DNA of 64,000 nt from Deferribacterales bacterium Deferri_01 (GTDB taxonomy: Bacteria > Chrysiogenota > Deferribacteres > Deferribacterales > Geovibrionaceae), in assembly GCA_001603805.1 (NCBI GenBank), contig LUZY01000013.1:412723-476722 (forward strand). The letters run 5' to 3'. A program made the translations under genes and the position numbers. This document shows, in pieces, positions 1 through 64,000 of the stretch (position 1 is the first letter of the stretch; every line of letters starts with the position of its first letter). Below the pieces are notes generated by a model, which was given only the letters and a program-made list of their open reading frames with translations, searched no databases and was not told the origin of the DNA.

Positions 1-400
<400 letters not shown>

Positions 401-1876
401 ATGGATCAGCACCGTCTGGAAAAACTTCAAAAACTCACGGAAAACAATGTTCAGCCTTATGTAAATTCATTTAAGATTCCATTCAGCATAAAAGAAGTGT
501 CTGAAAGATTTGAAAATACTGACGGGCATGAACTTCTAGAAAAGAAATACACCTTTACCGTAGCCGGGCGTGTAATGGCAATGAGACAGTTCGGTAAGGT
601 TAACTTCCTCAACCTTAAAGACAGAACGGGAAATATTCAGGCATACCTTAAAAAAGGCGACCTAGCGGAAGATCAGTACAATGTTTTTGAGCTTACCGAT
701 GTTGGCGACTTCGTGAGTATCTCCGGCTTTGTCTTCAGAACAAAAACCGGTGAACTGACAATATATGCGGAAAGATTCTCACTGCTTACAAAATCACTGA
801 GAGATCTTCCCGAAAAGTTCCACGGGCTTAAAGATGTTGAGCAGAGATACCGCAGAAGATATGTTGATCTCATAGTTAATGATAATGTCCGTAACATTTT
901 CCGCAAAAGAAGCGCTATAATTCAGGAAGTAAGGAACTTCTTCCTTTCTAAGGACTTCATGGAAGTGGAAACGCCTATGATGCAGCCCATAGCAGGCGGG
1001 GCAACAGCAAAACCCTTTGTTACCCACCACAATGCGCTTGATATGCCCCTTTATATGCGCATAGCGCCGGAGCTTTATCTGAAAAGACTTGTTATCGGCG
1101 GTTTTGAGCGTGTTTTTGAAATAAACAGAAGCTTCCGCAATGAAGGCTTATCAACACGCCACAATCCCGAATTTACCATGATAGAATGGTATATGGCATA
1201 TGCTGACTATTATGATCTTATGGATATGATAGAGACATTCGTGCGCAATATCGCCATCAAAGTGTGCGGGACAGCTAAGATTCCTTTTAACGGACGCATC
1301 ATCGACCTTGAGTCGCCATGGAAACGCATGACCATGGAACAGGCAATAGTCGATCTCGGAGAAAAAGGAATTACCCTTGAACAGCTTGCGGAATATGATT
1401 CAGCGAGAAAAACCGCAGAAGATTTAGGCATTTTCATCAACAATAGCTGGGGCAAAGGAAGAATTGTTCTGGAAATTTTTGAAAATACAGTTGAGGAAAA
1501 ACTTTTTGATCCGATATTTATTACAGATTATCCTAAAGAGGTTTCCCCTCTGGCAAAATCAAGGAAGGATAATCCGGAAATCACCGAACGTTATGAGCTT
1601 TTCATAGGCGGGTTTGAGGTTTCCAACGGTTTTAATGAGCTTAACGACCCTATTGATCAGAAAGAAAGATTTGAAAAACAGGTTGCTGAAAAGGAAGCGG
1701 GCGATGAAGAAGCTCACGCCATGGACAGTGACTACATCCGCGCACTCGAATACGGGCTTCCCCCCACGGCAGGCGCAGGACTTGGTATAGACAGACTGGT
1801 TATGCTGCTTACTGACAGCCAGTCCATAAGAGAAGTTATTCTCTTTCCCCATATGAGACCGGAGGATGCAGGTTAG
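401..1876 (+). CDS. lysS: Lysyl-tRNA synthetase, class II
   Basis: Charges tRNA-Lys with lysine in the cytoplasm. The protein has an N-terminal OB-fold anticodon-binding domain (GRVMAMRQFGKVNFLNLKD), class II motif 2 (FRNEGLSTRHNPEFTMIEWY) and motif 3 (GAGLGIDRLVMLLT) close to the C-terminus. The ATG at 401 gives 491 residues, the usual size, beginning MDQHRLEKLQKL; an AAGGAG sits at 381-386, a little far away. A TTG at 338 in the same frame would add 21 residues with no family resemblance, so I did not use it. The stop codon lies inside the start of the downstream diguanylate cyclase gene, so the two are probably cotranscribed. Confidence 0.95.
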   Translation: MDQHRLEKLQKLTENNVQPYVNSFKIPFSIKEVSERFENTDGHELLEKKYTFTVAGRVMAMRQFGKVNFLNLKDRTGNIQAYLKKGDLAEDQYNVFELTDVGDFVSISGFVFRTKTGELTIYAERFSLLTKSLRDLPEKFHGLKDVEQRYRRRYVDLIVNDNVRNIFRKRSAIIQEVRNFFLSKDFMEVETPMMQPIAGGATAKPFVTHHNALDMPLYMRIAPELYLKRLVIGGFERVFEINRSFRNEGLSTRHNPEFTMIEWYMAYADYYDLMDMIETFVRNIAIKVCGTAKIPFNGRIIDLESPWKRMTMEQAIVDLGEKGITLEQLAEYDSARKTAEDLGIFINNSWGKGRIVLEIFENTVEEKLFDPIFITDYPKEVSPLAKSRKDNPEITERYELFIGGFEVSNGFNELNDPIDQKERFEKQVAEKEAGDEEAHAMDSDYIRALEYGLPPTAGAGLGIDRLVMLLTDSQSIREVILFPHMRPEDAG

Positions 1877-2792
1877 TCCTAAAGTTTATCGCTGCACAAA
1901 AAGCGAGGAAATTACAGAAACTCTGAAACAGCTTTTCCCTGAAAGTATCCAGTGGGACTGCTCACATCAGGATGAAGGACCGAAGGTCATCATCTATGAG
2001 GTGCGTAAAGGCGACACTGCGGAAAAGCTTGCGTCTATGCTTGCTAATGAAAACTTTTTTCTTTTCATAGCAAACAGAGAGTTTGATCATCAGTTTCTGT
2101 CCCTTTCCAAAGATTACTTTTTTGAGTTCACCCACACGGATGATCCGGTGGAGGATCTCATTATACATTACAATATCCTTGTGAAATATTTCGCAATGAC
2201 TATGGAGCTTCAAGCCAAGACAGAAGAGCTTGAAAACACAGTGTTTGAGCTTGCCTTTGCATCCACAAATGTTCTTGAACAAAATGAGTTTCTCGAACAG
2301 ATGGCAAAAAAGGACGGGCTCACACTGCTTTATAACCACTCATACTTTAAAGACAGGCTTAAAACCGAATTTGATAAATCAAAACGTTACGGCAACAGGT
2401 TTACCATAGCACTCCTTGATTTAGACTTCTTCAAAAAAGTGAATGACACATACGGACATCCGAAAGGTGATGAAGTTCTCAGGGCTTTTGCGGTGATAAT
2501 CGGTGAGAACATACGTGAGACAGATATGGCGGCACGCTACGGCGGTGAGGAATTTGCCATAGTCTTCCCTGAAACAGACACTGCTCACGCCTTAATCGCC
2601 CTTGAAAGAATAAGAGACGGACTTAAGAGCATGGTTTTTGAAAGCGAAACCGGCTGTTTTAAGATCACCTTCAGCGCCGGCGTAACAGAGTTTGATCCTA
2701 AATTTTTCCATTCCGAGGAAATGATCCAGAACGCAGACAAGGCTCTCTACATCAGCAAACGTGACGGCAGAGACAGAGTAACAGTTTTATAA
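1866..2792 (+). CDS. GGDEF-domain diguanylate cyclase with unknown N-terminal domain
   Basis: Makes cyclic di-GMP from two GTP. The catalytic domain covers about residues 145-308 with an intact GGEEF signature at 226-230. An RETD allosteric I-site lies at 217-220, exactly five residues upstream, so product inhibition is expected. Residues 111-145 look like a coiled coil of the kind that joins a sensor to a GGDEF domain. Residues 1-110 have no motif I recognise and no membrane segment, so the protein is probably cytosolic and responds to an unknown cue. The ATG overlaps the last 11 bases of lysS. It is the only clear cyclase in the window; HD-GYP and PilZ proteins are also present. Confidence 0.9.
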   Translation: MQVSPKVYRCTKSEEITETLKQLFPESIQWDCSHQDEGPKVIIYEVRKGDTAEKLASMLANENFFLFIANREFDHQFLSLSKDYFFEFTHTDDPVEDLIIHYNILVKYFAMTMELQAKTEELENTVFELAFASTNVLEQNEFLEQMAKKDGLTLLYNHSYFKDRLKTEFDKSKRYGNRFTIALLDLDFFKKVNDTYGHPKGDEVLRAFAVIIGENIRETDMAARYGGEEFAIVFPETDTAHALIALERIRDGLKSMVFESETGCFKITFSAGVTEFDPKFFHSEEMIQNADKALYISKRDGRDRVTVL

Positions 2793-2888
2793 CTGCTCCT
2801 ATCATCCAAAGTTTTCAAAGTTCAAACTGTATGAAACCACAGGATATAAGTTAAGTTAGTATAATAAAGACAGAGGGCAGCCAGCCCC

Positions 2889-3284
2889 TTACTTTCCGAT
2901 AAATTTCAGCCAGACTTTTCTGTGACGGGGTCCGTCAAATTCGCAGAAATAAACACCCTGCCATGTGCCGAGAACAAGGCGGGAGTTCTCCACTATTACA
3001 GTCTCACTGCATCCGAAAAGGCTTGATTTTATGTGTGCGTCTGAATTTCCTTCAGAGTGGCGGAAATATGCTTCGTCAGGAACAAGCTTATTCATGAAGG
3101 CTGTCATATCACGCTGAACATCGAGGTCAGCATTCTCATTTATGGTAACAGCCGCTGTGGTGTGCGGAGTGAAGACAGTAAGGATACCGTCTTCCCAACC
3201 GTTTTGAATAACAGCATCCTCCAGAAGGCGGGTTATGTCCGCCATCCGGATTTTTGCTGTTGTAGATATGTTAAGCTCTACCAT
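2889..3284 (-). CDS. YjbQ / UPF0047 family protein
   Basis: A 131-residue single-domain protein with the family hallmarks TPHTTAAVTINEN near residue 40, EGNSDAHIKSSLFG, and LVLGTWQGVYFCEFDGPR near the C-terminus. Members have been reported to have weak thiamine-phosphate synthase activity, but the physiological role is unsettled. The conserved histidines are all present. The gene begins six bases after the serA stop codon, so it belongs to the serA transcript. Length is normal for the family. Confidence 0.85.
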   Translation of the reverse strand: MVELNISTTAKIRMADITRLLEDAVIQNGWEDGILTVFTPHTTAAVTINENADLDVQRDMTAFMNKLVPDEAYFRHSEGNSDAHIKSSLFGCSETVIVENSRLVLGTWQGVYFCEFDGPRHRKVWLKFIGK

Positions 3285-3290
3285 TTGTCC

Positions 3291-4913
3291 TTAAAGAACA
3301 ACGACCTTAGCTTCGATAATGCCGGAGATCGCCTGTATTTGGTCAAGAACAGATTTCGGAACCTCGCTGTCAACGGAGATAAACGAAATCGCATCCCCGC
3401 CTTTCAGACGGCTGAGTTCAAAACCTGCTATATTTATATTGTTGTTGCCGAGAAGAGTTCCGATCTTACCCACAACACCGGGTGTATCGGAGTTTCTGAT
3501 GTATATGTATGTTCCCTGGCATATCATATCAAGGAAGAACTGGTCGAAAATAGTAATTCGTCCGTATCCATCGGGGAAAACTGTTCCGCCTATTACCTTT
3601 TCTTCCCTATCCGTCTTAACTTTCATAACAAGGAGATCATTAAACTTGCCGTATGCAAGGGTTTTGCTCTCCTGAATATCAATTCCCCTGTCCTTTGCGA
3701 TGTAGGGAGCATTGATATATGAAACAGTTTCCTTCACATTAAACTCAAGAAGGCCGCGAAGACCTGCAATCGTAAACGCCTGAAAGTTGAAGGGAGTATC
3801 GAAGGTTCTTTCAAAGAAATCTTCGTCAAACTTGTGCCCGACCATTGTGACTTCAACCCTTTCAGGTCTGCCTTTGGTAAGCTGTGCAAGGAGATGTCCC
3901 ATTCTTTCTATGAGGTCAAAATACTTCTGCATCTCAACACTGAGCTGTGACTTCATGAAGGGGATATTAACAGCGTTTTCATAAGATTTGCCGTGCAGAG
4001 CGTTTACAACCTGCTGCGCTATAAGAAGTGCAACATCACGCTGTCCCTCTTCTGTATTTGCACCTATGTGGGGTGTAACAAACAGATTATCAAGGGTAAG
4101 CAGTTTATTTTCTCCGAGGGGCTCTTTAGTGAAAACATCCACAGCGGCAGAGAAAACCTTGCCGGATACAAGGGCATCGTAGAGGTCATCCTCATTTACT
4201 ATGCCGCCTCTGGCACAGTTGACGATAACTACGCCGTCCTTCATCATATCTATTTCTTTTTTAGTTATAATGTTTTTAGTTTCATCAGTAAGAGGGGTAT
4301 GAAAAGTTATCACATCCGCCTGTTTGAGAACCTGCTCAAGACTGTCACAGAGAGTAACACCAAGAGAATCAGCCTTAGCCTGTTTTATATAAGGGTCAAA
4401 GGAAACTATTTTCATCCCGAAGCTTTTCGCTCTGATGGCAACATTTCCGCCTATTCGTCCGAGACCAACTATCCCAAGGGTTTTCCCATGGAGCTGAATC
4501 CCCATAAATTTCTTTCTGTCCCACTTAATAGATTTAACCGACTCATTAGCGGCGGGAATTTTCCTCACAGCTGCAAGCATCATACCCATGGTAAGCTCAG
4601 TGGCGGCTAAGGTATTCCCTGTGGGGGCGTTCATTACTATGATCCCTTTTTTACTGGCTGCCTCAATGTCCACATTATCAAGCCCGACACCTGCACGTCC
4701 GAGGATTTTGAGTTTTCCGGGGTTTTCCAGCAGGTCAGCAGTAACGGTTGTTCCGCTTCTGGTTATTGCTGCGTCATAATTGCCGATGATCTGTTTCAGG
4801 TCGTCATTTTTAATGCCGGCTCTGATGTCAACGTTGATATCTCCGGATGCCTGAAGTATCTTGACTCCTTCTTCGGAGATATGATCCGTAATGATTACAT
4901 CAAATTGTGCCAT
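3291..4913 (-). CDS. serA: D-3-phosphoglycerate dehydrogenase, long form with ACT domain
   Basis: Catalyses the first step of serine synthesis, oxidising 3-phosphoglycerate to 3-phosphohydroxypyruvate with NAD. The 540 residues comprise the substrate-binding and Rossmann domains (GLGRIGG at 150-156), the catalytic Arg in NCARGGIVNE, Glu in DVFTKEPL and His in TPHIGANTEEGQ. An intervening domain follows and then a C-terminal ACT domain (YIRNSDTPGVVGKIGTLLG) that usually binds serine for feedback control. The ATG at 4913 fits the family start. yjbQ follows six bases downstream. Confidence 0.96.
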   Translation of the reverse strand: MAQFDVIITDHISEEGVKILQASGDINVDIRAGIKNDDLKQIIGNYDAAITRSGTTVTADLLENPGKLKILGRAGVGLDNVDIEAASKKGIIVMNAPTGNTLAATELTMGMMLAAVRKIPAANESVKSIKWDRKKFMGIQLHGKTLGIVGLGRIGGNVAIRAKSFGMKIVSFDPYIKQAKADSLGVTLCDSLEQVLKQADVITFHTPLTDETKNIITKKEIDMMKDGVVIVNCARGGIVNEDDLYDALVSGKVFSAAVDVFTKEPLGENKLLTLDNLFVTPHIGANTEEGQRDVALLIAQQVVNALHGKSYENAVNIPFMKSQLSVEMQKYFDLIERMGHLLAQLTKGRPERVEVTMVGHKFDEDFFERTFDTPFNFQAFTIAGLRGLLEFNVKETVSYINAPYIAKDRGIDIQESKTLAYGKFNDLLVMKVKTDREEKVIGGTVFPDGYGRITIFDQFFLDMICQGTYIYIRNSDTPGVVGKIGTLLGNNNINIAGFELSRLKGGDAISFISVDSEVPKSVLDQIQAISGIIEAKVVVL

Positions 4914-5107
4914 TCGCTGCCCTCTTTTATCGCTATAATTTGCATCCCGTACCTGAAAGCGTCAGGGGGAGCGTACAGACTACCAAAACGCTTATCAGAA
5001 GGCAATAAGATACTAAATGTTAACCGAAATAGAACGTAATTAACAAATAAATACACACTTAAATTAACCGGAATATAATTTTTACATTCACGGCTTTACT
5101 AATTGAC

Positions 5108-5136
5108 TTGGCAACATGGTTATGTATTGCTATAGT
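5108..5136 (+). promoter_or_regulatory. Predicted sigma-70 promoter of hemE-hemH
   Basis: TTGGCA at 5108-5113, a 17-base spacer and TATAGT at 5131-5136. Each box differs from consensus at one position, and a TGC immediately before the -10 makes an extended -10. It lies about 45 bases upstream of the hemE start codon in the serA/hemE divergent gap. Confidence 0.65.
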
Positions 5137-5181
5137 TTGATTTCAATTGTAATGGTATCAAAAAATTTCACGGAGAACTAA

Positions 5182-6189
5182 ATGGCTTTTAATGACCTTT
5201 TATTAAGAACCCTCAACGGAGAAAAAACCGACAGACCCCCTATCTGGCTTATGAGACAGGCAGGCAGGTACATGAAGGAATATAGAGACGTAAGAAGCAA
5301 GGTCAGCTTTCTTGAACTCTGCAAAACTCCGGAACTGGCGTGCGAAGTTGTTCTTCAGCCTATAGATGCTTTCGGGCTGGACTGCGCCATCCTCTTTTCC
5401 GACATTCTTGTACCCATCGAGCCTATGGGCGTTAATCTGGATTTTAAACCCGCTCCTTATATATCAAACCCTGTGAGAACCCTTGCAGATGCTGAAAGGA
5501 TGAGACTTGTTGATCCCAAGACCGAACTTAAATTCGTCATGGATGCAATAAAACTTATGATAAGCAAGCTTAATGTACCGCTTATAGGCTTTTCCGGCGC
5601 TCCTTTTACCCTTGCCTGCTATATGATAGAAGGCGAAGGCTCAAAAAGCTTCCTCGAAGTTAAAAAACTCATGCACAACAATACAAAAGCATACACAACA
5701 CTCATGGAGAAACTCACAGACAACACGATTTCCTACCTTCAGGCGCAGGTTGACTGCGGCTGTCCCGTTGTCCAGATGTTTGACACATGGGCGGGACTCG
5801 TATCTACGTACGAATATAAAGAATTCATATTCCCCTATGTTCAGAGAGTTGCGGAGTCTGTTAAAGGAGCGCACTTCATCTACTTCGCTAAGGACAGTTC
5901 ATCGTTCTACCCCATGATCAAAAAACTGAACTGCGCTGCACTGGGCGTTGACTGGAAAACCAGCCTTAAACAAGCGGATGCCGCACTTGAACACAAGTTT
6001 GTGCTTCAGGGCAACATGGATCCCGCTCTGCTTTTCGCAGATAAGGACACCATCACAAAATACGCTAATATAATCCTTGAAGAAGGAAAATCACTTAAAG
6101 GACACATATTCAACCTTGGTCACGGCATTATGCCCCAGACTCCGGTGGAAAATGTGAAACACCTTGTGGATATAGTTAAAGGCGTTTGA
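5182..6189 (+). CDS. hemE: Uroporphyrinogen decarboxylase
   Basis: Removes four carboxyl groups from uroporphyrinogen III to give coproporphyrinogen III in heme synthesis. The N-terminal signature RPPIWLMRQAGRYMKEYR is present, followed by the catalytic Asp region DCAILFSDILV. FSGAPFTLACYMIEG and FNLGHGIMPQTPVENV complete the family pattern. At 335 residues the length is standard. The ATG at 5182 follows a GGAGA site. The stop overlaps the start of hemH as TGATG, so the pair is translationally coupled. Confidence 0.96.
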   Translation: MAFNDLLLRTLNGEKTDRPPIWLMRQAGRYMKEYRDVRSKVSFLELCKTPELACEVVLQPIDAFGLDCAILFSDILVPIEPMGVNLDFKPAPYISNPVRTLADAERMRLVDPKTELKFVMDAIKLMISKLNVPLIGFSGAPFTLACYMIEGEGSKSFLEVKKLMHNNTKAYTTLMEKLTDNTISYLQAQVDCGCPVVQMFDTWAGLVSTYEYKEFIFPYVQRVAESVKGAHFIYFAKDSSSFYPMIKKLNCAALGVDWKTSLKQADAALEHKFVLQGNMDPALLFADKDTITKYANIILEEGKSLKGHIFNLGHGIMPQTPVENVKHLVDIVKGV

Positions 6190-7142
6190 TGAAAGACCTT
6201 CTTTTCGCTATGTATATGGGCGGACCCGACTCTGTTGAGGCGATCCGCCCCTTTCTCAAAAATCTGTTTTCAGACCGCACCATAATCGATTTTAAAATCG
6301 GAACATGGGCGCAGAATATTCTTGCGGGCGTAATAGCGAAATCACGTTCCAAAAAAGTTGCCCCTCTTTATGAGAAAATGGGTGGTTCCTCACCCCAGCT
6401 TAAGCACATGAAAACCGTTCTGGAAAAAACCTCTGCGGTTTATTATGCAAAAACAGGCAGAGAACTGGAAGTAAGGACAGGAATGTGCTACTACCACCCG
6501 TATATTGAAGATGAGCTGGATAAGCTGAACGGTTCGGAGTTCGGAAATATATATGTGATGACTATGTACCCGCAGGATTCCTACACCACAAGCGGTCTGT
6601 GCTTCAAGCGTTTTGACGAAAAACTGAAGACAGTGAGCATAAAGGGGCATATGAAGCGTATCCCCTTCTGGCATCTTAATGAAAGCTACAATAGCTGCCT
6701 CATAGCCCGCATCTACAAAGCAGCTGAAGCTCTTGGAAAACCGCTTACAGAATGCCATATACTCTACTCTGCACACTCATTACCGGAATATACTCTTGCA
6801 AAAGGCGATCTCTACACCGTCCATCTGGAAGAGCAAATTACGTATATCAAAGATATGCTGCGGCACTATAACTATTCTCTGGCTTATCAGAGCCGCACAG
6901 GTCCGGTGAAATGGCTGGGACCTGAAACATCTGTAAAACTGGATCAGCTTGCGGATGCCGGAACGGATAATATAATAGTTGTGCCTATATCTTTTGTTTC
7001 AGACCACATCGAAACCCTTATTGAGCTTGATGAGGAATACATCAGCCACATAAGGGCAAAAGGCATAAATATAACAAGGATAGAAAGCCTCAATGCTTCG
7101 GACGACTTCGCCGAAAGCATATATAATGTTTTGCTCACTTAA
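6189..7142 (+). CDS. hemH: Ferrochelatase
   Basis: Inserts ferrous iron into a porphyrin in the last or near-last step of heme synthesis. Family motifs are YSAHSLPEYT with the metal-site His, AYQSRTGPVKWLGP, and VPISFVSDHIETLIELD with the catalytic Glu. The frame also allows a TTG three bases earlier, but the ATG at 6189, overlapping the hemE TGA, is the better start and gives 317 residues. No Fe-S cluster cysteines are visible. Whether the substrate is protoporphyrin or coproporphyrin cannot be told from the sequence. No oxidase gene lies beside it. Confidence 0.93.
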   Translation: MKDLLFAMYMGGPDSVEAIRPFLKNLFSDRTIIDFKIGTWAQNILAGVIAKSRSKKVAPLYEKMGGSSPQLKHMKTVLEKTSAVYYAKTGRELEVRTGMCYYHPYIEDELDKLNGSEFGNIYVMTMYPQDSYTTSGLCFKRFDEKLKTVSIKGHMKRIPFWHLNESYNSCLIARIYKAAEALGKPLTECHILYSAHSLPEYTLAKGDLYTVHLEEQITYIKDMLRHYNYSLAYQSRTGPVKWLGPETSVKLDQLADAGTDNIIVVPISFVSDHIETLIELDEEYISHIRAKGINITRIESLNASDDFAESIYNVLLT

Positions 7143-7197
7143 ACCCTACCGCACTGCGGCAGCCCTGTTAGAAGGACTGATTAATCTAATGTATTGA

Positions 7198-8058
7198 TTG
7201 GTGACTGAATTGGAAAAACTAAAAACTTTTTTAAGCATGATAAAAGTTGAACATACACTTTTTGCCCTCCCCTTTGCTTTCACAGGAATGCTTCTGGCAG
7301 CCGAGGGTCTTCCTTCTCTTATTACGGTATTCTGGATAGTTATTGCTGTTCTTGGCGCACGCTCAGGTGCAATGGGATTTAACAGACTTGCAGACGCATC
7401 CATAGACGCACGAAACCCCAGAACTGCCAAAAGGGATATACCGGCAGGCAGAATCAGCAAAAAAGAAGCAGGACTTTACACGGCCATATCATTTGCTGTT
7501 TATCTTTTTGCCGCATATATGCTGAACCCGCTTTGTTTCATGCTCTCCCCTATTCCTCTGGGTATTTTTATACTTTACTCATATACAAAACGTTTTACCT
7601 TCCTCTGCCATATAGTTCTGGGCATTGCTCTGGGGCTTGCACCCATCGGAGCATGGGTCGCAGTCAGAGGTGAAGTCAGCACGTCAATAGTGATGTTGGG
7701 TATCGCCGTTCTACTCTGGGTGGCAGGATTTGATATAGTGTACGCATGTCAGGATATTGACTTTGACAGAAAAGAGAATCTCCACTCAATTCCCAGATAC
7801 ATCGGAGTCACAGGTTCTTTGAATCTTGCCCGTGCGCTTCATGCTTTAGCATTCCTGATCTTTTTCTCCGCTAAATTCATGTTCGGGTTGGGGTGGGTAT
7901 ATCTCGCAGGGGTTTTCCTCACAGGTATTTTCATGCTTTATCAACATGCTATACTCAAGCCCCATGACCTCTCAAAACTGGACATGGCATTTTTTAATCT
8001 CAACGCTTATATCAGTCTAACTATATTCCTCTTTACAGCCGTTGATATATTTATCTAA
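7198..8058 (+). CDS. UbiA-type aromatic prenyltransferase (MqnP-like candidate)
   Basis: An integral membrane prenyltransferase of 286 residues with about eight hydrophobic segments. Both aspartate-rich motifs are intact: NRLADASIDARNPRTAKRD and DIDFDRKENLHSIP, which bind the polyprenyl diphosphate through magnesium. It attaches a polyprenyl chain to an aromatic acid such as 4-hydroxybenzoate or a naphthoate. The partner UbiX-like gene nine bases downstream shows that this pair belongs to quinone synthesis. In anaerobes without ubiquinone the likely pathway is the futalosine route to menaquinone, where the counterparts are called MqnP and MqnM; this is inference. Start choice between TTG 7198 and GTG 7201 is open. 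Confidence 0.85.
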   Translation: MVTELEKLKTFLSMIKVEHTLFALPFAFTGMLLAAEGLPSLITVFWIVIAVLGARSGAMGFNRLADASIDARNPRTAKRDIPAGRISKKEAGLYTAISFAVYLFAAYMLNPLCFMLSPIPLGIFILYSYTKRFTFLCHIVLGIALGLAPIGAWVAVRGEVSTSIVMLGIAVLLWVAGFDIVYACQDIDFDRKENLHSIPRYIGVTGSLNLARALHALAFLIFFSAKFMFGLGWVYLAGVFLTGIFMLYQHAILKPHDLSKLDMAFFNLNAYISLTIFLFTAVDIFI

Positions 8059-8066
8059 TATAACTT

Positions 8067-8624
8067 ATGAAAAAGTTTTTTCTCGGCATAACCGGTGCAA
8101 GCGGGGCTGTTTACGGATTAAGATTTCTGGACGAGCTGTCAAAGCTTGATGCTGAAATCCATGTCTGCATAACCCCAGACGGTCATGAAAACATAAGGAT
8201 CGAAACCGGAAAAGAATTCAATCAGGAAGATTACGGCAATAATGTCATTTTTCATGACAGCAGAAATTTTGCCGCACCTGTATCCAGCGGTTCTTTTATG
8301 GTGGATCACTATATTATCGCTCCTGCCTCCATGGGCTGTGTGGGACGCATTGCATCCGGAGTGAGTTCAAATCTTGTGGAGCGCTGCGCAGATGTGGCAC
8401 TGAAGGAAAGAAGGGATCTGATAATTCTTTTCAGGGAAGCTCCGCTTAATCTGATTCACCTTGAAAACCTTACAAAACTGGCACAGGCGGGTGCTGTTAT
8501 AATGCCTGCTGCACCTGCATTTTACCATAAGCCTGAATCCATAGACGATCTTATATCGTTTATGATCGGGAAAATATTTGATATACTTAAAACAGACCAC
8601 AGGCTCTTTAAAAGATGGGAATGA
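8067..8624 (+). CDS. UbiX-family flavin prenyltransferase (MqnM-like candidate)
   Basis: Makes prenylated FMN, the cofactor of UbiD-type decarboxylases. The N-terminal GITGASGAVYGLRF is the FMN-binding loop of the family. APASMGCVGRIASGVSSNL and the REAPLNLIHLENL stretch match conserved UbiX segments. The 185 residues are typical. It lies in an operon with the UbiA-like prenyltransferase, which supports a role in quinone synthesis. No UbiD-type decarboxylase gene is present in the window, so that partner must be elsewhere. The 3' end overlaps the next gene. Confidence 0.9.
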   Translation: MKKFFLGITGASGAVYGLRFLDELSKLDAEIHVCITPDGHENIRIETGKEFNQEDYGNNVIFHDSRNFAAPVSSGSFMVDHYIIAPASMGCVGRIASGVSSNLVERCADVALKERRDLIILFREAPLNLIHLENLTKLAQAGAVIMPAAPAFYHKPESIDDLISFMIGKIFDILKTDHRLFKRWE

Positions 8625-9016
8625 TAAAAGGCATCTGTAAAAACTGCTCCGCAGAATTTTCCTTTAAACAGGGGAAGAAAACTGAGTGCCCCTCCTGCGG
8701 GCGGGTTTATCCGGTGAAGAAGAAGGCAAACCGTTTTGATGTGGCTTCGGGTGAGGAAACAAAACAGGGCTTAAGTGAGCAGGAGATCCTGAGCGGTATT
8801 GAAAAAGGAGAGTTTCTCGAAACCGACCTCGCTGCCTCAGTTTATACTCCGTGGATGGAAATAAAATACCTTATCCCGCCGAAAAGACCTGCGGTAAAAG
8901 AGTCTAAGGCATATATTGCAGGATATGTGCTGTTTATGTTCTCGCTGCTTATAAATATTATCCTGATCTGCATAGTTCATCTGCAGCAGGAAAAAATAGA
9001 GATTTTGACGAGATAA
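8615..9016 (+). CDS. Zinc-ribbon membrane-anchored protein of unknown function
   Basis: A 133-residue protein with an N-terminal zinc ribbon, CKNC followed by CPSC about 16 residues later. The middle part, LSEQEILSGIEKGEFLETD followed by a tryptophan, resembles GYF_2-type adaptor modules. One C-terminal membrane helix (about 92-115) comes last, so the ribbon should face the cytosol. ATG codons at 8615 and 8621 are both possible; both overlap the end of the UbiX gene. The function is unknown; metal or protein binding is a guess from the ribbon. Confidence 0.65.
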   Translation: MGMIKGICKNCSAEFSFKQGKKTECPSCGRVYPVKKKANRFDVASGEETKQGLSEQEILSGIEKGEFLETDLAASVYTPWMEIKYLIPPKRPAVKESKAYIAGYVLFMFSLLINIILICIVHLQQEKIEILTR

Positions 9017-9028
9017 CAGGAGGAAATT

Positions 9029-9625
9029 ATGGATAAAGAGAAACGCAGTCAGGAAGAAACAGAAGAAATCGAAGAAACAGAAGAAGTTGAAACACGCAAA
9101 AAATTTGCCCATGATTCATCCTGCTGTTCAGATGTGGATCTTGATGAAGAGGATTCAAAGGAAGAGGATGAATCATCCGAACAGGCTAAAAAACGCAGCA
9201 ACTACGGAAACTACAAACACAGGCACGGCTCCTTTGAGAATAAAGTACACAACACCGGCGAAAAAATGGGCGACTGGCTTAAGGACAGCTACGAGAAAGG
9301 AAAAGAAGAGGTTCTCAGGCTTACTAAAATAGCTAAAATCAAACTCGACATAGTGGCACTTAAAAAGAAAAAAGACGAAAGACTTAAGCTTCTCGGCAAA
9401 AAAGCCATTGAGCTGGTCAACGAAGGCTATATCGAAGCTGATATGATCGAACCCGAATACTCCATGATCAAATCCATTGAATCTGAAATTGCAGATAAAA
9501 ATATGGACATTTTCGACATAAAAAAGAAAAATAAAGAGCAGGCTCCTGAAAAAGAATCTGCAGAAACAGAAAGAAAAGCAATTGAGGCAAAATCTATACC
9601 TCTTGACGACAAAGACGAAAAATAA
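9029..9625 (+). CDS. Highly charged protein of unknown function
   Basis: A 198-residue soluble protein starting 12 bases after its neighbour behind a strong AGGAGG site, so it is clearly translated. The first 55 residues are extremely acidic, with runs of Glu and Asp, and probably disordered. Residues 75-165 contain long amphipathic helices rich in lysine and glutamate (KMGDWLKDSYEKGKEEV onward) suggestive of a coiled coil. The tail is again charged. A single CC pair sits near residue 32. I recognise no family. Confidence 0.6.
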   Translation: MDKEKRSQEETEEIEETEEVETRKKFAHDSSCCSDVDLDEEDSKEEDESSEQAKKRSNYGNYKHRHGSFENKVHNTGEKMGDWLKDSYEKGKEEVLRLTKIAKIKLDIVALKKKKDERLKLLGKKAIELVNEGYIEADMIEPEYSMIKSIESEIADKNMDIFDIKKKNKEQAPEKESAETERKAIEAKSIPLDDKDEK

Positions 9626-9642
9626 CAACTACTGAGTGATTG

Positions 9643-10491
9643 ATGCAACGGATTAATGAGTCTGACAAGCTTAAGAATATACTGGACTCGGTCAGGGATT
9701 TTCCTCCAATACCGCAGACGGCGTTTAAGGTAGTGAAAATCCTTGAAAATCCGGACTATCATGTGACAGACCTTGTCTACTGCGTATCAAAGGATATGGG
9801 GCTTACTACGGAGATCCTCCGTCTGGCGAACTCCGCCCTTTACAGCCCCTCATCCAAAATCTCCACCATAAAGCAGGCAATAACCTATCTGGGGATGAAC
9901 ACAGTAAAAAACCTTGTAATATCCCTCTCTTCCAAAGCGCTCTTTGGTTCCGGAAATCTGCGCCTTCTTGAGCAGAAACTGTGGGAGCATTCGCTTACAG
10001 TCGCCATAGGCGCCAGACTCGCAGCGCTTAAAGTTAAACCCTCTCTTGCGGAAGAATGTTTCATAATAGGACTTTTACATGACCTTGGTCAGCTTATACT
10101 GGCAAAAGAGGTAAGCAGCTATGAAACAATAGTTCAGGATGCTTACAATAAAATGCTTGATCTGAGACAGATGGAAAATGACACTCTGGGGTTTGACCAC
10201 ACTGATGTGGGAGGGCTCGCTCTTGAAAAATGGGGAATGCCCGAACACCTGACTGATGTGGTACGGTGGCACCACCAGCCGGACAGAAGCAAGTATAAAG
10301 ACTTGGCACATCTGATATGCTTTGCCAATAATCTTACCAAATCAAAGCTTATAGGAATAAACAATCACCACGATACAGAAAAGTTTCAGAACTCAATGAA
10401 ATATCTAGGAATAGTACCGGAGGACGCTGATGAGCTTGAAACAGCACTTATGGACATATACGGAAAAGAGAAAGAACTTTTTAAAATTTAG
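9643..10491 (+). CDS. HDOD-domain signalling protein
   Basis: The first part (about residues 13-205) is an HDOD domain: FPPIPQTAFKVVKILENPDY, then DMGLTTEILRLANSALY, and ITYLGMNTVKNLVISLS. An HD-like GLLHDLGQLIL follows. HDOD proteins resemble HD-GYP and HD phosphohydrolases but usually lack the full catalytic set; they act in signalling, often linked to motility or c-di-GMP. The ATG at 9643 is preferred over the TTG at 9640. The last 62 bases overlap the following lipoprotein gene. Confidence 0.88.
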   Translation: MQRINESDKLKNILDSVRDFPPIPQTAFKVVKILENPDYHVTDLVYCVSKDMGLTTEILRLANSALYSPSSKISTIKQAITYLGMNTVKNLVISLSSKALFGSGNLRLLEQKLWEHSLTVAIGARLAALKVKPSLAEECFIIGLLHDLGQLILAKEVSSYETIVQDAYNKMLDLRQMENDTLGFDHTDVGGLALEKWGMPEHLTDVVRWHHQPDRSKYKDLAHLICFANNLTKSKLIGINNHHDTEKFQNSMKYLGIVPEDADELETALMDIYGKEKELFKI

Positions 10492-10972
10492 CATCTTCCT
10501 TTGCGCCTGCGTCTTTGCAGTATCATGCGCAGGAGCGCCGCTCAATTACAAACCGACCAACGAACTTCGTGAGGATTACGGTTATGTTGCCGCATCTGAA
10601 CATTTCAGGGCTTTTTATGACTTCAGTCCTATGGGCAGCGGGATAATAGTAAAAGGCGTAATACAGAACATAAGCCGTACATTCGCCAGCAACGTTACTC
10701 TGGACGTTTCCGATTCTCTCCGCGGTCAGTTTCAGGAAAAATCCCACGTATTCAAAAATCTTGGCAGCATCAAAATGCTCAGTCACAAATCCTTTGAGTT
10801 TTATGTGCCGTCAAAGGATGAAAAAGAGCTTGTAATTGTGTACGAATTCATGCCGTCCGCAGAAGATACATTTGTTAAACAGGGGCAGACAACAGCAGAC
10901 ACCCCTGATTATTTCTTTCAGCCCATAAAAGGCACAATAAAGCTTATGCTGACTAAAAAAGATAATAAATAG
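10430..10972 (+). CDS. Putative lipoprotein of unknown function
   Basis: A 180-residue protein with a basic N-terminus, a hydrophobic segment and a lipobox-like AVSCAG at about residues 30-35, so it is probably a lipid-anchored periplasmic protein. The remainder is beta-rich, with a pattern (VKGVIQNISRTFASNVTLDV) like FxLYD-type or similar immunoglobulin-like folds. The ATG lies inside the HDOD gene, but an excellent GGAGG at 10419-10423, six bases upstream, supports this start and implies coupled translation. It is the last gene of the operon and is followed by a terminator. Function unknown. Confidence 0.7.
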   Translation: MSLKQHLWTYTEKRKNFLKFSIFLCACVFAVSCAGAPLNYKPTNELREDYGYVAASEHFRAFYDFSPMGSGIIVKGVIQNISRTFASNVTLDVSDSLRGQFQEKSHVFKNLGSIKMLSHKSFEFYVPSKDEKELVIVYEFMPSAEDTFVKQGQTTADTPDYFFQPIKGTIKLMLTKKDNK

Positions 10973-10987
10973 AAACGCTTATAAATG

Positions 10988-11010
10988 CCGCCGGTAACAC
11001 CGGCGGTTTT
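10988..11010 (+). terminator. Rho-independent terminator
   Basis: A perfect 7-bp stem CCGCCGG/CCGGCGG with loop TAACA, directly followed by TTTT. It closes the operon that ends with the lipoprotein gene. Confidence 0.88.
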
Positions 11011-11784
11011 CACTTCCTCACCGCTTCTGATCCATTCTGCACAAATTTAATTCAAATTTATATTTTTTACATCTGATGTAATTTTTATATGTTAAAATAT
11101 CATAAATAGGTTAAAAACCACTGTATATTATAAGGCAGTTTCTCTGCCGGATTGTTCATATTCATTTTTCCTCTGACTGTTGACAGTCAAAATCTGAAAT
11201 TTCTCATAATTTTAAACTACTTAAATAAAAATAATTCAACATCATAAAAACACAGTTCTATTTATATTATATATTAAATACACTAAATCTGAAAAACCAT
11301 GAGTGGTGGCTTAAGCTATATATATTTTACATATATTCAGGTTTTAATGTTAAATACACTTTTGACATGGTAAACAAGTGTAAGAATGAGTTTAAAAAAC
11401 ATAAAAAAATGCTATTTACAAATATTTTATATATAAAAACACTTTAACATATAACTAGAATAGCGAAGAGGTGAAAAAGTTTTAATTTTGACTTATATAA
11501 ACTTTTTTTAAAGAAACATTGAGCATATTAATGCAGTCCAATACTTAGTTTTTACCGTAACTTAGAAATGGTAAAATTGTATACTGCACACAAACTATCT
11601 ATAATACAGGATTTTTTAATGTTGACAATTTTAAAACGCTTTACTATTCTCTGAGTAGAAAAATAGGTTAATTAAAAACTCACAAATTAACCTGAATTTC
11701 ACAAGGCATAGGGAGGTTGCTGAAACAGAAAAACCGGACAGCCAATTTCGGAGTACAGAAATAACCTAGCGAGGTGTTGTTTTT
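11011..11784 (+). promoter_or_regulatory. Long AT-rich leader region of the organic-acid symporter operon
   Basis: These 774 bases hold no plausible gene. They are strongly AT-rich, with many short A and T runs. A candidate promoter is TTGTAT at 11577-11582, 17 bases, then a perfect TATAAT at 11600-11605. A small perfect hairpin TGACTG/CAGTCA lies at 11174-11189. From 11711 the sequence becomes less AT-rich and can fold: AGGTT 11714-11718 with AACCT 11763-11767 and, inside, GCTG 11719-11722 with CAGC 11739-11742, just before the ribosome binding site. No known riboswitch class was recognised. Confidence 0.45.
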
Positions 11785-12039
11785 ATGGAAAAGTCACATG
11801 AGCTTTACTGGAAAAAAGTATTAGGACTGATTCGCAATGTCCTGATCGTATGGTTCTTATGCTCTTACGCAGCAGGAATAATGTTTTCAAGCGTGCTGGA
11901 CAAAATCAAACTGGGCGGCTACCCCCTCGGTTTCTGGTTTGCACAGCAGGGCTCCATCTATATCTTTGTCGCTCTTATTTTCATCTATGCGAAACTCATG
12001 GGCAAGATAGACGAAGAGTTTGATGTAGCAGAGAAATAA
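11785..12039 (+). CDS. DUF4212 small subunit of sodium:solute symporter
   Basis: An 84-residue protein with two membrane helices (about 15-36 and 48-70). It carries the family features ELYWKKVLGLIRNVLIVWF and FWFAQQGSIYIFVALIFIYA. DUF4212 proteins are found next to the VC_2705-type symporter and are thought to form its small subunit. The large subunit begins 10 bases downstream after a GGAGG-type site. The product presumably sits in the inner membrane and assembles with the transporter; the exact role is not established. Confidence 0.9.
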   Translation: MEKSHELYWKKVLGLIRNVLIVWFLCSYAAGIMFSSVLDKIKLGGYPLGFWFAQQGSIYIFVALIFIYAKLMGKIDEEFDVAEK

Positions 12040-12049
12040 GGAGGGGACA

Positions 12050-13855
12050 ATGAGTTTACAGGCAACAACGTATCTGGTAGTCGGCTTGACATTTGCCCTC
12101 TACATAGGAATCGCCTTCTGGGCGCGTGCGGGCAGCACAAAAGAGTTTTATGTCGCAGGCGGCGGTGTGCATCCGGTATTAAACGGTATGGCAACCGGAG
12201 CAGACTGGATGTCTGCGGCGTCCTTCATATCAATGGCAGGAATGATCGGTTACATGGGTTACGGCGGCGCTCTGTTCCTTATGGGATGGACAGGCGGATA
12301 TGTTCTTCTCGCTATGCTTCTTGCACCTTACCTGAGAAAATTCGGAAAATTTACAGTACCTGATTTCTTTAAAGCACGTTTCTACTCCGACACAGCAACA
12401 ATTGTGGCGGTTATTTGTCTTCTGGTAGCTTCAACCACGTATATTATCGGTCAGATGACCGGTGTTGGCGTGGCGTTTTCCCGCTTTCTCGGCGTATCAA
12501 ACAACATGGGTGTTATAATCGGTATGGCGATAGTTTTCATGTATGCAGTTTTCGGTGGTATGAAAGGCATAACCTATACCCAGGTTGCACAGTACTGCGT
12601 ACTGATTCTTGCTTACACTATCCCCGCTATATTCATATCATTCCACCTTACCGGCAACCCTATTCCCCAGCTTGGTCTCGGTTCTGTTTTCACAGGCTCT
12701 GATATGTATCTGCTTGAAAAGCTTGATCATATCGTAAACGATCTGGGATTCGGCAAATACACCACAGCGGTTCCGGGCGATAAACTGAACATGTTTGTTT
12801 ACACAGTATCACTGATGATCGGTACGGCGGGTCTTCCCCACGTTATCATTCGCTTCTTTACTGTTCCCAAGGTTAAGGATGCCCGTTCTTCAGCAGGCTG
12901 GGCGTTGGTTTTCATAGCCATTCTTTACACAACAGCTCCTGCTGTTGCTGCTATGGCTCGCCTTAACCTTCACTCCACAATAAACACTGCTGTCCAGTCT
13001 GGCGGCGATGTTTTTGCAGAAGAAGCAAGCATACAATACGACAACCGTCCTGAGTGGTTCAAACGCTGGGAAGTTACAGGACTTCTTAAGTTTGAAGACA
13101 AAAATAATGACGGACGTATTCAGTACTACAATGACAAGTCCAAAGATGCCGAATTCCTCTCCAAAGCTGAAGCAGCTGGCTGGCAGGGCAATGAACTCGG
13201 CGTAAACGTGGATATTATGGTTCTTGCAAACCCCGAAATCGCAAGGCTTCCCAACTGGGTCATAGCACTTGTGGCAGCGGGCGGTCTTGCGGCTGCTCTT
13301 TCAACGGCAGCAGGTCTTCTCCTTGCTATATCGTCCGCAGTTTCACATGACCTTCTTAAAAACATGTTCATGAAGGATCTCAGCGAAAAAGGCGAGCTGA
13401 TGGCAGGAAGAATAGCAATGGCTTTCGCTATAGTCGGAGCCGGATATCTGGGGATGAACCCCCCTGACTTCGCAGCAGGTACAGTGGCAATAGCCTTCGG
13501 TCTTGCGGCTGCTTCCATCTTCCCCGCTCTTATGATGGGAATATTCAGCAAAACAATGAACAAGCAGGGCGCAATAGCGGGCATGCTTGCCGGTCTCTTT
13601 GCTACAATGTTCTATGTGTTTGCTCACACAGGGATATTCTACATCAAAGGCACTGAGTTTTACCAGTTCTTCGGCGGGAAAGATTTCTTCTTCGGCATAT
13701 CTCCCAACGCGTTTGGAGCAATAGGCGCAGTAATAAACTTTGCAGTGGCATTCGCTGTTAAGAACATGACAACGCCTGTTCCTGAGCATATTGCAGAAAT
13801 GGTAGAGAACGTACGTATCCCCAGAGGCGCAGGCGAAGCCACCGGCGGACACTAA
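12050..13855 (+). CDS. Sodium:solute symporter, VC_2705 subfamily (acetate-type organic acid uptake)
   Basis: A 601-residue transporter of the SSS family, probably with 13 helices. The N-terminal half has FYVAGGGVHPVLNGMATGADWMS and a GYGG-rich segment typical of ActP-like transporters. Compared with ActP there is an extra soluble loop at about residues 305-395. It contains DKNNDGRIQYYN (350-361), which matches an EF-hand-type calcium loop at positions 1, 3, 5, 6 and 8. The adjoining DUF4212 protein marks the VC_2705 subfamily. The substrate is probably acetate or another short monocarboxylate, inferred from the family and from the nearby acetyl-CoA-synthetase-like gene. The downstream hairpin suggests uncoupling of expression from the following genes. 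Confidence 0.9.
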   Translation: MSLQATTYLVVGLTFALYIGIAFWARAGSTKEFYVAGGGVHPVLNGMATGADWMSAASFISMAGMIGYMGYGGALFLMGWTGGYVLLAMLLAPYLRKFGKFTVPDFFKARFYSDTATIVAVICLLVASTTYIIGQMTGVGVAFSRFLGVSNNMGVIIGMAIVFMYAVFGGMKGITYTQVAQYCVLILAYTIPAIFISFHLTGNPIPQLGLGSVFTGSDMYLLEKLDHIVNDLGFGKYTTAVPGDKLNMFVYTVSLMIGTAGLPHVIIRFFTVPKVKDARSSAGWALVFIAILYTTAPAVAAMARLNLHSTINTAVQSGGDVFAEEASIQYDNRPEWFKRWEVTGLLKFEDKNNDGRIQYYNDKSKDAEFLSKAEAAGWQGNELGVNVDIMVLANPEIARLPNWVIALVAAGGLAAALSTAAGLLLAISSAVSHDLLKNMFMKDLSEKGELMAGRIAMAFAIVGAGYLGMNPPDFAAGTVAIAFGLAAASIFPALMMGIFSKTMNKQGAIAGMLAGLFATMFYVFAHTGIFYIKGTEFYQFFGGKDFFFGISPNAFGAIGAVINFAVAFAVKNMTTPVPEHIAEMVENVRIPRGAGEATGGH

Positions 13856-13892
13856 TAGACCTCTTTCCTGAATTGGAAAGGAAATGATTGAC

Positions 13893-13927
13893 ACTGTCCC
13901 GCCGGAAGCGTCTTCCGGCGGGACAGT
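13893..13927 (+). terminator. Long perfect hairpin after the symporter gene
   Basis: A perfect 16-bp stem (13893-13908 pairs with 13912-13927) with a CGT loop. It is GC-rich in the middle but has only TT after the stem, so it is not a textbook terminator. It may stop part of the transcripts or protect the symporter mRNA from 3' decay. It lies between the symporter and the next gene, and rules out the upstream start of that gene. Confidence 0.7.
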
Positions 13928-13977
13928 TTATAAAGCAAAGGCAGAAAACCGCCTATGCTGAACATAAGGAGCTTAAA

Positions 13978-14355
13978 ATGAATTATTCTTCATACGTCAG
14001 CCTTGCTCTTACGTGGGTATTATTCCTTGCACTTTTTCCGTTGACTTTTTTCTGGCTTCGCAGGGCTTGGCGCATTTTTATAAAGAATGACTACTCCGAA
14101 GTTGCCCTCAAAAGAGGAGAACAGCCTGCGAACCCTAAAAAATGGGCGCCGTTTACAGGAACAGTCAACCTTGTTGCCGGTCTCTTCACGCTCTGGACTG
14201 CTTTCGGCGTAATAGCTCTGGGTTATCCTTATGATAAATGGTCCGCAATGGCGGGAATCACAATCTGGGGGAAAATATTTGCTGACTTTATACTCCGTCA
14301 GCAGGCGCACCCCATGGTATTCGGCAAAAAAAAGAAAACAGCCGCCGCTGAATAA
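13978..14355 (+). CDS. Small inner-membrane protein of the symporter operon, unknown function
   Basis: A 125-residue protein with about three hydrophobic segments (about 6-25, 55-78 and 86-104) and a lysine-rich tail. I do not recognise a family. The open frame extends upstream to 13888, but that would translate through the large hairpin. The ATG at 13978 has AAGGAG at 13966-13971, six bases away, and is the better start. Its place between the symporter and the cNMP/CBS regulator suggests an accessory role in transport or in membrane attachment of the regulator, which is inference only. Confidence 0.7.
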   Translation: MNYSSYVSLALTWVLFLALFPLTFFWLRRAWRIFIKNDYSEVALKRGEQPANPKKWAPFTGTVNLVAGLFTLWTAFGVIALGYPYDKWSAMAGITIWGKIFADFILRQQAHPMVFGKKKKTAAAE

Positions 14356-14394
14356 TACTCACTGTCTACGTTTTCATATTTCAGCTTCATCAGA

Positions 14395-14420
14395 AAAAGT
14401 CTCCGGCGGGAGACTTTTTT
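14395..14420 (+). terminator. Rho-independent terminator
   Basis: AGTCTCC/GGAGACT stem with a GGCG loop, A-rich upstream and TTTTTT downstream. It lies between the small membrane protein gene and the DUF294 gene. A TATAAT at 14423-14428 immediately after it may be the -10 of a promoter for the next gene. Confidence 0.85.
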
Positions 14421-14460
14421 GTTATAATGACACAAAGTATTCATTCACGGGGTAAAGATT

Positions 14461-16380
14461 ATGATCGATCTTAAGCAGCTGCGCGAATGCGAACCATTTA
14501 ACCATATTTCTGAAAAAGCCGCAGATGAGCTGGAAGCATTATCAAAAACCGCAGTGTATCCTGCGGATACTGTAATATTTACTCAAAAATCAAACCCCAG
14601 CGGTTTTTTGTATTTCATACGGAAAGGTCAGGTTGAAATAAGCGCCGAAACCAGTGAAGGCGTTGAAATGGTGGTCGACTACCGCAATATCGGCGGCTTC
14701 TTCGGCTGGTCTCCTATCTTCACGGGAGAAACATACGCAGCAGGAGCAAAAACAACTGAAGAAACCCACTGCCTGCTCATTCCCAAAGAGCCGTTACTTG
14801 CCCTCGCACAGCAGTACCCGATAATATCCAACTACTTCAACAAGGCGATCTATTCCCAGATACGCAAACTATACAGAGAGATGACGGAACACAAGTCTCT
14901 CGATCCTGTTGCACAAATGGAGGCCTACCCTTTTCAGAAGCGTTTAAGGGAAATGATGTCCAGACCTGTAAAAACGTGCCGCATGAATACTCCCGTACAG
15001 GAAGTCGCACTGAAAATGACCGAACTGGATATTGCTGCCATAGTCGTTTGCGATGAAAACGGAAAAATGACAGGAATAGTAACAGAAAGAGATATGGTGA
15101 GGAAAGTTCTTGCAACAGATACGGAAAACTGCCTCAAACATTATACCGCAAAGGATGTAATGACGCCTAATCCTTATTTTATGACCCCTGACACATACAT
15201 GTATGAAGCGGCAACTTTTATGCTCCGCCACAGCATAAGGCATCTGCCCATAATTGAGGGCAGTTCAATTGCGGGGATTGTATCAATACAGGATCTGATG
15301 AAATTCCGCAGCCAGAAATCAATGCTCCTTGTGGGAAGCGCAAAAGAAGCTGAAACCATAGAGGAACTCACCCAAATCAGGGGTGAAATATTTAAAGTAG
15401 CAAAGATACTGCTTGCGGAAAACCGCTCACACGTTGAAACAATGGAGATCCTGTCATACATCCACCACAGCATAATACGACGCTGCTTTGAGCTGGTTAT
15501 GCTTTCAATGATAAAAGAGGGGCACAAGGCTCCTCCGATAAAATATTCATTTATCATAATGGGAAGCGGCGGGCGTAAGGAAATGCTCCTCGGACCCGAC
15601 CAGGATAACGGTTTCATCTTTGAAGACTACCCTGAAGAACTTCATGAAGAGGTTGAGTCGTTCTTTGATCCTCTGGCGGAAAGGCTGGTTACTGCTTTGG
15701 CGGATGTGGGCTACCCGCTTTGCAACGGGCAGGTTATGGTAAACAATCCGAGCTGGCGTGGACGGCTTTCCGAGTGGAAAGAGCGTGTCAGCAGGTGGAT
15801 TCGTGTACCCGAACCGCAGAGGGTGCGTTATTCATCCATTTTTTTTGACTTCATGCCCATTCTCGGAGAGGAGTCACTCTGTGAAAGCCTGCGTGAAACA
15901 GTATTTCAGGAGATTAAAGCTAATCCGCTGTTCCTGTTTCAGATGATGGAGCTGGATTTCAAACATAAGGTTCCCCTCAATCTCATAGGCAGGTTTATAA
16001 CTTCGGGTGAAAAAGACCACAAGGGCAAGCTCTCCCTCAAGGAAAACGGCAGTATTTTCATTGTAGACTGCGCCAGAATGTTCACTCTTCAGCAGGGAAT
16101 ACATGCAGTGACAACCCTTGACAGACTTGATGTTCTTCAGGAAAAAAAGCTGTTCAACAGATCCACAATCGAAAACCTTAAAGCAGCCTTTGAATCGTTC
16201 ACTTACCTGCGTTTACAAAACGAGATAAACCTCATTGAACAGGGAGAATACCCCAGTCATTATCTTGACCCCGATACCCTGAGCGAGCAGGAAGCAGATC
16301 TGCTGAAAGAAGCATTTAAAGTAACCAGCAAGCTTCAGGATTCCACTAAGAGATATTTTTCAAAAATAATAGGACGCTGA
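14461..16380 (+). CDS. cNMP-binding / CBS / DUF294 putative nucleotidyltransferase regulator
   Basis: A 639-residue cytosolic protein in four parts: a cyclic-nucleotide-binding-like domain (about 10-130), a CBS pair (about 155-280), a DUF294 nucleotidyltransferase-like domain (about 320-470) and its C-terminal helical domain. The nucleotidyltransferase motif GSGGRKE at 368-374 with DQDNG at 380-384 resembles the active site of GlnD-type uridylyltransferases. A protein-modifying or nucleotide-sensing role is therefore possible. Such genes are often found beside VC_2705-type symporters. The ligands are unknown; CBS pairs commonly bind adenine nucleotides. The start ATG at 14461 is the first in frame after the terminator. 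Confidence 0.85.
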   Translation: MIDLKQLRECEPFNHISEKAADELEALSKTAVYPADTVIFTQKSNPSGFLYFIRKGQVEISAETSEGVEMVVDYRNIGGFFGWSPIFTGETYAAGAKTTEETHCLLIPKEPLLALAQQYPIISNYFNKAIYSQIRKLYREMTEHKSLDPVAQMEAYPFQKRLREMMSRPVKTCRMNTPVQEVALKMTELDIAAIVVCDENGKMTGIVTERDMVRKVLATDTENCLKHYTAKDVMTPNPYFMTPDTYMYEAATFMLRHSIRHLPIIEGSSIAGIVSIQDLMKFRSQKSMLLVGSAKEAETIEELTQIRGEIFKVAKILLAENRSHVETMEILSYIHHSIIRRCFELVMLSMIKEGHKAPPIKYSFIIMGSGGRKEMLLGPDQDNGFIFEDYPEELHEEVESFFDPLAERLVTALADVGYPLCNGQVMVNNPSWRGRLSEWKERVSRWIRVPEPQRVRYSSIFFDFMPILGEESLCESLRETVFQEIKANPLFLFQMMELDFKHKVPLNLIGRFITSGEKDHKGKLSLKENGSIFIVDCARMFTLQQGIHAVTTLDRLDVLQEKKLFNRSTIENLKAAFESFTYLRLQNEINLIEQGEYPSHYLDPDTLSEQEADLLKEAFKVTSKLQDSTKRYFSKIIGR

Positions 16381-16528
16381 AAACAAAACATGGGAATTGT
16401 CAGCAAATAATTTAAAAACCGATTTAAGATAATTTATTTTTAAATCGTGTATTAGTATAATAGATATAATTTTAATAACTGTACATTTTTAAACATATGT
16501 GTTATTTTTCAGCATACAGAGGTGGATC

Positions 16529-18406
16529 ATGTCCATTTATTCCAGACTTGCAGATAACTGCAAAAACTTCCAGCGGCACTCTCTTAACAAAGCAGAAATG
16601 GATAAAATACGTTCACTAAGCAGCGATTATGAAAAGCTGCATGACTATCTGGCGAAAAGATATCTCGTATGGGAAAAGGAATACACCTCTCTGTACTGGG
16701 GTGAGAAGCTTGCTCCCAGATTTTATGAGAACGGAACGCTATGTGCCCTTGAAAATATACTCGGCAAACACCTTACAACCACTAAGAAAAACAAAGCAGC
16801 AATAATATGGAAAGGTGCTGATCACGCCCAGATGGTTTATACATATCAGTCACTTTATTCCGAAGTGATCAAATGCGCCTCGGCACTCAAAAAACTCGGA
16901 CTGAAAAAAGGAGATAAGGTTCTCCTTCACCTTCCGAACATACCGGAGCTTATTATAGCCATGCTCGCATGTGTGAAGCTGGGTGCTGTTCACATTGTTT
17001 ATCACACAAGCTACTCTACTGACTCTCTTGCAGACAGAATAAACGACTGCCGACCGAAGATAATCATCACTTCAGACGGAACAGTAACTGCCAATCAGAA
17101 TCTTAAGAACAAACTGGACAACGCACTTATAATCTCAGACCACCAGCCCCAGTACTGCATAGTGGTGGAAAGGGTTTCAAAAAGAGTTCATATGAAGCCC
17201 CTGCGGGATATATGGTTCCATGATTTGATAAGCGATGAGCATTACTCCATAGCCAAAAATCATGGTCAGGAGTACGCAAACGCTGAAGATCCCATGTTCA
17301 TGCTCTACACCTCCACAAATATGAAAGACCCTAAAGCGCTGGTTTTTCATACCGCAGGTTATCTGCTTTGGGCGTATTTCTCTTATTTACTGATGTTTGA
17401 TGCCCGTGATACAGACACATTCTGGTGTACGGCAGATATCGCATGGATAACCGGACACTCCTATCTGGTATACGGTCCTCTGATGGCCGGTGAAACTGTT
17501 CTGGTGTTTGAAGACACAATAGACATGGACAATGCACACAGATTTTACGATATATGTGATAAATTCTGTGTAAACAAACTATATACCCGTCCGTCAATAT
17601 TGAAATCTCTTATGAACGCAGCGCAAAAAAAGAAGAAGTATATGAAGCTCGACACTCTTGAACTGATAGCCACCGGCGGAGAGAAAATGACAGACGATGT
17701 CAGAGAGTGGGCAGCAAAAGCACTGGGTAATTATAATGCCGCCCTTTTCGACATATACTCGATAACAGAGACCGGAGGCGCAATTGCATCAGCCATTCCC
17801 GGATATGAAGAATGCAGACCGGGTACCGTGGCAAAGGCTCTGCCCGGCGTTTCTGTAAGCATAATCAACAACGCCAGCGGAGAAATTCTCCCCGAAGCGG
17901 GAACTCAGGGGGCTCTGGTTCTGGACAGACCAATGCCCTCCCTCTGCCGGACTATAAATAATTCCTATGACACTTATAAAAAAATTTACTGGAAATCTTA
18001 TAATAATCATGTATTCTTCAAAACAGGAGACTCCGCAGAGATTAATTCCGAAGGGTATCTTACCCTTAAAGGCAGGCTTGACGATGTTCTCCACCTGGGC
18101 GGTAAAAGGCTCAGTTTGATTGAGATTGAAGAAGCAATAAAAACACACGACAACGTTGAAGATTGCGCCGTAGTCAGCATTCCCGATGAGAAGCGCGGGG
18201 ATGCCCTTATTGCGTTCAGCGTTCTGAAAAAAGAGATAGATGAAAGCTATCACGACACTACGGTTCGGGAATTGAGAGAGCGGATTATTGAAGAAATAGG
18301 AGAAATCGCTCTGCCCAGTGAAATAAGATTCACACGGACACTGCCGAAATCTCCCGACGGGGTTATCCTCCGTGATCTGCTTAAAGATATAGCAATGCAG
18401 ATGTAA
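16529..18406 (+). CDS. Acetyl-CoA-synthetase-like protein lacking catalytic residues (probable pseudoenzyme)
   Basis: A 625-residue member of the AMP-forming acyl-CoA synthetase superfamily, closest in pattern to Acs. The N-terminal KAAIIWKG and YTYQSL stretches, SITETGG, GDSAEINSEGYL and GRLDDVLHLGGKRLSLIEIE are conserved. Two essential motifs are not. The P-loop, normally YTSGSTGKPKG, reads YTSTNMKDPKA (residues 260-270). The catalytic lysine in LPKxxxGK is valine: LPKSPDGVILR (605-615, valine codon 18362-18364). Adenylate formation should fail, so it may be a sensor or a partner of the regulators around it. The ATG at 16529 follows AGAGGTGG; an upstream in-frame start at 16499 has no such site. 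The CBS gene follows 11 bases later. Confidence 0.85.
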   Translation: MSIYSRLADNCKNFQRHSLNKAEMDKIRSLSSDYEKLHDYLAKRYLVWEKEYTSLYWGEKLAPRFYENGTLCALENILGKHLTTTKKNKAAIIWKGADHAQMVYTYQSLYSEVIKCASALKKLGLKKGDKVLLHLPNIPELIIAMLACVKLGAVHIVYHTSYSTDSLADRINDCRPKIIITSDGTVTANQNLKNKLDNALIISDHQPQYCIVVERVSKRVHMKPLRDIWFHDLISDEHYSIAKNHGQEYANAEDPMFMLYTSTNMKDPKALVFHTAGYLLWAYFSYLLMFDARDTDTFWCTADIAWITGHSYLVYGPLMAGETVLVFEDTIDMDNAHRFYDICDKFCVNKLYTRPSILKSLMNAAQKKKKYMKLDTLELIATGGEKMTDDVREWAAKALGNYNAALFDIYSITETGGAIASAIPGYEECRPGTVAKALPGVSVSIINNASGEILPEAGTQGALVLDRPMPSLCRTINNSYDTYKKIYWKSYNNHVFFKTGDSAEINSEGYLTLKGRLDDVLHLGGKRLSLIEIEEAIKTHDNVEDCAVVSIPDEKRGDALIAFSVLKKEIDESYHDTTVRELRERIIEEIGEIALPSEIRFTRTLPKSPDGVILRDLLKDIAMQM

Positions 18407-18417
18407 AGGAGTCAGAT

Positions 18418-18825
18418 TTGAAGATTAGAGACATAATGACAACAAAGGTTATTAGTGCAAAGCCTGATGAAACGATAAAAGAAGTTATCCTCAGACTCAG
18501 AACAAACAAAATTTCCGGACTGCCCGTTGTAAACAGCAGCAACAAGCTTATCGGTGTTTTCAGTGAATCAGATGTAATGATGGCACTCCCCGATATACTT
18601 AATGATGCGGACGCCATACCTCTTATTGATATTAAAGAGCTGACAGACAACTCCGTACGCATGGTAATGTCTGAACCCAGATTCACAATAAGCCCGGATT
18701 CAGATGTGAAAGAAGCAGCAAGAATAATGCTTGAAAAATATGTTCACCGTCTCCCGGTTATTGAAAATGAAGAGTTGATAGGACTTGTTTCCCTTGGCGA
18801 TGTACTGAAAGCCCTTTCCCGTTAA
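18418..18825 (+). CDS. CBS-domain-pair protein
   Basis: A 135-residue protein made of two CBS motifs and nothing else: MKIRDIMTTKVISAKPDETI and, in the second half, VMSEPRFTISPDSDVKEAA with HRLPVIENEELIGLVSLGD. CBS pairs bind adenosine nucleotides or SAM and act as energy or metabolite sensors, often by association with an enzyme or transporter. The start is TTG at 18418, with AAGGAG six to seven bases upstream and no better alternative. Its position directly after the acetyl-CoA-synthetase-like gene suggests that the two proteins interact. Confidence 0.88.
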   Translation: MKIRDIMTTKVISAKPDETIKEVILRLRTNKISGLPVVNSSNKLIGVFSESDVMMALPDILNDADAIPLIDIKELTDNSVRMVMSEPRFTISPDSDVKEAARIMLEKYVHRLPVIENEELIGLVSLGDVLKALSR

Positions 18826-18841
18826 ACCGGCTTAACAGGGC

Positions 18842-18870
18842 TTCGGGATTGCCTGACATGCAGTCCCGAA
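18842..18870. terminator. Hairpin between convergent genes
   Basis: An 11-bp stem (18842-18852 with 18860-18870, one G-T pair) and a 7-base loop, followed by AAAC on the plus strand. It lies between the stops of the CBS gene and mtnA and probably ends transcription from the left, although the T-run is missing. Confidence 0.6.
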
Positions 18871-18894
18871 AAACAGTACCCCCTATAACTGCCC

Positions 18895-19950
18895 CTATTT
18901 CCGGAACATATTTATAAGTGCTTCTTTGTATGGGGCTTTTATTATTCCTTTCTCCGTTATAATACCTGTCACAAGCTCATTCGGCGTTACATCAAACGCA
19001 GGGTTACAAACTTTTATCCCATCCGGCGCTGTACGTTTTGCTCCAAAGGATGTTACTTCCTCCGCATCACGTTCTTCTATTTCTATATCTCCGCCGAGTG
19101 CAGTATCAAGATCAACGGTCGATGACGGACAAGCCACATAAAAAGGTATCCCGAAATGTTTTGCTGCCACAGCAACGCCTAAAGTGCCTATTTTGTTTGC
19201 AACATCGCCATTCGCCGCCACCCTGTCTGTTCCTACGATCACAAGGTCAATCTCACCCTTAGCCATAATTGATGCCGCCATATTATCGCAGATAAGTGTC
19301 ACATCAATCCCTGCCCTCTGCAGCTCCCATGAGGTAAGACGTGAGCCCTGAAGAAGAGGTCTGGTTTCATCGGAAAAAACCCTGAAGCGGCGTCCCTGCA
19401 AATGTGCTGTGTACAGAGGAGCAGTCGCTGTGCCTATGCCTGATGTAGCCAAAGCTCCTGCATTGCAGTGAGTCAGAACGCCGCACCCTTCCCTAATCAG
19501 TTCCGCACCGTATTTCCCTATTCCGTCACAGATGGCACGGTCTTCAGCATGGATTGATTCCGCTTCCTGAACAAGCAGATCATACAAGGCCGCCGAGTCT
19601 GCTAACCCGCTGACTTTTGCCTTGTTTACCATACGGTTCAATGCCCAGCTAAGATTGACGGCAGTGGGGCGGGAGGAGTTAAGATATTCGGCGCATTTAT
19701 AAAGCTCCTCTATAAATAAGGAAGCGGGAAGTACCTGTTTATTTCTCATGCCGACAACAAGTCCGTAAGCACCTGCAATACCTATAGCCGGCGCTCCCCT
19801 TACTTTTAGGCGCTTAATTGAATCCCAAACCTGCTCGGCAGTTTCCTGTTTTTCAGATACTGTTTCAAGAGGCAGCATTGTCTGGTCAAGAAAATAAAGC
19901 TCACCGTTTTTCCACTCAACGGTTCCGGGCAGCTTAAATGAATGTCTCAT
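18895..19950 (-). CDS. mtnA: S-methyl-5-thioribose-1-phosphate isomerase
   Basis: Isomerises methylthioribose-1-phosphate to methylthioribulose-1-phosphate in methionine salvage. The 351 residues show RGAPAIGIAGAYG, LTHCNAGALATSGIGTA with the catalytic Cys, FSDETRPLLQGSRLTSWEL, and VGTDRVAANGDVANKIGT with the catalytic Asp. The relatives eIF2B-alpha and ribose-1,5-bisphosphate isomerase lack this exact combination. The ATG at 19950 opens with MRHSFKLPGTVEW. No other salvage gene is adjacent. The PilZ gene lies 30 bases upstream on the same strand. Confidence 0.94.
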   Translation of the reverse strand: MRHSFKLPGTVEWKNGELYFLDQTMLPLETVSEKQETAEQVWDSIKRLKVRGAPAIGIAGAYGLVVGMRNKQVLPASLFIEELYKCAEYLNSSRPTAVNLSWALNRMVNKAKVSGLADSAALYDLLVQEAESIHAEDRAICDGIGKYGAELIREGCGVLTHCNAGALATSGIGTATAPLYTAHLQGRRFRVFSDETRPLLQGSRLTSWELQRAGIDVTLICDNMAASIMAKGEIDLVIVGTDRVAANGDVANKIGTLGVAVAAKHFGIPFYVACPSSTVDLDTALGGDIEIEERDAEEVTSFGAKRTAPDGIKVCNPAFDVTPNELVTGIITEKGIIKAPYKEALINMFRK

Positions 19951-19980
19951 AGATTCACCGGATGAAAATTTGATTTAAGT

Positions 19981-20346
19981 TTAATCAGCCAGCATACGGA
20001 GCTTGCCGGCGCATTCTTTTGATATCTCGTATATTTCTATGCCCGTCCAATGTGCATCAAACCAGACGGCACGCCCCTTCATAATACCGACAAAAAGAGT
20101 ATCGTTGTACGTTGGGTTCTCTCCGGCATCATTTACACCGAGGCTTTTCACTTTATCATAGGTACCTATTTCAAAAGTATCTGAACCGCGGAGTTTTCCA
20201 TTGTCTTTGACACGCAACCCTTTTTCGGAGATGTCAAAAACCTTGAAAGGCTCAAAAAGCTCTCCCTTCCCTTCTTTTCTTATAAAAAATTCAGTACGGA
20301 TCTGCGTTCTCTCATTGTTACGCTTCTCCTTGTTGTATAAATCCAT
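19981..20346 (-). CDS. PilZ-domain protein, candidate c-di-GMP receptor
   Basis: A single-domain protein of 121 residues from the ATG at 20346; a GTG at 20355 would add three residues. The two c-di-GMP-binding elements of PilZ are present: an RxxxR-type motif (ERTQIRTE, about residue 15) and DxSxxG (DISEKGLRV, about residue 40). The end GIEIYEIS fits the domain's last strand. It probably binds cyclic di-GMP and passes the signal to an unknown partner. It may be cotranscribed with mtnA, though no functional link is evident. Confidence 0.82.
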   Translation of the reverse strand: MDLYNKEKRNNERTQIRTEFFIRKEGKGELFEPFKVFDISEKGLRVKDNGKLRGSDTFEIGTYDKVKSLGVNDAGENPTYNDTLFVGIMKGRAVWFDAHWTGIEIYEISKECAGKLRMLAD

Positions 20347-20579
20347 TATCCACACACCGGAAAAAATAATTAGTTCTAAATATTACACTTAAAATAACCT
20401 TGATTCAAGCAGTCCCTTGATAAATAAACTTATATTTTCAATTAAGCTGAACATCCAACGTTGTGACACATGGACAAACCTGATTAAGATTTAACCAGTA
20501 ATGTATAAAAATGAATAAAAATTAAGCATAACCATTGATAAGTAAAGATTATCCCAACAATTCGATTTTTAGGAAAGTG
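20347..20579. other. Intergenic region upstream of the TAXI transporter genes
   Basis: AT-rich divergent gap between the PilZ gene and the TAXI operon. It should carry the PilZ/mtnA promoter; no clear boxes or repeats were seen, and there is no coding potential. Confidence 0.35.
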
Positions 20580-20609
20580 TTGACACATAAAGGCGCAATC
20601 AGTTATTCT
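20580..20609 (+). promoter_or_regulatory. Predicted sigma-70 promoter of the TAXI-TRAP operon
   Basis: Perfect TTGACA at 20580-20585, an 18-base spacer and TATTCT at 20604-20609. Transcription should begin near 20616, which leaves a leader of about 160 bases before the first gene. Confidence 0.6.
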
Positions 20610-20625
20610 TAGCATATATAAGGGT

Positions 20626-20777
20626 GCGGAAATCAGCGCTCCATTCCTTTCGGAGACACTTTTCCGCGTGGTCTTACCTTTTTCAAGTATATTCTACAGT
20701 TTGTAATTCCCTGCATCGGGTTACAGCGCAGCTAAACATTGCGTCTTCCGGTTCAGGGTTAAATAAAGGAGGAAAGC
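20626..20777 (+). ncRNA. Structured 5' leader of the TAXI gene, class unknown
   Basis: GCGGAAA at 20626-20632 can pair with TTTCCGC at 20661-20667. Inside that stem CTCC 20639-20642 can pair with GGAG 20652-20655. The rest of the leader is less AT-rich than the promoter region and runs to the AAAGGAGG site at 20766-20773. I do not recognise a known riboswitch; it may be a regulatory leader or only an mRNA-stabilising fold. Confidence 0.35.
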
Positions 20778-21773
20778 ATGAGGAAACTTACAGTTCTTAT
20801 TGCGGCTCTTTTCATGGTCGCAGCAGCAGTTCCCGTTTCTTTCGCCAAAACCACTTTCGTTACGATTGGTACAGGCGGAGTTACAGGGGTTTACTACCCC
20901 ACAGGCGGCGCAATCAGCCGTATGGTTAACGCAAAATCAAAGGAATACGGAATCAAAGCTACAGTTGAATCCACAGGCGGTTCTGTTTACAACGTAAACG
21001 CAGTTCTCGCCGGAGACCTTGAATTTGGCGTAGCCCAGTCAGACATCCAATACAAAGCTTACTACGGTAAAGACGAGTGGAAAGACAAAGGACCGCAGAA
21101 AAAACTTAGGTCTGTTTTTTCTGTTCATCCCGAAACAATTACCCTCATTGCCACTGAAGCAAGCGGCATCAAGGACATCATGACTCTTAAAGGCAACAGA
21201 GTTAACCTCGGCAACCCCGGTTCCGGTCAGCTTCAGAACTCAAAAGATCTTTTCGAGGCTTTCGGAATTAATGAAAGTGACCTCAAGGCAGAATACATAA
21301 AAGCTGTCGAAGCCCCCGGACTTCTTCAGGATGAAAGGCTTGACGCCTTCTTCTACACAGTGGGACACCCCAACGGAAATATTAAGGAAGCCACTTCAGG
21401 CAGAATTAAAGTTGCTATAGTACCCATCTCCGGCGAACCTGTTGATAAACTCATAGCAAAATACCCATACTACGCTAAATCAAGAATCGCCATAAAAGAC
21501 TATCCCACAGCTGTAAATAAGGAAGATGTTGAAAGCGTTGGTGTTAAGGCAACTATCGTAACATCCTCCGATGTTGATGCTAAAGTTGTTTACGCCATTA
21601 CGAAAGAAGTTTTTGACAACTTTGAAGAATTCAAAAAGATCCACCCGGCATTTGCAAATCTTGAAAGAGAGGATCTGCTTATGGGTCTTTCAGCTCCGAT
21701 ACACCCCGGCGCACTTAAATACTACAAAGAGGCTGGACTTGATAAGTTCATAGACAAGTCTCTTATCCAGTAA
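20778..21773 (+). CDS. TAXI-family TRAP transporter solute-binding protein
   Basis: A periplasmic binding protein of 331 residues with a clear signal peptide (hydrophobic 5-20, cleavage after VSFA, about residue 23). The mature part starts TTFVTIGTGGVTGVYYPTGG, the TAXI hallmark. Family members capture organic acids such as glutamate or other dicarboxylates for a fused TRAP permease; the substrate here is unknown. It starts behind a strong AAAGGAGG site. The permease gene follows after a terminator-like hairpin, which would give more binding protein than permease. Confidence 0.92.
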   Translation: MRKLTVLIAALFMVAAAVPVSFAKTTFVTIGTGGVTGVYYPTGGAISRMVNAKSKEYGIKATVESTGGSVYNVNAVLAGDLEFGVAQSDIQYKAYYGKDEWKDKGPQKKLRSVFSVHPETITLIATEASGIKDIMTLKGNRVNLGNPGSGQLQNSKDLFEAFGINESDLKAEYIKAVEAPGLLQDERLDAFFYTVGHPNGNIKEATSGRIKVAIVPISGEPVDKLIAKYPYYAKSRIAIKDYPTAVNKEDVESVGVKATIVTSSDVDAKVVYAITKEVFDNFEEFKKIHPAFANLEREDLLMGLSAPIHPGALKYYKEAGLDKFIDKSLIQ

Positions 21774-21786
21774 TCATAATATTATC

Positions 21787-21821
21787 AAAGGGAATCCGCC
21801 ATAAAGGCGGGTTTCCTTTTT
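21787..21821 (+). terminator. Intra-operon terminator (attenuator) between TAXI protein and permease
   Basis: A 14-bp stem AAAGGGAATCCGCC/GGCGGGTTTCCTTT with two G-T pairs and an ATAAA loop, followed by T-rich sequence. It probably ends most transcripts after the binding-protein gene, with read-through to the permease. Confidence 0.8.
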
Positions 21822-21836
21822 ATTCAAGGGGTTTCT

Positions 21837-23876
21837 ATGAGCAGAAAAATAAAATCGGCAGAAGAACTTCTGCGGGAAGAAACAGGTGAGATAAGACACC
21901 TGCGTAAATTTGAGCGAATTCTTATAGGCGTCATTGCTGTGGCGTGGGCACTCTTCCAGCTTTCTCTTGCCAGCTGGCTGATTCTTGACAGCACAAAAAC
22001 AAGGGCGATTCACCTTGCTTTTGCTGTTGTTCTTCTTTTTCTCAACATACCAATAATCAAAAAGCCTAAAGGATGGCTTAAAAAAATAGTTGCTCTTAAC
22101 AAGATAAGTATTGTGGACTACCTTCTGGCAATTGCCGGAGCCGTTTCTGCGCTTTATATAATGCTTGCGTGGGAAGGGCTGGCAACCCGTCAGGGAGCCC
22201 CCATAACCATAGATATAATTGCCGGGCTTGCTATTCTTGTTCTTCTTCTGGAAGCCACAAGACGCTCAATAGGACCGGCACTCTCTATTATTGCCCTTGT
22301 TTTCACTGCATATGCCTTCTTCGGACCATACATGCCCGATGTACTGGCATTCAAAGGTGTTTCTCTTAATAAATATCTCAACCAGATATCTCTTTCCACT
22401 GAAGGGATCTATGGAATACCCCTCGGTGTTTCCGCATCAATTGTTTATCTTTTTGTTCTTCTTGGAGCAATGCTTGATAAAGCCGGAGCAGGAAGATTCT
22501 TCATCGACCTTGCATTGTCTCTTCTCGGCAGGTTTAAGGGAGGTCCGGCAAAAGCCGCAATAGTTGCGAGCGGGCTTACAGGTCTGGTCTCCGGTTCAAG
22601 TATAGCAAACGTTGTAACCACAGGAACTTTTACGATCCCTCTGATGAAAAAGGTCGGCTATCCCGCAAAGAAAGCGGCTGCCGTGGAAGTTGCCGCCAGT
22701 ACGGACGGGCAGATAATGCCACCTATAATGGGTGCAGCGGCATTCATCATAGCCGAATACGTAAATGTACCTTACCTTGAAGTGGTTAAGGCTGCTGCAA
22801 TTCCTGCTTTTGTTTCATATACAGCGTTGTTTTACGTTGTTCATATTGAGGCAAGCAAACTCGGAATGAAAGGACTCCCGAAGGAGGAAACACCACGTTT
22901 CTTCGCCACTCTCAAAGGCGGTATTCACTACCTCCTGCCCATAGCAATGCTTGTTTATGAGCTTGTTGTTCTCCGCCATTCACCCGAAAAAGCAGCATTC
23001 AATGCAATACTCGTTCTCATAGCAATAATTCTTATAAGCTGCGTAAGAAGTGGTCTGAAAGATAAATCTATGGGATTCGCCAAAGGTCTTTTTGAAGGTC
23101 TCGTTGTAATGTGTCAGGGCTTTATAGCCGGCAGCCGAAACATGGTCGCAGTCGCCCTTGCCACTGCTTCTGCCGGAATTATCGTAGGCGTGGTAAACAT
23201 GGGAATAGGCGGCATGATCACGATGATTGTTGAGCAGCTTTCAGGAGGAAGCATATTCCTGCTGCTGTTTATCACCGCTGTCGCAAGTCTTCTCCTGGGG
23301 ATGGGACTGCCCACAACAGCCACATATATCGTTATGGCGTCCCTTACTGCTCCTATAATAGTGGAAGTCGGAGGATTATACGGATTTATAGTTCCGCTCA
23401 TGGCAGCGCATCTCTTCTGCTTCTACTTCGGAATTCTGGCGGATGATACGCCTCCGGTGGGTCTTGCTGCTTATGCAGCTTCAGCAATAGCAGATTCCGA
23501 TCCCATCCCTACAGGTCTGCAAAGCTTCTCGTATGACATGAGGACGGCGATAATACCGTTCTTTTTCATATTCAATACAGATCTTATACTGCACAATATT
23601 TTCAGCTGGACACAGGGGCTTCTTGTGTTTGTTATGGCGTGCCTCGGTGCTTTCTCATTTGCAAGTGCCATTCAGGGGTGGTATATAACAAAAAACAAGT
23701 GGTATGAAATACCCTTTTTCCTGTTTGCAACACTTGTGCTTTTTCATCCGGGTTCCATAAATAAATACCTGAATATACCTGACAGCAGCAGGTATCTGGT
23801 TTATCTTATAGGTCTCGGAGTGCTGGGGCTTCTGTTCCTTGAACAGAAATTCAGAGCAAAAAGACAAACAGCATAA
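21837..23876 (+). CDS. TRAP transporter fused permease (DctQM type)
   Basis: A 679-residue inner-membrane protein with many helices. The N-terminal part corresponds to the small DctQ-like subunit and the rest to the large DctM-like subunit, as usual for TAXI systems. Typical segments are GLTGLVSGSSIANVVTTGTFTIPLMKK, broken here into GLVSGSSIANVVTTGTF and IPLMKKVGYPAKKAAAVE, then ASTDGQIMPPIMGAAAFI and a GMGLPTTATYIVMASL loop. It uses an ion gradient for import together with the TAXI protein encoded upstream. The ATG at 21837 follows AAGGGG. Confidence 0.93.
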   Translation: MSRKIKSAEELLREETGEIRHLRKFERILIGVIAVAWALFQLSLASWLILDSTKTRAIHLAFAVVLLFLNIPIIKKPKGWLKKIVALNKISIVDYLLAIAGAVSALYIMLAWEGLATRQGAPITIDIIAGLAILVLLLEATRRSIGPALSIIALVFTAYAFFGPYMPDVLAFKGVSLNKYLNQISLSTEGIYGIPLGVSASIVYLFVLLGAMLDKAGAGRFFIDLALSLLGRFKGGPAKAAIVASGLTGLVSGSSIANVVTTGTFTIPLMKKVGYPAKKAAAVEVAASTDGQIMPPIMGAAAFIIAEYVNVPYLEVVKAAAIPAFVSYTALFYVVHIEASKLGMKGLPKEETPRFFATLKGGIHYLLPIAMLVYELVVLRHSPEKAAFNAILVLIAIILISCVRSGLKDKSMGFAKGLFEGLVVMCQGFIAGSRNMVAVALATASAGIIVGVVNMGIGGMITMIVEQLSGGSIFLLLFITAVASLLLGMGLPTTATYIVMASLTAPIIVEVGGLYGFIVPLMAAHLFCFYFGILADDTPPVGLAAYAASAIADSDPIPTGLQSFSYDMRTAIIPFFFIFNTDLILHNIFSWTQGLLVFVMACLGAFSFASAIQGWYITKNKWYEIPFFLFATLVLFHPGSINKYLNIPDSSRYLVYLIGLGVLGLLFLEQKFRAKRQTA

Positions 23877-23885
23877 AAAACATAC

Positions 23886-23916
23886 AGGCGGGGCAGAAAC
23901 CCCGCCTTACTTTTTT
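23886..23916 (+). terminator. Rho-independent terminator
   Basis: Stem AGGCGGGG/CCCCGCCT with a CAGAAA loop, followed three bases later by TTTTTT. It ends the TRAP operon; the next gene starts 13 bases after it, so some read-through may supply that gene. Confidence 0.88.
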
Positions 23917-23928
23917 AAGGTGAACCGC

Positions 23929-25209
23929 ATGAGACGAAATCTTCCCATTAATAAAATAATCAGCAGCATGCCCGTTTCAGCCACCCTTGGCATAAATGAA
24001 CGCAGCAACGCAATGATAAAAGCGGGCAAAAAAGTTTATAAGTTCGGACTTGGGCAGTCCCCCTTCCCTGTTCCGGAGCATGTGGTAGAAGCTCTTAAAG
24101 CAAACTCTTATCAAAAAGATTACCTTCCTGTGCGGGGACTTAAAGAATTAAGAGACACTGTTGCTGTTTATTATGAAAAAACACAGGGATTAAGCTTCAC
24201 TGGAGACGATATAATTATCGGTCCCGGCTCGAAGGAACTCATGTTTATCCTTCAGACAGTTTATGAAGCTGACCTCCTTCTCCCCACCCCAAGCTGGGTT
24301 TCATACGCTCCACAGGCTGTAATAACAGGCAGAAAAGTAATCTGGCTTAATACTGAAAGAGACAATAAATGGCTTCTAACTCCAGACACATTAGAGGCTG
24401 AATGCTCAAAAGACCCTGATAGAGCCCGTGTTCTGCTGCTTAATTATCCTAACAACCCCACAGGATACTCATACAGCGCATGTGAGCTGAAAGCTTTGGC
24501 TGAAACAGCCCGCAAATACGGCGTATTAATACTTTCTGATGAAATTTACGGAGAGGTACACCATGATGGCGACCATGTTTCCATAGCGAAATTTTATCCG
24601 GAAGGGACAATAGTTTCAGGCGGTCTCAGTAAATGGTGCGGTGCAGGAGGATGGAGACTCGGAACCTTCGCTGTACCGTCTAACCTTCGCAGAATTGTCG
24701 ATGCAATGGCGGTTGTTGCCAGCGAGACCTTCACATCCGTCAGTGCGCCAGTGCAGTATGCGGCTGTGACAGCATTCAGAGAAAATAAAGAAATAGATAC
24801 CTACCTTCTTCATTCCAGAAAGGTTCTGAAAACTCTTGGAACATACTGTGCAGATACGCTTGTAGGTGCAGGAGCAAAGCTTGAAAGACCGGACGGGGGC
24901 TTTTACCTTTTTCCCGACTTTTCGCCTATGGCTGACAAGCTTCATAAAAAAGGCATAACAACATCAACTGAAATGTGCGAGAAACTCCTTGAGGAAACAG
25001 GGGTTGCAACCCTTGCAGGGAGCTGTTTCGGACGTCCGGCGGATGAATTTACACTGAGGCTTTCCTATGTTGACTTTGACGGCGGGCTTGCCATAACCGA
25101 ATCAGCAAAATTGGGAGTTGATGCAGAACTTGGAATTGATTTCCTGAAAAAAACTTGCAGTGCTTCAGTGGAAGCTATTAATCTCATGGGAGCATGGTTT
25201 CAGAAATAA
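23929..25209 (+). CDS. Class I/II aminotransferase (aspartate aminotransferase-like)
   Basis: A PLP-dependent aminotransferase of fold type I, 426 residues. The Schiff-base lysine lies in VSGGLSKWCGAGGWRLG, the cofactor-binding Asp in ILSDEIYGEV, and the substrate Arg near the C-terminus in TLRLSYVDFD. N-P motif LLNYPNNPTGYSYS is normal. The substrate cannot be fixed from sequence; aspartate or an aromatic or branched acid is possible. The open frame extends back into the TRAP permease gene, but AAGG before the ATG at 23929, just after the terminator, marks the true start. Confidence 0.88.
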   Translation: MRRNLPINKIISSMPVSATLGINERSNAMIKAGKKVYKFGLGQSPFPVPEHVVEALKANSYQKDYLPVRGLKELRDTVAVYYEKTQGLSFTGDDIIIGPGSKELMFILQTVYEADLLLPTPSWVSYAPQAVITGRKVIWLNTERDNKWLLTPDTLEAECSKDPDRARVLLLNYPNNPTGYSYSACELKALAETARKYGVLILSDEIYGEVHHDGDHVSIAKFYPEGTIVSGGLSKWCGAGGWRLGTFAVPSNLRRIVDAMAVVASETFTSVSAPVQYAAVTAFRENKEIDTYLLHSRKVLKTLGTYCADTLVGAGAKLERPDGGFYLFPDFSPMADKLHKKGITTSTEMCEKLLEETGVATLAGSCFGRPADEFTLRLSYVDFDGGLAITESAKLGVDAELGIDFLKKTCSASVEAINLMGAWFQK

Positions 25210-25236
25210 AAAAAAGCGGGGTTATGCGCCCCGCCT
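25208..25236 (-). terminator. Terminator between convergent aminotransferase and stress-protein genes
   Basis: Stem GCGGGG/CCCCGC (25216-25221 with 25229-25234) with a 7-base loop. On the minus strand it is followed by a run of T (25215-25208), making a good terminator for the universal stress protein gene. On the plus strand it may also slow the aminotransferase transcript. Confidence 0.8.
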
Positions 25237-25242
25237 TAGTCT

Positions 25243-25701
25243 TTATTTTGTGAGCCCTACGCATTCATACCTAGTAACATGGACGCTCACAGGGCAGTTG
25301 CGGATCATTTTTTCCGCTGTTGTTCCATAAAGAAACCTTTTTACACCCCTTTTACCGTGAGAACCCAAAACCAGCAGATCATAGTTTTTGTTTTCGATTT
25401 CAAGGAGCCCTTCTTCATATGGAACTCCTCTTCTGACAAGTGATTCCCAAGCTATTTCCTTAAGCAGCGGAACATCCGCCTCAAGTTTGTTAAATGCAGC
25501 TTCGGTTTCTTCTACTATTTTTTTATTTATAGAATCCAGCTCTCTTTCAAATACATAGAGGTCAAAGTGCGCCTCATCATGCGCCACATGAAGAACAGAG
25601 AGTTCAGCCTTGAACTTCTGCGCCAGTGTAGCTGCTGTTTCAACTGCTATGTTTGAGTCCTTTGAAAAGTCTGTCATAACGAGTATTTTTTTGTAATCCA
25701 T
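25243..25701 (-). CDS. Universal stress protein, UspA family
   Basis: A 152-residue single Usp domain beginning YKKILVMTDFSKDSNIAVE. The ATP-binding signature G-x2-G-x9-G-[ST] is intact as GSHGKRGVKRFLYGTT near the C-terminus, so it belongs to the ATP-binding branch. Such proteins accumulate under stress and energy limitation; the client is unknown. It lies 21 bases downstream of the acyl-CoA ligase gene and is likely cotranscribed with it. Confidence 0.92.
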   Translation of the reverse strand: MDYKKILVMTDFSKDSNIAVETAATLAQKFKAELSVLHVAHDEAHFDLYVFERELDSINKKIVEETEAAFNKLEADVPLLKEIAWESLVRRGVPYEEGLLEIENKNYDLLVLGSHGKRGVKRFLYGTTAEKMIRNCPVSVHVTRYECVGLTK

Positions 25702-25722
25702 AATAAACCTCTCCCGTAAGCC

Positions 25723-27639
25723 TTAATCTTTGCCGAAAAGCTTCTGTATTATGCTCTGATAACGTTTTTCTATGGCATGCCTTTTCTTTTTGAGAGTATT
25801 AGTGAGATCCTTACCAGGTTCAAAGTCGTTTTCCATAAAATGAATATTATGAACCTTTTCATGAGGCTTAAAGCCTTTTTTGGCGTTAAGCAGCTTATTT
25901 ATCTCACGTTTTGCCTGATCAATAACCCTGCTGTCTTTGAGCATATCCTCCACATCGTGAACCATATTCTCAATCTTAGGCAGAAAGGTTTCCTTCAGTT
26001 TATCCAAATCAGGGACAATAAGAGCGCCGAGCCCCTTTTTATCCTGCCCTACAAGAACAGCGTCCTTAACGAAAGGCAGTTTTGTAATTGTGGACTCTAT
26101 ACGGCTGGGGTCAATGTTTTCACCGTTTGCCAGCACTATAATTTCCTTTATTCGTCCGGTGATCACAAGCTCTCCGGTGAGGGTAAGCTTTCCGAGATCG
26201 CCTGTCTTCAGATAACCGTCGGGTGTGAAGGTTTTTTCATTTTCGGTATCGTTATCGTAGTAACCGGGCATTACCTGTCTGCCCTTAACCTGAATTTCGC
26301 CTTCAGTTCCGGCGGGCAGAGGGTTATTGTCCTCATCGGCTATCCGAAGCCTTGTGTTCCCCACAGCAGGTCCCAGTGTGCCGAAGACCTCGCAGTTTAG
26401 TGCCCTTCCTGCAATCGCCGGAGCGCATTCAGTCATTCCGTAAGCATTAATAATCCTGATCCCTAAAGCGTCAATCCACTCATCAAGATACTGAGGCAGG
26501 CTTCCGCCTCCGCTTATGGCAAGTCTCATTCTGCCGCCGAACTTCGCCTGAACAGCCTTAAGCTTTTTGACAGCGAGCAGATTCAGAGGATAAAACAGAG
26601 AACAGGCTGCAAAAGCTTTGAAATCTCCTGCAAGTTTTTTAAACACGGGCTCTTTCTCAAAAACCGGAAGATGCCCTTTGAGGCGGCGTTTATTTCTTTT
26701 GTAAGCTGCTGATACAGCAACCAATGCATTGAATATTCTGTGTTTTGATTTACCCTGCTTTTCAAGAGCTGCGTTCACTTTGGTGTACATAGACTCCCAT
26801 AAGCGGGGAACAGTTGCAACAATTGTCGGCTTATAATGCTCTAAATCTGCGGAAAAGGTTTTTATAGAGGAGTAGATTGTACAACACCCGCTCATAAGCG
26901 CCGCATATTCCGCCGCACGCTCGAATATATGCCATGTGGGCAGGATTGAAAGCCACGTATCATCATCCCGAAGTGCTATGAGCCATGGAATAACCTCAAG
27001 GTTGTACATTATGTTGTCATGGGTAAGCATAACACCTTTGGGAACGCCAGTAGTGCCTGATGTATATATAAGAGTAAAAACATCTTCCTTAAAAAGCTTG
27101 TGTTTTCTTGAGCGAAACCTTGAAATATCCTCATCGGATATGGTTCTGTCCGTGAGCAGCTCATTGTATGTATAAACACGGGAAAACATTTTATGCCTGT
27201 TCTCCCCTTCCATGATAAATATGCCTTTTACCTTGTCCAGTCCTTCAACAAAAGCTTTATGTTCATCATAGAGTTTTTCGGTTTCAAAGATTATGAACTC
27301 ACAGCCGGAATGCTCCATGATAAAAGAAAGTTCCTGCTCAGGGCACTCACTCCCTCTGGGTACACTTATGGCACCGAGAGATACAAGGGCAAGATCTGTG
27401 ACAATCCATGCGTATCTGTTGTCTGACAGAAGAAGAACACGGGTATCTTTAACGATTTTTTTATCAGAAAAAGCTCTGGACAGAAGAAGAACATCTTCAA
27501 AAAGTTTATCATATGTAACTTCATGTTCATCTTCGGTCGATCTGTATATGAATGCAGTATTTTTTTTATATTTGTCTACTGACTGTAAAAATGAGTGAAA
27601 AAGGGTTTCAGGGTTCTTGTTTTTTTTGTTCATCACCAT
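25723..27639 (-). CDS. Long-chain acyl-CoA synthetase (AMP-forming)
   Basis: A 638-residue acyl-CoA ligase that activates fatty acids through an acyl-adenylate. Unlike the Acs-like protein at 16529, its P-loop is intact (LIYTSGTTGVPKGVMLTH). INAYGMTECAP, GDLGKLTLTGELVITGRIKE and the C-terminal lysine in LTNTLKKKRHAI all fit the FadD15-like long-chain group. The start is the ATG at 27639 or a second at 27633, both weakly preceded by GGGA. A -10-like TATAAT lies at 27671-27666 on this strand. It probably serves fatty acid use or lipid remodelling. Confidence 0.9.
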   Translation of the reverse strand: MVMNKKNKNPETLFHSFLQSVDKYKKNTAFIYRSTEDEHEVTYDKLFEDVLLLSRAFSDKKIVKDTRVLLLSDNRYAWIVTDLALVSLGAISVPRGSECPEQELSFIMEHSGCEFIIFETEKLYDEHKAFVEGLDKVKGIFIMEGENRHKMFSRVYTYNELLTDRTISDEDISRFRSRKHKLFKEDVFTLIYTSGTTGVPKGVMLTHDNIMYNLEVIPWLIALRDDDTWLSILPTWHIFERAAEYAALMSGCCTIYSSIKTFSADLEHYKPTIVATVPRLWESMYTKVNAALEKQGKSKHRIFNALVAVSAAYKRNKRRLKGHLPVFEKEPVFKKLAGDFKAFAACSLFYPLNLLAVKKLKAVQAKFGGRMRLAISGGGSLPQYLDEWIDALGIRIINAYGMTECAPAIAGRALNCEVFGTLGPAVGNTRLRIADEDNNPLPAGTEGEIQVKGRQVMPGYYDNDTENEKTFTPDGYLKTGDLGKLTLTGELVITGRIKEIIVLANGENIDPSRIESTITKLPFVKDAVLVGQDKKGLGALIVPDLDKLKETFLPKIENMVHDVEDMLKDSRVIDQAKREINKLLNAKKGFKPHEKVHNIHFMENDFEPGKDLTNTLKKKRHAIEKRYQSIIQKLFGKD

Positions 27640-27740
27640 TATCCCGACCGGTTATTAAAGAAAAGATTATAAAGCAATTACGGAATGGAAAAAAGCATTA
27701 TTTTACACGAGGGGACTCAATATAAGCATGTTGAAAGAGA

Positions 27741-27770
27741 GGAAAAAAGGTGCGGAGAGATCCCCGCACC
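27741..27770 (-). terminator. Rho-independent terminator of the Fe-S assembly operon
   Basis: Stem GGTGCGG/CCGCACC (27749-27755 with 27764-27770) with an 8-base loop; on the minus strand it is followed at once by TTTTTT. It ends transcription after the nfu-like gene. A T-run on the other side also allows plus-strand termination. Confidence 0.87.
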
Positions 27771-27792
27771 AGTATGATTTTTTTTTGTTTTC

Positions 27793-28020
27793 TTAAAAGG
27801 ATTGAACTTCTTTTACTTCAGGAATCTGGTCTTTCAGCCTGCCTTCAACTGCATGTTTCAGTGTCATAGTGCTGAAAGGGCAGCTTCCGCATGCGCCGGT
27901 AAGCTGTACTTTAACTATCCCGTCTTCTGTAACACCGAGAAGCTCAATGTCTCCTCCGTCTGCCTGAAGTGCGGGTCTTACCTGCTCAAGGACTGCTTCA
28001 ACTCTTTCTTTTAAGCTCAT
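27793..28020 (-). CDS. NifU C-terminal-domain (Nfu-type) protein
   Basis: A 75-residue stand-alone Nfu domain with the CxxC cluster ligand GACGSCPFSTMTLKHAVEGRL split as GACGSCPFST and LKHAVEGRL. Such proteins carry a [4Fe-4S] cluster at a dimer interface and pass it to target enzymes. It ends the operon with the NifS-like and NifU-like genes, and its ATG overlaps the NifU stop by one base. Length is right for the short bacterial form. Confidence 0.92.
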   Translation of the reverse strand: MSLKERVEAVLEQVRPALQADGGDIELLGVTEDGIVKVQLTGACGSCPFSTMTLKHAVEGRLKDQIPEVKEVQSF

Positions 28021-28466
28021 TAATTTCCTCCGGTTGCGGCACTTTTTATTTCTTCTTTCATTTTCTGAACAATAGCAGGATCTTCGCCTTTTCTGATATA
28101 GAAGTCCTTAAGGGCTTCCTCAATCGCTTCCTCCGCCATTACGGAGCAGTGAATCTTCGCAGGGGGAAGACCGCCGAGGGCGTCAACAATCGCCTGATTT
28201 GTAAGAGCGAGTATCTCTTCCACTCTTTTACCTTTTATAAGCTCAGTAGCCATTGAGCTGGAAGCGATAGCCGCTCCGCAGCCGAATGTTTTAAATTTAA
28301 CGTCTTTAACTATTCCTGCATCGTCTATGTCGAGGAAAATCTTCATAACATCGCCGCAGGCGGGGTTTCCCACTTCTCCGACAGCGTTAGCACCGTCTAT
28401 TTCCCCCATATTGCGGGGATTCATAAAGTGGTCCATAACTTTTTCGCTGTATGGTCCTTTTGCCAT
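28020..28466 (-). CDS. NifU/IscU-type Fe-S scaffold protein
   Basis: A 148-residue scaffold on which iron-sulfur clusters are assembled. The three ligand cysteines lie in GNPACGDVMKIFL, KFKTFGCGAAIASSS and KIHCSVMAEEAI, and the conserved Asp follows the first. The N-terminus (YSEKVMDHFMNPRNMGEID) matches anaerobe NifU_N proteins. The stretch after about 125 is longer than in IscU but carries no further domain. It lies nine bases after the NifS-like gene; the natural partner would be a cysteine desulfurase, but see the unusual NifS-like neighbour. Confidence 0.94.
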   Translation of the reverse strand: MAKGPYSEKVMDHFMNPRNMGEIDGANAVGEVGNPACGDVMKIFLDIDDAGIVKDVKFKTFGCGAAIASSSMATELIKGKRVEEILALTNQAIVDALGGLPPAKIHCSVMAEEAIEEALKDFYIRKGEDPAIVQKMKEEIKSAATGGN

Positions 28467-28475
28467 TGTAACCTC

Positions 28476-29660
28476 CTAGTTTCCTCTGTTGTAAGCGGGA
28501 GACATTTCGCAAAGTCTTGTAACGATACCGGGCAGTTCCTCAAGCACTTTGTCAACATCCTCGTCAGTTGTATAACGAGAAAGTGAGAAAGTAATTGATC
28601 CTGCGCAAACATCGTCGGGAACTCCCACCGCCGTGAGAACGGGAGAAGCCTGAAGGTCTTCCTCGTCTTCGGCAAGGATGTTTGACGAGCATGCAGAGCC
28701 GCTCGCAGCATATATTCCTTTCAGAGCAAGCCACATAAGCAGCGACTCACCCTCTATGAACTCTATCCAGAAACTTACGTGTCCGGGAAGCCGGCGATCA
28801 GGATGCCCCGTAAAATGCAAAAAGTCAAACATATTTGCAAGCCCTTCCCAGAGCCGTTTGCCGAGTCTTTGCATCTCTGCGGAGTATATGTGCATTTCCT
28901 CTTTGGCTATTTTAGCCGCTTCGCCCATGCCCACAATAGCCGCAACATTTTCAGATCCGCTTCTGTAGCCGAACTCCTGATGTCCGCCCTGCATAAGAGA
29001 GGCAACTTTCGTTCCTTTTCTTATGTAAAGAGCAGCCGCACCTCGGGGTCCGTAAAAATTCTGTGACGCAAGGGAAAGAAGATCGCAGTTAAGTTTGTTT
29101 ACGTCGATCTCTATGTGCCCTGCTCCGTCAACAGCGTCTATATGATAAAGAACGCCTTTTTCCTTACAAATCCTGCCTATTTCCTCATTATACTGAACAG
29201 TGCCTATTTCGGGGTTGCCAAGCATCACTGAAACAAGTGCGGTGTCCGGTCTGATCGCCTTTTTGAGATCTTCAAGGTTAATAAGACCATTGTCCGCCAC
29301 TCTGAGCTTGGTTATTTCATAACCATCGTTCATAAAGGATATAAGCGGGTTCTGCACTGAAAAATGCTCAATTTCGCTTATGATAACGTGTTTCTTTTTG
29401 CAGTCATTATGCTTAAGCACTCCTTTGACCGCAAGGTTGTTTGACTCCGTACCGCAGGAGGTGAAAATCACTTCCTCTTCCTCCGCCCCTATAAGCGCCG
29501 CAACATTCTTCCTTGCTTCCTGTACGGCTTCAAATGATTCTCTGCCGAGGGGATAGAAATGTGCGCTGGGGTTACCGTAATGCTCCGTAATGAACGGAAG
29601 CATTTTATCAACCACTCTGCTGTCGGGCTTAGTTCCCGCAACATTGTCTAAAAAAGCCAT
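28476..29660 (-). CDS. NifS/IscS-like protein without the PLP-binding lysine
   Basis: A 394-residue class V aminotransferase-fold protein that aligns along its whole length with cysteine desulfurases. Kept features are FTSCGTESNNLAVKG, EH at 98-99, EIGTVQ, YHIDA, GYRSGSENVA, and the sulfur-carrying cysteine C324 in ASGSACSS. Two cofactor residues are changed. The histidine-lysine pair that normally reads SxHKxYGPKG is SQNFYGPRG, so the Schiff-base lysine is Asn201. The DAxQ glutamine is D178. I checked these codons on the minus strand around 29051-29075. The protein probably cannot act as a normal desulfurase; it may bind sulfur on C324 or use another sulfur source. It is in an operon with scaffold and Nfu genes. 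Confidence 0.85.
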   Translation of the reverse strand: MAFLDNVAGTKPDSRVVDKMLPFITEHYGNPSAHFYPLGRESFEAVQEARKNVAALIGAEEEEVIFTSCGTESNNLAVKGVLKHNDCKKKHVIISEIEHFSVQNPLISFMNDGYEITKLRVADNGLINLEDLKKAIRPDTALVSVMLGNPEIGTVQYNEEIGRICKEKGVLYHIDAVDGAGHIEIDVNKLNCDLLSLASQNFYGPRGAAALYIRKGTKVASLMQGGHQEFGYRSGSENVAAIVGMGEAAKIAKEEMHIYSAEMQRLGKRLWEGLANMFDFLHFTGHPDRRLPGHVSFWIEFIEGESLLMWLALKGIYAASGSACSSNILAEDEEDLQASPVLTAVGVPDDVCAGSITFSLSRYTTDEDVDKVLEELPGIVTRLCEMSPAYNRGN

Positions 29661-29661
29661 T

Positions 29662-30483
29662 CTATTCTCCTGTCAGTTCTTTCAGATACCTGATTATCTG
29701 CTCTGTCAGAACTTTTATATAATCGCCCGTGAAACTTACCATGTTTCCGGACGGATGCTTTATAACTCCGATGCCGCCTTGCTCCATCGCTTCTTCCAGA
29801 TTAAATGAAGCATATTCATAAAAAATTCCGTCCTCATCACCTGTAAACTCTGTTCCGTTTTCCATGAAAAAATCCGCAAGAAAAACGGTGGATACAGGTA
29901 TGATTCTGAAATTTAGGGACATTCCCGTAACTTCTTCAAGCCTTTTTTTGTAACCGCTCATTATGTTTGAGCTGTCGTCCCCGCCAAGGAGAACATTAAA
30001 GGCGATTCTTTCCTCAAAAACCTTTGACCTGTCACGCCCGAAGGAGAAAAGATTTCTCGTCTGGCTGATAAGGTCGTCTATGGCATTTTTGCCGAAAAGA
30101 GCAGCAGGCATCATAAGGCTGCCCCTTACCTTTGTTTTATCACCCTTGAAACGGTCAGTTATATACTCAACAGGTTCTTTGACCTCATAGAGATCATCAT
30201 AGCCAGAGAAAATTCCTGTACAGTCGATAAGGGAAGCATCCAGCTTTCTTATTTCTTCTGCATGGATACCGGGGTCGCCAAGAACAATTGCAATTTCCTC
30301 ATCGCCAAGGTTTTTTATATTTTTTGCCTCGTAAGCGGGTTTTTCCGCAGCTATGGCGGGCAGAAAATCCTCCGAGGAATAGATGTTTACTTCGAGAAGA
30401 GGAAGTTCCTCTTCTATTCTGCCCAAAAGCTCACTGAGCAAAAGGGAATCGTTAGCATATACAGCAGCTTTCATGCCTTTCAT
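29662..30483 (-). CDS. Usg/aspartate-semialdehyde-dehydrogenase-like protein, probably non-catalytic
   Basis: A 273-residue protein one base upstream of the NifS-like gene. Its middle and end resemble the dimerisation half of Asd and Usg proteins: FEERIAFNVLLG, then an amphipathic helix, then RIIPVSTVFLADFF in place of the usual VRVPVxxGHS. The C-terminus (SFTGDYIKVLTEQIIRYLKEL) also fits. The glycine-rich dinucleotide loop is absent from the N-terminus, and where Asd has its catalytic NCxT the protein reads GSLMMPA, so it should be inactive. The assignment is from remembered family patterns and moderate. It heads the Fe-S assembly transcript, which may indicate a structural or regulatory role there. 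Confidence 0.5.
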   Translation of the reverse strand: MKGMKAAVYANDSLLLSELLGRIEEELPLLEVNIYSSEDFLPAIAAEKPAYEAKNIKNLGDEEIAIVLGDPGIHAEEIRKLDASLIDCTGIFSGYDDLYEVKEPVEYITDRFKGDKTKVRGSLMMPAALFGKNAIDDLISQTRNLFSFGRDRSKVFEERIAFNVLLGGDDSSNIMSGYKKRLEEVTGMSLNFRIIPVSTVFLADFFMENGTEFTGDEDGIFYEYASFNLEEAMEQGGIGVIKHPSGNMVSFTGDYIKVLTEQIIRYLKELTGE

Positions 30484-30510
30484 ATTATTCGCACCATTAA
30501 TGTCTCTTTT

Positions 30511-30539
30511 AGGATAAGTTTGCAGGCTCTAAATTGCAA
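30511..30539 (-). promoter_or_regulatory. Candidate promoter of the Fe-S assembly operon
   Basis: On the minus strand TTGCAA (30539-30534), 17 bases, TATCCT (30516-30511), each four of six matches to consensus, in the short gap between rodZ and the Usg-like gene. It would start a transcript covering the Usg-like, NifS-like, NifU and Nfu genes. Confidence 0.4.
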
Positions 30540-30542
30540 GGT

Positions 30543-31454
30543 TTAATTCTGCTTCTGATAAATAAGTTTACCTGACGCATTATATGAAAATTTCAGATTT
30601 TTAACCGGTTTTCTGTACTCACCAAAACCTCTGTAACGTGTGGTTTTGTCATGCACCTCAGCTGCGGCTGCATTTCCGAGATTCAGCACAAAATAGTCCT
30701 TAAACTCCACAGTTCTTTCTATTCCTTTTTCTGCTATGAAATCGTAAACAGTTCCGTTGTCTATTTCAATATTCACCCAGCAAACATCATTAAAGCTCAG
30801 TACAACAGCCTTCATGCCGGGTGCAGGAGAAGGCACACTCGCAGGGAGAGGCCGAGGCTGCGCTTCAGCGGCAGTTTTAACTGTTTCTGTTTTTTCCGCT
30901 GGTTTACTTTCAGCCTGCGCTTCGGGGCTTTCAACAACAGCAGGTGCTTCTGCGGTGGCGTTATCCACAGGTTCTGCCTGCGGAATCACGCTCTTAGGTT
31001 CGGAATCACCGGATAAGGGTGCGGGTTCGGCTATGCTTATTTTTGTTTCTTTCCTGTCCATTGCGTTGTTGTTCTTCATGGACATAAAGAAGTAAACACC
31101 TGCTATAACAAGTATCAGAACAATAATAAGAGCTGCAACAAAACCCACAGGACTTTTTCTGTCTATGGGCTCATGGGTTACAGGAGATGCCACATAGTGA
31201 ATCTCACGGTTAAAGGATTCTTTGGTACACTCTTCATCAAAAAGAGCGTCCACCTGCTCCGGTTCAAGCTTAAGAAAATTAGCATAGGTTTTCACAAAGT
31301 TTCTGGCATGCACATAGCTGGGAAGCTTGCTGAATTCGCCGGCTTCAAGGCGCAGGAGTATCTCCTCGCTTATTCTGGTCTTGTCGGTAATTGTGTCGAA
31401 ATCTATGTGTTTTTTTATTCTTTCTGTTTTGAGAAATTCACCGAGTTTACTCAT
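30543..31454 (-). CDS. rodZ: RodZ-like cytoskeletal membrane protein
   Basis: A 303-residue protein with a cytosolic Cro/CI-type helix-turn-helix (about 4-70: LGEFLKTERIKKHIDFDTI, then ISEEILLRLEAGEFSKLPS). A single membrane helix follows (about 102-125), then a Pro/Ala/Glu-rich periplasmic linker and a DUF4115 beta domain (about 215-303). This is the RodZ order. RodZ binds MreB and links it to wall synthesis; the mreB gene is at the left end of this window. The gene overlaps the TPR lipoprotein gene by eight bases. Confidence 0.88.
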   Translation of the reverse strand: MSKLGEFLKTERIKKHIDFDTITDKTRISEEILLRLEAGEFSKLPSYVHARNFVKTYANFLKLEPEQVDALFDEECTKESFNREIHYVASPVTHEPIDRKSPVGFVAALIIVLILVIAGVYFFMSMKNNNAMDRKETKISIAEPAPLSGDSEPKSVIPQAEPVDNATAEAPAVVESPEAQAESKPAEKTETVKTAAEAQPRPLPASVPSPAPGMKAVVLSFNDVCWVNIEIDNGTVYDFIAEKGIERTVEFKDYFVLNLGNAAAAEVHDKTTRYRGFGEYRKPVKNLKFSYNASGKLIYQKQN

Positions 31455-32214
31455 TTAACAACCCCAATCTTTTCATTAGTTCGCCTGCCCTTTTCCCCTG
31501 CGGAGCATCGGGAAAGTTTTCAAGCAGTTTTTCAAGGAAGGGAACGGCTTTGGAATACTCTCTGCTGTCAAAGTAAAACTCAGCCGCTCTCAGATAATTA
31601 TCAGGATCTTCGGGAATCATCTCCGCCTCTTTCAGCAGAGTCTGTTCAGCTTTTGCCCTGTCACCTGTTTTTATGTAAGATTTAAAAAGAAGCCTGTAGG
31701 CGTCAGTGTATCTTCTGTTGATGTTTAAAGCCTTATCCAGATAATAAGGAACACGGCTGTATCTGCCGGCATCGTAAAGAGCGTTTGCAGCATTGTAGAG
31801 AGCCATGATCTGATAGGGATAGCCGGGATCGTTTATAACCTTGTCCCAGTATTCCACCGCTTCATTAAGCCTGCCCGTTCCGGCAAGAACAGCAGCATAT
31901 GCGTTCAGATACTCAGAGCTGTCAGGTTTTATCTGGATAGCTTTTTTGATGTACGGTTCAGCTTCGGAATAGCGTTCCTTCTTCATGAAGAAAAGCCCCA
32001 TTGTATAGAGGTATTTGTCATTATCCGGAGCGAGTTCGAGAGCGCTTTGGAGTTCCTGAAAAGCCTTGTAGTCTGTATTGGTGTTAAGATACGCAACACC
32101 CATTTTATAACGTGATTCAGCGAGAGCCGCCTTATCCGGTGCGGGAGTTTCAGGTCCTTTGGCTGCGCATCCTGCTATTACCAATGCTATAAGCAGACTA
32201 AAGGTTTTTTTCAT
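31447..32214 (-). CDS. TPR lipoprotein, PilF/PilW-like
   Basis: A 255-residue protein with a short signal peptide and lipobox (ALVIAGCAAKG, Cys near residue 16), then about five tetratricopeptide repeats to the C-terminus. Architecture and size resemble PilF/PilW, which helps secretin multimers of type IV pili to assemble, but TPR lipoproteins are diverse. Its position with rodZ points to the cell envelope. It overlaps the coaX end by 17 bases and the rodZ start by eight. Confidence 0.75.
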   Translation of the reverse strand: MKKTFSLLIALVIAGCAAKGPETPAPDKAALAESRYKMGVAYLNTNTDYKAFQELQSALELAPDNDKYLYTMGLFFMKKERYSEAEPYIKKAIQIKPDSSEYLNAYAAVLAGTGRLNEAVEYWDKVINDPGYPYQIMALYNAANALYDAGRYSRVPYYLDKALNINRRYTDAYRLLFKSYIKTGDRAKAEQTLLKEAEMIPEDPDNYLRAAEFYFDSREYSKAVPFLEKLLENFPDAPQGKRAGELMKRLGLLNE

Positions 32215-32971
32215 AAATAAGCCTCAGTCCCGTTAGAGTCAGGTCGGGGTCGTAGTGTCCGATATATTTGGAGTCTCTGGCGAATACGCTGCCCAGTCCG
32301 CCTGTTGCAACGACAGCAATATCGCAGCGCCCGAATTCCTCGGTCATAATCCTTTCCAGCAGGCCGTCAAGCATAGACAGGTAGCCGTAATATATCCCTG
32401 ACTGTAGTGAATGTATAGTGTTTTTTCCGACAACTCTTTCCACTTTTTCTATTTCAATTTCAGGAAGTTTCGCTGTTTTTGAGTGGAGTATTCCGGCAGA
32501 GAGCTTAACACCCGGACAAATTACTCCGCCGGTGTACTCCCCTTTTGCATTAACCACGTCGAACGTGGTAGCAGTGCCGAAGTCAACCACTATAACAGGT
32601 GCGCCGAATTTCTCTCTGCCTGCGACAGAGTTTACTATCCTGTCCGCCCCGACCTCTTTAGGATTCTCATAGCGGATAGGCATTCCGGTTTTCACCCCGG
32701 GCGCAATAACCATAGGCTGTTCAATATTCATATATTTAGTAGCGAGCTTTGTGAACGAATATATAAGCTGCGGAACAACGCTTGAAATTATAACCCCTTT
32801 TATATCGGTGATTTCGACCCCTCTATTCTTAAGGAGAAGCATGATCGTGGAGGCATATTCATCCGTTGTGCGCTGTGTGTCTGTGTGGAGACGGAAACTG
32901 CATTTAATTTTATCCCCTTCAAAAATCCCCAGAACTATATTTGTGTTGCCAATATCAACCGCTAAAATCAT
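32198..32971 (-). CDS. coaX: Type III pantothenate kinase
   Basis: Phosphorylates pantothenate in the first committed step of coenzyme A synthesis. The ASKHA-fold motifs are present: VDIGNTNIVLG at the start, KEVGADRIVNSVAG with the catalytic Asp, and VVDFGTATTFDVV. From the ATG at 32971, with GGTGA nine bases upstream, it has 257 residues; a GTG at 32983 is less likely. Type III enzymes are not feedback-inhibited by CoA. The gene overlaps birA and the TPR lipoprotein gene, and a birA-coaX pairing is common in bacteria. Confidence 0.94.
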   Translation of the reverse strand: MILAVDIGNTNIVLGIFEGDKIKCSFRLHTDTQRTTDEYASTIMLLLKNRGVEITDIKGVIISSVVPQLIYSFTKLATKYMNIEQPMVIAPGVKTGMPIRYENPKEVGADRIVNSVAGREKFGAPVIVVDFGTATTFDVVNAKGEYTGGVICPGVKLSAGILHSKTAKLPEIEIEKVERVVGKNTIHSLQSGIYYGYLSMLDGLLERIMTEEFGRCDIAVVATGGLGSVFARDSKYIGHYDPDLTLTGLRLIYEKNL

Positions 32972-33719
32972 ATCCAATATCACCGGTAACTATTTCTGTT
33001 TTCACCCCTCTTTCATCCTCAGCGATGAGAAAGCCCGAAGGGGTGATACCTTTCTCCGTAAAAACGGTTTTGACACCATTCTTGTGCAGGGCTATCTTTT
33101 TGTCAAGGGAAGCCGAATATTTTTTCCATTCCTCAACAATATTTATCCTGCCTTTAAAAAACAGATCCGAAAACGATTCAAATCCGTTCATGAGGCGTGC
33201 CAGTATCTCTTCTCTGGAAAATGTCCGTCCTGTTTCAGTCTTGAGAGAAGCGGCAATTTCATTAATTTCGGGCGGAAACTCAGTCATATTCACATTAATC
33301 CCTATTCCCAGAATTACTTTATCCATCACCGAGCCGCTGATTGCTGTTTCAAATAATATTCCGCCGAGCTTTTTGCCGCCTGCCATTATGTCATTAGGCC
33401 ATTTCAGGTTTACATCAGCATATTCCCGCAGAACGTCACAGACAGCAAAGCCGATGGCTATATTAAAAGCGAGAAGATCTTCAATTTTCATAGGGGGAAG
33501 ATTTACGGAGAAATAAAGATTGACTCCGCTTTCGGAAACCCATCTCCTGCCGCTGCGCCCCCTGCCTGCTGTCTGGCTTTCAGCAGACGCAACTGTATAA
33601 TAAGGGGTCTCGCTGTCTAAAAGGCGTGCTGTCGTGGAGTCTGTCTCATCGAAAACAAGTATATTCCTGCCGAAATTCTCTGTGGCGAGAAATTCACGGT
33701 AGAGCTTTTCATCAAACAT
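32955..33719 (-). CDS. birA: Biotin-[acetyl-CoA-carboxylase] ligase, catalytic domain only
   Basis: Attaches biotin to the carboxyl-carrier protein by way of biotinyl-AMP. QTAGRGRSGRRWVSE is the biotinyl-adenylate loop, and LKWPNDIMAGGKKLGGILFE holds the catalytic lysine. From the ATG at 33719 it has 254 residues and no N-terminal helix-turn-helix, so it is a group I enzyme that cannot repress biotin genes. The frame stays open to an ATG at 33758, but that would lie deep in the receiver gene. The start at 33719 overlaps the receiver stop by eight bases. Confidence 0.92.
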   Translation of the reverse strand: MFDEKLYREFLATENFGRNILVFDETDSTTARLLDSETPYYTVASAESQTAGRGRSGRRWVSESGVNLYFSVNLPPMKIEDLLAFNIAIGFAVCDVLREYADVNLKWPNDIMAGGKKLGGILFETAISGSVMDKVILGIGINVNMTEFPPEINEIAASLKTETGRTFSREEILARLMNGFESFSDLFFKGRINIVEEWKKYSASLDKKIALHKNGVKTVFTEKGITPSGFLIAEDERGVKTEIVTGDIGYDFSG

Positions 33720-34065
33720 ACGCAAGCTTCTGCGAACACTCCATAAGTTCTTCAACATCGGTGGATTTCAGAATAACTTCCACATGTTTCAGATCAGCGG
33801 TATCAAAAATCATGTCAGGATTTGCCGTGTAAATAATCACGGGAATATCCGGCGACTGAGCTTTAAGATGTTCCAGCACTTCTTTACCGTTTATTTTAGG
33901 AAGGTTGAGATCCAGAATAACCAGATCAACATTCTCCTCATTAAAGCTTACCAGCCCCTCTTCGCCGTCACATGCGGTAACAACATTGAAGTTTCTGTCA
34001 GAAAACTCATCTCTTAAGAGAAGCCTTAAGCTCTCATCATCATCGATTACTAATACGGTTTTCAA
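33712..34065 (-). CDS. Single-domain response regulator (CheY-like)
   Basis: A 117-residue receiver domain alone. The acidic triplet is DDD at 8-10, the phosphoacceptor is D52 in LVILDLNLP, and the switch Thr is in IIYTANPD. The usual Lys-Pro appears as LKSTD. It starts at TTG 34065 behind a strong AGGAGGAAGG site. No kinase gene is next to it; the GAF-HD-GYP gene lies 38 bases upstream with a small CTCCCG hairpin (34084-34100) between. The two might form one pathway. Confidence 0.9.
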   Translation of the reverse strand: MKTVLVIDDDESLRLLLRDEFSDRNFNVVTACDGEEGLVSFNEENVDLVILDLNLPKINGKEVLEHLKAQSPDIPVIIYTANPDMIFDTADLKHVEVILKSTDVEELMECSQKLAYV

Positions 34066-34103
34066 GCCTTCCTCCTGCTTGGGCTCCCGGATTGCGGGAG
34101 ATT

Positions 34104-35576
34104 TCAGAACCTTTTGTATATTTCCTTGCTTATAAAAAAGTCAGCAATCTTCATGTCCAGTGCGCCTTTTTCAGCGTCTTTTTTGACTTCTTTTGCTGCC
34201 TCATCGGGCATCATGGACTGTCCGTACGGACGGGAATCTGAAGTATAGCGGTCATAACTTTCTGCGACCGCCATTATTTTTGAGAAAACATGCAGATCGT
34301 CTCCCGTTGTACCGAAAGGATATCCGCTGCCGTCAGTTTTTTCATGGTGGCTTGCCGCTATAATCGGGACATCCCTGAGTTCGGATGTCCACGGAATATT
34401 CCGAAGGAATTCATATGTGCCGAGGGCGTGAAACTGCATGCTTTTAATCTCTTCATCAGTATAAATTCCCTCACGTATGCTGAGAAGACGGTATTCCTCA
34501 TCGGTAAGAAGATTTACCTCCTCGCCGTCTGAGTCTTCAAACACATATCCGGCACACTTTTCCAGATCTTCAGATATTTTATCATTAATATCCGAAATGT
34601 TTGCGTTTTTTATGACTTCAAGAAGCCTGTTCAGTTCGCAAACAAGCTCTTCCGGTCTGCCTTTGAGCCTTGCACAAGCTTTAGCAAGTCTGAATCTGTT
34701 TTCTATATTTTCAGTCATGCCGGAGTAAAGTTTTTCCGTTTTAGTTAATATTTTTTCCGGCACAAATAACTTACCTATGTCGTGCAGACGGCATGAATAG
34801 CGAAGGATCTTATCTTTCAGCCTGTTCATAAAAAAGTCAGGAAAATCATCCAGATCCCTGTGCATCTCCGAAGCCAGCGTTTCACATATTGCGGTAATTC
34901 TGTTTACATGCCCCGTACGTGCAGGCTCTCTGTTTTCAAGAGCCTTTGAAAGCTCTGTTATGAAGCTTTCGTTCATTTTTTCGAGATTATCGTAAAGCAC
35001 GCCGTTTTCAAGGGCGAGGCTTATAACCCCTGTCAGGGACTCGGCAACCATTTCATCATTATCATTAAAGGGCAGAACGATCCTGTTAACATTCTCAAGG
35101 GTGAGCGGCACTTCGTATCTTTTCTTGTTTATTATCTGAAGAACACCCGTAAGCTGATCGTTGAGATCAGTAATAGGAAAAGCCAGAACAGATTTTGTTC
35201 TGTAGCCAGACATCTTATCAAAGCTGACATTGAACCCGAACGGGTATTCGTCATCAAGGTGATAGACATCCTTCAGGCGCAGCGTATCGCCTGTTTTAGC
35301 GACATATCCGGCTATACTGTTCTCATTTGCCGGTATGGCAAACTCTTTGAAGGGAAGCTGAACAGAATCATTCTGCGTGTATTTGAAGATAAGCTCATCC
35401 TTCTCCTCGTCATATATAAATATGCTTCCTGCGTCCGCACCGAGCATCCCTCGTATTCTTTTGAGAATAGTTTCCAGAAGAACATCCAGATCACGTATTC
35501 TTACAAGTGTATATGCCAGTTCAAGAAAACTCTCGCCCGTAATTTTCAAATCCGACTCCGTCTCAGAATCATTCAT
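34104..35576 (-). CDS. GAF-HD-GYP domain protein, putative c-di-GMP phosphodiesterase
   Basis: A 490-residue cytosolic protein with a GAF sensor domain (about 20-190) and an HD-GYP domain (about 205-490). The metal-binding HDIGK lies at 265-269 and HHEKTDGSGYP at 410-420, so hydrolysis of c-di-GMP to GMP is expected. The distance between the two motifs is about 145 residues instead of about 60-65. An insertion of helical character fills about 280-370. What the GAF domain senses is unknown. The start at 35576 begins MNDSETESDLK. It is divergent from leuS. Confidence 0.88.
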   Translation of the reverse strand: MNDSETESDLKITGESFLELAYTLVRIRDLDVLLETILKRIRGMLGADAGSIFIYDEEKDELIFKYTQNDSVQLPFKEFAIPANENSIAGYVAKTGDTLRLKDVYHLDDEYPFGFNVSFDKMSGYRTKSVLAFPITDLNDQLTGVLQIINKKRYEVPLTLENVNRIVLPFNDNDEMVAESLTGVISLALENGVLYDNLEKMNESFITELSKALENREPARTGHVNRITAICETLASEMHRDLDDFPDFFMNRLKDKILRYSCRLHDIGKLFVPEKILTKTEKLYSGMTENIENRFRLAKACARLKGRPEELVCELNRLLEVIKNANISDINDKISEDLEKCAGYVFEDSDGEEVNLLTDEEYRLLSIREGIYTDEEIKSMQFHALGTYEFLRNIPWTSELRDVPIIAASHHEKTDGSGYPFGTTGDDLHVFSKIMAVAESYDRYTSDSRPYGQSMMPDEAAKEVKKDAEKGALDMKIADFFISKEIYKRF

Positions 35577-35779
35577 TCCTGTGCAATTATAGCAATAATC
35601 AGCAGTATGGAAAACAGAAGTTATAATAAAAAAACATGCTTTATGCCAGATTTAATAACGGAAAGAACAGCCGTCCAACACTTTTTACCCTTGCGGACAA
35701 TGTGGTATGTATGATAACTTTTTGCGGATCAGGCGGAACGTCCGTTTCCGTCTTTTTTATAGTCCGGAGGAGTCAGAAG
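35577..35779 (+). promoter_or_regulatory. leuS leader with terminator-like hairpin
   Basis: Divergent gap between the HD-GYP gene and leuS. A TATAAT at 35622-35627 could serve as -10. At 35732-35752 GGCGGAA pairs with TTTCCGTC (seven pairs, one G-T, 7-base loop) and TTTTTT follows at 35753-35758. As no plus-strand gene ends upstream, this is more likely an attenuator in the leuS leader than a normal terminator. An overlapping weaker pairing, 35724-35728 with 35741-35745, could act against it. No T-box motif was found. Confidence 0.4.
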
Positions 35780-38338
35780 ATGAAGTACAGTCCCGCAGAA
35801 ATTGAACATAAATGGCAGAAAAAATGGGAAGACGACAAGCTTTTCAAAGTAGAAGCCGATAATTCCAGAGAAAAATTTTACTGTCTGGAAATGTTCCCTT
35901 ACCCTTCGGGCAAAATACACATGGGGCATGTACGCAACTACGCCATAGGTGATGTTATATCCCGCTTCAAATTCATGAAAGGGTTCAATGTTATTCACCC
36001 TATGGGATGGGACGCCTTCGGGATGCCTGCTGAAAACGCCGCCATCGAAAACAAAACCCACCCTGCAATATGGACAAAAAGCAACATAGCATACATGAAA
36101 ACCCAGCTTAAGCAGCTTGGTCTCTCATACGACTGGGACAGAGAGATAGCCACCTGCGACCCCGAATATTACAAATGGGAACAGCTTCTTGTTATCAAAA
36201 TGTTTGAGAAAGGGCTTGTTTATAAAAGAACCTCACACCTTAACTGGTGCGAAGCATGCCAGACTGTTCTCGCAAATGAGCAGGTTGAGGACGGAAAGTG
36301 CTGGCGCTGTGACGGCGAAGTGAGAATCAAGGAGCTTGACGGCTGGTATTTCAAAATCACCGATTATGCTGAAGAACTCCTCTCATGTACCGAAAAAATG
36401 GACGGCTGGCCAAAAAAAGTTCTCACAATGCAGCAGAACTGGATAGGCAAGTCCTTTGGCGCTGAAATAGATTTTAATATTGAAAACACCGATGAAAAAA
36501 TAACCGTATTCACCACAAGGGCAGACACGCTTTTCGGAGCCACTTTCATGTCTGTGGCGCCTGAACATCCGGTTGCCAAGAAACTCCTCTCCGGAACAGA
36601 GCAGGAAAAGGAAGGACTTGACTTCATTGAAGGAATTCTCAAGGAAGATAAAATAAACCGTATGGCAGATGATAAGGAGAAGAAAGGCTTCTTCACCGGA
36701 AAATATGTCATAAATCCCCTCAACGGACGCAGGATGCCTGTTTTCATAGCCAACTTTGTCCTCATGGACTATGGAACAGGTGCAGTTATGGCTGTTCCCG
36801 CCCACGATCAGAGGGACTTTGAATTCGCAAAAAAATATAACCTTGATATTAAAATAGCCATAATGCCTGAGGATCAGGAGCTTGTTCCCGCTGAAATGAC
36901 TGAGGCATACTCCGGCGCAGGCAGACTTGTTGATGCCGCTCAATTTGAAGGCATGCCCAATGAGGAAGCAAAAATTGCAGTTGTTGAATTCCTTGCAGAA
37001 AAAGGCATAGCAAAAAGCACTGTAAATTTCCGTCTGCGTGACTGGCAGATATCCCGCCAGAGATACTGGGGAGCGCCGATTCCTTTTATAAACTGCCCGA
37101 AATGCGGCACAGTTCCCGTACCGGAAGACCAGCTCCCTGTCAGGCTGCCGGAAGATGTTGAACTCTCCGGCACAGGCGGAAGCCCGCTGAGAAAATCAGC
37201 AGCTTTCCTTAACACCACATGCCCCAAGTGCGGCGGCGCTGCGGAAAGAGAAACCGACACCATGGACACATTCGTGGAATCATCATGGTATTTCCTCCGT
37301 TACTGCTCACCCAAATGCGATACAGCACCATTTAAAACCGATGAAGCAAACTACTGGATGCCCGTTGACCAATATATCGGCGGAATAGAACACGCAATAC
37401 TCCACCTTCTCTACTCAAGGTTTTTTACCAAGGTTCTGCGTGACCTCGGTTATATAAACTTTGACGAACCTTTTAACAGACTGCTTACGCAGGGAATGGT
37501 CTGCAAAGAGACATACAGGTGCGAGGAACACGGCTGGCTCTTCCCCGAAGAGGCCGAAGGCGGAAAATGCACCAAATGCGGCAAAGAAGTTACAGTCGGC
37601 CGTGTAGAAAAGATGAGCAAATCCAAAAAAAATGTAGTAGACCCCAACAAGCTTATTCAGCTTTACGGTGCTGATACTGCAAGGCTGTTCATTATTTTCG
37701 CTGCACCCCCTGAAAATGAGCTTGAGTGGAGCGATCAGGGTGTTGAAGGCTCTTTCAGGTTCCTCGGCAGGGTCTGGAGGCTTGTTAAAAACAATCTCGG
37801 ACTCATTCAGCAGAACTTCGGCACAGGCGGAGATGAAGCATTCATCAAAGAAATGCTTTATCACACCCATTCAACGATCAAAAAAGTTACAAACGATATA
37901 GATAAATATCACCTTAACACGGCTGTTGCCGCCCTGATGGAGTTTGTAAACTACCTTTATAAAGCGGAAACAAAACTCAAGGCGGATGGGGAAAAACTGG
38001 TTTTCAAAGAAGCTCTTACGGCTCTTTTAAAACTTCTTAACCCCTTCACCCCTCATATAACAGAGGAGCTTTGGGAAGAAGCGGAAATGAAGGAAATACT
38101 TTCCAGAAGCGACTGGCCTTCATATGTTGAAGAATATACAAAGACAGATGAAGTAACAGTTGTGGTACAGATAAACGGTAAAGTACGCTCACAGCTCTCG
38201 CTTCCCCGTGACTGTGCGCAGGACGATGCCTTTTCAGCAGCTTTCCTTGATGAAAAAATCAAAGGCTATACAGACGGCAAAGAAGTTGTCAAAAAGATAT
38301 TCGTTCCCAACAAACTGATAAACATAGTGGTGAAATAA
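35780..38338 (+). CDS. leuS: Leucyl-tRNA synthetase
   Basis: A class I synthetase of 852 residues. Motif HIGH appears as HMGH in [20 protein letters not shown], and KMSKS in [15 protein letters not shown] large CP1 editing domain with [15 protein letters not shown] sits between them. Cys pairs in CEACQTV, CPKCGTV, CPKCGGA and CTKCGKE form zinc-binding modules. The longer open frame from 35636 is not credible; the ATG at 35780 has GGAGGAG upstream and begins [13 protein letters not shown], the normal start. lptE begins at the next base. Confidence 0.96.
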
Positions 38339-38836
38339 ATGCTTAAAAGCTTAAAGGGCGGCGTATCCGCCCTTATCCTCATTCTTGTTATGATAAGCGG
38401 CTGCGGATATAAAATGGCAGGTATGGAAGAAAGAGCAAACTATACGCTCACCATCGCCAGCGTGTATAACCAGTCATCTGAGCCTGATATGGAAAGGGAG
38501 ATTGGGGATGTTGCCGTAAACTTCTTCAGTGCAAGAGGCGCGCTGGGAGATAACGGAAAAAGCAGATACATAGCGGATCTCCGCCTTAAAGACCTTTCTT
38601 TTGAATCAAGAATCGTTACCAGAACAGGTCAGACAGGGACCTCATCCGTTTCATGCGAACTGGAAGTAACAATACATGATCGTACAGGAAAAGAAGTTTT
38701 CACAGGAACTTTCAACAGCAGAACAGTTTACGACCTCACAAGCGATCTGGGTAAAAACAAGCGGAATAGAACTGATGCAGTAAACTACGTCATCAGGCAG
38801 TCCTTAACGGATTTTTACCATGACTTCAGACCATGA
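38339..38836 (+). CDS. lptE: LptE-like LPS-assembly lipoprotein
   Basis: A 165-residue lipoprotein with lipobox VMISGCGYKM (Cys near residue 22). GYxM after the lipobox and a beta-rich C-terminal half with a final amphipathic helix (AVNYVIRQSLTDFYHDF) are typical of LptE. LptE plugs LptD in the outer membrane during lipopolysaccharide export. Sequence conservation is low in this family, and the order leuS-lptE-holA, as in Escherichia coli, is strong support. It overlaps holA by 17 bases. Confidence 0.85.
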   Translation: MLKSLKGGVSALILILVMISGCGYKMAGMEERANYTLTIASVYNQSSEPDMEREIGDVAVNFFSARGALGDNGKSRYIADLRLKDLSFESRIVTRTGQTGTSSVSCELEVTIHDRTGKEVFTGTFNSRTVYDLTSDLGKNKRNRTDAVNYVIRQSLTDFYHDFRP

Positions 38837-39707
38837 TTCCAAGCTGATAATTCTCGGTACGGCAGGTTTTATTGACGCCGAGACAGAAAAAATCCGCGCA
38901 TCTCTGGACGATCCTGAAGACACAGTATGGTTCGGGGATGAGATGGATTTATCCGATTTTTTCAGCTTTGTTTCCTCTCCATCTCTTTTTAACCCTATAA
39001 AACTTGCCATTGTTCATAACGCAGATAAGATCAAAGAGCTTGAGGCGTTTATGAATCAGGCACACAGATGCCCGGAGGCAGTGATAGTTCTCACTGCTGC
39101 TGCGGATGCTGAAAAAAAACTCGGCGCATTTCAAGGGTTCAGACTGACTGTAGAAAAGAAAAAAAGCCGCCGTGACAGTGTGATGGAAGTGAAAAATGAG
39201 TTTGAAAAACATGAACTTCCCTGTGATTACGGTGCGGCAGATGAGATCTATGATATTTTCGGCGGAGACATCAAGCAGATAAGAAGCGAAATAGACAAGC
39301 TCTCAATTTATTACGCATATAAAAAACCTTCATCGCCGGACGAAATGCTTAAGCTGATAACCGCTGAAAAGCAGGAAAACATATTCGCATTCATAGACAG
39401 CTTCGCCTCCAGAGACCGTAAATCCTGCGTGCGGATACTGGACAGCCTTATAAAAGGCGGAGAGGCTGTCACAATTATCTTTGTTCTTCTTGCCCGCAGA
39501 ATGAAACAGATCTATTTACAGAAGAAAGTTCCCTCTGCTCTGCAGGAAAGAATGTTCATAGTCAACAAAATTAAGTCTGATGCAGCAAAATGGAAGCCGT
39601 CAGAGCTTGCCGTCCTTGCGGGGCAGTTTGCCGAACTTGACTATAAAATCAAAACCGGACAAATACGTGACACAGACGCTGTGTACACACTGATCGGTCA
39701 TATGTAG
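38820..39707 (+). CDS. holA: DNA polymerase III, delta subunit
   Basis: The clamp-loader subunit that opens the beta clamp. It has 295 residues with the delta fold: a degenerate N-terminal AAA domain without a functional Walker A, then AEKQENIFAFIDSFASRD and a helical C-terminal collar domain (IIFVLLARRMKQIYLQK). The family is weakly conserved. The position after leuS-lptE matches the order seen in enterobacteria and supports the call. The stop is nine bases from the convergent sfsA stop. Confidence 0.87.
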   Translation: MTSDHDSKLIILGTAGFIDAETEKIRASLDDPEDTVWFGDEMDLSDFFSFVSSPSLFNPIKLAIVHNADKIKELEAFMNQAHRCPEAVIVLTAAADAEKKLGAFQGFRLTVEKKKSRRDSVMEVKNEFEKHELPCDYGAADEIYDIFGGDIKQIRSEIDKLSIYYAYKKPSSPDEMLKLITAEKQENIFAFIDSFASRDRKSCVRILDSLIKGGEAVTIIFVLLARRMKQIYLQKKVPSALQERMFIVNKIKSDAAKWKPSELAVLAGQFAELDYKIKTGQIRDTDAVYTLIGHM

Positions 39708-39715
39708 CTGTCACA

Positions 39716-40396
39716 CTAAACCATCTTTTTCAGGCTAACAGTTCCCTTTTCGGGGTCGAAATCCGTATAATAAACCAGAATCTGAACTCCGGAGGACTTC
39801 GCCTTCTCAAATTCCGCTGCGTATGCAGGATCTATCTCATGAGCGGGTCTGAAAGCACTGCGCTTCACCTGACACATATACAGCATACAGGCGTTATACC
39901 CTTCCCTGACAGCTCTCTGCAAAACCTCAAGGTGCTTTTTACCCCTTGTTGTAACCGCATCGGGAAACATAACTGTATTCTCATCATAAAGAGTGCAGTT
40001 TTTTACTTCGATCAGAAACTTTCCCTTATCTGACTCCACATAAAAATCAAGCCTCGCCTCGTCATATGAGTATTCTCTGCGGCACAGGGAAACACTGCCC
40101 AGCTCCTCTATTTCACCGTCATTTATGGCGCTTTCAGCTATGCGGTTTACAACCATGGTATTCACCACCAGCCACTCACCGTTCACACACATAGCCTCAA
40201 GGGTGCAGGACAGCTTACGGGCGGGATTGTCTGAAACAGAGCAAAACACAGGATTACCCTCTGTAAGCAGGTTTTTCATTGAGCCAGTGTTCGGGTTATG
40301 TACAGTAATTGTTTCACCGTCTTTTATCACGTCGGTGAAAAACCTTTTATATCTTTTTACAAACTCTGCTTTAAAAAGCGCTGGAAATTCAAACAT
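39716..40396 (-). CDS. sfsA: SfsA-family nuclease-like protein
   Basis: A 226-residue SfsA protein. The N-terminal OB-like domain holds RYKRFFTDV and HNPNTGSMKNLL, and the C-terminal PD-(D/E)xK fold has DFYVE, EVKNCTLY and a MFPDAVTTRGKKHLEVLQ stretch. SfsA was first described as a stimulator of maltose gene expression; nuclease activity is predicted from the fold. Length and motifs are complete, and the gene has no functional link with its neighbours. Confidence 0.93.
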   Translation of the reverse strand: MFEFPALFKAEFVKRYKRFFTDVIKDGETITVHNPNTGSMKNLLTEGNPVFCSVSDNPARKLSCTLEAMCVNGEWLVVNTMVVNRIAESAINDGEIEELGSVSLCRREYSYDEARLDFYVESDKGKFLIEVKNCTLYDENTVMFPDAVTTRGKKHLEVLQRAVREGYNACMLYMCQVKRSAFRPAHEIDPAYAAEFEKAKSSGVQILVYYTDFDPEKGTVSLKKMV

Positions 40397-40438
40397 AAAA
40401 TATCAACTTTTTTCCTTTATTCTGTCAGTGTTTTTGGG

Positions 40439-40468
40439 TGAAGTGTGATTTTTTCACTTTACACTTCA
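40439..40468. repeat. Inverted repeat in the sfsA / transglycosylase divergent region
   Basis: TGAAGTGT at 40439-40446 and ACACTTCA at 40461-40468, eight perfect pairs with a 14-base spacer, between divergent genes. It may be an operator; the binding protein is unknown. Confidence 0.4.
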
Positions 40469-40599
40469 TGCCGCATAGACTATTTTTCGCAACAAGAAGC
40501 ATGATAACAAAAAAACTAAGGTTTTGTACTCTGAATTTTTCAGAGAATGATTTGTCCTATTTTACGAACCTAATTTACGCAAGGAGCGTTACTCAGAGA

Positions 40600-41292
40600 A
40601 TGAAAGCTATCGAAATGCAGGCTAGACCTATAGCGCTGATGCTGTCAGTGTTTATATTCTTCCTGCTTGCCGTGAACTTCTTCTTCCTTAACATCGTAAA
40701 CTACAATCTCGGCGGTATGGAAGAAAAAGCGCAGATGCAGCATGACAAAATGATCAGCGTATCAGAGAAACTGAACGCTGAAAGGGAAAAAATGACATTC
40801 GCCACCCAGGTGCTTGATGTCAGGGATATACTTTCAACCTTTAATCGTCCTCCGGGCGGATTAACCGCAATGGATATGGCTTACCTTATAGTAAGCGAGT
40901 CACGCAAACACAGCATAGACCCTTATCTGGTGCTTGCGGTAATAAAAACTGAAAGCTCTTTCAACAGAAATTCAGTGTCAAACAAAGGAGCCGTCGGGCT
41001 GATGCAGCTTCTTCCGGGAACAGCACGCTACATATCAGACCAGAAGCCTGACGTAAATATACGCAAAACAGAAGAGCTTTTCGATCCGGTCACAAATATC
41101 AAACTAGGCATAGGCTACCTCTCCTACCTCATGAATAAATACGATAACCAGAAACACGCAATCATAGCCTACAACCTCGGACCCGGCAACTTACGCAAAA
41201 AACTTCAGAGCGGGAGCGGACTTCCTCAGGTTTACTACAGCAAGGTAATGAAAAACTACCGTCTCATGCTGAGTCTGAGTAACAAAGCTTAG
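40600..41292 (+). CDS. Membrane-anchored lytic transglycosylase (SLT domain)
   Basis: A 230-residue protein with one N-terminal membrane helix (about 9-31), a coiled segment rich in charged residues, and a lysozyme-like SLT domain from about 95. The catalytic Glu is in VIKTESSFNRNS; GAVGLMQLLPGTARY and AYNLGPGN follow as usual. It cleaves peptidoglycan glycan strands in the periplasm. The open frame begins at 40438, but the ATG at 40600 gives a proper anchor and an AAGGAG lies at 40581-40586. The stop touches the next ATG. Confidence 0.88.
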   Translation: MKAIEMQARPIALMLSVFIFFLLAVNFFFLNIVNYNLGGMEEKAQMQHDKMISVSEKLNAEREKMTFATQVLDVRDILSTFNRPPGGLTAMDMAYLIVSESRKHSIDPYLVLAVIKTESSFNRNSVSNKGAVGLMQLLPGTARYISDQKPDVNIRKTEELFDPVTNIKLGIGYLSYLMNKYDNQKHAIIAYNLGPGNLRKKLQSGSGLPQVYYSKVMKNYRLMLSLSNKA

Positions 41293-42027
41293 ATGACCGA
41301 TTTTAAAGATAAAATAACCGTACTCCTAAGTGAACCGGAAGGCGCAGCCAACCTTGGGTATATTGCCAGAATAATGGCAAATACCGGATTCAGCAGGCTT
41401 GAGCTTACCGGTATTCTTTCAGGCAGAGAACAAACAGCGTCAATATATGCGGTGCATGCTTCCCGCATTCTTGACACTGCTGTTAAGAATTTATCCTTTC
41501 AGGAACTCACCTCAAAAGCAGATGTGGTAATAGGCTTCAGCCCCAGAAACCCTTGGGATAACGGACTTTCTTTGCCTTATGAGAAGCTGGCGGAAACAGT
41601 TAAGTCAGAAATATCCTCAGGAAAAACCATAGGACTGTTATTCGGTAATGAAGCAAACGGACTGAGCAATGAACAGCTTGCAGTCTGCCGTTACAGAGTT
41701 GCGCTGCCCACAGAAGCTGAATGTCCAAGTATGAACCTTTCCCACGCTGTTCTGGTTGTTCTTTGGGAACTTAGACTTGCTCTCAAAGATACTGCTGCTG
41801 AAACTGCCGAACCTGATTTTGCGTCAGTTTCACAGAAACAGATATTCAAAGAAAAATTCTCCGAACTGCTTGAGCTGTCAGGGTATCTGAACGGGCAAAA
41901 TAATGATGTTAAGCTGATGGAAGTTTCAATGATGTTTGACTCAAAAGAATGGTCGGAACGGGAAATGAACCTGCTTACCTCGGTGACGGGAAAGCTGCTG
42001 CGGGAAATAAAAGCACTGAAAAAATAA
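41293..42027 (+). CDS. TrmJ-like SPOUT RNA 2'-O-methyltransferase
   Basis: A 244-residue member of the SpoU/TrmH class. ITVLLSEPEGAANLGYIAR is the first motif, LLFGNEANGLSNEQL the second and LPTEAECPSMNLSHAV the third, containing the knotted SAM-binding region. The start motif and helical tail resemble TrmJ, which methylates position 32 of tRNA, but the exact RNA target is not certain. The ATG follows directly on the transglycosylase stop. A hairpin terminator lies just downstream. Confidence 0.85.
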   Translation: MTDFKDKITVLLSEPEGAANLGYIARIMANTGFSRLELTGILSGREQTASIYAVHASRILDTAVKNLSFQELTSKADVVIGFSPRNPWDNGLSLPYEKLAETVKSEISSGKTIGLLFGNEANGLSNEQLAVCRYRVALPTEAECPSMNLSHAVLVVLWELRLALKDTAAETAEPDFASVSQKQIFKEKFSELLELSGYLNGQNNDVKLMEVSMMFDSKEWSEREMNLLTSVTGKLLREIKALKK

Positions 42028-42028
42028 A

Positions 42029-42055
42029 GGCGGCTTTCAAAAAACCGCCCTTTCC
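42029..42055. terminator. Bidirectional terminator
   Basis: GGCGG/CCGCC stem (42029-42033 with 42045-42049) extended by TTT/AAA pairs. Plus-strand flank CTTTCCTT and minus-strand flank TTTATTTTTT make it usable for both convergent genes. Confidence 0.75.
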
Positions 42056-42064
42056 TTCTCCCTG

Positions 42065-42490
42065 TCAGTTATCTTCAAGATATTTTTTAAATTCCTGAGA
42101 AACATTTTCCCTCTCAAGGAAATCAACAAGTTTATTGATTTTGTTGATAACATCCATGTCCATGACATGTTCCATACGACACGCATTTTCCTCTGCCTGA
42201 TCTTCGCTCAGACCAACAACGGTTTTGAGGAATTTTTTCAGTACCTCGTGGCGGAGAAAAATATTTTCCGCATACTTCTCACCTTCTTTAGTGAGAGTGA
42301 TGAAGCTGTAGCGGTCGTAATTAATAAATCCCTTCTCGGAAAGGTGCTTGAGTGCATTTGTTACGGATGACATTTTGACGCCGAGCTTTTCTGAAATTTC
42401 TTTAGCTCTGGCAACCGGATTTTCTTTTTGGAGCAGAAGAATAGTCTCAAGATAATCCTCCATGCTTCCGGAAAGCTCTCTTTCTCTCAT
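42065..42490 (-). CDS. DtxR/MntR-family metal-dependent regulator
   Basis: A 141-residue regulator with a winged helix (EDYLETILLLQKENPVARAK then KEISEKLGVKMSSVTNALKH) and the metal-binding dimerisation domain (FLRHEVLKKFL, AEENACRMEHVMD with Cys, Glu and His ligands). There is no SH3-like third domain, so it is nearer to MntR than to DtxR. It probably represses manganese or iron transport genes. The ATG at 42490 lies five bases after AGGAG; the GTG at 42496 falls inside that site. No transport gene of its kind is adjacent. Confidence 0.88.
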   Translation of the reverse strand: MRERELSGSMEDYLETILLLQKENPVARAKEISEKLGVKMSSVTNALKHLSEKGFINYDRYSFITLTKEGEKYAENIFLRHEVLKKFLKTVVGLSEDQAEENACRMEHVMDMDVINKINKLVDFLERENVSQEFKKYLEDN

Positions 42491-42799
42491 AAACACTCCT
42501 GTCCGTTTTTGTCTAACAAAGTTTAATACAGTCTAAAAAGAATTGAAAGGCAAATTATGTAAATAGGTTCAAAAAAGTTTAACTGGAACGAAAAATAAAT
42601 TAATTAACATCTATTTGACATTTCTCTCACATTGACGTCACAGAATTCAAATATGTTAAATTGTTATTCAGACACAGGCTTAAATAAATCCGCCTATCTG
42701 ATATAATAAATAAAATATTCTCCACAGGCAATATGTACAGACTTCAAACCCTGCATATGCGGGTGGATATAACATTTATGTTTGATAAAGGGGTGTTAT
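42491..42799 (+). promoter_or_regulatory. dtxR-like / phoU divergent region with Pho-box-like direct repeats
   Basis: About 310 AT-rich bases. TGACA at 42617-42621, TCACA at 42628-42632 and TCACA at 42639-42643 recur at exactly 11 bases, the spacing of PhoB half-sites. A TATAAT stands at 42702-42707, about 60 bases further, without a good -35. The ribosome binding site AAGGGG of phoU is at 42788-42793. No coding potential was seen. Confidence 0.45.
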
Positions 42800-43459
42800 A
42801 TGTCACAGCAGCATGAAACTGATTATATCAGGCTTAAAGCACTGATAGCCGAAATGGCGAAAGAATGTGAAACCATGATAGAAGGTTCTGTAAAAAGTCT
42901 GGTGGAACGCAACAGCGACCTCGCCCGTGAAATAATAGCATGGGACGATAAGGTAGATAACCTTGATATAGAGGTTGATGCCCTCTGCCGCAGAATAATT
43001 GCCCTCTATGAACCCAAGGCTGTTGACCTGCGCTTTGTTCTCACGGCTTCCAGAATTATCGTGGATCTTGAGCGGATAGGCGATTACAGTGTTGATATAG
43101 CTAAAGAAGTGCTAAAGCTTAATGAAATTCCCCAGATAAAGCCCTACATAGACCTTCCGAAGATGGGCGAAGCATCAGCCGCTATGCTTAATGACGCCGT
43201 AAACGCCTATTTCAACAAAGATACCGGCGCCGCATACCATGTAATTAAAAGGGATGACATAATAGACGGTCTGCACTCACAGATAATCCGTGAGCTGCTC
43301 ACCTACATAGCAGAAGACATCAAAAAAACTGCGGGAGTAATATCTCTCATGCAGATAACAAGATGTATTGAGCGAATTGCCGACCACGCCACAAACATAG
43401 CAGAGCTTGTTTATTTTATGGTGGAAGGTAAAATAGTCCGCCATCAGAGGCTGGACTGA
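42800..43459 (+). CDS. phoU: Phosphate-system regulator PhoU
   Basis: A 219-residue protein of two three-helix bundles. The two metal-binding motifs typical of PhoU, with their E/DxxxD pattern, appear as AREIIAWDDKVDNLDIEVD and, in the second half, AYHVIKRDDIIDGLHSQI. PhoU restrains phosphate uptake and the PhoBR signal. A TTG at 42782 is in frame, but the ATG at 42800 with AAGGGG six bases upstream is the likely start. PhoB- and PhoR-like genes follow; the Pst transporter is not in the window. Confidence 0.93.
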   Translation: MSQQHETDYIRLKALIAEMAKECETMIEGSVKSLVERNSDLAREIIAWDDKVDNLDIEVDALCRRIIALYEPKAVDLRFVLTASRIIVDLERIGDYSVDIAKEVLKLNEIPQIKPYIDLPKMGEASAAMLNDAVNAYFNKDTGAAYHVIKRDDIIDGLHSQIIRELLTYIAEDIKKTAGVISLMQITRCIERIADHATNIAELVYFMVEGKIVRHQRLD

Positions 43460-43469
43460 AGGAGTCAAT

Positions 43470-44141
43470 ATGATAAAAATACTGGTAATTGAAGACCACG
43501 AGGAGATGAGCGATCTCATCAAATTCAATATGGAGCAGAAAAACTATGAAGTAATATGCTCCGCTGATGCAAATGACGGTCTTATCCACCTCGAAAACTT
43601 CAGCCCTGACGTGATCCTGCTGGATCTCATGCTGCCCGGACTGAAGGGCATGGATTTTTTAAGCATCGTACGCCATAACCAGAAATACGCCCACATTCCT
43701 GTAATTATTATATCTGCCAAAAATACCGAAAACGACATCATCAAGGGTCTGGAAAACGGAGCTGATGATTACCTCACCAAGCCTTTCAGCATGAACATTC
43801 TCGCAGCAAAAGTTAAAGCTATTCTCCGTCGTACCCCTGCGATGGAAAATAAAATAATCTCCGAATCAGGCATCACAATAGACACGGTAAACTACACTGT
43901 TAAGGCAGATGGTGACGAGGTTGTTCTCACAAACAAGGAGTATGAACTTCTTGTGACTTTCCTCCGCAATCCCAAAAGGGTTTTCACCAGAAACCAGCTT
44001 CTTAACGCTGTCTGGGGTTATGATACTGATGTTTACTCCAGAACAGTGGATACACATATTTCATCACTTAGAAAGAAGCTCGGAGACAAAGGGAAAATAA
44101 TCAAATCTGTTCCTAAGATTGGCTACCGCGCCGATACATGA
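43470..44141 (+). CDS. phoB: OmpR/PhoB-family response regulator
   Basis: A 223-residue regulator with a receiver domain (acceptor Asp in VILLDLMLPG, Lys in TKPFSMNIL) and a winged-helix DNA-binding domain (LTNKEYELLVTFLRNPKRVF, DVYSRTVDTHISSLRKKLG). It is ten bases after phoU and overlaps the kinase gene by four bases. The neighbourhood suggests PhoB function, phosphate-starvation control, although OmpR-type regulators look alike and the symbol is inferred from context. Confidence 0.88.
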   Translation: MIKILVIEDHEEMSDLIKFNMEQKNYEVICSADANDGLIHLENFSPDVILLDLMLPGLKGMDFLSIVRHNQKYAHIPVIIISAKNTENDIIKGLENGADDYLTKPFSMNILAAKVKAILRRTPAMENKIISESGITIDTVNYTVKADGDEVVLTNKEYELLVTFLRNPKRVFTRNQLLNAVWGYDTDVYSRTVDTHISSLRKKLGDKGKIIKSVPKIGYRADT

Positions 44142-45580
44142 GACTATTTGCAGGCATTTTTCTTACAATATTTGTTCCCGTAACCCTTGTTCTGATGCTT
44201 ACCCTGCACTACTCCGCAGGGAGGCAGGCAGAACCGGAGGCAGGGCTCAAAATTCACGAAGTGCGTGGAAAAAGCGAAATACTGTCTGAAAATATAACCA
44301 ACATGCAGGCGGAAGAACACAGCCGTGATGCCATCAACTCAAACTTTCGCATCCTCCTTATTTCTGTTGCGGTATCCGGTCTTATCTCATTCCTCCTTGC
44401 GGGCAGAATATCAATACCAATGCGGAAACTCGCTGACATAGCAGATAGAATCGAAGCCGGAGACAAAAACATAAGTTTCCCTGTATTCGGTGATAAAACA
44501 ATGTCCAAAGTTGCGGACATTTTCCACCGCATGTACAGCTCCATGACCAAAAAACAGAATGAGCTTGAGAATGAGCGCCACAAGCTTCAGCATGTCTTCT
44601 CAATACTAAATGAAGGAATAATCCTTCTGGATACATCGCACAAAATAAAGCACTTCAACAGTAAAGCCGTAAAAGATCTGGGTACAGAGCTTACCCTTGG
44701 CAAAAATATTGTAGATTCTCTGAACAATATGGACACAATCAACTTTGTCAGCAGGATTTTGGAGTGGAATGAGGACGGAATACACCACCTTGAACTCCGT
44801 CAGAAGATTTTTGACGCCCACGTCCGCCATCTGGACAATGAAATCCTTATAGTTTTATACAACATAACTGAACGCACCCAGTATGAGGATTTCAAAACTG
44901 AGCTGATAGGCAATATAACCCATGAACTGAAAACACCCCTTGCCATGATAATGGGCTATGCGGAAACTCTGCTCGGCAACACGGCTGTTGACAGGAAGAA
45001 TCTTGAAAAATTTCTCACTATCATCCACAGCAACTCAAAGAGACTTAATAACATCATAAACGATATCCTTGAGCTTCACAGGCTTGAACACATAGCAGAC
45101 GGATTCAGCGTGGATGAGCCATTACAGCTTGACTCCGCCGTCAGTGAGCTGGAGGAACGCTATGAAGGTTTTGAAGTAAAAACCTTAATCAAGGCGGATT
45201 GTACCGAAATCCCCATACTGCGTGAGCATTTCATGACACTGGTAACCAACCTCACAGATAACGCACATAAATACAGCACCGGAAAAGTAATCGAAATCAG
45301 CATCAGCAGAAAGGATGATGAAATAGTTATCCATGTGGCTGATGAAGGACCAGCCATACCGGATGAAGACAGAGAGAGGATATTTGAGCGCTTCTATACC
45401 GTAAACAAATCCAAAAACAGAAACCAGACAGGCACAGGACTAGGATTATCCATAGTCAAACATATTACAGGGCTTTATGACGGCTCAATCACATTGGAAA
45501 AAAACAGCATGGGCGGCAATACATTCACCGCCACCCTGTTTGAAAGACCCGCCAAAGCTTCTACAGAAGAAGATTCTTAG
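44138..45580 (+). CDS. phoR: PhoR-type membrane sensor histidine kinase
   Basis: A 480-residue kinase with two membrane helices (about 3-23 and 68-88), a short periplasmic loop, and a HAMP linker (ISIPMRKLADIADRIEAGDK). A PAS-like domain comes next (FSILNEGIILLDTSHKIKHF), then HisKA with the phosphoacceptor in GNITHELKTPLAMI. The ATPase domain has TDNAHKYS, DEGPAIP and GTGLGLSIVKHI. With phoU and a PhoB-like regulator this is best read as PhoR. The stop overlaps the convergent terC stop by four bases. Confidence 0.88.
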   Translation: MRLFAGIFLTIFVPVTLVLMLTLHYSAGRQAEPEAGLKIHEVRGKSEILSENITNMQAEEHSRDAINSNFRILLISVAVSGLISFLLAGRISIPMRKLADIADRIEAGDKNISFPVFGDKTMSKVADIFHRMYSSMTKKQNELENERHKLQHVFSILNEGIILLDTSHKIKHFNSKAVKDLGTELTLGKNIVDSLNNMDTINFVSRILEWNEDGIHHLELRQKIFDAHVRHLDNEILIVLYNITERTQYEDFKTELIGNITHELKTPLAMIMGYAETLLGNTAVDRKNLEKFLTIIHSNSKRLNNIINDILELHRLEHIADGFSVDEPLQLDSAVSELEERYEGFEVKTLIKADCTEIPILREHFMTLVTNLTDNAHKYSTGKVIEISISRKDDEIVIHVADEGPAIPDEDRERIFERFYTVNKSKNRNQTGTGLGLSIVKHITGLYDGSITLEKNSMGGNTFTATLFERPAKASTEEDS

Positions 45581-46557
45581 TCTTTTTTCTCTGCCTTAAG
45601 CAAAGAAACTATAATTCCCGCCGCAAGTATCGCCAAAGTCACACCAAGGCTCACCGCCGGCGGTATTTTAACAAGGTGAAACATCTCTGATACAAAAATC
45701 TTGGCACCTATAAATATCAGAACAACCGAAAGAGCATACTTGAGATAGTAAAATTTTGATATCACAGCCGCCAGAGCAAAATAAAGTGACCTCAAACCTA
45801 GAATCGCAAAAATATTACTGGTATAAACCACATAAGCATCTGTAGTAATACTGAAAACCGCAGGTACGGAATCCACGGCAAATATAATATCTGCAACTTC
45901 GATAAAAACGAGTGCCAGTAAAAGCGGAGTGGCATAGAGAAACCTATGCCCGGTTTTAGGATTCTTGCGGTAAACAATAAAACTGTGACCGTGGAAATCC
46001 TTTGTAACTCTGATTTTCCTGCGTATAAACTTAAGCACGGGGTTCGAGCCTAAATCACCTTCGTCATCATCCTTAAACAGCATTTTAATGCCTGAATAAA
46101 TGAGAAAAGCAGCAAAGATATAAAGCACCCATTCAAACTCACTGACCAGCTTGGCACCCACACCTATCATTATCCCACGAAGAATAATGACACCCAGAAT
46201 ACCCCAGAAAAGAACCCTGTGCTGATATATTCTGGGTACACAAAAATACGAAAAAATCATTGCTATGACAAAGATATTGTCCATAGCCAGTGTTTTTTCC
46301 ACCACAAACCCGGTGAGGTACTCAAAGGCTTTTTCACTGCCCAGTATTCTGCCCACCCATAGGCTGAAAAGCAGCCCGATGCCTATATAAAAAACAGACA
46401 TGAGAAGGCTTTCTTTTACTCCTATTTCATGATCTTTGCGGTTGAAGACACCCAAATCAAGAACAAGGAGAAACAGCACCACGGCAAGAAAAACAAGCCA
46501 CATCCAGACAGGTTTGTGAAGAAAATCCGAAAAAAGGATTGCATGAAAGGTATTCAT
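45577..46557 (-). CDS. TerC-family integral membrane protein
   Basis: A TerC/Alx-type protein of 326 residues with about nine membrane helices. The conserved acidic membrane residues are in FLLVLDLGVFNR, EKTLAMDNIFVIAM and EVADIIFAVDSVPAV. The family has been linked to metal export (manganese in Alx, calcium in others) and to metalation of exported proteins. The ATG at 46557 begins MNTFHAILFSDF; the frame is open upstream to 46611 without a ribosome binding site. The promoter below is well placed. No yybP-ykoY element, often found with this family, was recognised in the leader. Confidence 0.87.
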   Translation of the reverse strand: MNTFHAILFSDFLHKPVWMWLVFLAVVLFLLVLDLGVFNRKDHEIGVKESLLMSVFYIGIGLLFSLWVGRILGSEKAFEYLTGFVVEKTLAMDNIFVIAMIFSYFCVPRIYQHRVLFWGILGVIILRGIMIGVGAKLVSEFEWVLYIFAAFLIYSGIKMLFKDDDEGDLGSNPVLKFIRRKIRVTKDFHGHSFIVYRKNPKTGHRFLYATPLLLALVFIEVADIIFAVDSVPAVFSITTDAYVVYTSNIFAILGLRSLYFALAAVISKFYYLKYALSVVLIFIGAKIFVSEMFHLVKIPPAVSLGVTLAILAAGIIVSLLKAEKKD

Positions 46558-46650
46558 TGAACATCTCTGCCCCATGATTACGGTTCCGGACGGAACATAC
46601 CGACATCGCATTTCGGGGACAAAATGCCAGAGGGGCCCGGTACGGTGATT

Positions 46651-46678
46651 ATTATAATATCAATTCTGCGGAATGCAA
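46651..46678 (-). promoter_or_regulatory. Predicted promoter of terC
   Basis: On the minus strand TTGCAT (46678-46673), 16 bases, and a perfect TATAAT (46656-46651). The transcript would have a leader of about 85 bases before the ATG at 46557, containing a small GTTCC/GGAAC hairpin. Confidence 0.65.
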
Positions 46679-46704
46679 GTGGATGAGCCGGATATTTCTA
46701 ACAA

Positions 46705-47919
46705 TCAGTTTCCGTCAATAATGTTGACATGCCTGTCACCGGATGGGCGCCATGCGGGAGAGATAACGCTTGAGCCTTTGCGGCGGCAGTTTAGAACCGA
46801 ACCAAACTGCAAAGTGCGCTCGCCGTATTTTGTGTTGATTTCATCCATTGCAGAATACAGCCCTTCCCAGTTTTTGCCGCTGTCCTCTATATTGTAAAGA
46901 GTGACGCATTCCGGCACAAGGTTTGAAATGCACACACCCAGAAGCCTTATACTGTTTCCGGTCCAGAGCTTGTCAAAAACTGTCAGTGCCTCGGCATAAA
47001 TATGGTGAGTTGCCGATGTAAAAAAAGGTATTGTATGAGCCTGTGAAAATGTGCCCATGTCCGGATAACGTATGGTTACAGTAATTGTTTTACCGGAATA
47101 ACGCAGACGCCTTGCTCTGGAGGACACCATATCGGAAAGTTGAAGCAGATAACCTTCCGCCTCTTCCCTTGTTGAAATATTCTCAGGCAGAGTGAGGCTG
47201 TGCCCTATGGATTTCATGGGCTCCTCTTCGGTTTTTACTCCTGATATATATTCACCGCAGGCGAGCCCGTAAAGATGGTCGCCGTTTACACCGAAGATCT
47301 CCACAAGTCTGTCCCTTCCCATTGCCCTCAAATCTGCCGGAGTAAAAACCCCCATATCGGCAAAACGTTTCGTGAGCCGACGCCCTATTCCCCAAAAGTC
47401 TTTAAGCCGGAACATATCCACAAACTCAATTACCTTATCCTTTTCAACACAGTAATATCCGTCCGGCTTTTTAATTCCGCTCGCCATTTTGGCTATAAAC
47501 TTGTTGGGTCCTGCGCCTATTGAGCATGTGATACCGAAATTCTTCTTAACAAAGCTTTTTATCATATATGCGGCATCCTGCGGGGCTATGCCTGTTCCGC
47601 TTATATCAAGGAATGATTCATCAATGGAGTAAGGCTCGACATGAGGCGTGATCTTATGCAGAAAAGAGGAGATCTCTTTTGATACGTAAGTATATTTCCT
47701 GTTTCGGGCGTTCACAATAGTCAAAAACGGACAGACTTTCAGAGCCTCATATTTGCTCATTCCGGTTTTAACACCGTATCTGCGTGCTTCGTAGGATGAA
47801 GTTACAACAACAGTACGCTCCTTCGCCCCGACAACAGCAATAGGCTTACCCCGTAAAGAAGGGTTTGACGCCTGTTCAACAGACGCAAAGAAGGCATCCA
47901 TATCCATGCAGAGGATCAT
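46705..47919 (-). CDS. dinB: Y-family DNA polymerase IV
   Basis: A translesion polymerase of 404 residues. The active-site acids are in CMDMDAFFASVEQ and YSIDESFLDISG; the little-finger domain carries IGHSLTLPENIS and TVTIRYPDMGTFS. It is the last gene of an SOS cassette: its ATG overlaps the stop of the small protein gene by four bases and lexA lies just before that. It copies past damaged bases at low fidelity, so damage-inducible expression is expected. No clear beta-clamp motif was seen in the short C-terminus. Confidence 0.94.
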   Translation of the reverse strand: MILCMDMDAFFASVEQASNPSLRGKPIAVVGAKERTVVVTSSYEARRYGVKTGMSKYEALKVCPFLTIVNARNRKYTYVSKEISSFLHKITPHVEPYSIDESFLDISGTGIAPQDAAYMIKSFVKKNFGITCSIGAGPNKFIAKMASGIKKPDGYYCVEKDKVIEFVDMFRLKDFWGIGRRLTKRFADMGVFTPADLRAMGRDRLVEIFGVNGDHLYGLACGEYISGVKTEEEPMKSIGHSLTLPENISTREEAEGYLLQLSDMVSSRARRLRYSGKTITVTIRYPDMGTFSQAHTIPFFTSATHHIYAEALTVFDKLWTGNSIRLLGVCISNLVPECVTLYNIEDSGKNWEGLYSAMDEINTKYGERTLQFGSVLNCRRKGSSVISPAWRPSGDRHVNIIDGN

Positions 47920-48164
47920 GACGCCTCATCCATAGCCACCAGATACCAGCATACTTCCATACTGCTGAACATGATCTCAAAGATGTTAAAGCCGTCGGTC
48001 ACTGTAAATTTATATATAACATCCGTGCCTTCACGCTCTTTCCATTTGTAGCAGACTTCCTTTATAAGCACCTTCTCCCCGTGCAGACCAAACCACACAG
48101 GCTTCGGAAATCCGCCGTCAAACACAGCACCCACACGGATTTTTTCATGAATATTTAATATCAT
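47916..48164 (-). CDS. Small SOS-cassette protein, possibly DUF6504-like
   Basis: An 82-residue protein without a signal or membrane segment. The pattern of short strands with PVWFGLHGEKVLIKEVCYKW and a tryptophan near the end resembles the small proteins (DUF6504 type) that accompany Y-family polymerases, but I am not sure of the family. The start overlaps the lexA end by 20 bases and the stop overlaps dinB by four, so it is translated as part of lexA-dinB. A role in regulating or recruiting the polymerase is plausible and unproven. Confidence 0.6.
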   Translation of the reverse strand: MILNIHEKIRVGAVFDGGFPKPVWFGLHGEKVLIKEVCYKWKEREGTDVIYKFTVTDGFNIFEIMFSSMEVCWYLVAMDEAS

Positions 48165-48756
48165 ACTGCCCCTTGAAGAAGCGGAGAACCATATCCAGAA
48201 TACCGATTACCTCAAACTCATCACCTTCATGAACCGGAATAACCGGATAATCCTCATTTTCAGGCACAAGAAACATCCCTTCCCTGTTCCTGCGGAAAGT
48301 TTTCAGAGTAACCTCACCGTTAAGGCGGAATGCTCCTATCTTTCCGTTATCGATAACGGGACTGGGACGCAGCAAAGCAAAATCACCATCCATAATCCCT
48401 TTATTTTTCATACTGTCCCCTTCCACACGGAGAAAAAATGAATCGGAACGCACAAGGTCTTTCACGGAAATGTATCCTTCAAGATTTTCCTCAGACATAA
48501 CAGGCATACCCGCCTTGATTCGCCCGATAACAGGAATGGAACGCTTTCTGGTGAGTTCTATACCTCTGGCGGAGGATGAGGCTCTTCTTATGAATCCGCC
48601 TTCAGACAGCCTGTCCAGCATTTTTTTGACACTTGCTGTGGATGAAAGCTTCAGCCCCTCGCCTATATCACGTATAGAAGGCGAATATCCGTTCGCTTCA
48701 GTAAATTCTTCGATAAAATCCAGAAACTGCTTTTGTCTTTTAGTGGGTTCAGACAT
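48145..48756 (-). CDS. lexA: SOS repressor LexA
   Basis: A 203-residue self-cleaving repressor. The N-terminal winged helix contains QKQFLDFIEEFTEANGYSPS and IRDIGEGLKLSSTASVKKML. The cleavage site is the Ala-Gly in RIKAGMPVM, the catalytic Ser in EGDSMKNKGIMDGD and the Lys in LNGEVTLKTFRR. The ATG at 48756 follows AGGAGG by seven bases. It controls the small gene and dinB downstream and presumably its own promoter through the palindrome at 48851-48880. Confidence 0.95.
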   Translation of the reverse strand: MSEPTKRQKQFLDFIEEFTEANGYSPSIRDIGEGLKLSSTASVKKMLDRLSEGGFIRRASSSARGIELTRKRSIPVIGRIKAGMPVMSEENLEGYISVKDLVRSDSFFLRVEGDSMKNKGIMDGDFALLRPSPVIDNGKIGAFRLNGEVTLKTFRRNREGMFLVPENEDYPVIPVHEGDEFEVIGILDMVLRFFKGQYDIKYS

Positions 48757-48850
48757 GCAACAACCTCCTGCTTAATAACTTTGACCCGTACATACTTCCT
48801 GATTGACTTACGCATCCGCACTCTGCAAAACAAAACTTATTAACACAGGC

Positions 48851-48880
48851 GAATAAGGCAAACAAATGTTCGCTTTATTC
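48851..48880. promoter_or_regulatory. Candidate LexA operator (SOS box) of Bacillus type
   Basis: A 30-base imperfect palindrome with 12 of 15 paired positions. Its centre at 48859-48872 reads CGAACATTTGTTTG on the minus strand, close to the Gram-positive SOS box CGAAC-N4-GTTCG. It lies about 95-125 bases upstream of lexA. Confidence 0.6.
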
Positions 48881-49171
48881 TGATAATAGATCTGTTTCTT
48901 AAAAAAGTCAAAAAAAAATCGGCATCGTTCAGTAACACATAATAAAAAAACAGTAACGTAATCCTTTAGGTTAGAAGAAGATAACTTTAAGCATAGGCTT
49001 AAAACAGTTTTAACCGACTCTAAAATAATTGACAGTTCCTTTTAAAATTGTTAGACACATCTATGAAAAGTGCATAGCTATTCACCATTACAAAGTATTG
49101 AAATAAAAATAGAAATTTTATATTTCCAAAAATTATAAAATATAAACGATATTTGTTTTAAGGAGAGAGTC
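48881..49171 (+). promoter_or_regulatory. Promoter region of the TonB-receptor gene
   Basis: AT-rich and non-coding. TTGACA at 49029-49034 with TAGACA at 49052-49057 (17-base spacer) is a weak promoter candidate. AGTAAC occurs twice, 21 bases apart, the first copy as the half-site GTAACAC at 48932-48938. No B12 box, Fur box or full NikR-type dyad was found. Confidence 0.35.
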
Positions 49172-51250
49172 ATGAGGAAAATACCGTTTGCGGCGGCAAT
49201 ATGTTTATTTCTTATAAACACACCCGCCATGTCTGAAACAATGATGCAGGACACAATTTATCTTGAAGAGGTAACAGTGTCCGGTTCTGTTGATGAGGAT
49301 CTGAAATCATCGGAAGCAAAAGTGGTCGAAAAGAAAAGAAGCAACAACATAGCAGATTTTCTGGCAAAAGACCCTGAAATTAACCTTACCAGAAAAAGCG
49401 CAGTGGGTGACGGTGCAAACACCCTGACCATAAGGGGACAGGGAAGCGAGAGGATTCAGGTTAATATTGACGGCGTGAATATGAACTCAACAGGAAACAT
49501 AGGCGCAGGATACATTGATTTTAATATGCTTCCGCTGGACAACATAGACAGAATAGAAGTTATAAAAGGCGGAAGCTCCGTTGAATACGGCAACGTAATC
49601 GGCGGTGTAGTAAACGCTTATACAGCGCACCCCACCTCTAAGCCTAAAGCAAATATATATGCCACAATGGGCGGATGGGACGAGGCTGACGATTTCTACA
49701 ACATAAGAGGCAGCTACTCTCAAATGTTCGGTAACTTCGGCGTAAACCTCGGTATGAGCCGTCAGGAAGCCGATGAATACTTCAAAAACAGTGATTACAA
49801 AGTAACCCACATAGCACCCAAGTTTTTCCTCAGACTTCCGTGGAAGGCAGAACTCACCGCAGGAATAGACTATACAAAATCACGCAGAGGGATGATAATA
49901 GCCAACGTCCCCGGAACAGCAGGTTATGATTCCGATTTCCCCACAGTTGAAACCTCTGACGGATTCGCAGGAGGCGGCGGACCAGATATGACTCCCAACG
50001 AGGGCTCATATCAGGAAAAGGAAAGAGTAATGTACAACACTGCATATACCCAGCATATTAATGACAACGCATTCTTTGAACTCAGCGCTTACAAGGTATA
50101 TGAAGACCGTACAGATAAAAACTTCGCCGCAAAAGACAGCAATAACGGACTGGTAAAAGAAGGCGACACTATTTATGAAAGAGAGCTGGAAATGGACAGA
50201 AGCTACGGCTTCAAAGGCAAATCCGAAGTAAAAATCAGCGACCACACTATACTTTTCGGTGCCGAACGTAAAAATCTTCAGGGCGGTGAAACAGATATAA
50301 AGGTCAGTGTAAACCCCAATAACGGAAACAACCAGCGTCCCCTCGGCTCAACAGACAGTGGACAGGAGATCATAACCAACGGTTTTTTCCTCGCAGATTC
50401 ATGGAAACTGAACGATATGTTCACTGTTGACCTCGGCATGAGATACGACACATATAAAACAGAAAACTTCACATACGACCACGATGACAGCAAGCTCACC
50501 CCCAGAGCAGGGCTCACATACACCATAACACCGCAGGACAAAGCGGCTGTGTACGTCTACCAGAGTTACAGAACCCCCACAATGCCTGATACGGTTCATT
50601 ACTCCAACGGTGAGGATGTTGCTGAACTCAGAGACAGAGGAATAAAGCCCGAAGAGGTCAACGCCATTGACTTTGTTTACAGACATGACTTCAGAGGCAA
50701 AGGGTTCATAAAATTCTCCGCATGGTACTATGACATAGACAACTACTCACTCAGGAGAACCGTACCCACCACAGCCGACCCCACCCAGACGGTAAATGCA
50801 CAGTATAATATCGACAACGCAGAATTTATAGGAACCTCGCTGGGCGGTGAATACAAAGTGTTTAAAAACCTTACGGTAAACGCAGGCGTATCTTATCAGA
50901 AATCCGAAAAAAGCGGCGACCCCACAGACAAGGATTTCAGCTCATCATCAGACGAAGTTGACAACATACCTGAGTACAAAGGAAACGCCGGATTTGTCTG
51001 GAAAATAACCGATAAACTCACTTTCGACATGGGGCTTAACTACATAGGCGAACGCCCAAAATATGAGGATGGAAAACAGAAAACACTCTCATCATACACT
51101 CTTGCCGATGCCAGTATAGCTTACGAAGTGGCTAAAAATACGATCCTTGAAGTTTATGCGGATAATCTCTTTGATAAAAAATACGAAGAAACATCCGGAT
51201 ACGAAGCGATGGGATTCAACGCCGGCGCAAGTGTCAGATGGGCATATTAA
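49172..51250 (+). CDS. TonB-dependent outer-membrane receptor
   Basis: A 692-residue receptor with a signal peptide (about 1-21, ending PAMSE), a TonB-box-like EEVTVSG, a plug domain (DGANTLTIRGQGSERIQVNID, then IEVIKGGSSVEYGNVIGG) and a 22-strand barrel ending in ASVRWAY with a terminal aromatic. The substrate is not evident. Its genes downstream, a methyltransferase and a FecCD-type ABC transporter, suggest import of a metal chelate. The NikR-like site before the permease favours nickel, or possibly cobalt. RBS AAGGAGAG precedes the ATG. Confidence 0.93.
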   Translation: MRKIPFAAAICLFLINTPAMSETMMQDTIYLEEVTVSGSVDEDLKSSEAKVVEKKRSNNIADFLAKDPEINLTRKSAVGDGANTLTIRGQGSERIQVNIDGVNMNSTGNIGAGYIDFNMLPLDNIDRIEVIKGGSSVEYGNVIGGVVNAYTAHPTSKPKANIYATMGGWDEADDFYNIRGSYSQMFGNFGVNLGMSRQEADEYFKNSDYKVTHIAPKFFLRLPWKAELTAGIDYTKSRRGMIIANVPGTAGYDSDFPTVETSDGFAGGGGPDMTPNEGSYQEKERVMYNTAYTQHINDNAFFELSAYKVYEDRTDKNFAAKDSNNGLVKEGDTIYERELEMDRSYGFKGKSEVKISDHTILFGAERKNLQGGETDIKVSVNPNNGNNQRPLGSTDSGQEIITNGFFLADSWKLNDMFTVDLGMRYDTYKTENFTYDHDDSKLTPRAGLTYTITPQDKAAVYVYQSYRTPTMPDTVHYSNGEDVAELRDRGIKPEEVNAIDFVYRHDFRGKGFIKFSAWYYDIDNYSLRRTVPTTADPTQTVNAQYNIDNAEFIGTSLGGEYKVFKNLTVNAGVSYQKSEKSGDPTDKDFSSSSDEVDNIPEYKGNAGFVWKITDKLTFDMGLNYIGERPKYEDGKQKTLSSYTLADASIAYEVAKNTILEVYADNLFDKKYEETSGYEAMGFNAGASVRWAY

Positions 51251-51273
51251 AATAAACTATAAAGGCGGTTCTA

Positions 51274-52047
51274 ATGGACATTCAGAGAAATGCAGACCCG
51301 AAAAATGCGGAAAAAATGTGGGACAGGCGCGCTGCGAACTATCCCAGATACAGAGATTCCGAAGATACACTGGAAGCCAAAGTGATGAGGCTTATGGAAG
51401 AGAAAGGCGCAGACCCGACAGGTCTGCGTGTTCTTGACGTTGGCTGCGGGAGCGGGAAGTATACCCTGCGCCTTGCTAAAAAAGCTGCTTCGGTAACAGC
51501 AACGGATATCTCCGGCGAAATGCTCCGCATACTTAAGGAAGACGCCGCCAAGGAAGAAGTAACAAATATCACCGCAGTGCATGCTGACTGGTCGGACTTT
51601 AACCCGGAAGAGGCAGAGTTCGACATTGTCTTCTGTGCTACCACTCCTGCGGTAAGAAATGAGGCAGATTTTGCAAAAGTAACCGGAATTGCAGGAAAAT
51701 TTGTCGTTTATCTTGGTTTTGCAGGTAAAAAGGATTCAGAAGTAATGATGGAGATCTACAAGGCTCTGAACATAACTCCGAAAAGATTCAACGATATACC
51801 AATGCTCAAAGCATGGCTTGACAGCAGGAATTTATCATACAGCTCAACCCTCATCGAAGATAAGTGGGAGAAAAGAATCCCTGCAGCAAAAATGAAGGAA
51901 CACTGCATGGATTTTCTTATGGAGAATGCAACAGAGGATGCCGTATCCGCAGTCGATAAAGCTGTCTCCGCAAGGACAGACTCAGAAGGAATGGCATCGG
52001 ATACAACCCACTTCAGAATGGAGCTGGTAATCTGGAAAACAAAATAA
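51274..52047 (+). CDS. Class I SAM-dependent methyltransferase linked to metal uptake
   Basis: A 257-residue methyltransferase. Motif I is VLDVGCGSGKYTLRL, followed by an acidic residue in VTATDISGEML and by FDIVFCATTPAV. The C-terminal third (about 160-257) lacks family features I know. It begins 23 bases after the receptor gene behind AAAGGCGG, so it is in the same transcript. Its substrate is unknown; modification of a metallophore or of a transport component would suit the context. Confidence 0.8.
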   Translation: MDIQRNADPKNAEKMWDRRAANYPRYRDSEDTLEAKVMRLMEEKGADPTGLRVLDVGCGSGKYTLRLAKKAASVTATDISGEMLRILKEDAAKEEVTNITAVHADWSDFNPEEAEFDIVFCATTPAVRNEADFAKVTGIAGKFVVYLGFAGKKDSEVMMEIYKALNITPKRFNDIPMLKAWLDSRNLSYSSTLIEDKWEKRIPAAKMKEHCMDFLMENATEDAVSAVDKAVSARTDSEGMASDTTHFRMELVIWKTK

Positions 52048-52059
52048 TTATTTTTTTAC

Positions 52060-52087
52060 GGGACAAAATTAAATTTTGTGTTATAAA
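52060..52087 (+). promoter_or_regulatory. Predicted promoter of the FecCD-ABC genes
   Basis: GGGACA at 52060-52065, a 16-base spacer and TATAAA at 52082-52087, upstream of the permease. The NikR-like dyad covers its -10. Confidence 0.5.
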
Positions 52088-52108
52088 TTTTAGCATGTGT
52101 AACACAAA
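52075..52108. promoter_or_regulatory. Candidate NikR-type operator
   Basis: A 9-bp perfect inverted repeat TTTGTGTTA/TAACACAAA with arms 16 bases apart, which contains GTGTTAT-N14-GTAACAC (52078-52105). NikR operators of delta-proteobacteria and archaea are described as GTGTTAC-N13/14-GTAACAC. The site covers the predicted -10, as expected for repression by nickel-bound NikR. Confidence 0.6.
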
Positions 52109-52144
52109 GTTTTTTATATTAAAAATAATAGCAGGCATAACAGT

Positions 52145-53182
52145 ATGAGGGGCAGGATAATTTTCTGGCTGTCCCTTGTCTGCCTGCTTATTCTGTTTGT
52201 TCTTTTCGGGCTCAAACACGGCGCAGTTCAGAATACGTGGAGAAATACTTTGTCAGCCCTCGTCATGAGCGGTGAGCATGAGGATCTGGAATATTTCATA
52301 TGGCATCTCCGTATGCCTAAAATCCTTGCAGCTCTTGCTGTTGGCGGTGCGCTTTCCGTGAGCGGAGTAATATTGCAGAATATCCTGAACAACCCGCTGG
52401 CGTCTTCATTCACACTGGGTCTCTCGCAGGGAGCAGCTTTCGGAGCAGCTTTTTCCATAATAATCCTCGGCGCCGGTTCTCTCATGCACACAGGCAGCGG
52501 GCTCGTTTTCGGCAATATGGGCATGATAGCCGCAGGAGCCTTCTGCGGCACCATGCTTGCCTCTTTTGTGATTCTGATGTTCTCATTTGTAAAAGGAATG
52601 TCCGCACAAGGGCTTATACTTGCGGGTGTGGCAATGTCCGCTTTTTTCAGCGCATGTACCATGCTTCTGCAATATTTTTCAACCGACAACCAGCTTGCAG
52701 CAACAGTTTTCTGGACATTCGGTGACTTAAGCAAAGGCGGCTGGCACGAAGCTCTGACAGTTCTTGCTGTAATGCTCTTCGGTATACTGTTCAGTTTCCG
52801 CTTCAGCTGGGATTACAACGCAATCCAATGGGGAGAGCTGCATGCGGCAGGACTTGGAGTAGAAGTCAGAAAAATACGCATATACTCTCTCATAATAACA
52901 TCCATAATGGCGGCTTTTGCCACGGCATTTTACGGTGTCATAGGCTTTGTGGGGCTCATAGCTCCGCACATGGTACGGCTAATGTTCAAACACACAGGAC
53001 ACGGTTTTCTCATACCGGCATCTGCTCTTTTAGGCGGAGTTTTTCTTTTGGGAGCAGATCTGCTGGCGCAGATTATATTGTATCCATTGGCGCTTCCAGT
53101 GGGCGTAATAACAGCTTTTGCAGGAGTTCCGATGTTTCTGTTCCTGCTGATGAAGAGGTCAATCAAAAATGCTCAGGGCTGA
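52145..53182 (+). CDS. FecCD/BtuC-type ABC transporter permease
   Basis: A 345-residue permease with about ten helices. RMPKILAALAVGGALSVSGV, then QNILNNPLASSFTLGLSQGA, near the N-terminus, and the coupling segment GVIGFVGLIAPHMVRLMFKH are hallmarks of the iron-siderophore/B12/nickel-chelate group. It should form the membrane channel with the ATPase encoded next. A NikR-like operator lies just upstream. No substrate-binding protein is encoded in the cluster. Confidence 0.93.
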   Translation: MRGRIIFWLSLVCLLILFVLFGLKHGAVQNTWRNTLSALVMSGEHEDLEYFIWHLRMPKILAALAVGGALSVSGVILQNILNNPLASSFTLGLSQGAAFGAAFSIIILGAGSLMHTGSGLVFGNMGMIAAGAFCGTMLASFVILMFSFVKGMSAQGLILAGVAMSAFFSACTMLLQYFSTDNQLAATVFWTFGDLSKGGWHEALTVLAVMLFGILFSFRFSWDYNAIQWGELHAAGLGVEVRKIRIYSLIITSIMAAFATAFYGVIGFVGLIAPHMVRLMFKHTGHGFLIPASALLGGVFLLGADLLAQIILYPLALPVGVITAFAGVPMFLFLLMKRSIKNAQG

Positions 53183-53918
53183 AAATATCTGCTGTACACT
53201 TAAAAACGGCAGGAAAATACTTGATGATGTCTCCTTTCAGCTTCAAAAAGGAGAAATATGCGGAATTATAGGTCCAAACGGGGCAGGAAAAACCACACTG
53301 ATGAAGATCATAGCCGGTGTTCTCAAACCCTCCGGAGGCAGTGTAAAAGTTGAAGGGTGTCTTATAAACCAGATGAAGCGCAGGGAAACCGCACGGAAAA
53401 TAGCCTATCTGCCCCAGACAACCCACGCCGTACCGTGCAGTGTTTATGACTCGGTTCTGATAGGCAGAAAGCCTTATATGACTTGGCACCCGAAACAGGA
53501 AGACCGCAGCATGGCGGAAGATGTAATGGACGAACTGGGCATAGCCCATATGAAGGACAAATGCGTAACAGAACTTAGCGGCGGAGAGTTTCAGAAAATA
53601 CTTATCGCAAGGGCGTTAGTTCAGAATGCGGAAGTGCTTATGCTTGATGAGCCCATAAACCATCTGGATGTTAAAAACCAGGTGGAAATAATGGAGACTG
53701 CGAAAAGCATAACTGAACGCAGGAATCTCACAACGCTGATCGTACTTCATGATCTCAATCTCGCTGTGCGTTATGCGGATAAAATACTTCTCCTTGATAA
53801 TGGCTCAACACTGTACTACGGAAACAAATGCGAAATGGACGAGGCGCACCTCAGCAGCGCCTATAAGATCCCCATTGAAATAAAAAGTATAAACAAAAAA
53901 AGCTACGTTATTTACTGA
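53169..53918 (+). CDS. ABC transporter ATP-binding protein (FecE/BtuD type)
   Basis: A 249-residue ATPase with Walker A GPNGAGKTT at 35-43, signature LSGGEFQKILIARAL, Walker B VLMLDEPINHLD and H-loop LIVLHDLNLAV. It overlaps the permease gene by 14 bases and drives that importer. The stop overlaps the convergent unknown gene by seven bases. Confidence 0.94.
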   Translation: MLRAENICCTLKNGRKILDDVSFQLQKGEICGIIGPNGAGKTTLMKIIAGVLKPSGGSVKVEGCLINQMKRRETARKIAYLPQTTHAVPCSVYDSVLIGRKPYMTWHPKQEDRSMAEDVMDELGIAHMKDKCVTELSGGEFQKILIARALVQNAEVLMLDEPINHLDVKNQVEIMETAKSITERRNLTTLIVLHDLNLAVRYADKILLLDNGSTLYYGNKCEMDEAHLSSAYKIPIEIKSINKKSYVIY

Positions 53919-54379
53919 GCAGGAACGCAGGTGAGTTTATCAAAAACAAATTGCATATCAGCGGTAATCTGCCTTTTTTCCTTATAGAGCCTTGCTGTTT
54001 CAGAGGCGGCTTTTTTGAGGGATTCGGAAGTAAACTCTTTTACAGGGCTTAACGCCTGCGGGGCATAATTCAGAAGATCATATCTGTACTTCATTAGCAT
54101 CTTTGCAGATTCATCATCTGAAGTTGTTACGCTTATGGTTCCGGTGCATACAAAGGGAAGCCCGCTGCCGTTGGTAAACAGTTTAACATCCGTAAAGAGA
54201 ATAGTGTTTATGTCACCATCCTTGCTTTTTTCAATTGAAGCAAAACTCCCCTTCCCTGCTGTCTGCTGGAAGGAGTCAAAGTCGGAATCGGTTCCCATAA
54301 ATTTGCTTGTGTAGTAGATCATTCCGAACGCCACTATAAACAGCGTGATGGACATTATCATATATCTTACTGATTTCAT
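53912..54379 (-). CDS. Membrane-anchored periplasmic protein of unknown function
   Basis: A 155-residue protein with one N-terminal helix (about 5-27) and a mixed alpha/beta periplasmic part that ends in QFVFDKLTCVPAQ. A TTG at 54397 is in frame, but the ATG at 54379 with GAGAGG about ten bases upstream is preferred. I recognise no family. It follows the permease genes on the same strand after about 80 bases and may belong to that cluster. Confidence 0.6.
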   Translation of the reverse strand: MKSVRYMIMSITLFIVAFGMIYYTSKFMGTDSDFDSFQQTAGKGSFASIEKSKDGDINTILFTDVKLFTNGSGLPFVCTGTISVTTSDDESAKMLMKYRYDLLNYAPQALSPVKEFTSESLKKAASETARLYKEKRQITADMQFVFDKLTCVPAQ

Positions 54380-54462
54380 GAATCTGATACCTCTCAATTA
54401 ATAATGCAAAAAACCTGCATCCTGTAGTTTTTCGCATACACGCTCACATTACTCAAGTTCTC

Positions 54463-55677
54463 TCAGCTCTTCAATGCTTCAACAGGCTTTACTTTGGTTG
54501 CCAGAGAAGCAGGATAAGCACCGGCAATTACACCAATCAGAAGAGAGGACACAAATGCGGCGACACCTCCGGCAGTGCTGAAAGCAAATGGGAGCTTGCC
54601 GCTGGCAAAGACTCCGTAACATGTGAGAAGCCCTAAAAAGCCGCCGAATATTCCGCCGCACAAACCTATAATTGTCGATTCACCGAGGAATTGACGCATA
54701 ATATCACGCCTGCGTGCGCCCACTGCCCGGCGTATTCCTATCTCCTGACTGCGCTGACCGACAATAAGCAGCATGATGGAAAATATGCCCAGTCCGCCTA
54801 TCAGATAGCTCACGGCAGCAGTAATATTACCAAGAAAGCTGACTATTTCGAGAACTTCCGTACGCATCTCCATCATATCAGAAGGTGAGATAATGTCAAA
54901 GTCATCCTCCTGACCTGCGCCGATTTTATGGTTTCGTCTCAATATGTTCTGTATTCCGGTTATTATCTGAGACTCATAATCATATTTCTGCATCTGCACC
55001 ATGATACCGTCCACATAGTCAACATTTCTGATGCGCTTCATATGAGTATTCAGGGGCATGACAAGGACATCATCAAGGCTTGCTCCTGTAAGATCCGTAC
55101 CCATTGGCTCCAGCACACCGGAAACGATAAAAGGCACACGATAGATCAGAACTGTTCTGCCCACAGGGTTTTCATTGCCGAAAAGCTTCTGCTTGACTTC
55201 CGAACCGATAATGCAGATTCTCGACATGTTCGCATCATCACTGTCACTGAACATGCTCCCGCTCTCCAGATTGAATTTTTTCAACTTAAAACCTTCTGTG
55301 GTCAAGCCTGTGGCACTGGTGCTTATAGTTATGCCATCGTAGGTTACAGGCGTGGAGCTAATGGTGAAGACTTCCGCTGTCTTTACACCGCTGACTTCAT
55401 CGCTTATATCCTGAAGGTCAACAGGCTTAAGCATCGTTGACTGGTATATAACCTGTGCCGATGCTCTGCGGCGAACTTTGCCCGACACCACGGTAAGGAT
55501 ATTTTCGCCGAATTTATCAATCTCCAGCCGTACCTTTTTCTCCAAAGAGGCAGTAAGACTTGTGACCAGAATAACCGCATATGTTCCCAAAAGCACACCG
55601 ATCACCGCAAGAGCCGTGCGCACCTTGTAAGCCCTTAAAACATCTACGATTATCTTAAAAGTAAGGAGATACTTCAT
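54463..55677 (-). CDS. MacB/FtsX-like ABC permease, second copy
   Basis: A 404-residue permease of the MacB/FtsX type: one N-terminal helix (about 16-38), a large periplasmic MacB_PCD domain (about 40-250), and three C-terminal helices with RSQEIGIRRAVGARRRDIMRQF, the coupling region. It begins one base after the related upstream copy and probably pairs with it as a heterodimer. MacB proteins act as mechanotransmitters in export of lipids or toxins, or in lipoprotein sorting. No ATPase or adaptor gene is next to it. Confidence 0.85.
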   Translation of the reverse strand: MKYLLTFKIIVDVLRAYKVRTALAVIGVLLGTYAVILVTSLTASLEKKVRLEIDKFGENILTVVSGKVRRRASAQVIYQSTMLKPVDLQDISDEVSGVKTAEVFTISSTPVTYDGITISTSATGLTTEGFKLKKFNLESGSMFSDSDDANMSRICIIGSEVKQKLFGNENPVGRTVLIYRVPFIVSGVLEPMGTDLTGASLDDVLVMPLNTHMKRIRNVDYVDGIMVQMQKYDYESQIITGIQNILRRNHKIGAGQEDDFDIISPSDMMEMRTEVLEIVSFLGNITAAVSYLIGGLGIFSIMLLIVGQRSQEIGIRRAVGARRRDIMRQFLGESTIIGLCGGIFGGFLGLLTCYGVFASGKLPFAFSTAGGVAAFVSSLLIGVIAGAYPASLATKVKPVEALKS

Positions 55678-55678
55678 T

Positions 55679-56884
55679 TCATCTGCTCCGTATGGCGTCT
55701 ATGGGGTTAACCGAAGCCGCCCTGCCCGCCGGAGCGGTTCCGAAAACAGCCGCAATGAGCATTGACACAAAAAGAGCAGCGAAAAATACTACAGGAGAAA
55801 TCTGAGCAGTAAATATTCCGAAGCCTGAAACCGCTTTTGCACCTATTGAACCTAAGAGAAACCCTAAAAGAGCCCCCAGAAGAGTTATTATGCCGAATTC
55901 AAGTATAAACTGCGTAAAGATATCGGACTTTGTTGCGCCGAAGGCACGCCTTATACCTATCTCCTTTGTGCGCTCCTGAACAGAGATAAGAAACATGTTT
56001 GCCATTACAAATCCGCCCACAGAAACTGTGAGAAGGGTCATTATCCCGATGAAAACCATTATTGCGCCGCTGATAGCAAGAAAGAATTTCATTATCATAT
56101 CAGGGCTTACAATTAAAAAGTCACTGTCCTGATCATCAGCCAGATTGTGACGCATGCGGAGAAAGCTTTCAAGCTCGTCAACACGCTGACTTATGTTTTT
56201 TATATCCTCGAAGCTCACACGAAGCAGCATAATATACTTATATTGACCGGAAATACGCTTCATCACAGATGACATGGGCATTATAAACCTGTCGTTCATA
56301 TTGAGAGATACAGGTTTAAGGACACCGATTATCTGACAGTAAAAGCTGTTTACCTTAACATATTTGCCTATAGGATCCTCTGACTCTTCAAACAGAGCCC
56401 GCTTCACCGTATCCCCCAAAACACATACATTAGCGGCGGATTCCTGATCAATAGGCAGAATGTCCCTTCCCGAAGCCAGCTCCCATGATTTCATCTCCGT
56501 ATATGCAACAGGAGTTCCAATAGCAAAAGCCACATGGTGCTTGTCACGGTATGAGATCCTTGTGCTGCCGTTCGGCAGAAAGGGATGGACACTGTATGCC
56601 GTAGGGAATGCATCTTTAATAGCCTGGACATCCTCAACTGTAAGAGTCATCGACCTGAAACCGTGCCCGCCCACATTCCTTTGCCCGCCGAAAATCATGA
56701 CAGTATCAGGACCGAAGGTGTTTATCAGCTCGGTAACAGATTTATAGGCTCCGTTGACTACTGCAACCACAAGAGTTACAGCAGCAATACCCAGACCTAT
56801 AGCAAAAACAGAAAGAAATGTTCTGAGCCTGTAGGAAATGACTCCCTGAACAGCCTCAAAGAAAATATTTATAAGTTTTTTCAC
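55679..56884 (-). CDS. MacB/FtsX-like ABC permease, first copy
   Basis: A 401-residue permease with the same topology as the following gene: first helix about 17-38, periplasmic MacB_PCD domain, three C-terminal helices with QERTKEIGIRRAFGATKSDI. It starts at the base after the ntrX stop. Divergence from the second copy is large, so a heterodimer is likely rather than a recent duplication. The partner ATPase must be encoded elsewhere if this is a normal ABC system. Confidence 0.85.
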   Translation of the reverse strand: MKKLINIFFEAVQGVISYRLRTFLSVFAIGLGIAAVTLVVAVVNGAYKSVTELINTFGPDTVMIFGGQRNVGGHGFRSMTLTVEDVQAIKDAFPTAYSVHPFLPNGSTRISYRDKHHVAFAIGTPVAYTEMKSWELASGRDILPIDQESAANVCVLGDTVKRALFEESEDPIGKYVKVNSFYCQIIGVLKPVSLNMNDRFIMPMSSVMKRISGQYKYIMLLRVSFEDIKNISQRVDELESFLRMRHNLADDQDSDFLIVSPDMIMKFFLAISGAIMVFIGIMTLLTVSVGGFVMANMFLISVQERTKEIGIRRAFGATKSDIFTQFILEFGIITLLGALLGFLLGSIGAKAVSGFGIFTAQISPVVFFAALFVSMLIAAVFGTAPAGRAASVNPIDAIRSR

Positions 56885-58255
56885 TCAGCCGCCGTTTTTA
56901 TCTTTGTCCAGATCGTACTGCTTGATTTTGCGGTGCAGGTATGTCCTCTCAATATCAAGAGTCTTTGCCGATCTGCTTATGTTCCATGAGTTACTCTTTA
57001 GAACATTCAGAATGTAATATTTCTCAAAATTTTCTTTGGCGTGCTTCAGAGTGTAGCTGAATTCTATATCATACTTAACAGGTTTTTCCGGTGCGCCTAA
57101 CAGAAAAGAAGGAGCATCCTCCACCGTGAGAGTGTCTTCATCCGCAAGAACAACCATCCGCTCAACTATATTTTTAAGCTGACGCACGTTGCCCGGCCAT
57201 TCAAAACGGGTAAAGGCGTCCATAAGATCATCGTCTATCCCGCGAAGGGGCATCCCGTTCATGGAACATGCTTCTCTCACAAAGAAATTGACAAGAGGCG
57301 GAATATCCTCGCTGCGCTCTCTCAGAGGGGGTACAACAAAGGGAACAACATTGATCCTGTAATACAAATCCTCACGGAAGTTTCCCGCTTTGATCTCCTC
57401 TTCGAGATTTTTGTTTGTGGCGCATATAAGCCTGAAATCCGATTGTATAAGCTCATTTCCCCCGACTCTGGTAAACTGGCTTGTTTCAAGCACACGGAGC
57501 AGCTTTGCCTGTGCGGCAAGCTCCATATCACCTATTTCATCAAGGAAAACAGTTCCGCCGTCCGCCATCTCAAACTTACCCTTGGTTGTGGCGTGGGCTC
57601 CGGTGTACGAGCCTTTTTCATGCCCGAACATTTCACTTTCAATCAGGTCAGAGGGTATGGCGGCGCAGTTTATCTCCACAAAGTTTTTCTTGTCCCGTTT
57701 GCTGAGCATATGAACAAGGCGTGCCACATGCTCCTTTCCTGTTCCGTTTTCACCGGTGATGAGAACCCAGGCATTAGTCGGAGCTATTTTTTCTATTTTT
57801 CTTTTAAGCTCTGCCATGCGGGAGGAGGAGCCTATAAGGTCATATTTTTTAAGGGTGTTGAATTTATATTCACGCAGGTCGTGTATCAGCTTGAGCTTGT
57901 CTTCAAGGTGCTTAACAATAAGCACAATACGCTCAAGGGAAAGAGGCTTCTCAAGGAAATCCCACGCCCCGAAACGGATCGCCTCAACTGCGTTTTCGAT
58001 ATTGCCGTGTCCGCTTATCATTACCACTTCAATTTCGGGGTAGTAGCGTTTGATCTCTTTTAAGCCTTCTATTCCGTCCTTATCCGGCAGCCATATGTCC
58101 AGAAAAAGAAAGTCATACATCTGGCTTTTGAGCTTTTCATACCCTTCGGAAAAAGTAAGAGCATAATCAACCTCGTAGCCTTCATCCTCAAGGATTCCCT
58201 GTATTGTCGTACATATATTCTTTTCATCGTCTATAATGAGTGTTTTCAATGTCAT
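56885..58255 (-). CDS. ntrX: Sigma-54-dependent response regulator, NtrX-like
   Basis: A 456-residue regulator: receiver domain (acceptor D53 in FLFLDIWLPDKDG), AAA domain with Walker A GENGTGKE, Walker B GGTVFLDEIGDM and Arg fingers, and a Fis-type helix-turn-helix (NISRSAKTLDIERTYLHRK). The sigma-54 contact loop reads GSYTGA instead of GAFTGA. It overlaps the ntrY end by four bases. NtrYX responds to nitrogen and redox in several phyla; here it shares an operon with two permeases. Confidence 0.88.
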   Translation of the reverse strand: MTLKTLIIDDEKNICTTIQGILEDEGYEVDYALTFSEGYEKLKSQMYDFLFLDIWLPDKDGIEGLKEIKRYYPEIEVVMISGHGNIENAVEAIRFGAWDFLEKPLSLERIVLIVKHLEDKLKLIHDLREYKFNTLKKYDLIGSSSRMAELKRKIEKIAPTNAWVLITGENGTGKEHVARLVHMLSKRDKKNFVEINCAAIPSDLIESEMFGHEKGSYTGAHATTKGKFEMADGGTVFLDEIGDMELAAQAKLLRVLETSQFTRVGGNELIQSDFRLICATNKNLEEEIKAGNFREDLYYRINVVPFVVPPLRERSEDIPPLVNFFVREACSMNGMPLRGIDDDLMDAFTRFEWPGNVRQLKNIVERMVVLADEDTLTVEDAPSFLLGAPEKPVKYDIEFSYTLKHAKENFEKYYILNVLKSNSWNISRSAKTLDIERTYLHRKIKQYDLDKDKNGG

Positions 58256-60450
58256 ACCCCTTTGGGCAGCTCCAGAGTGAATCTGGTATATTCATTCTGC
58301 CTGCTTTCAACCGTGATAGTTCCGTTGTGTTCATCAACAATTTTCTTAACTATCGCAAGCCCAAGCCCTGTTCCTTCAGCTTTTTTGCTGAAATACGGAA
58401 CAAAAACCCTGCCTATATCCTCCGGTGCTATGCCTGCTCCGTTGTCCTCCACTGTGATACGGCACATGCCATTCTCAGATATGACATTAATCAGTATCCT
58501 CCCGCCTTTTTCCATGGCATGAATGGCGTTGTTCAGCAGATTATAAAAAACACGTTTGAGCTGATTTCTGTCGGCATTTATTTTACAGTCACGGCTTTCA
58601 TAAACAAATTCAATATCAGGATGCGACTGACGGTAAAAGTCTGTCACCTCAAAGAGAAGCTCACCCAGATTAAATACACCTTTGGTGAGATCAGGCAGAC
58701 GGGAGAAAGAGTTAAACTCATTCACCATATTCTGAAGCTCATTAACCTCTGTGATAATCGTATCCATACTGCTGTTCACAAGTTCACCGTCCGCACCTTC
58801 AAGGCTTTTGCCCAGACGTTTTTTCACCCTTTCCGCAGTGAGTTTTATGGGAGTAAGAGGGTTTTTTATCTCGTGCGCTATTCTGGTAGCTATCTCACGC
58901 CAGATGTTCATTCGCTGGTTTTGTATAATATCAGTCAGATCATCAAGCACCATAACCACATTTTCCACATCGCCGTCCGCACCGAAAAGCTTTGTGATTG
59001 TAACTGCGAAGGTGCGCAGGTCATCCCCTACAGAAAGCTCTGTCTGAGAATGTTTTGAGGACTTGGTACTGAGCATGAACTCACGGAGTTCTCCCATTAC
59101 ATTATTTTCAAAAGAATCAGGGTTGTTGTTCCGCAGCATCTCGGCAGGATCGTTGTATTTAAGGATCTGCAAGGACTCATCAAAGAGAACTATAGCCGAT
59201 TTTACATTTTTGAAAACAGTATCAATATACTGGTTATCCTTTGCTATCTGCATGAACATTTCAGCGAGCTTTTCATTTTTCAGATTAAGCTCCTCATTAT
59301 GTTCTTTAAGCCTTTTAACCATGTCGTTGAATGCTCCGGTCAATACTCCGACCTCATCCTCGCCCACGGATTCCAGCTTAACGTCAAGGTTACCTTTAGA
59401 AACATTAAGAGACGCTTCCGCCAGTTTTTCCAGAGGCTGTGTTATACCCCTTGAGAATATAAGGCTGCCCCATATCCCGGCGAAAACCACAAGAAGAGTC
59501 ATAAGCACAAGCAGAAGCTTATAAGCGTTTTTAACAGGTTCTGCAAAAAACTGTGTCTGGCTGTAGTTATTATATGAATCGAGTATTTTAGAGACCTGCT
59601 CCGCTTCATTAGCGGGAACCTTTCTGTAAATAAAAACAGCGCCGAGAACCAGATTTTCATTGCTTTTGGAAACAACAGGATGCCCAACCCAGTAGATCTG
59701 CTCGTAACCGAAAAACTCATAACGGGCAACTCTTTGCTTGCTCAGTATCTCGTTAACCACGTCACCGTTAACAAATGAGAAAAAGAAGAACCCTCCCTTT
59801 TCTTCTGAGCTTATCTTCGCTTCCTGATTATTGTATATGGCTATGCCGTCTATCTGGTTTTTAGCGGAATATTCTTTTATATACGCATCCAGCTCTTTTT
59901 TGTATCTGGTCTGCATAAAGTCACGTTCGGATATAACCTTTGAAAGAGTGCTGCTGTGTTCGATAATATCCTGCTCAAGCCTGTTCTGGTATTTCTGCAT
60001 CAGGTCTATTGAGCTTTTGAGCGCCTGCTCTATCTGGGCGTCAAACCATTTATCAATGGTTTTGTTTATTACGGTGCTTGAAAAGGCGAAAACAATAAAG
60101 ACGGGAATAACCGTCAGCACAACAGAGAATATAACCAGTTTGCTTTGAAGCCTTGCACCGAAAATATTCCGCCGCCGCTCCGCCAGCATCTTGCCCAGAT
60201 TGCGGAAAATAAGAATGAAAACAACAAGCAGAAGGATAATATTAATATTGATAAGCAGGAATATTGATACGTTGGAGTACCACGGGAAGCCGGTGTTGAC
60301 AATATTTGAGCCCGCAGCGAGGTTAACTGCCACAAGAGCGGCAAAGAGAAGTGCGTAAAGCCCTATGCGTTTTACGGTGAATTTGCCCTTAAGCAGCATC
60401 AGTTTCTTTTTGCGTTCCGAGAGTCCGAACATTCTGAATCTATTTATCAT
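58252..60450 (-). CDS. ntrY: Sensor histidine kinase, NtrY-like
   Basis: A 732-residue membrane kinase with three N-terminal helices (about 28-46, 60-80, 102-124), a periplasmic sensor of about 190 residues and a fourth helix. HAMP (GITQPLEKLAEASLNVSKGN), a PAS domain (IVLFDESLQILKYNDPAEML) and HisKA with RIAHEIKNPLTPIKLTAERV follow. The ATPase domain ends in VPYFSKKAEGTGLGLAIVKK. The order is that of NtrY. The longest frame reaches 60624 inside the TPR gene, but the ATG at 60450 with GGCGGGG is the real start and overlaps the TPR stop by 11 bases. Confidence 0.87.
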   Translation of the reverse strand: MINRFRMFGLSERKKKLMLLKGKFTVKRIGLYALLFAALVAVNLAAGSNIVNTGFPWYSNVSIFLLININIILLLVVFILIFRNLGKMLAERRRNIFGARLQSKLVIFSVVLTVIPVFIVFAFSSTVINKTIDKWFDAQIEQALKSSIDLMQKYQNRLEQDIIEHSSTLSKVISERDFMQTRYKKELDAYIKEYSAKNQIDGIAIYNNQEAKISSEEKGGFFFFSFVNGDVVNEILSKQRVARYEFFGYEQIYWVGHPVVSKSNENLVLGAVFIYRKVPANEAEQVSKILDSYNNYSQTQFFAEPVKNAYKLLLVLMTLLVVFAGIWGSLIFSRGITQPLEKLAEASLNVSKGNLDVKLESVGEDEVGVLTGAFNDMVKRLKEHNEELNLKNEKLAEMFMQIAKDNQYIDTVFKNVKSAIVLFDESLQILKYNDPAEMLRNNNPDSFENNVMGELREFMLSTKSSKHSQTELSVGDDLRTFAVTITKLFGADGDVENVVMVLDDLTDIIQNQRMNIWREIATRIAHEIKNPLTPIKLTAERVKKRLGKSLEGADGELVNSSMDTIITEVNELQNMVNEFNSFSRLPDLTKGVFNLGELLFEVTDFYRQSHPDIEFVYESRDCKINADRNQLKRVFYNLLNNAIHAMEKGGRILINVISENGMCRITVEDNGAGIAPEDIGRVFVPYFSKKAEGTGLGLAIVKKIVDEHNGTITVESRQNEYTRFTLELPKGV

Positions 60451-62245
60451 CCCCGCCGAGGAGTTCATCAAGAGCGCCGGAGGTAATGGACGGGTTAGTG
60501 CTGTCCTTGGTTTTCTTCTCCGGTCCGGCTGGTTTTTTACTGTCAAAATCGAAAGTGAGGTCATCCAGAGAAAGCGCTCCGGCTTCCTCTTCCTGCTGTT
60601 TTTCCGGTTCTGCTTTTTCCACAACTATCTCAAGGTCATCAAAGAGATCATCAAGCCCGTTGTCAGGCTTATACTGCTCGTGAGTAACAGAAGGTTCATC
60701 GTCTTTTGTCTGCGGTTTTATCTCAATGTCACCGAAAATTTCACTCTCATCGAAGTCATCATCAACCTCTATCAGTCCGAAAGGTGAAGGCTCGTCCTCT
60801 TCCTTTGCAGGTTCTTCAAAGACAGCTTCGCCGTATCTTTCAATAAGACCTTCAGGCTCGGCATGGCTTTCAGAAGCGGCAAATTTATCAAGATCCAGCC
60901 CGCTTTCCTCTTCCGCTGCCGGTTCATTAACAAAAGAATCGAGGTCAAATTCAGAGGTTACTATGGAAAAATCATCTATTTCAGGCTCGGCAGGGATCTC
61001 AATAACAGGTTCCGGCTTTTTCTTTGAAGGAATAGGATCCATAAGTGAATATTCAAGAAGACTGTTTACTTCCGGATCATCAGTATGATCAAAAGAATCC
61101 ACAGCAAGAGTTCCGGCTTCCTTTTCACCGCCGATAAGACCGGACTTTCTGCCGTGAAGTTCATCATCTATCATCTGTGCTTGTTTTGCGTCTCCAGCTC
61201 TTGCGTATGCCTCACGAAGAAGGTCAAGAACCTGATGCTTCATATCCATTGCCTGGGCTTTTTCAACTATGCTCCGCATGCTTTCCAGCGCATCAATGGT
61301 TTTCATTTCATCTATGAACTTAAAACAGGCTTTAGCAAAGGAGTAGTCAAGCACCGCATCGGAAACGGACGCAATTTCAGCCAGAATATGTTCAAAGCTG
61401 TCTGTGTGCCCTTCTGCAATGGCGTTTTCAAGGAGATAAGCGTATATTTCAGGCTTGGGGTATTTTCTCTTCAAACGCACAAAAAGAGGTACAAGGGAAT
61501 CAAGCTCCGCACTTTTTACTATTTCAGCAAAATAGGCTTTGTCAAAATTCTTTTCCAGATGCTCCGCTATAACATCAGTAAGGGATGCTGTGCTGTCAGG
61601 ATTATTCCTGATGTAATCAGGCAGATGCTTTATATACAGCTCACTGTCTGCGCCGGTTTCCACGGCACAGTTAATGAAAAGAGTAAGATCCGCAGGGGCG
61701 ATACTTTTAAGCCCCAGACCTTTTTCGGCCATGATCCTCACTTCGTTTGAAGAGCCGAAACGGCGCATAATTTCGATAAGAGATGCAATATCAGACGAAT
61801 TTGCAGACTTCACGGAGGTGAGTCTTCGCATTATACGGTCAGTCTCCTGAACAAAGCCCCTTCTGGATTTATCCTCCAGCAGTCCGCTGAGTATAGCTAT
61901 CTGCTCTGTCACGAGAGCCTTCTGTCCATAAAGGTCTGCAAGCTTCTCCTGATATGACTCTTTATCGGGGTAGTTGCGTATTACCTTTTTTACCAGCGCT
62001 ATTGACTTTTCAAGATAGTTTCCGCCTTCAAATTTTTTCAGGAGAGAATCATAAACCTCAAGACACTTTTCCTTATTTCCCATCTGGCAGTAGGCATCGC
62101 CCATAAGGTTCATAGCCTCAAAGTTTTCAGGCTGCGTCATAAGAATTTCGCCGCAGGCTTTTACAGTCTGTTTATAGTTTTTTTTGGAGTATAAGGACAT
62201 GGCGTCCTGAAAGGTTTTTTCTTTTCTCCCGAAAAAAAGCATCAT
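60440..62245 (-). CDS. Large TPR-repeat protein of unknown function
   Basis: A 601-residue cytosolic protein. Residues about 1-380 are helical TPR-like repeats (YKQTVKACGEILMTQPENFEA, broken as KACGEILMTQ and PENFEAMNLMGDAY). The last 200 residues are highly acidic with repeated DLD, FDSFV and EEE stretches, like a disordered adaptor tail. It starts in the overlap with queE (ATGATG) and ends in ntrY, so it is part of the same transcript. Function unknown; protein binding is likely. Confidence 0.72.
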   Translation of the reverse strand: MMLFFGRKEKTFQDAMSLYSKKNYKQTVKACGEILMTQPENFEAMNLMGDAYCQMGNKEKCLEVYDSLLKKFEGGNYLEKSIALVKKVIRNYPDKESYQEKLADLYGQKALVTEQIAILSGLLEDKSRRGFVQETDRIMRRLTSVKSANSSDIASLIEIMRRFGSSNEVRIMAEKGLGLKSIAPADLTLFINCAVETGADSELYIKHLPDYIRNNPDSTASLTDVIAEHLEKNFDKAYFAEIVKSAELDSLVPLFVRLKRKYPKPEIYAYLLENAIAEGHTDSFEHILAEIASVSDAVLDYSFAKACFKFIDEMKTIDALESMRSIVEKAQAMDMKHQVLDLLREAYARAGDAKQAQMIDDELHGRKSGLIGGEKEAGTLAVDSFDHTDDPEVNSLLEYSLMDPIPSKKKPEPVIEIPAEPEIDDFSIVTSEFDLDSFVNEPAAEEESGLDLDKFAASESHAEPEGLIERYGEAVFEEPAKEEDEPSPFGLIEVDDDFDESEIFGDIEIKPQTKDDEPSVTHEQYKPDNGLDDLFDDLEIVVEKAEPEKQQEEEAGALSLDDLTFDFDSKKPAGPEKKTKDSTNPSITSGALDELLGGDDK

Positions 62246-62958
62246 CTTATCCCAAGAAACCTATGTATTTGAGGACGGTAGAACATTTCGACCCCTTCCT
62301 TTGAGAATATCACCTGAACGGTATCTATTCTATTAAAATCCGCTTTATTATCCACTGATTGAGCAAAAACCTCAGTAACACCTGCTTTGTATAATACCGA
62401 AGCGGCCTCTGCGAGTTCCTCTTCCATGTTAGTATCACCAAAAACAGCCTTGAGGTAATACTTATTCTTGCCGAGAAATTTCAATACAGGCAGCAGCTTG
62501 GCAATATTTTCCCGCCAGTCTGCACGGCAGAGCTTGATATCCACGCTGAATATATCAAAAACAGTCTTAAGTTCCTTCAGTTCGGAGTGTCTGTAACCGG
62601 AAGTCTCCAGAAAAAGCATGCAGCCTGCCTGTTTGAACAGAATAGCAGTTTCCTTAAGAAATTTAAGCTGCTCCGTAGGCTCTCCTCCGGTAAAAGAAAC
62701 AGAGTGAAACAGGCTTAAGTCCGCTCCGGCGCATACTGAAACAAAGAACTCCTCCGGAGTGACGGGATTGCTTACTATTTTTCCATATACATCAAAACTT
62801 TCCGGCGCACTAAATTCTGTGTCACAGTATTCGCACCCTACAGAGCAGCCGGCAAGGCGGACAAAAAGCTGGCGCGCACCGGCATAAAGCCCCTCACCCT
62901 GAACAGAATGAAAGACCTCGTTTATTTGCCCCTTATTCCCAGTATTCCGCAGCGGCAT
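62242..62958 (-). CDS. queE: 7-carboxy-7-deazaguanine synthase
   Basis: A radical SAM enzyme of 238 residues that forms 7-carboxy-7-deazaguanine in the route to queuosine. The cluster cysteines lie in AGCSVGCEYCDTEF (CX3CX2C), preceded by SVQGEGLYAG, the QueE hallmark; GGEPTEQ is the SAM-binding GGE motif. It overlaps queD by 26 bases, which supports the function. queC and queF are not in the window. Confidence 0.93.
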   Translation of the reverse strand: MPLRNTGNKGQINEVFHSVQGEGLYAGARQLFVRLAGCSVGCEYCDTEFSAPESFDVYGKIVSNPVTPEEFFVSVCAGADLSLFHSVSFTGGEPTEQLKFLKETAILFKQAGCMLFLETSGYRHSELKELKTVFDIFSVDIKLCRADWRENIAKLLPVLKFLGKNKYYLKAVFGDTNMEEELAEAASVLYKAGVTEVFAQSVDNKADFNRIDTVQVIFSKEGVEMFYRPQIHRFLGIR

Positions 62959-63292
62959 TGTCGCTCTCCCACACTACAACTCTTTCTACCATGGAGCCAA
63001 AATGCTCTTTAAGTTTATCGTAGATAAATTTGCTCATATTTTCGCTGGTAGGGTTCACTGTTTTAAAATATTCCAGCTCATTTATGTATTTGTGGTCAAG
63101 CCCGTCCAGAATTTCGTTAAGATGCTTCTTTAAAACTTTGAAATCCACAAGCATGCCTATTTTATCAAGCTTATCGGAAGTGAGATAAGCCTCTACCTTC
63201 CAGTTATGTCCGTGGAGGTTTTCGCAGTCTCCTTCGTATTCCCTTAAATTGTGGGCGGATGCGAAACTTTTTATAACTCTTACCCTATACAT
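62933..63292 (-). CDS. queD: 6-carboxy-5,6,7,8-tetrahydropterin synthase
   Basis: A 119-residue T-fold enzyme of the queuosine precursor pathway. Zinc ligands are the His in FASAHNL and the pair in LHGHNW; the catalytic Cys is in DCENLHGH, with the Asp-His in LDHKYIN. It lies between the pseudouridine synthase and queE genes with overlaps of 13 and 26 bases. Confidence 0.94.
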   Translation of the reverse strand: MYRVRVIKSFASAHNLREYEGDCENLHGHNWKVEAYLTSDKLDKIGMLVDFKVLKKHLNEILDGLDHKYINELEYFKTVNPTSENMSKFIYDKLKEHFGSMVERVVVWESDNAAAEYWE

Positions 63293-63981
63293 TTTCTTAG
63301 CTCCGTAATTTCTTTCGGCGAGAGACTCTTTATCTCTCCCGTTCTTAGTCCGTTTATGGTTATGTTTCCTATTCTCACTCTTAAAAGCCTTGATACACGC
63401 AGTCCGAAAAAGCGGAAAATCTCACGCACCTGACGTTTTTTACCTTCGGTGAGTATAAGGCGGAAATGCCCGGCTTTTATCCTTTCTGCACCGCATGGTA
63501 GGTAGTGCATTTCATCGGTTTTCAGACCGCTGCGTATTTCATCCAGTTCTCTTTCATCCAAATCACCGTTTACCCAGACAAGGTATTCCTTTTCAGCCTT
63601 AAATTCCGATTTCTGAAGCCTGAGTATCAGATCTCCGTCGTTGGTAAAAATAATAAGACCTTCGCTGTCATAGTCAAGTCTGCCGGAGTAAGCCAGTTTC
63701 TTTTCCCTCAAAAGAGGTATCTCTTCAAGGGTGTCCTTGCCTCTGCCGTCGCCGTAAGCGGTGAGCATCCCTCTGGGCTTGAAAAACCTGTAGTATTCGA
63801 GGGCAGTCTCCGTAACAGGTTTGCCGTCCAGCTCAACGGAATCGGTTTCTGCAACCTGAACGCCAAGCTCCGCAACACCTGCGCCGTTTATGCGCACACG
63901 CCCTTCTTCTATCAGCCTGTCCGCCTCACGGCGGGAGACACCGCAGTTAGCGGAAAGAAATTTATTAAGTCTTACTGTCAT
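63280..63981 (-). CDS. RsuA/RluB-family pseudouridine synthase
   Basis: A 233-residue enzyme that isomerises uridine in rRNA. It has an N-terminal S4 RNA-binding domain (RLNKFLSANCGVSRREADRL) and a catalytic domain with the Asp in SGRLDYDSEGLIIFTNDG and LTEGKKRQVREIFRFFGLRV. Whether it modifies 23S (RluB or RluE) or 16S RNA (RsuA) cannot be told safely. It is the first gene of the minus-strand group that ends at 54463. Its start lies 19 bases from the window edge. Confidence 0.9.
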   Translation of the reverse strand: MTVRLNKFLSANCGVSRREADRLIEEGRVRINGAGVAELGVQVAETDSVELDGKPVTETALEYYRFFKPRGMLTAYGDGRGKDTLEEIPLLREKKLAYSGRLDYDSEGLIIFTNDGDLILRLQKSEFKAEKEYLVWVNGDLDERELDEIRSGLKTDEMHYLPCGAERIKAGHFRLILTEGKKRQVREIFRFFGLRVSRLLRVRIGNITINGLRTGEIKSLSPKEITELRKCIG

Positions 63982-64000
63982 CCGCCGCCCTGTTTAAGTT

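Follow-up and report, generated by a model that had tools for sequence, protein, structure and literature searches.

A lysine-less IscS homologue encoded beside the sole IscU-type scaffold detected in most of the Deferribacterales

Lysine-less IscS proteins and the Deferribacterales homologue

In the textbook scheme of Fe-S cluster assembly, IscS passes a persulfide to IscU within one complex. The IscS of A. fulgidus has Asp in place of the PLP lysine, shows no desulfurase activity and provides a cysteine ligand to the [2Fe-2S] cluster on IscU (PMC7585200; PMC5176006), and IscS1 of Methanosarcina acetivorans, in which the catalytic lysine is absent, may act in the same way (PMC7585200). The latter protein, which we liken to the one presented here through its published description, is archaeal and is encoded in a genome with other IscSU copies and SufBC alongside. 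The A. fulgidus genome holds two IscS copies, both lysine-less, and no other type-I IscS was found among the strong matches. Yamanaka et al. reportedly isolated A. fulgidus IscS with PMP in 2013. Lysine-less IscS working with IscU is already known, though from archaea only in the searchable literature.

The stretch of DNA analysed here, 64,000 nucleotides of a Deferribacterales genome (hereafter the window), encodes a 394-aa homologue of IscS/NifS in an intact open reading frame with an ATG start (28476..29660; this and all other window features described below lie on the reverse strand). The product, which we call pseudo-IscS, matches the Pfam family Aminotran_5 (E 7.5e-73). Its best NCBIfam model is TIGR03402 (NifS), with 432.6 bits against a cut-off of 530.75, a threshold that is likewise not reached by the genome's canonical IscS (474.8 bits). 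Sequence and alignments place Asn201 (codon AAT, 29058..29060) at the PLP-lysine site, Lys206 of E. coli IscS, and the surrounding motif reads SQNFYGPRG versus SGHKIYGPKG in the E. coli protein (1p3w). A preliminary description of the locus had named this substitution, together with Asp178 at the DAxQ glutamine and the retention of His99 and of the Cys324 loop SGSACSS, and all of these hold. It had also counted a C-terminal Arg among the retained residues, which proved mistaken: the equivalent of E. coli Arg354 ('IRFS'), a presumed substrate-carboxylate residue, is Thr357 ('ITFS'; 28590..28592), and the Arg that was meant is most likely that of 'SRYTT' rather than the conserved active-site Arg. 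Two further substitutions are absent from that description, namely Pro150 (29211..29213) at the presumed substrate-carboxylate position held by Asn155 in E. coli IscS and Asn150 in DndA (PMC3343029), and Gln200, which directly precedes Asn201 and occupies the position of E. coli His205. Asp178 (29127..29129) aligns with E. coli Gln183, a site that holds Ala in most relatives.

These positions bear on activity. DndA Asn150, Gln178 and Arg353 are stringently conserved and presumed to recognise the substrate carboxylate (PMC3343029), and in E. coli IscS both K206A and Q183E abolish activity, with K206A retaining some PLP (PMC9978102). Among the residues expected of a desulfurase, pseudo-IscS has the mobile-loop cysteine, and both the PLP lysine and the Asn/Gln/Arg carboxylate set are absent. 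Judged from its sequence, the protein has neither the Schiff base nor the presumed substrate site, a deficit reaching beyond the lysine alone. Normal desulfuration, which the preliminary description had not expected, is unlikely, since the lysine and the carboxylate-site residues are both lost. Thr71, His99, Asp175 and Ser236 are kept along with the SGSACSS loop; their established roles in the IscS fold are binding of the cofactor phosphate (Thr71 and, from the partner subunit, Ser236), of the ring (His99) and of the pyridine N (Asp175). PLP or PMP would probably still be bound in the pocket, though not as a Schiff base. A different cofactor, another suggestion of the preliminary description, is conceivable, with those pocket residues kept that secure PLP/PMP when the lysine is missing.

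The mobile-loop cysteine, Cys324 (28689..28691), corresponds to Cys328 of E. coli IscS and Cys321 of A. fulgidus IscS and lies in an extended loop (NILAEDEEDLQAS, 28644..28682). The distance from the cysteine to the VL motif is 16 residues, compared with 9 in nearly all other IscS proteins, and the loop, seven residues longer, includes an acidic stretch. An AF2 model of pseudo-IscS (pLDDT 82.5) falls below 50 at residues 322-333 and 335-351, the Cys-loop region, and so does not give the geometry of Cys324. In a structure search the model fitted A. fulgidus IscS and normal IscS/NFS1 structures about equally; as it fits lysine-less and normal structures alike, the fold is silent on activity.

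Pseudo-IscS most closely recalls A. fulgidus IscS2 (PDB 4EB5, 4EB7, 4HVK, 4R5F), in which Lys, Gln and Arg are likewise lost, His and the Cys loop are kept, and the gene adjoins IscU. As far as primary structure and gene order can tell, it has the A. fulgidus-type residue pattern together with IscU adjacency. The two are about 41% identical over a structural alignment. However, the A. fulgidus protein belongs to an archaeal Asp branch, has Asp199, keeps Asn155 and has no Cys-loop insert, whereas pseudo-IscS has Asn201, Pro150 and the insert; because the insert is missing from A. fulgidus IscS, the function of pseudo-IscS may differ. The canonical IscS of the window genome (G000:C8, in a cysE-iscR-iscS locus) shares fold and family with pseudo-IscS at about 39% identity, but keeps Lys, Gln, Asn and Arg and, unlike pseudo-IscS, is not located beside IscU.

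Conservation in the order and gene neighbourhood

An orthologue search covering the window genome and 39 relatives of the same order (40 genomes) recovered pseudo-IscS in 37 genomes, the window genome included, with sequences that are 58-95% identical to the window protein and in some cases partial. All 37 orthologues have Asn at the lysine site, and Gln-Asn is visible in 36, so the residue first noticed in a single sequence is common to related genomes. Pairwise dN/dS values within a genus were 0.056, 0.077 and 0.063 for pseudo-IscS, 0.055 and 0.051 for canonical IscS, and 0.011 for IscU. Pseudo-IscS is under strong purifying selection, like normal IscS, and the loss of the lysine has become fixed across almost the entire order, with related forms in Zixiibacteriota and many archaea. 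Pseudo-IscS is missing from one genus (G021 and G032), where its position is taken by a Lys-bearing IscS adjoining a different IscU. The whole pseudo-IscS and IscU pair has apparently been replaced there, as would be expected if the two proteins work together. IscR is encoded on the opposite strand at both replacement loci (L162 1946-3500 and L167 3500-5213). In a further genome (G034, 76% complete) IscU is retained, with no pseudo-IscS within 0.5 kb upstream before the contig ends.

IscU lies directly downstream of pseudo-IscS in the gene strings examined. In the window this IscU/NifU_N scaffold gene (28020..28466), identified by profile search, is the only PF01592 gene of the genome, and its stop is overlapped by the start of a gene for a 75-aa Nfu-like protein with a CGSCP motif (27793..28020). 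Both genes are intact and the operon is without decay, in agreement with the preliminary description. Upstream are a conserved gene of 29662..30483, delimited by synteny and alignment, and a RodZ-like gene with HTH_25 and RodZ_C domains (30543..31454), found by domain search and synteny. The string coaX, (TPR), rodZ-like gene, 29662..30483 gene, pseudo-IscS, IscU and Nfu runs throughout the order, with local losses. The 29662..30483 gene has no Pfam or NCBIfam family match. Its AF2 model has a predicted aspartate-semialdehyde-dehydrogenase-like fold (Foldseek against 2r00, E 1e-12, 14% identity), and no cysteine is invariant among 12 orthologues; the modelled product is perhaps a second catalytically dead enzyme of the operon.

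Scaffold genes are few across the order. A single full-length PF01592 match was found in 39 of the 40 genomes (four of them with an extra marginal second match) and none in one incomplete genome, and the SufB/SufD core is absent from the window genome and from 38 of the 40 genomes in total. The IscU beside pseudo-IscS is the sole IscU/SUF-type scaffold detected in most of the order. A SUFBD-core gene occurs only in G015 and G022 (L069 and L070), two genomes of the same genus in which pseudo-IscS is kept. HscB, a marker for a complete ISC system, is absent from the window genome and gave one marginal match among 21, a weak result, as the model fires in only 1 of 14 control genomes.

Normal desulfurases are encoded alongside. 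A search for a second, normal enzyme elsewhere in the window genome, as proposed in the preliminary description, yielded two type-I IscS genes, the cysE-iscR-iscS copy described above and one in an iscR-iscS-mnmA locus, as well as a SufS-like gene. The latter (L001 373-2721) adjoins genes for YeeE/YedE-like membrane proteins, in a genome without SufB/D. Canonical IscS proteins from 14 relatives keep both Lys and Arg (14/14).

The wider lysine-less family and its branches

Further lysine-less proteins were collected through a contig scan and searches of related phyla, and among the matches listed the lysine site holds Asp, Asn, Thr, Gln, Glu or Ser. We compared 99 type-I proteins, which were gathered by similarity and hence are no random sample; within this set Lys and the Arg354 equivalent are lost together (51/51) or kept together (48/48). 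Of the 51 lysine-less proteins, 50 have lost Gln183, and the Asn155 equivalent is often lost as well. All 51 retain the mobile-loop Cys, His99 and Thr71, 50 retain Asp175, and the cross-subunit phosphate residue is retained as Ser/Thr236. Two further positions follow the same division: Ser101 is present in 51/51 lysine-less versus 2/48 Lys-bearing proteins, and Asn74 in 50/51 versus 8/48. The coupling of these residue losses, together with the preserved Cys loop, points to a defined function rather than drift.

A few sequences met along the way deserve mention. In-frame stops in some archaeal matches proved to be C-terminal stops overrun by the alignment or to lie outside the re-aligned match. 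Two archaeal IscS proteins (L084 and L115) have Lys and Arg and no Gln183 equivalent (ACIxNG), and two tandem IscU-like matches follow them. IscS-like matches within frames of about 740-780 aa in Zixiibacteriota and another phylum (G109:C59, G101:C73, G098:C26 and G276:C4) are possible IscS fusions.

In a quick tree, built with the trait columns removed, Asn proteins from Deferribacterales and Zixiibacteriota fall together with an SH-aLRT of 99, apart from a group made up of Asp proteins from Archaeoglobi, other archaea and a further bacterial phylum. The 16-residue spacing from Cys to VL is found in 25/25 proteins of the Asn branch, versus 9 residues in 73/74 of the others (a 7-residue insert), and Arg is changed to Thr in most Asn-branch proteins. 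A tree that holds the lysine-less proteins together, apart from Lys-bearing IscS, is 1.18 log units worse (AU p 0.48), a difference compatible with a single origin of the lysine loss as well as with several. The Zixiibacteriota proteins (e.g. L173, L176 and L181) share with pseudo-IscS the changes of Lys to Asn and Arg to Thr, the 16-residue spacing and about 44-52% identity, but they keep His before Asn (SAHN), occur in 12 of 60 sampled genomes and are not always encoded beside IscU. Since these Asn forms still have the His, the sequences suggest that in the Asn branch Lys was probably lost before His. The Zixiibacteriota loci L173-L184 show intermediate-looking active sites, with Asn for Lys next to a retained His (SAHN) or with Thr for Lys (SAQT), all with the Cys-loop insert.

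We did not find this IscS/IscU trait described for Deferribacterota in the searchable literature, though work on MIS/SMS may touch on it. As far as that literature shows, three elements are new: a bacterial branch of Asn proteins that share a Cys-loop insert, the fixation of a lysine-less IscS in nearly all of an order beside its sole scaffold, and the finding that the residue losses are exactly coupled.

A candidate role for pseudo-IscS beside IscU

The best-supported description of pseudo-IscS is that of a scaffold partner which would offer Cys324 either as a cluster ligand or as a sulfur relay, and its sequence fits either. On balance, we favour a non-desulfurase IscS-fold partner of the sole IscU, in which Cys324 would act as a transient cluster ligand and sulfur would come from elsewhere. 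Pseudo-IscS would form an IscS-like dimer that binds IscU, with PLP or PMP probably retained in its pocket but not as a Schiff base. By analogy with A. fulgidus IscS, the mobile Cys324 loop would then reach into the assembly site of IscU, where Cys324 would transiently ligate the nascent [2Fe-2S] cluster, and the sulfur may be supplied in trans by the normal IscS of the cysE-iscR-iscS locus or as free sulfide. The view of Cys324 as the likely functional remnant, put forward in the preliminary description, is upheld by this comparison; its further suggestions of scaffold binding or sulfur relay are plausible.

In a relay, Cys324 would take up persulfide from a normal IscS, with polysulfide or a rhodanese as alternative donors, and pass it to IscU, making pseudo-IscS a SufE/SufU-like transpersulfurase on an IscS fold. 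The invariant Cys loop, lengthened by seven residues and with its acidic stretch, would suit such a task, and potential donors exist: the window genome encodes Lys- and Arg-bearing IscS, and each of the 14 relatives read has a canonical IscS with Lys. The presence of normal IscS in these relatives leaves room for a relay, yet A. fulgidus, whose only strong type-I matches are its two lysine-less copies, indicates that the family can work without such a donor, and the relay has no known docking partner. For this reason we prefer the ligand model and consider the relay rather unlikely.

The co-occurrence of pseudo-IscS and normal IscS in the genomes read could also reflect a regulatory heterodimer of the two, with residues lent across the dimer interface and pseudo-IscS adding an IscU docking site, in the manner in which dead subunits serve within the serine palmitoyltransferase heterodimer. 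In fold-type-I enzymes the active sites do sit where the two subunits meet, and the phosphate residue contributed by the partner subunit is conserved as Ser/Thr236. However, A. fulgidus IscS crystallises as (IscS-IscU)2, with no normal type-I partner among the strong matches in its genome, and we hold such pairing to be improbable. If PLP or PMP acted on a different substrate without the lysine, or if PMP had a redox or structural role, this would account for the retention of Thr71 and His99 (51/51) and Asp175 (50/51) in proteins that have lost Lys, Gln, Arg and, in many cases, Asn. ColD and E1 are examples of PMP enzymes that work without the lysine, but these have His at the lysine site whereas Asn is found here, and the operon gives no clue to a substrate, which makes such a role very unlikely. 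Chance, assembly error, frameshift or gene decay, in favour of which nothing was found, is ruled out by the 37 Asn orthologues, dN/dS values of 0.06-0.08 and the intact operon.

As a non-desulfurase partner of IscU, pseudo-IscS probably takes part in general Fe-S assembly rather than in a side pathway, because the IscU that it would partner is the sole scaffold, and cluster assembly in the order probably departs from the textbook scheme. More tentatively, nearly the whole order might build its clusters on one IscU assisted by a lysine-less subunit, which would contribute a Cys ligand and might use bound PMP, the sulfur supply being uncoupled from the scaffold complex and possibly met by sulfide. 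The coupled loss of Lys, Arg and Gln offers a sequence rule for spotting mis-annotated 'cysteine desulfurases'. The order has cultured members, Denitrovibrio and Mucispirillum, so that the role of a non-desulfurase IscS is testable in bacteria. Collectively, the family suggests that mobilising sulfur and partnering the scaffold, both functions of IscS, have been split in nature.
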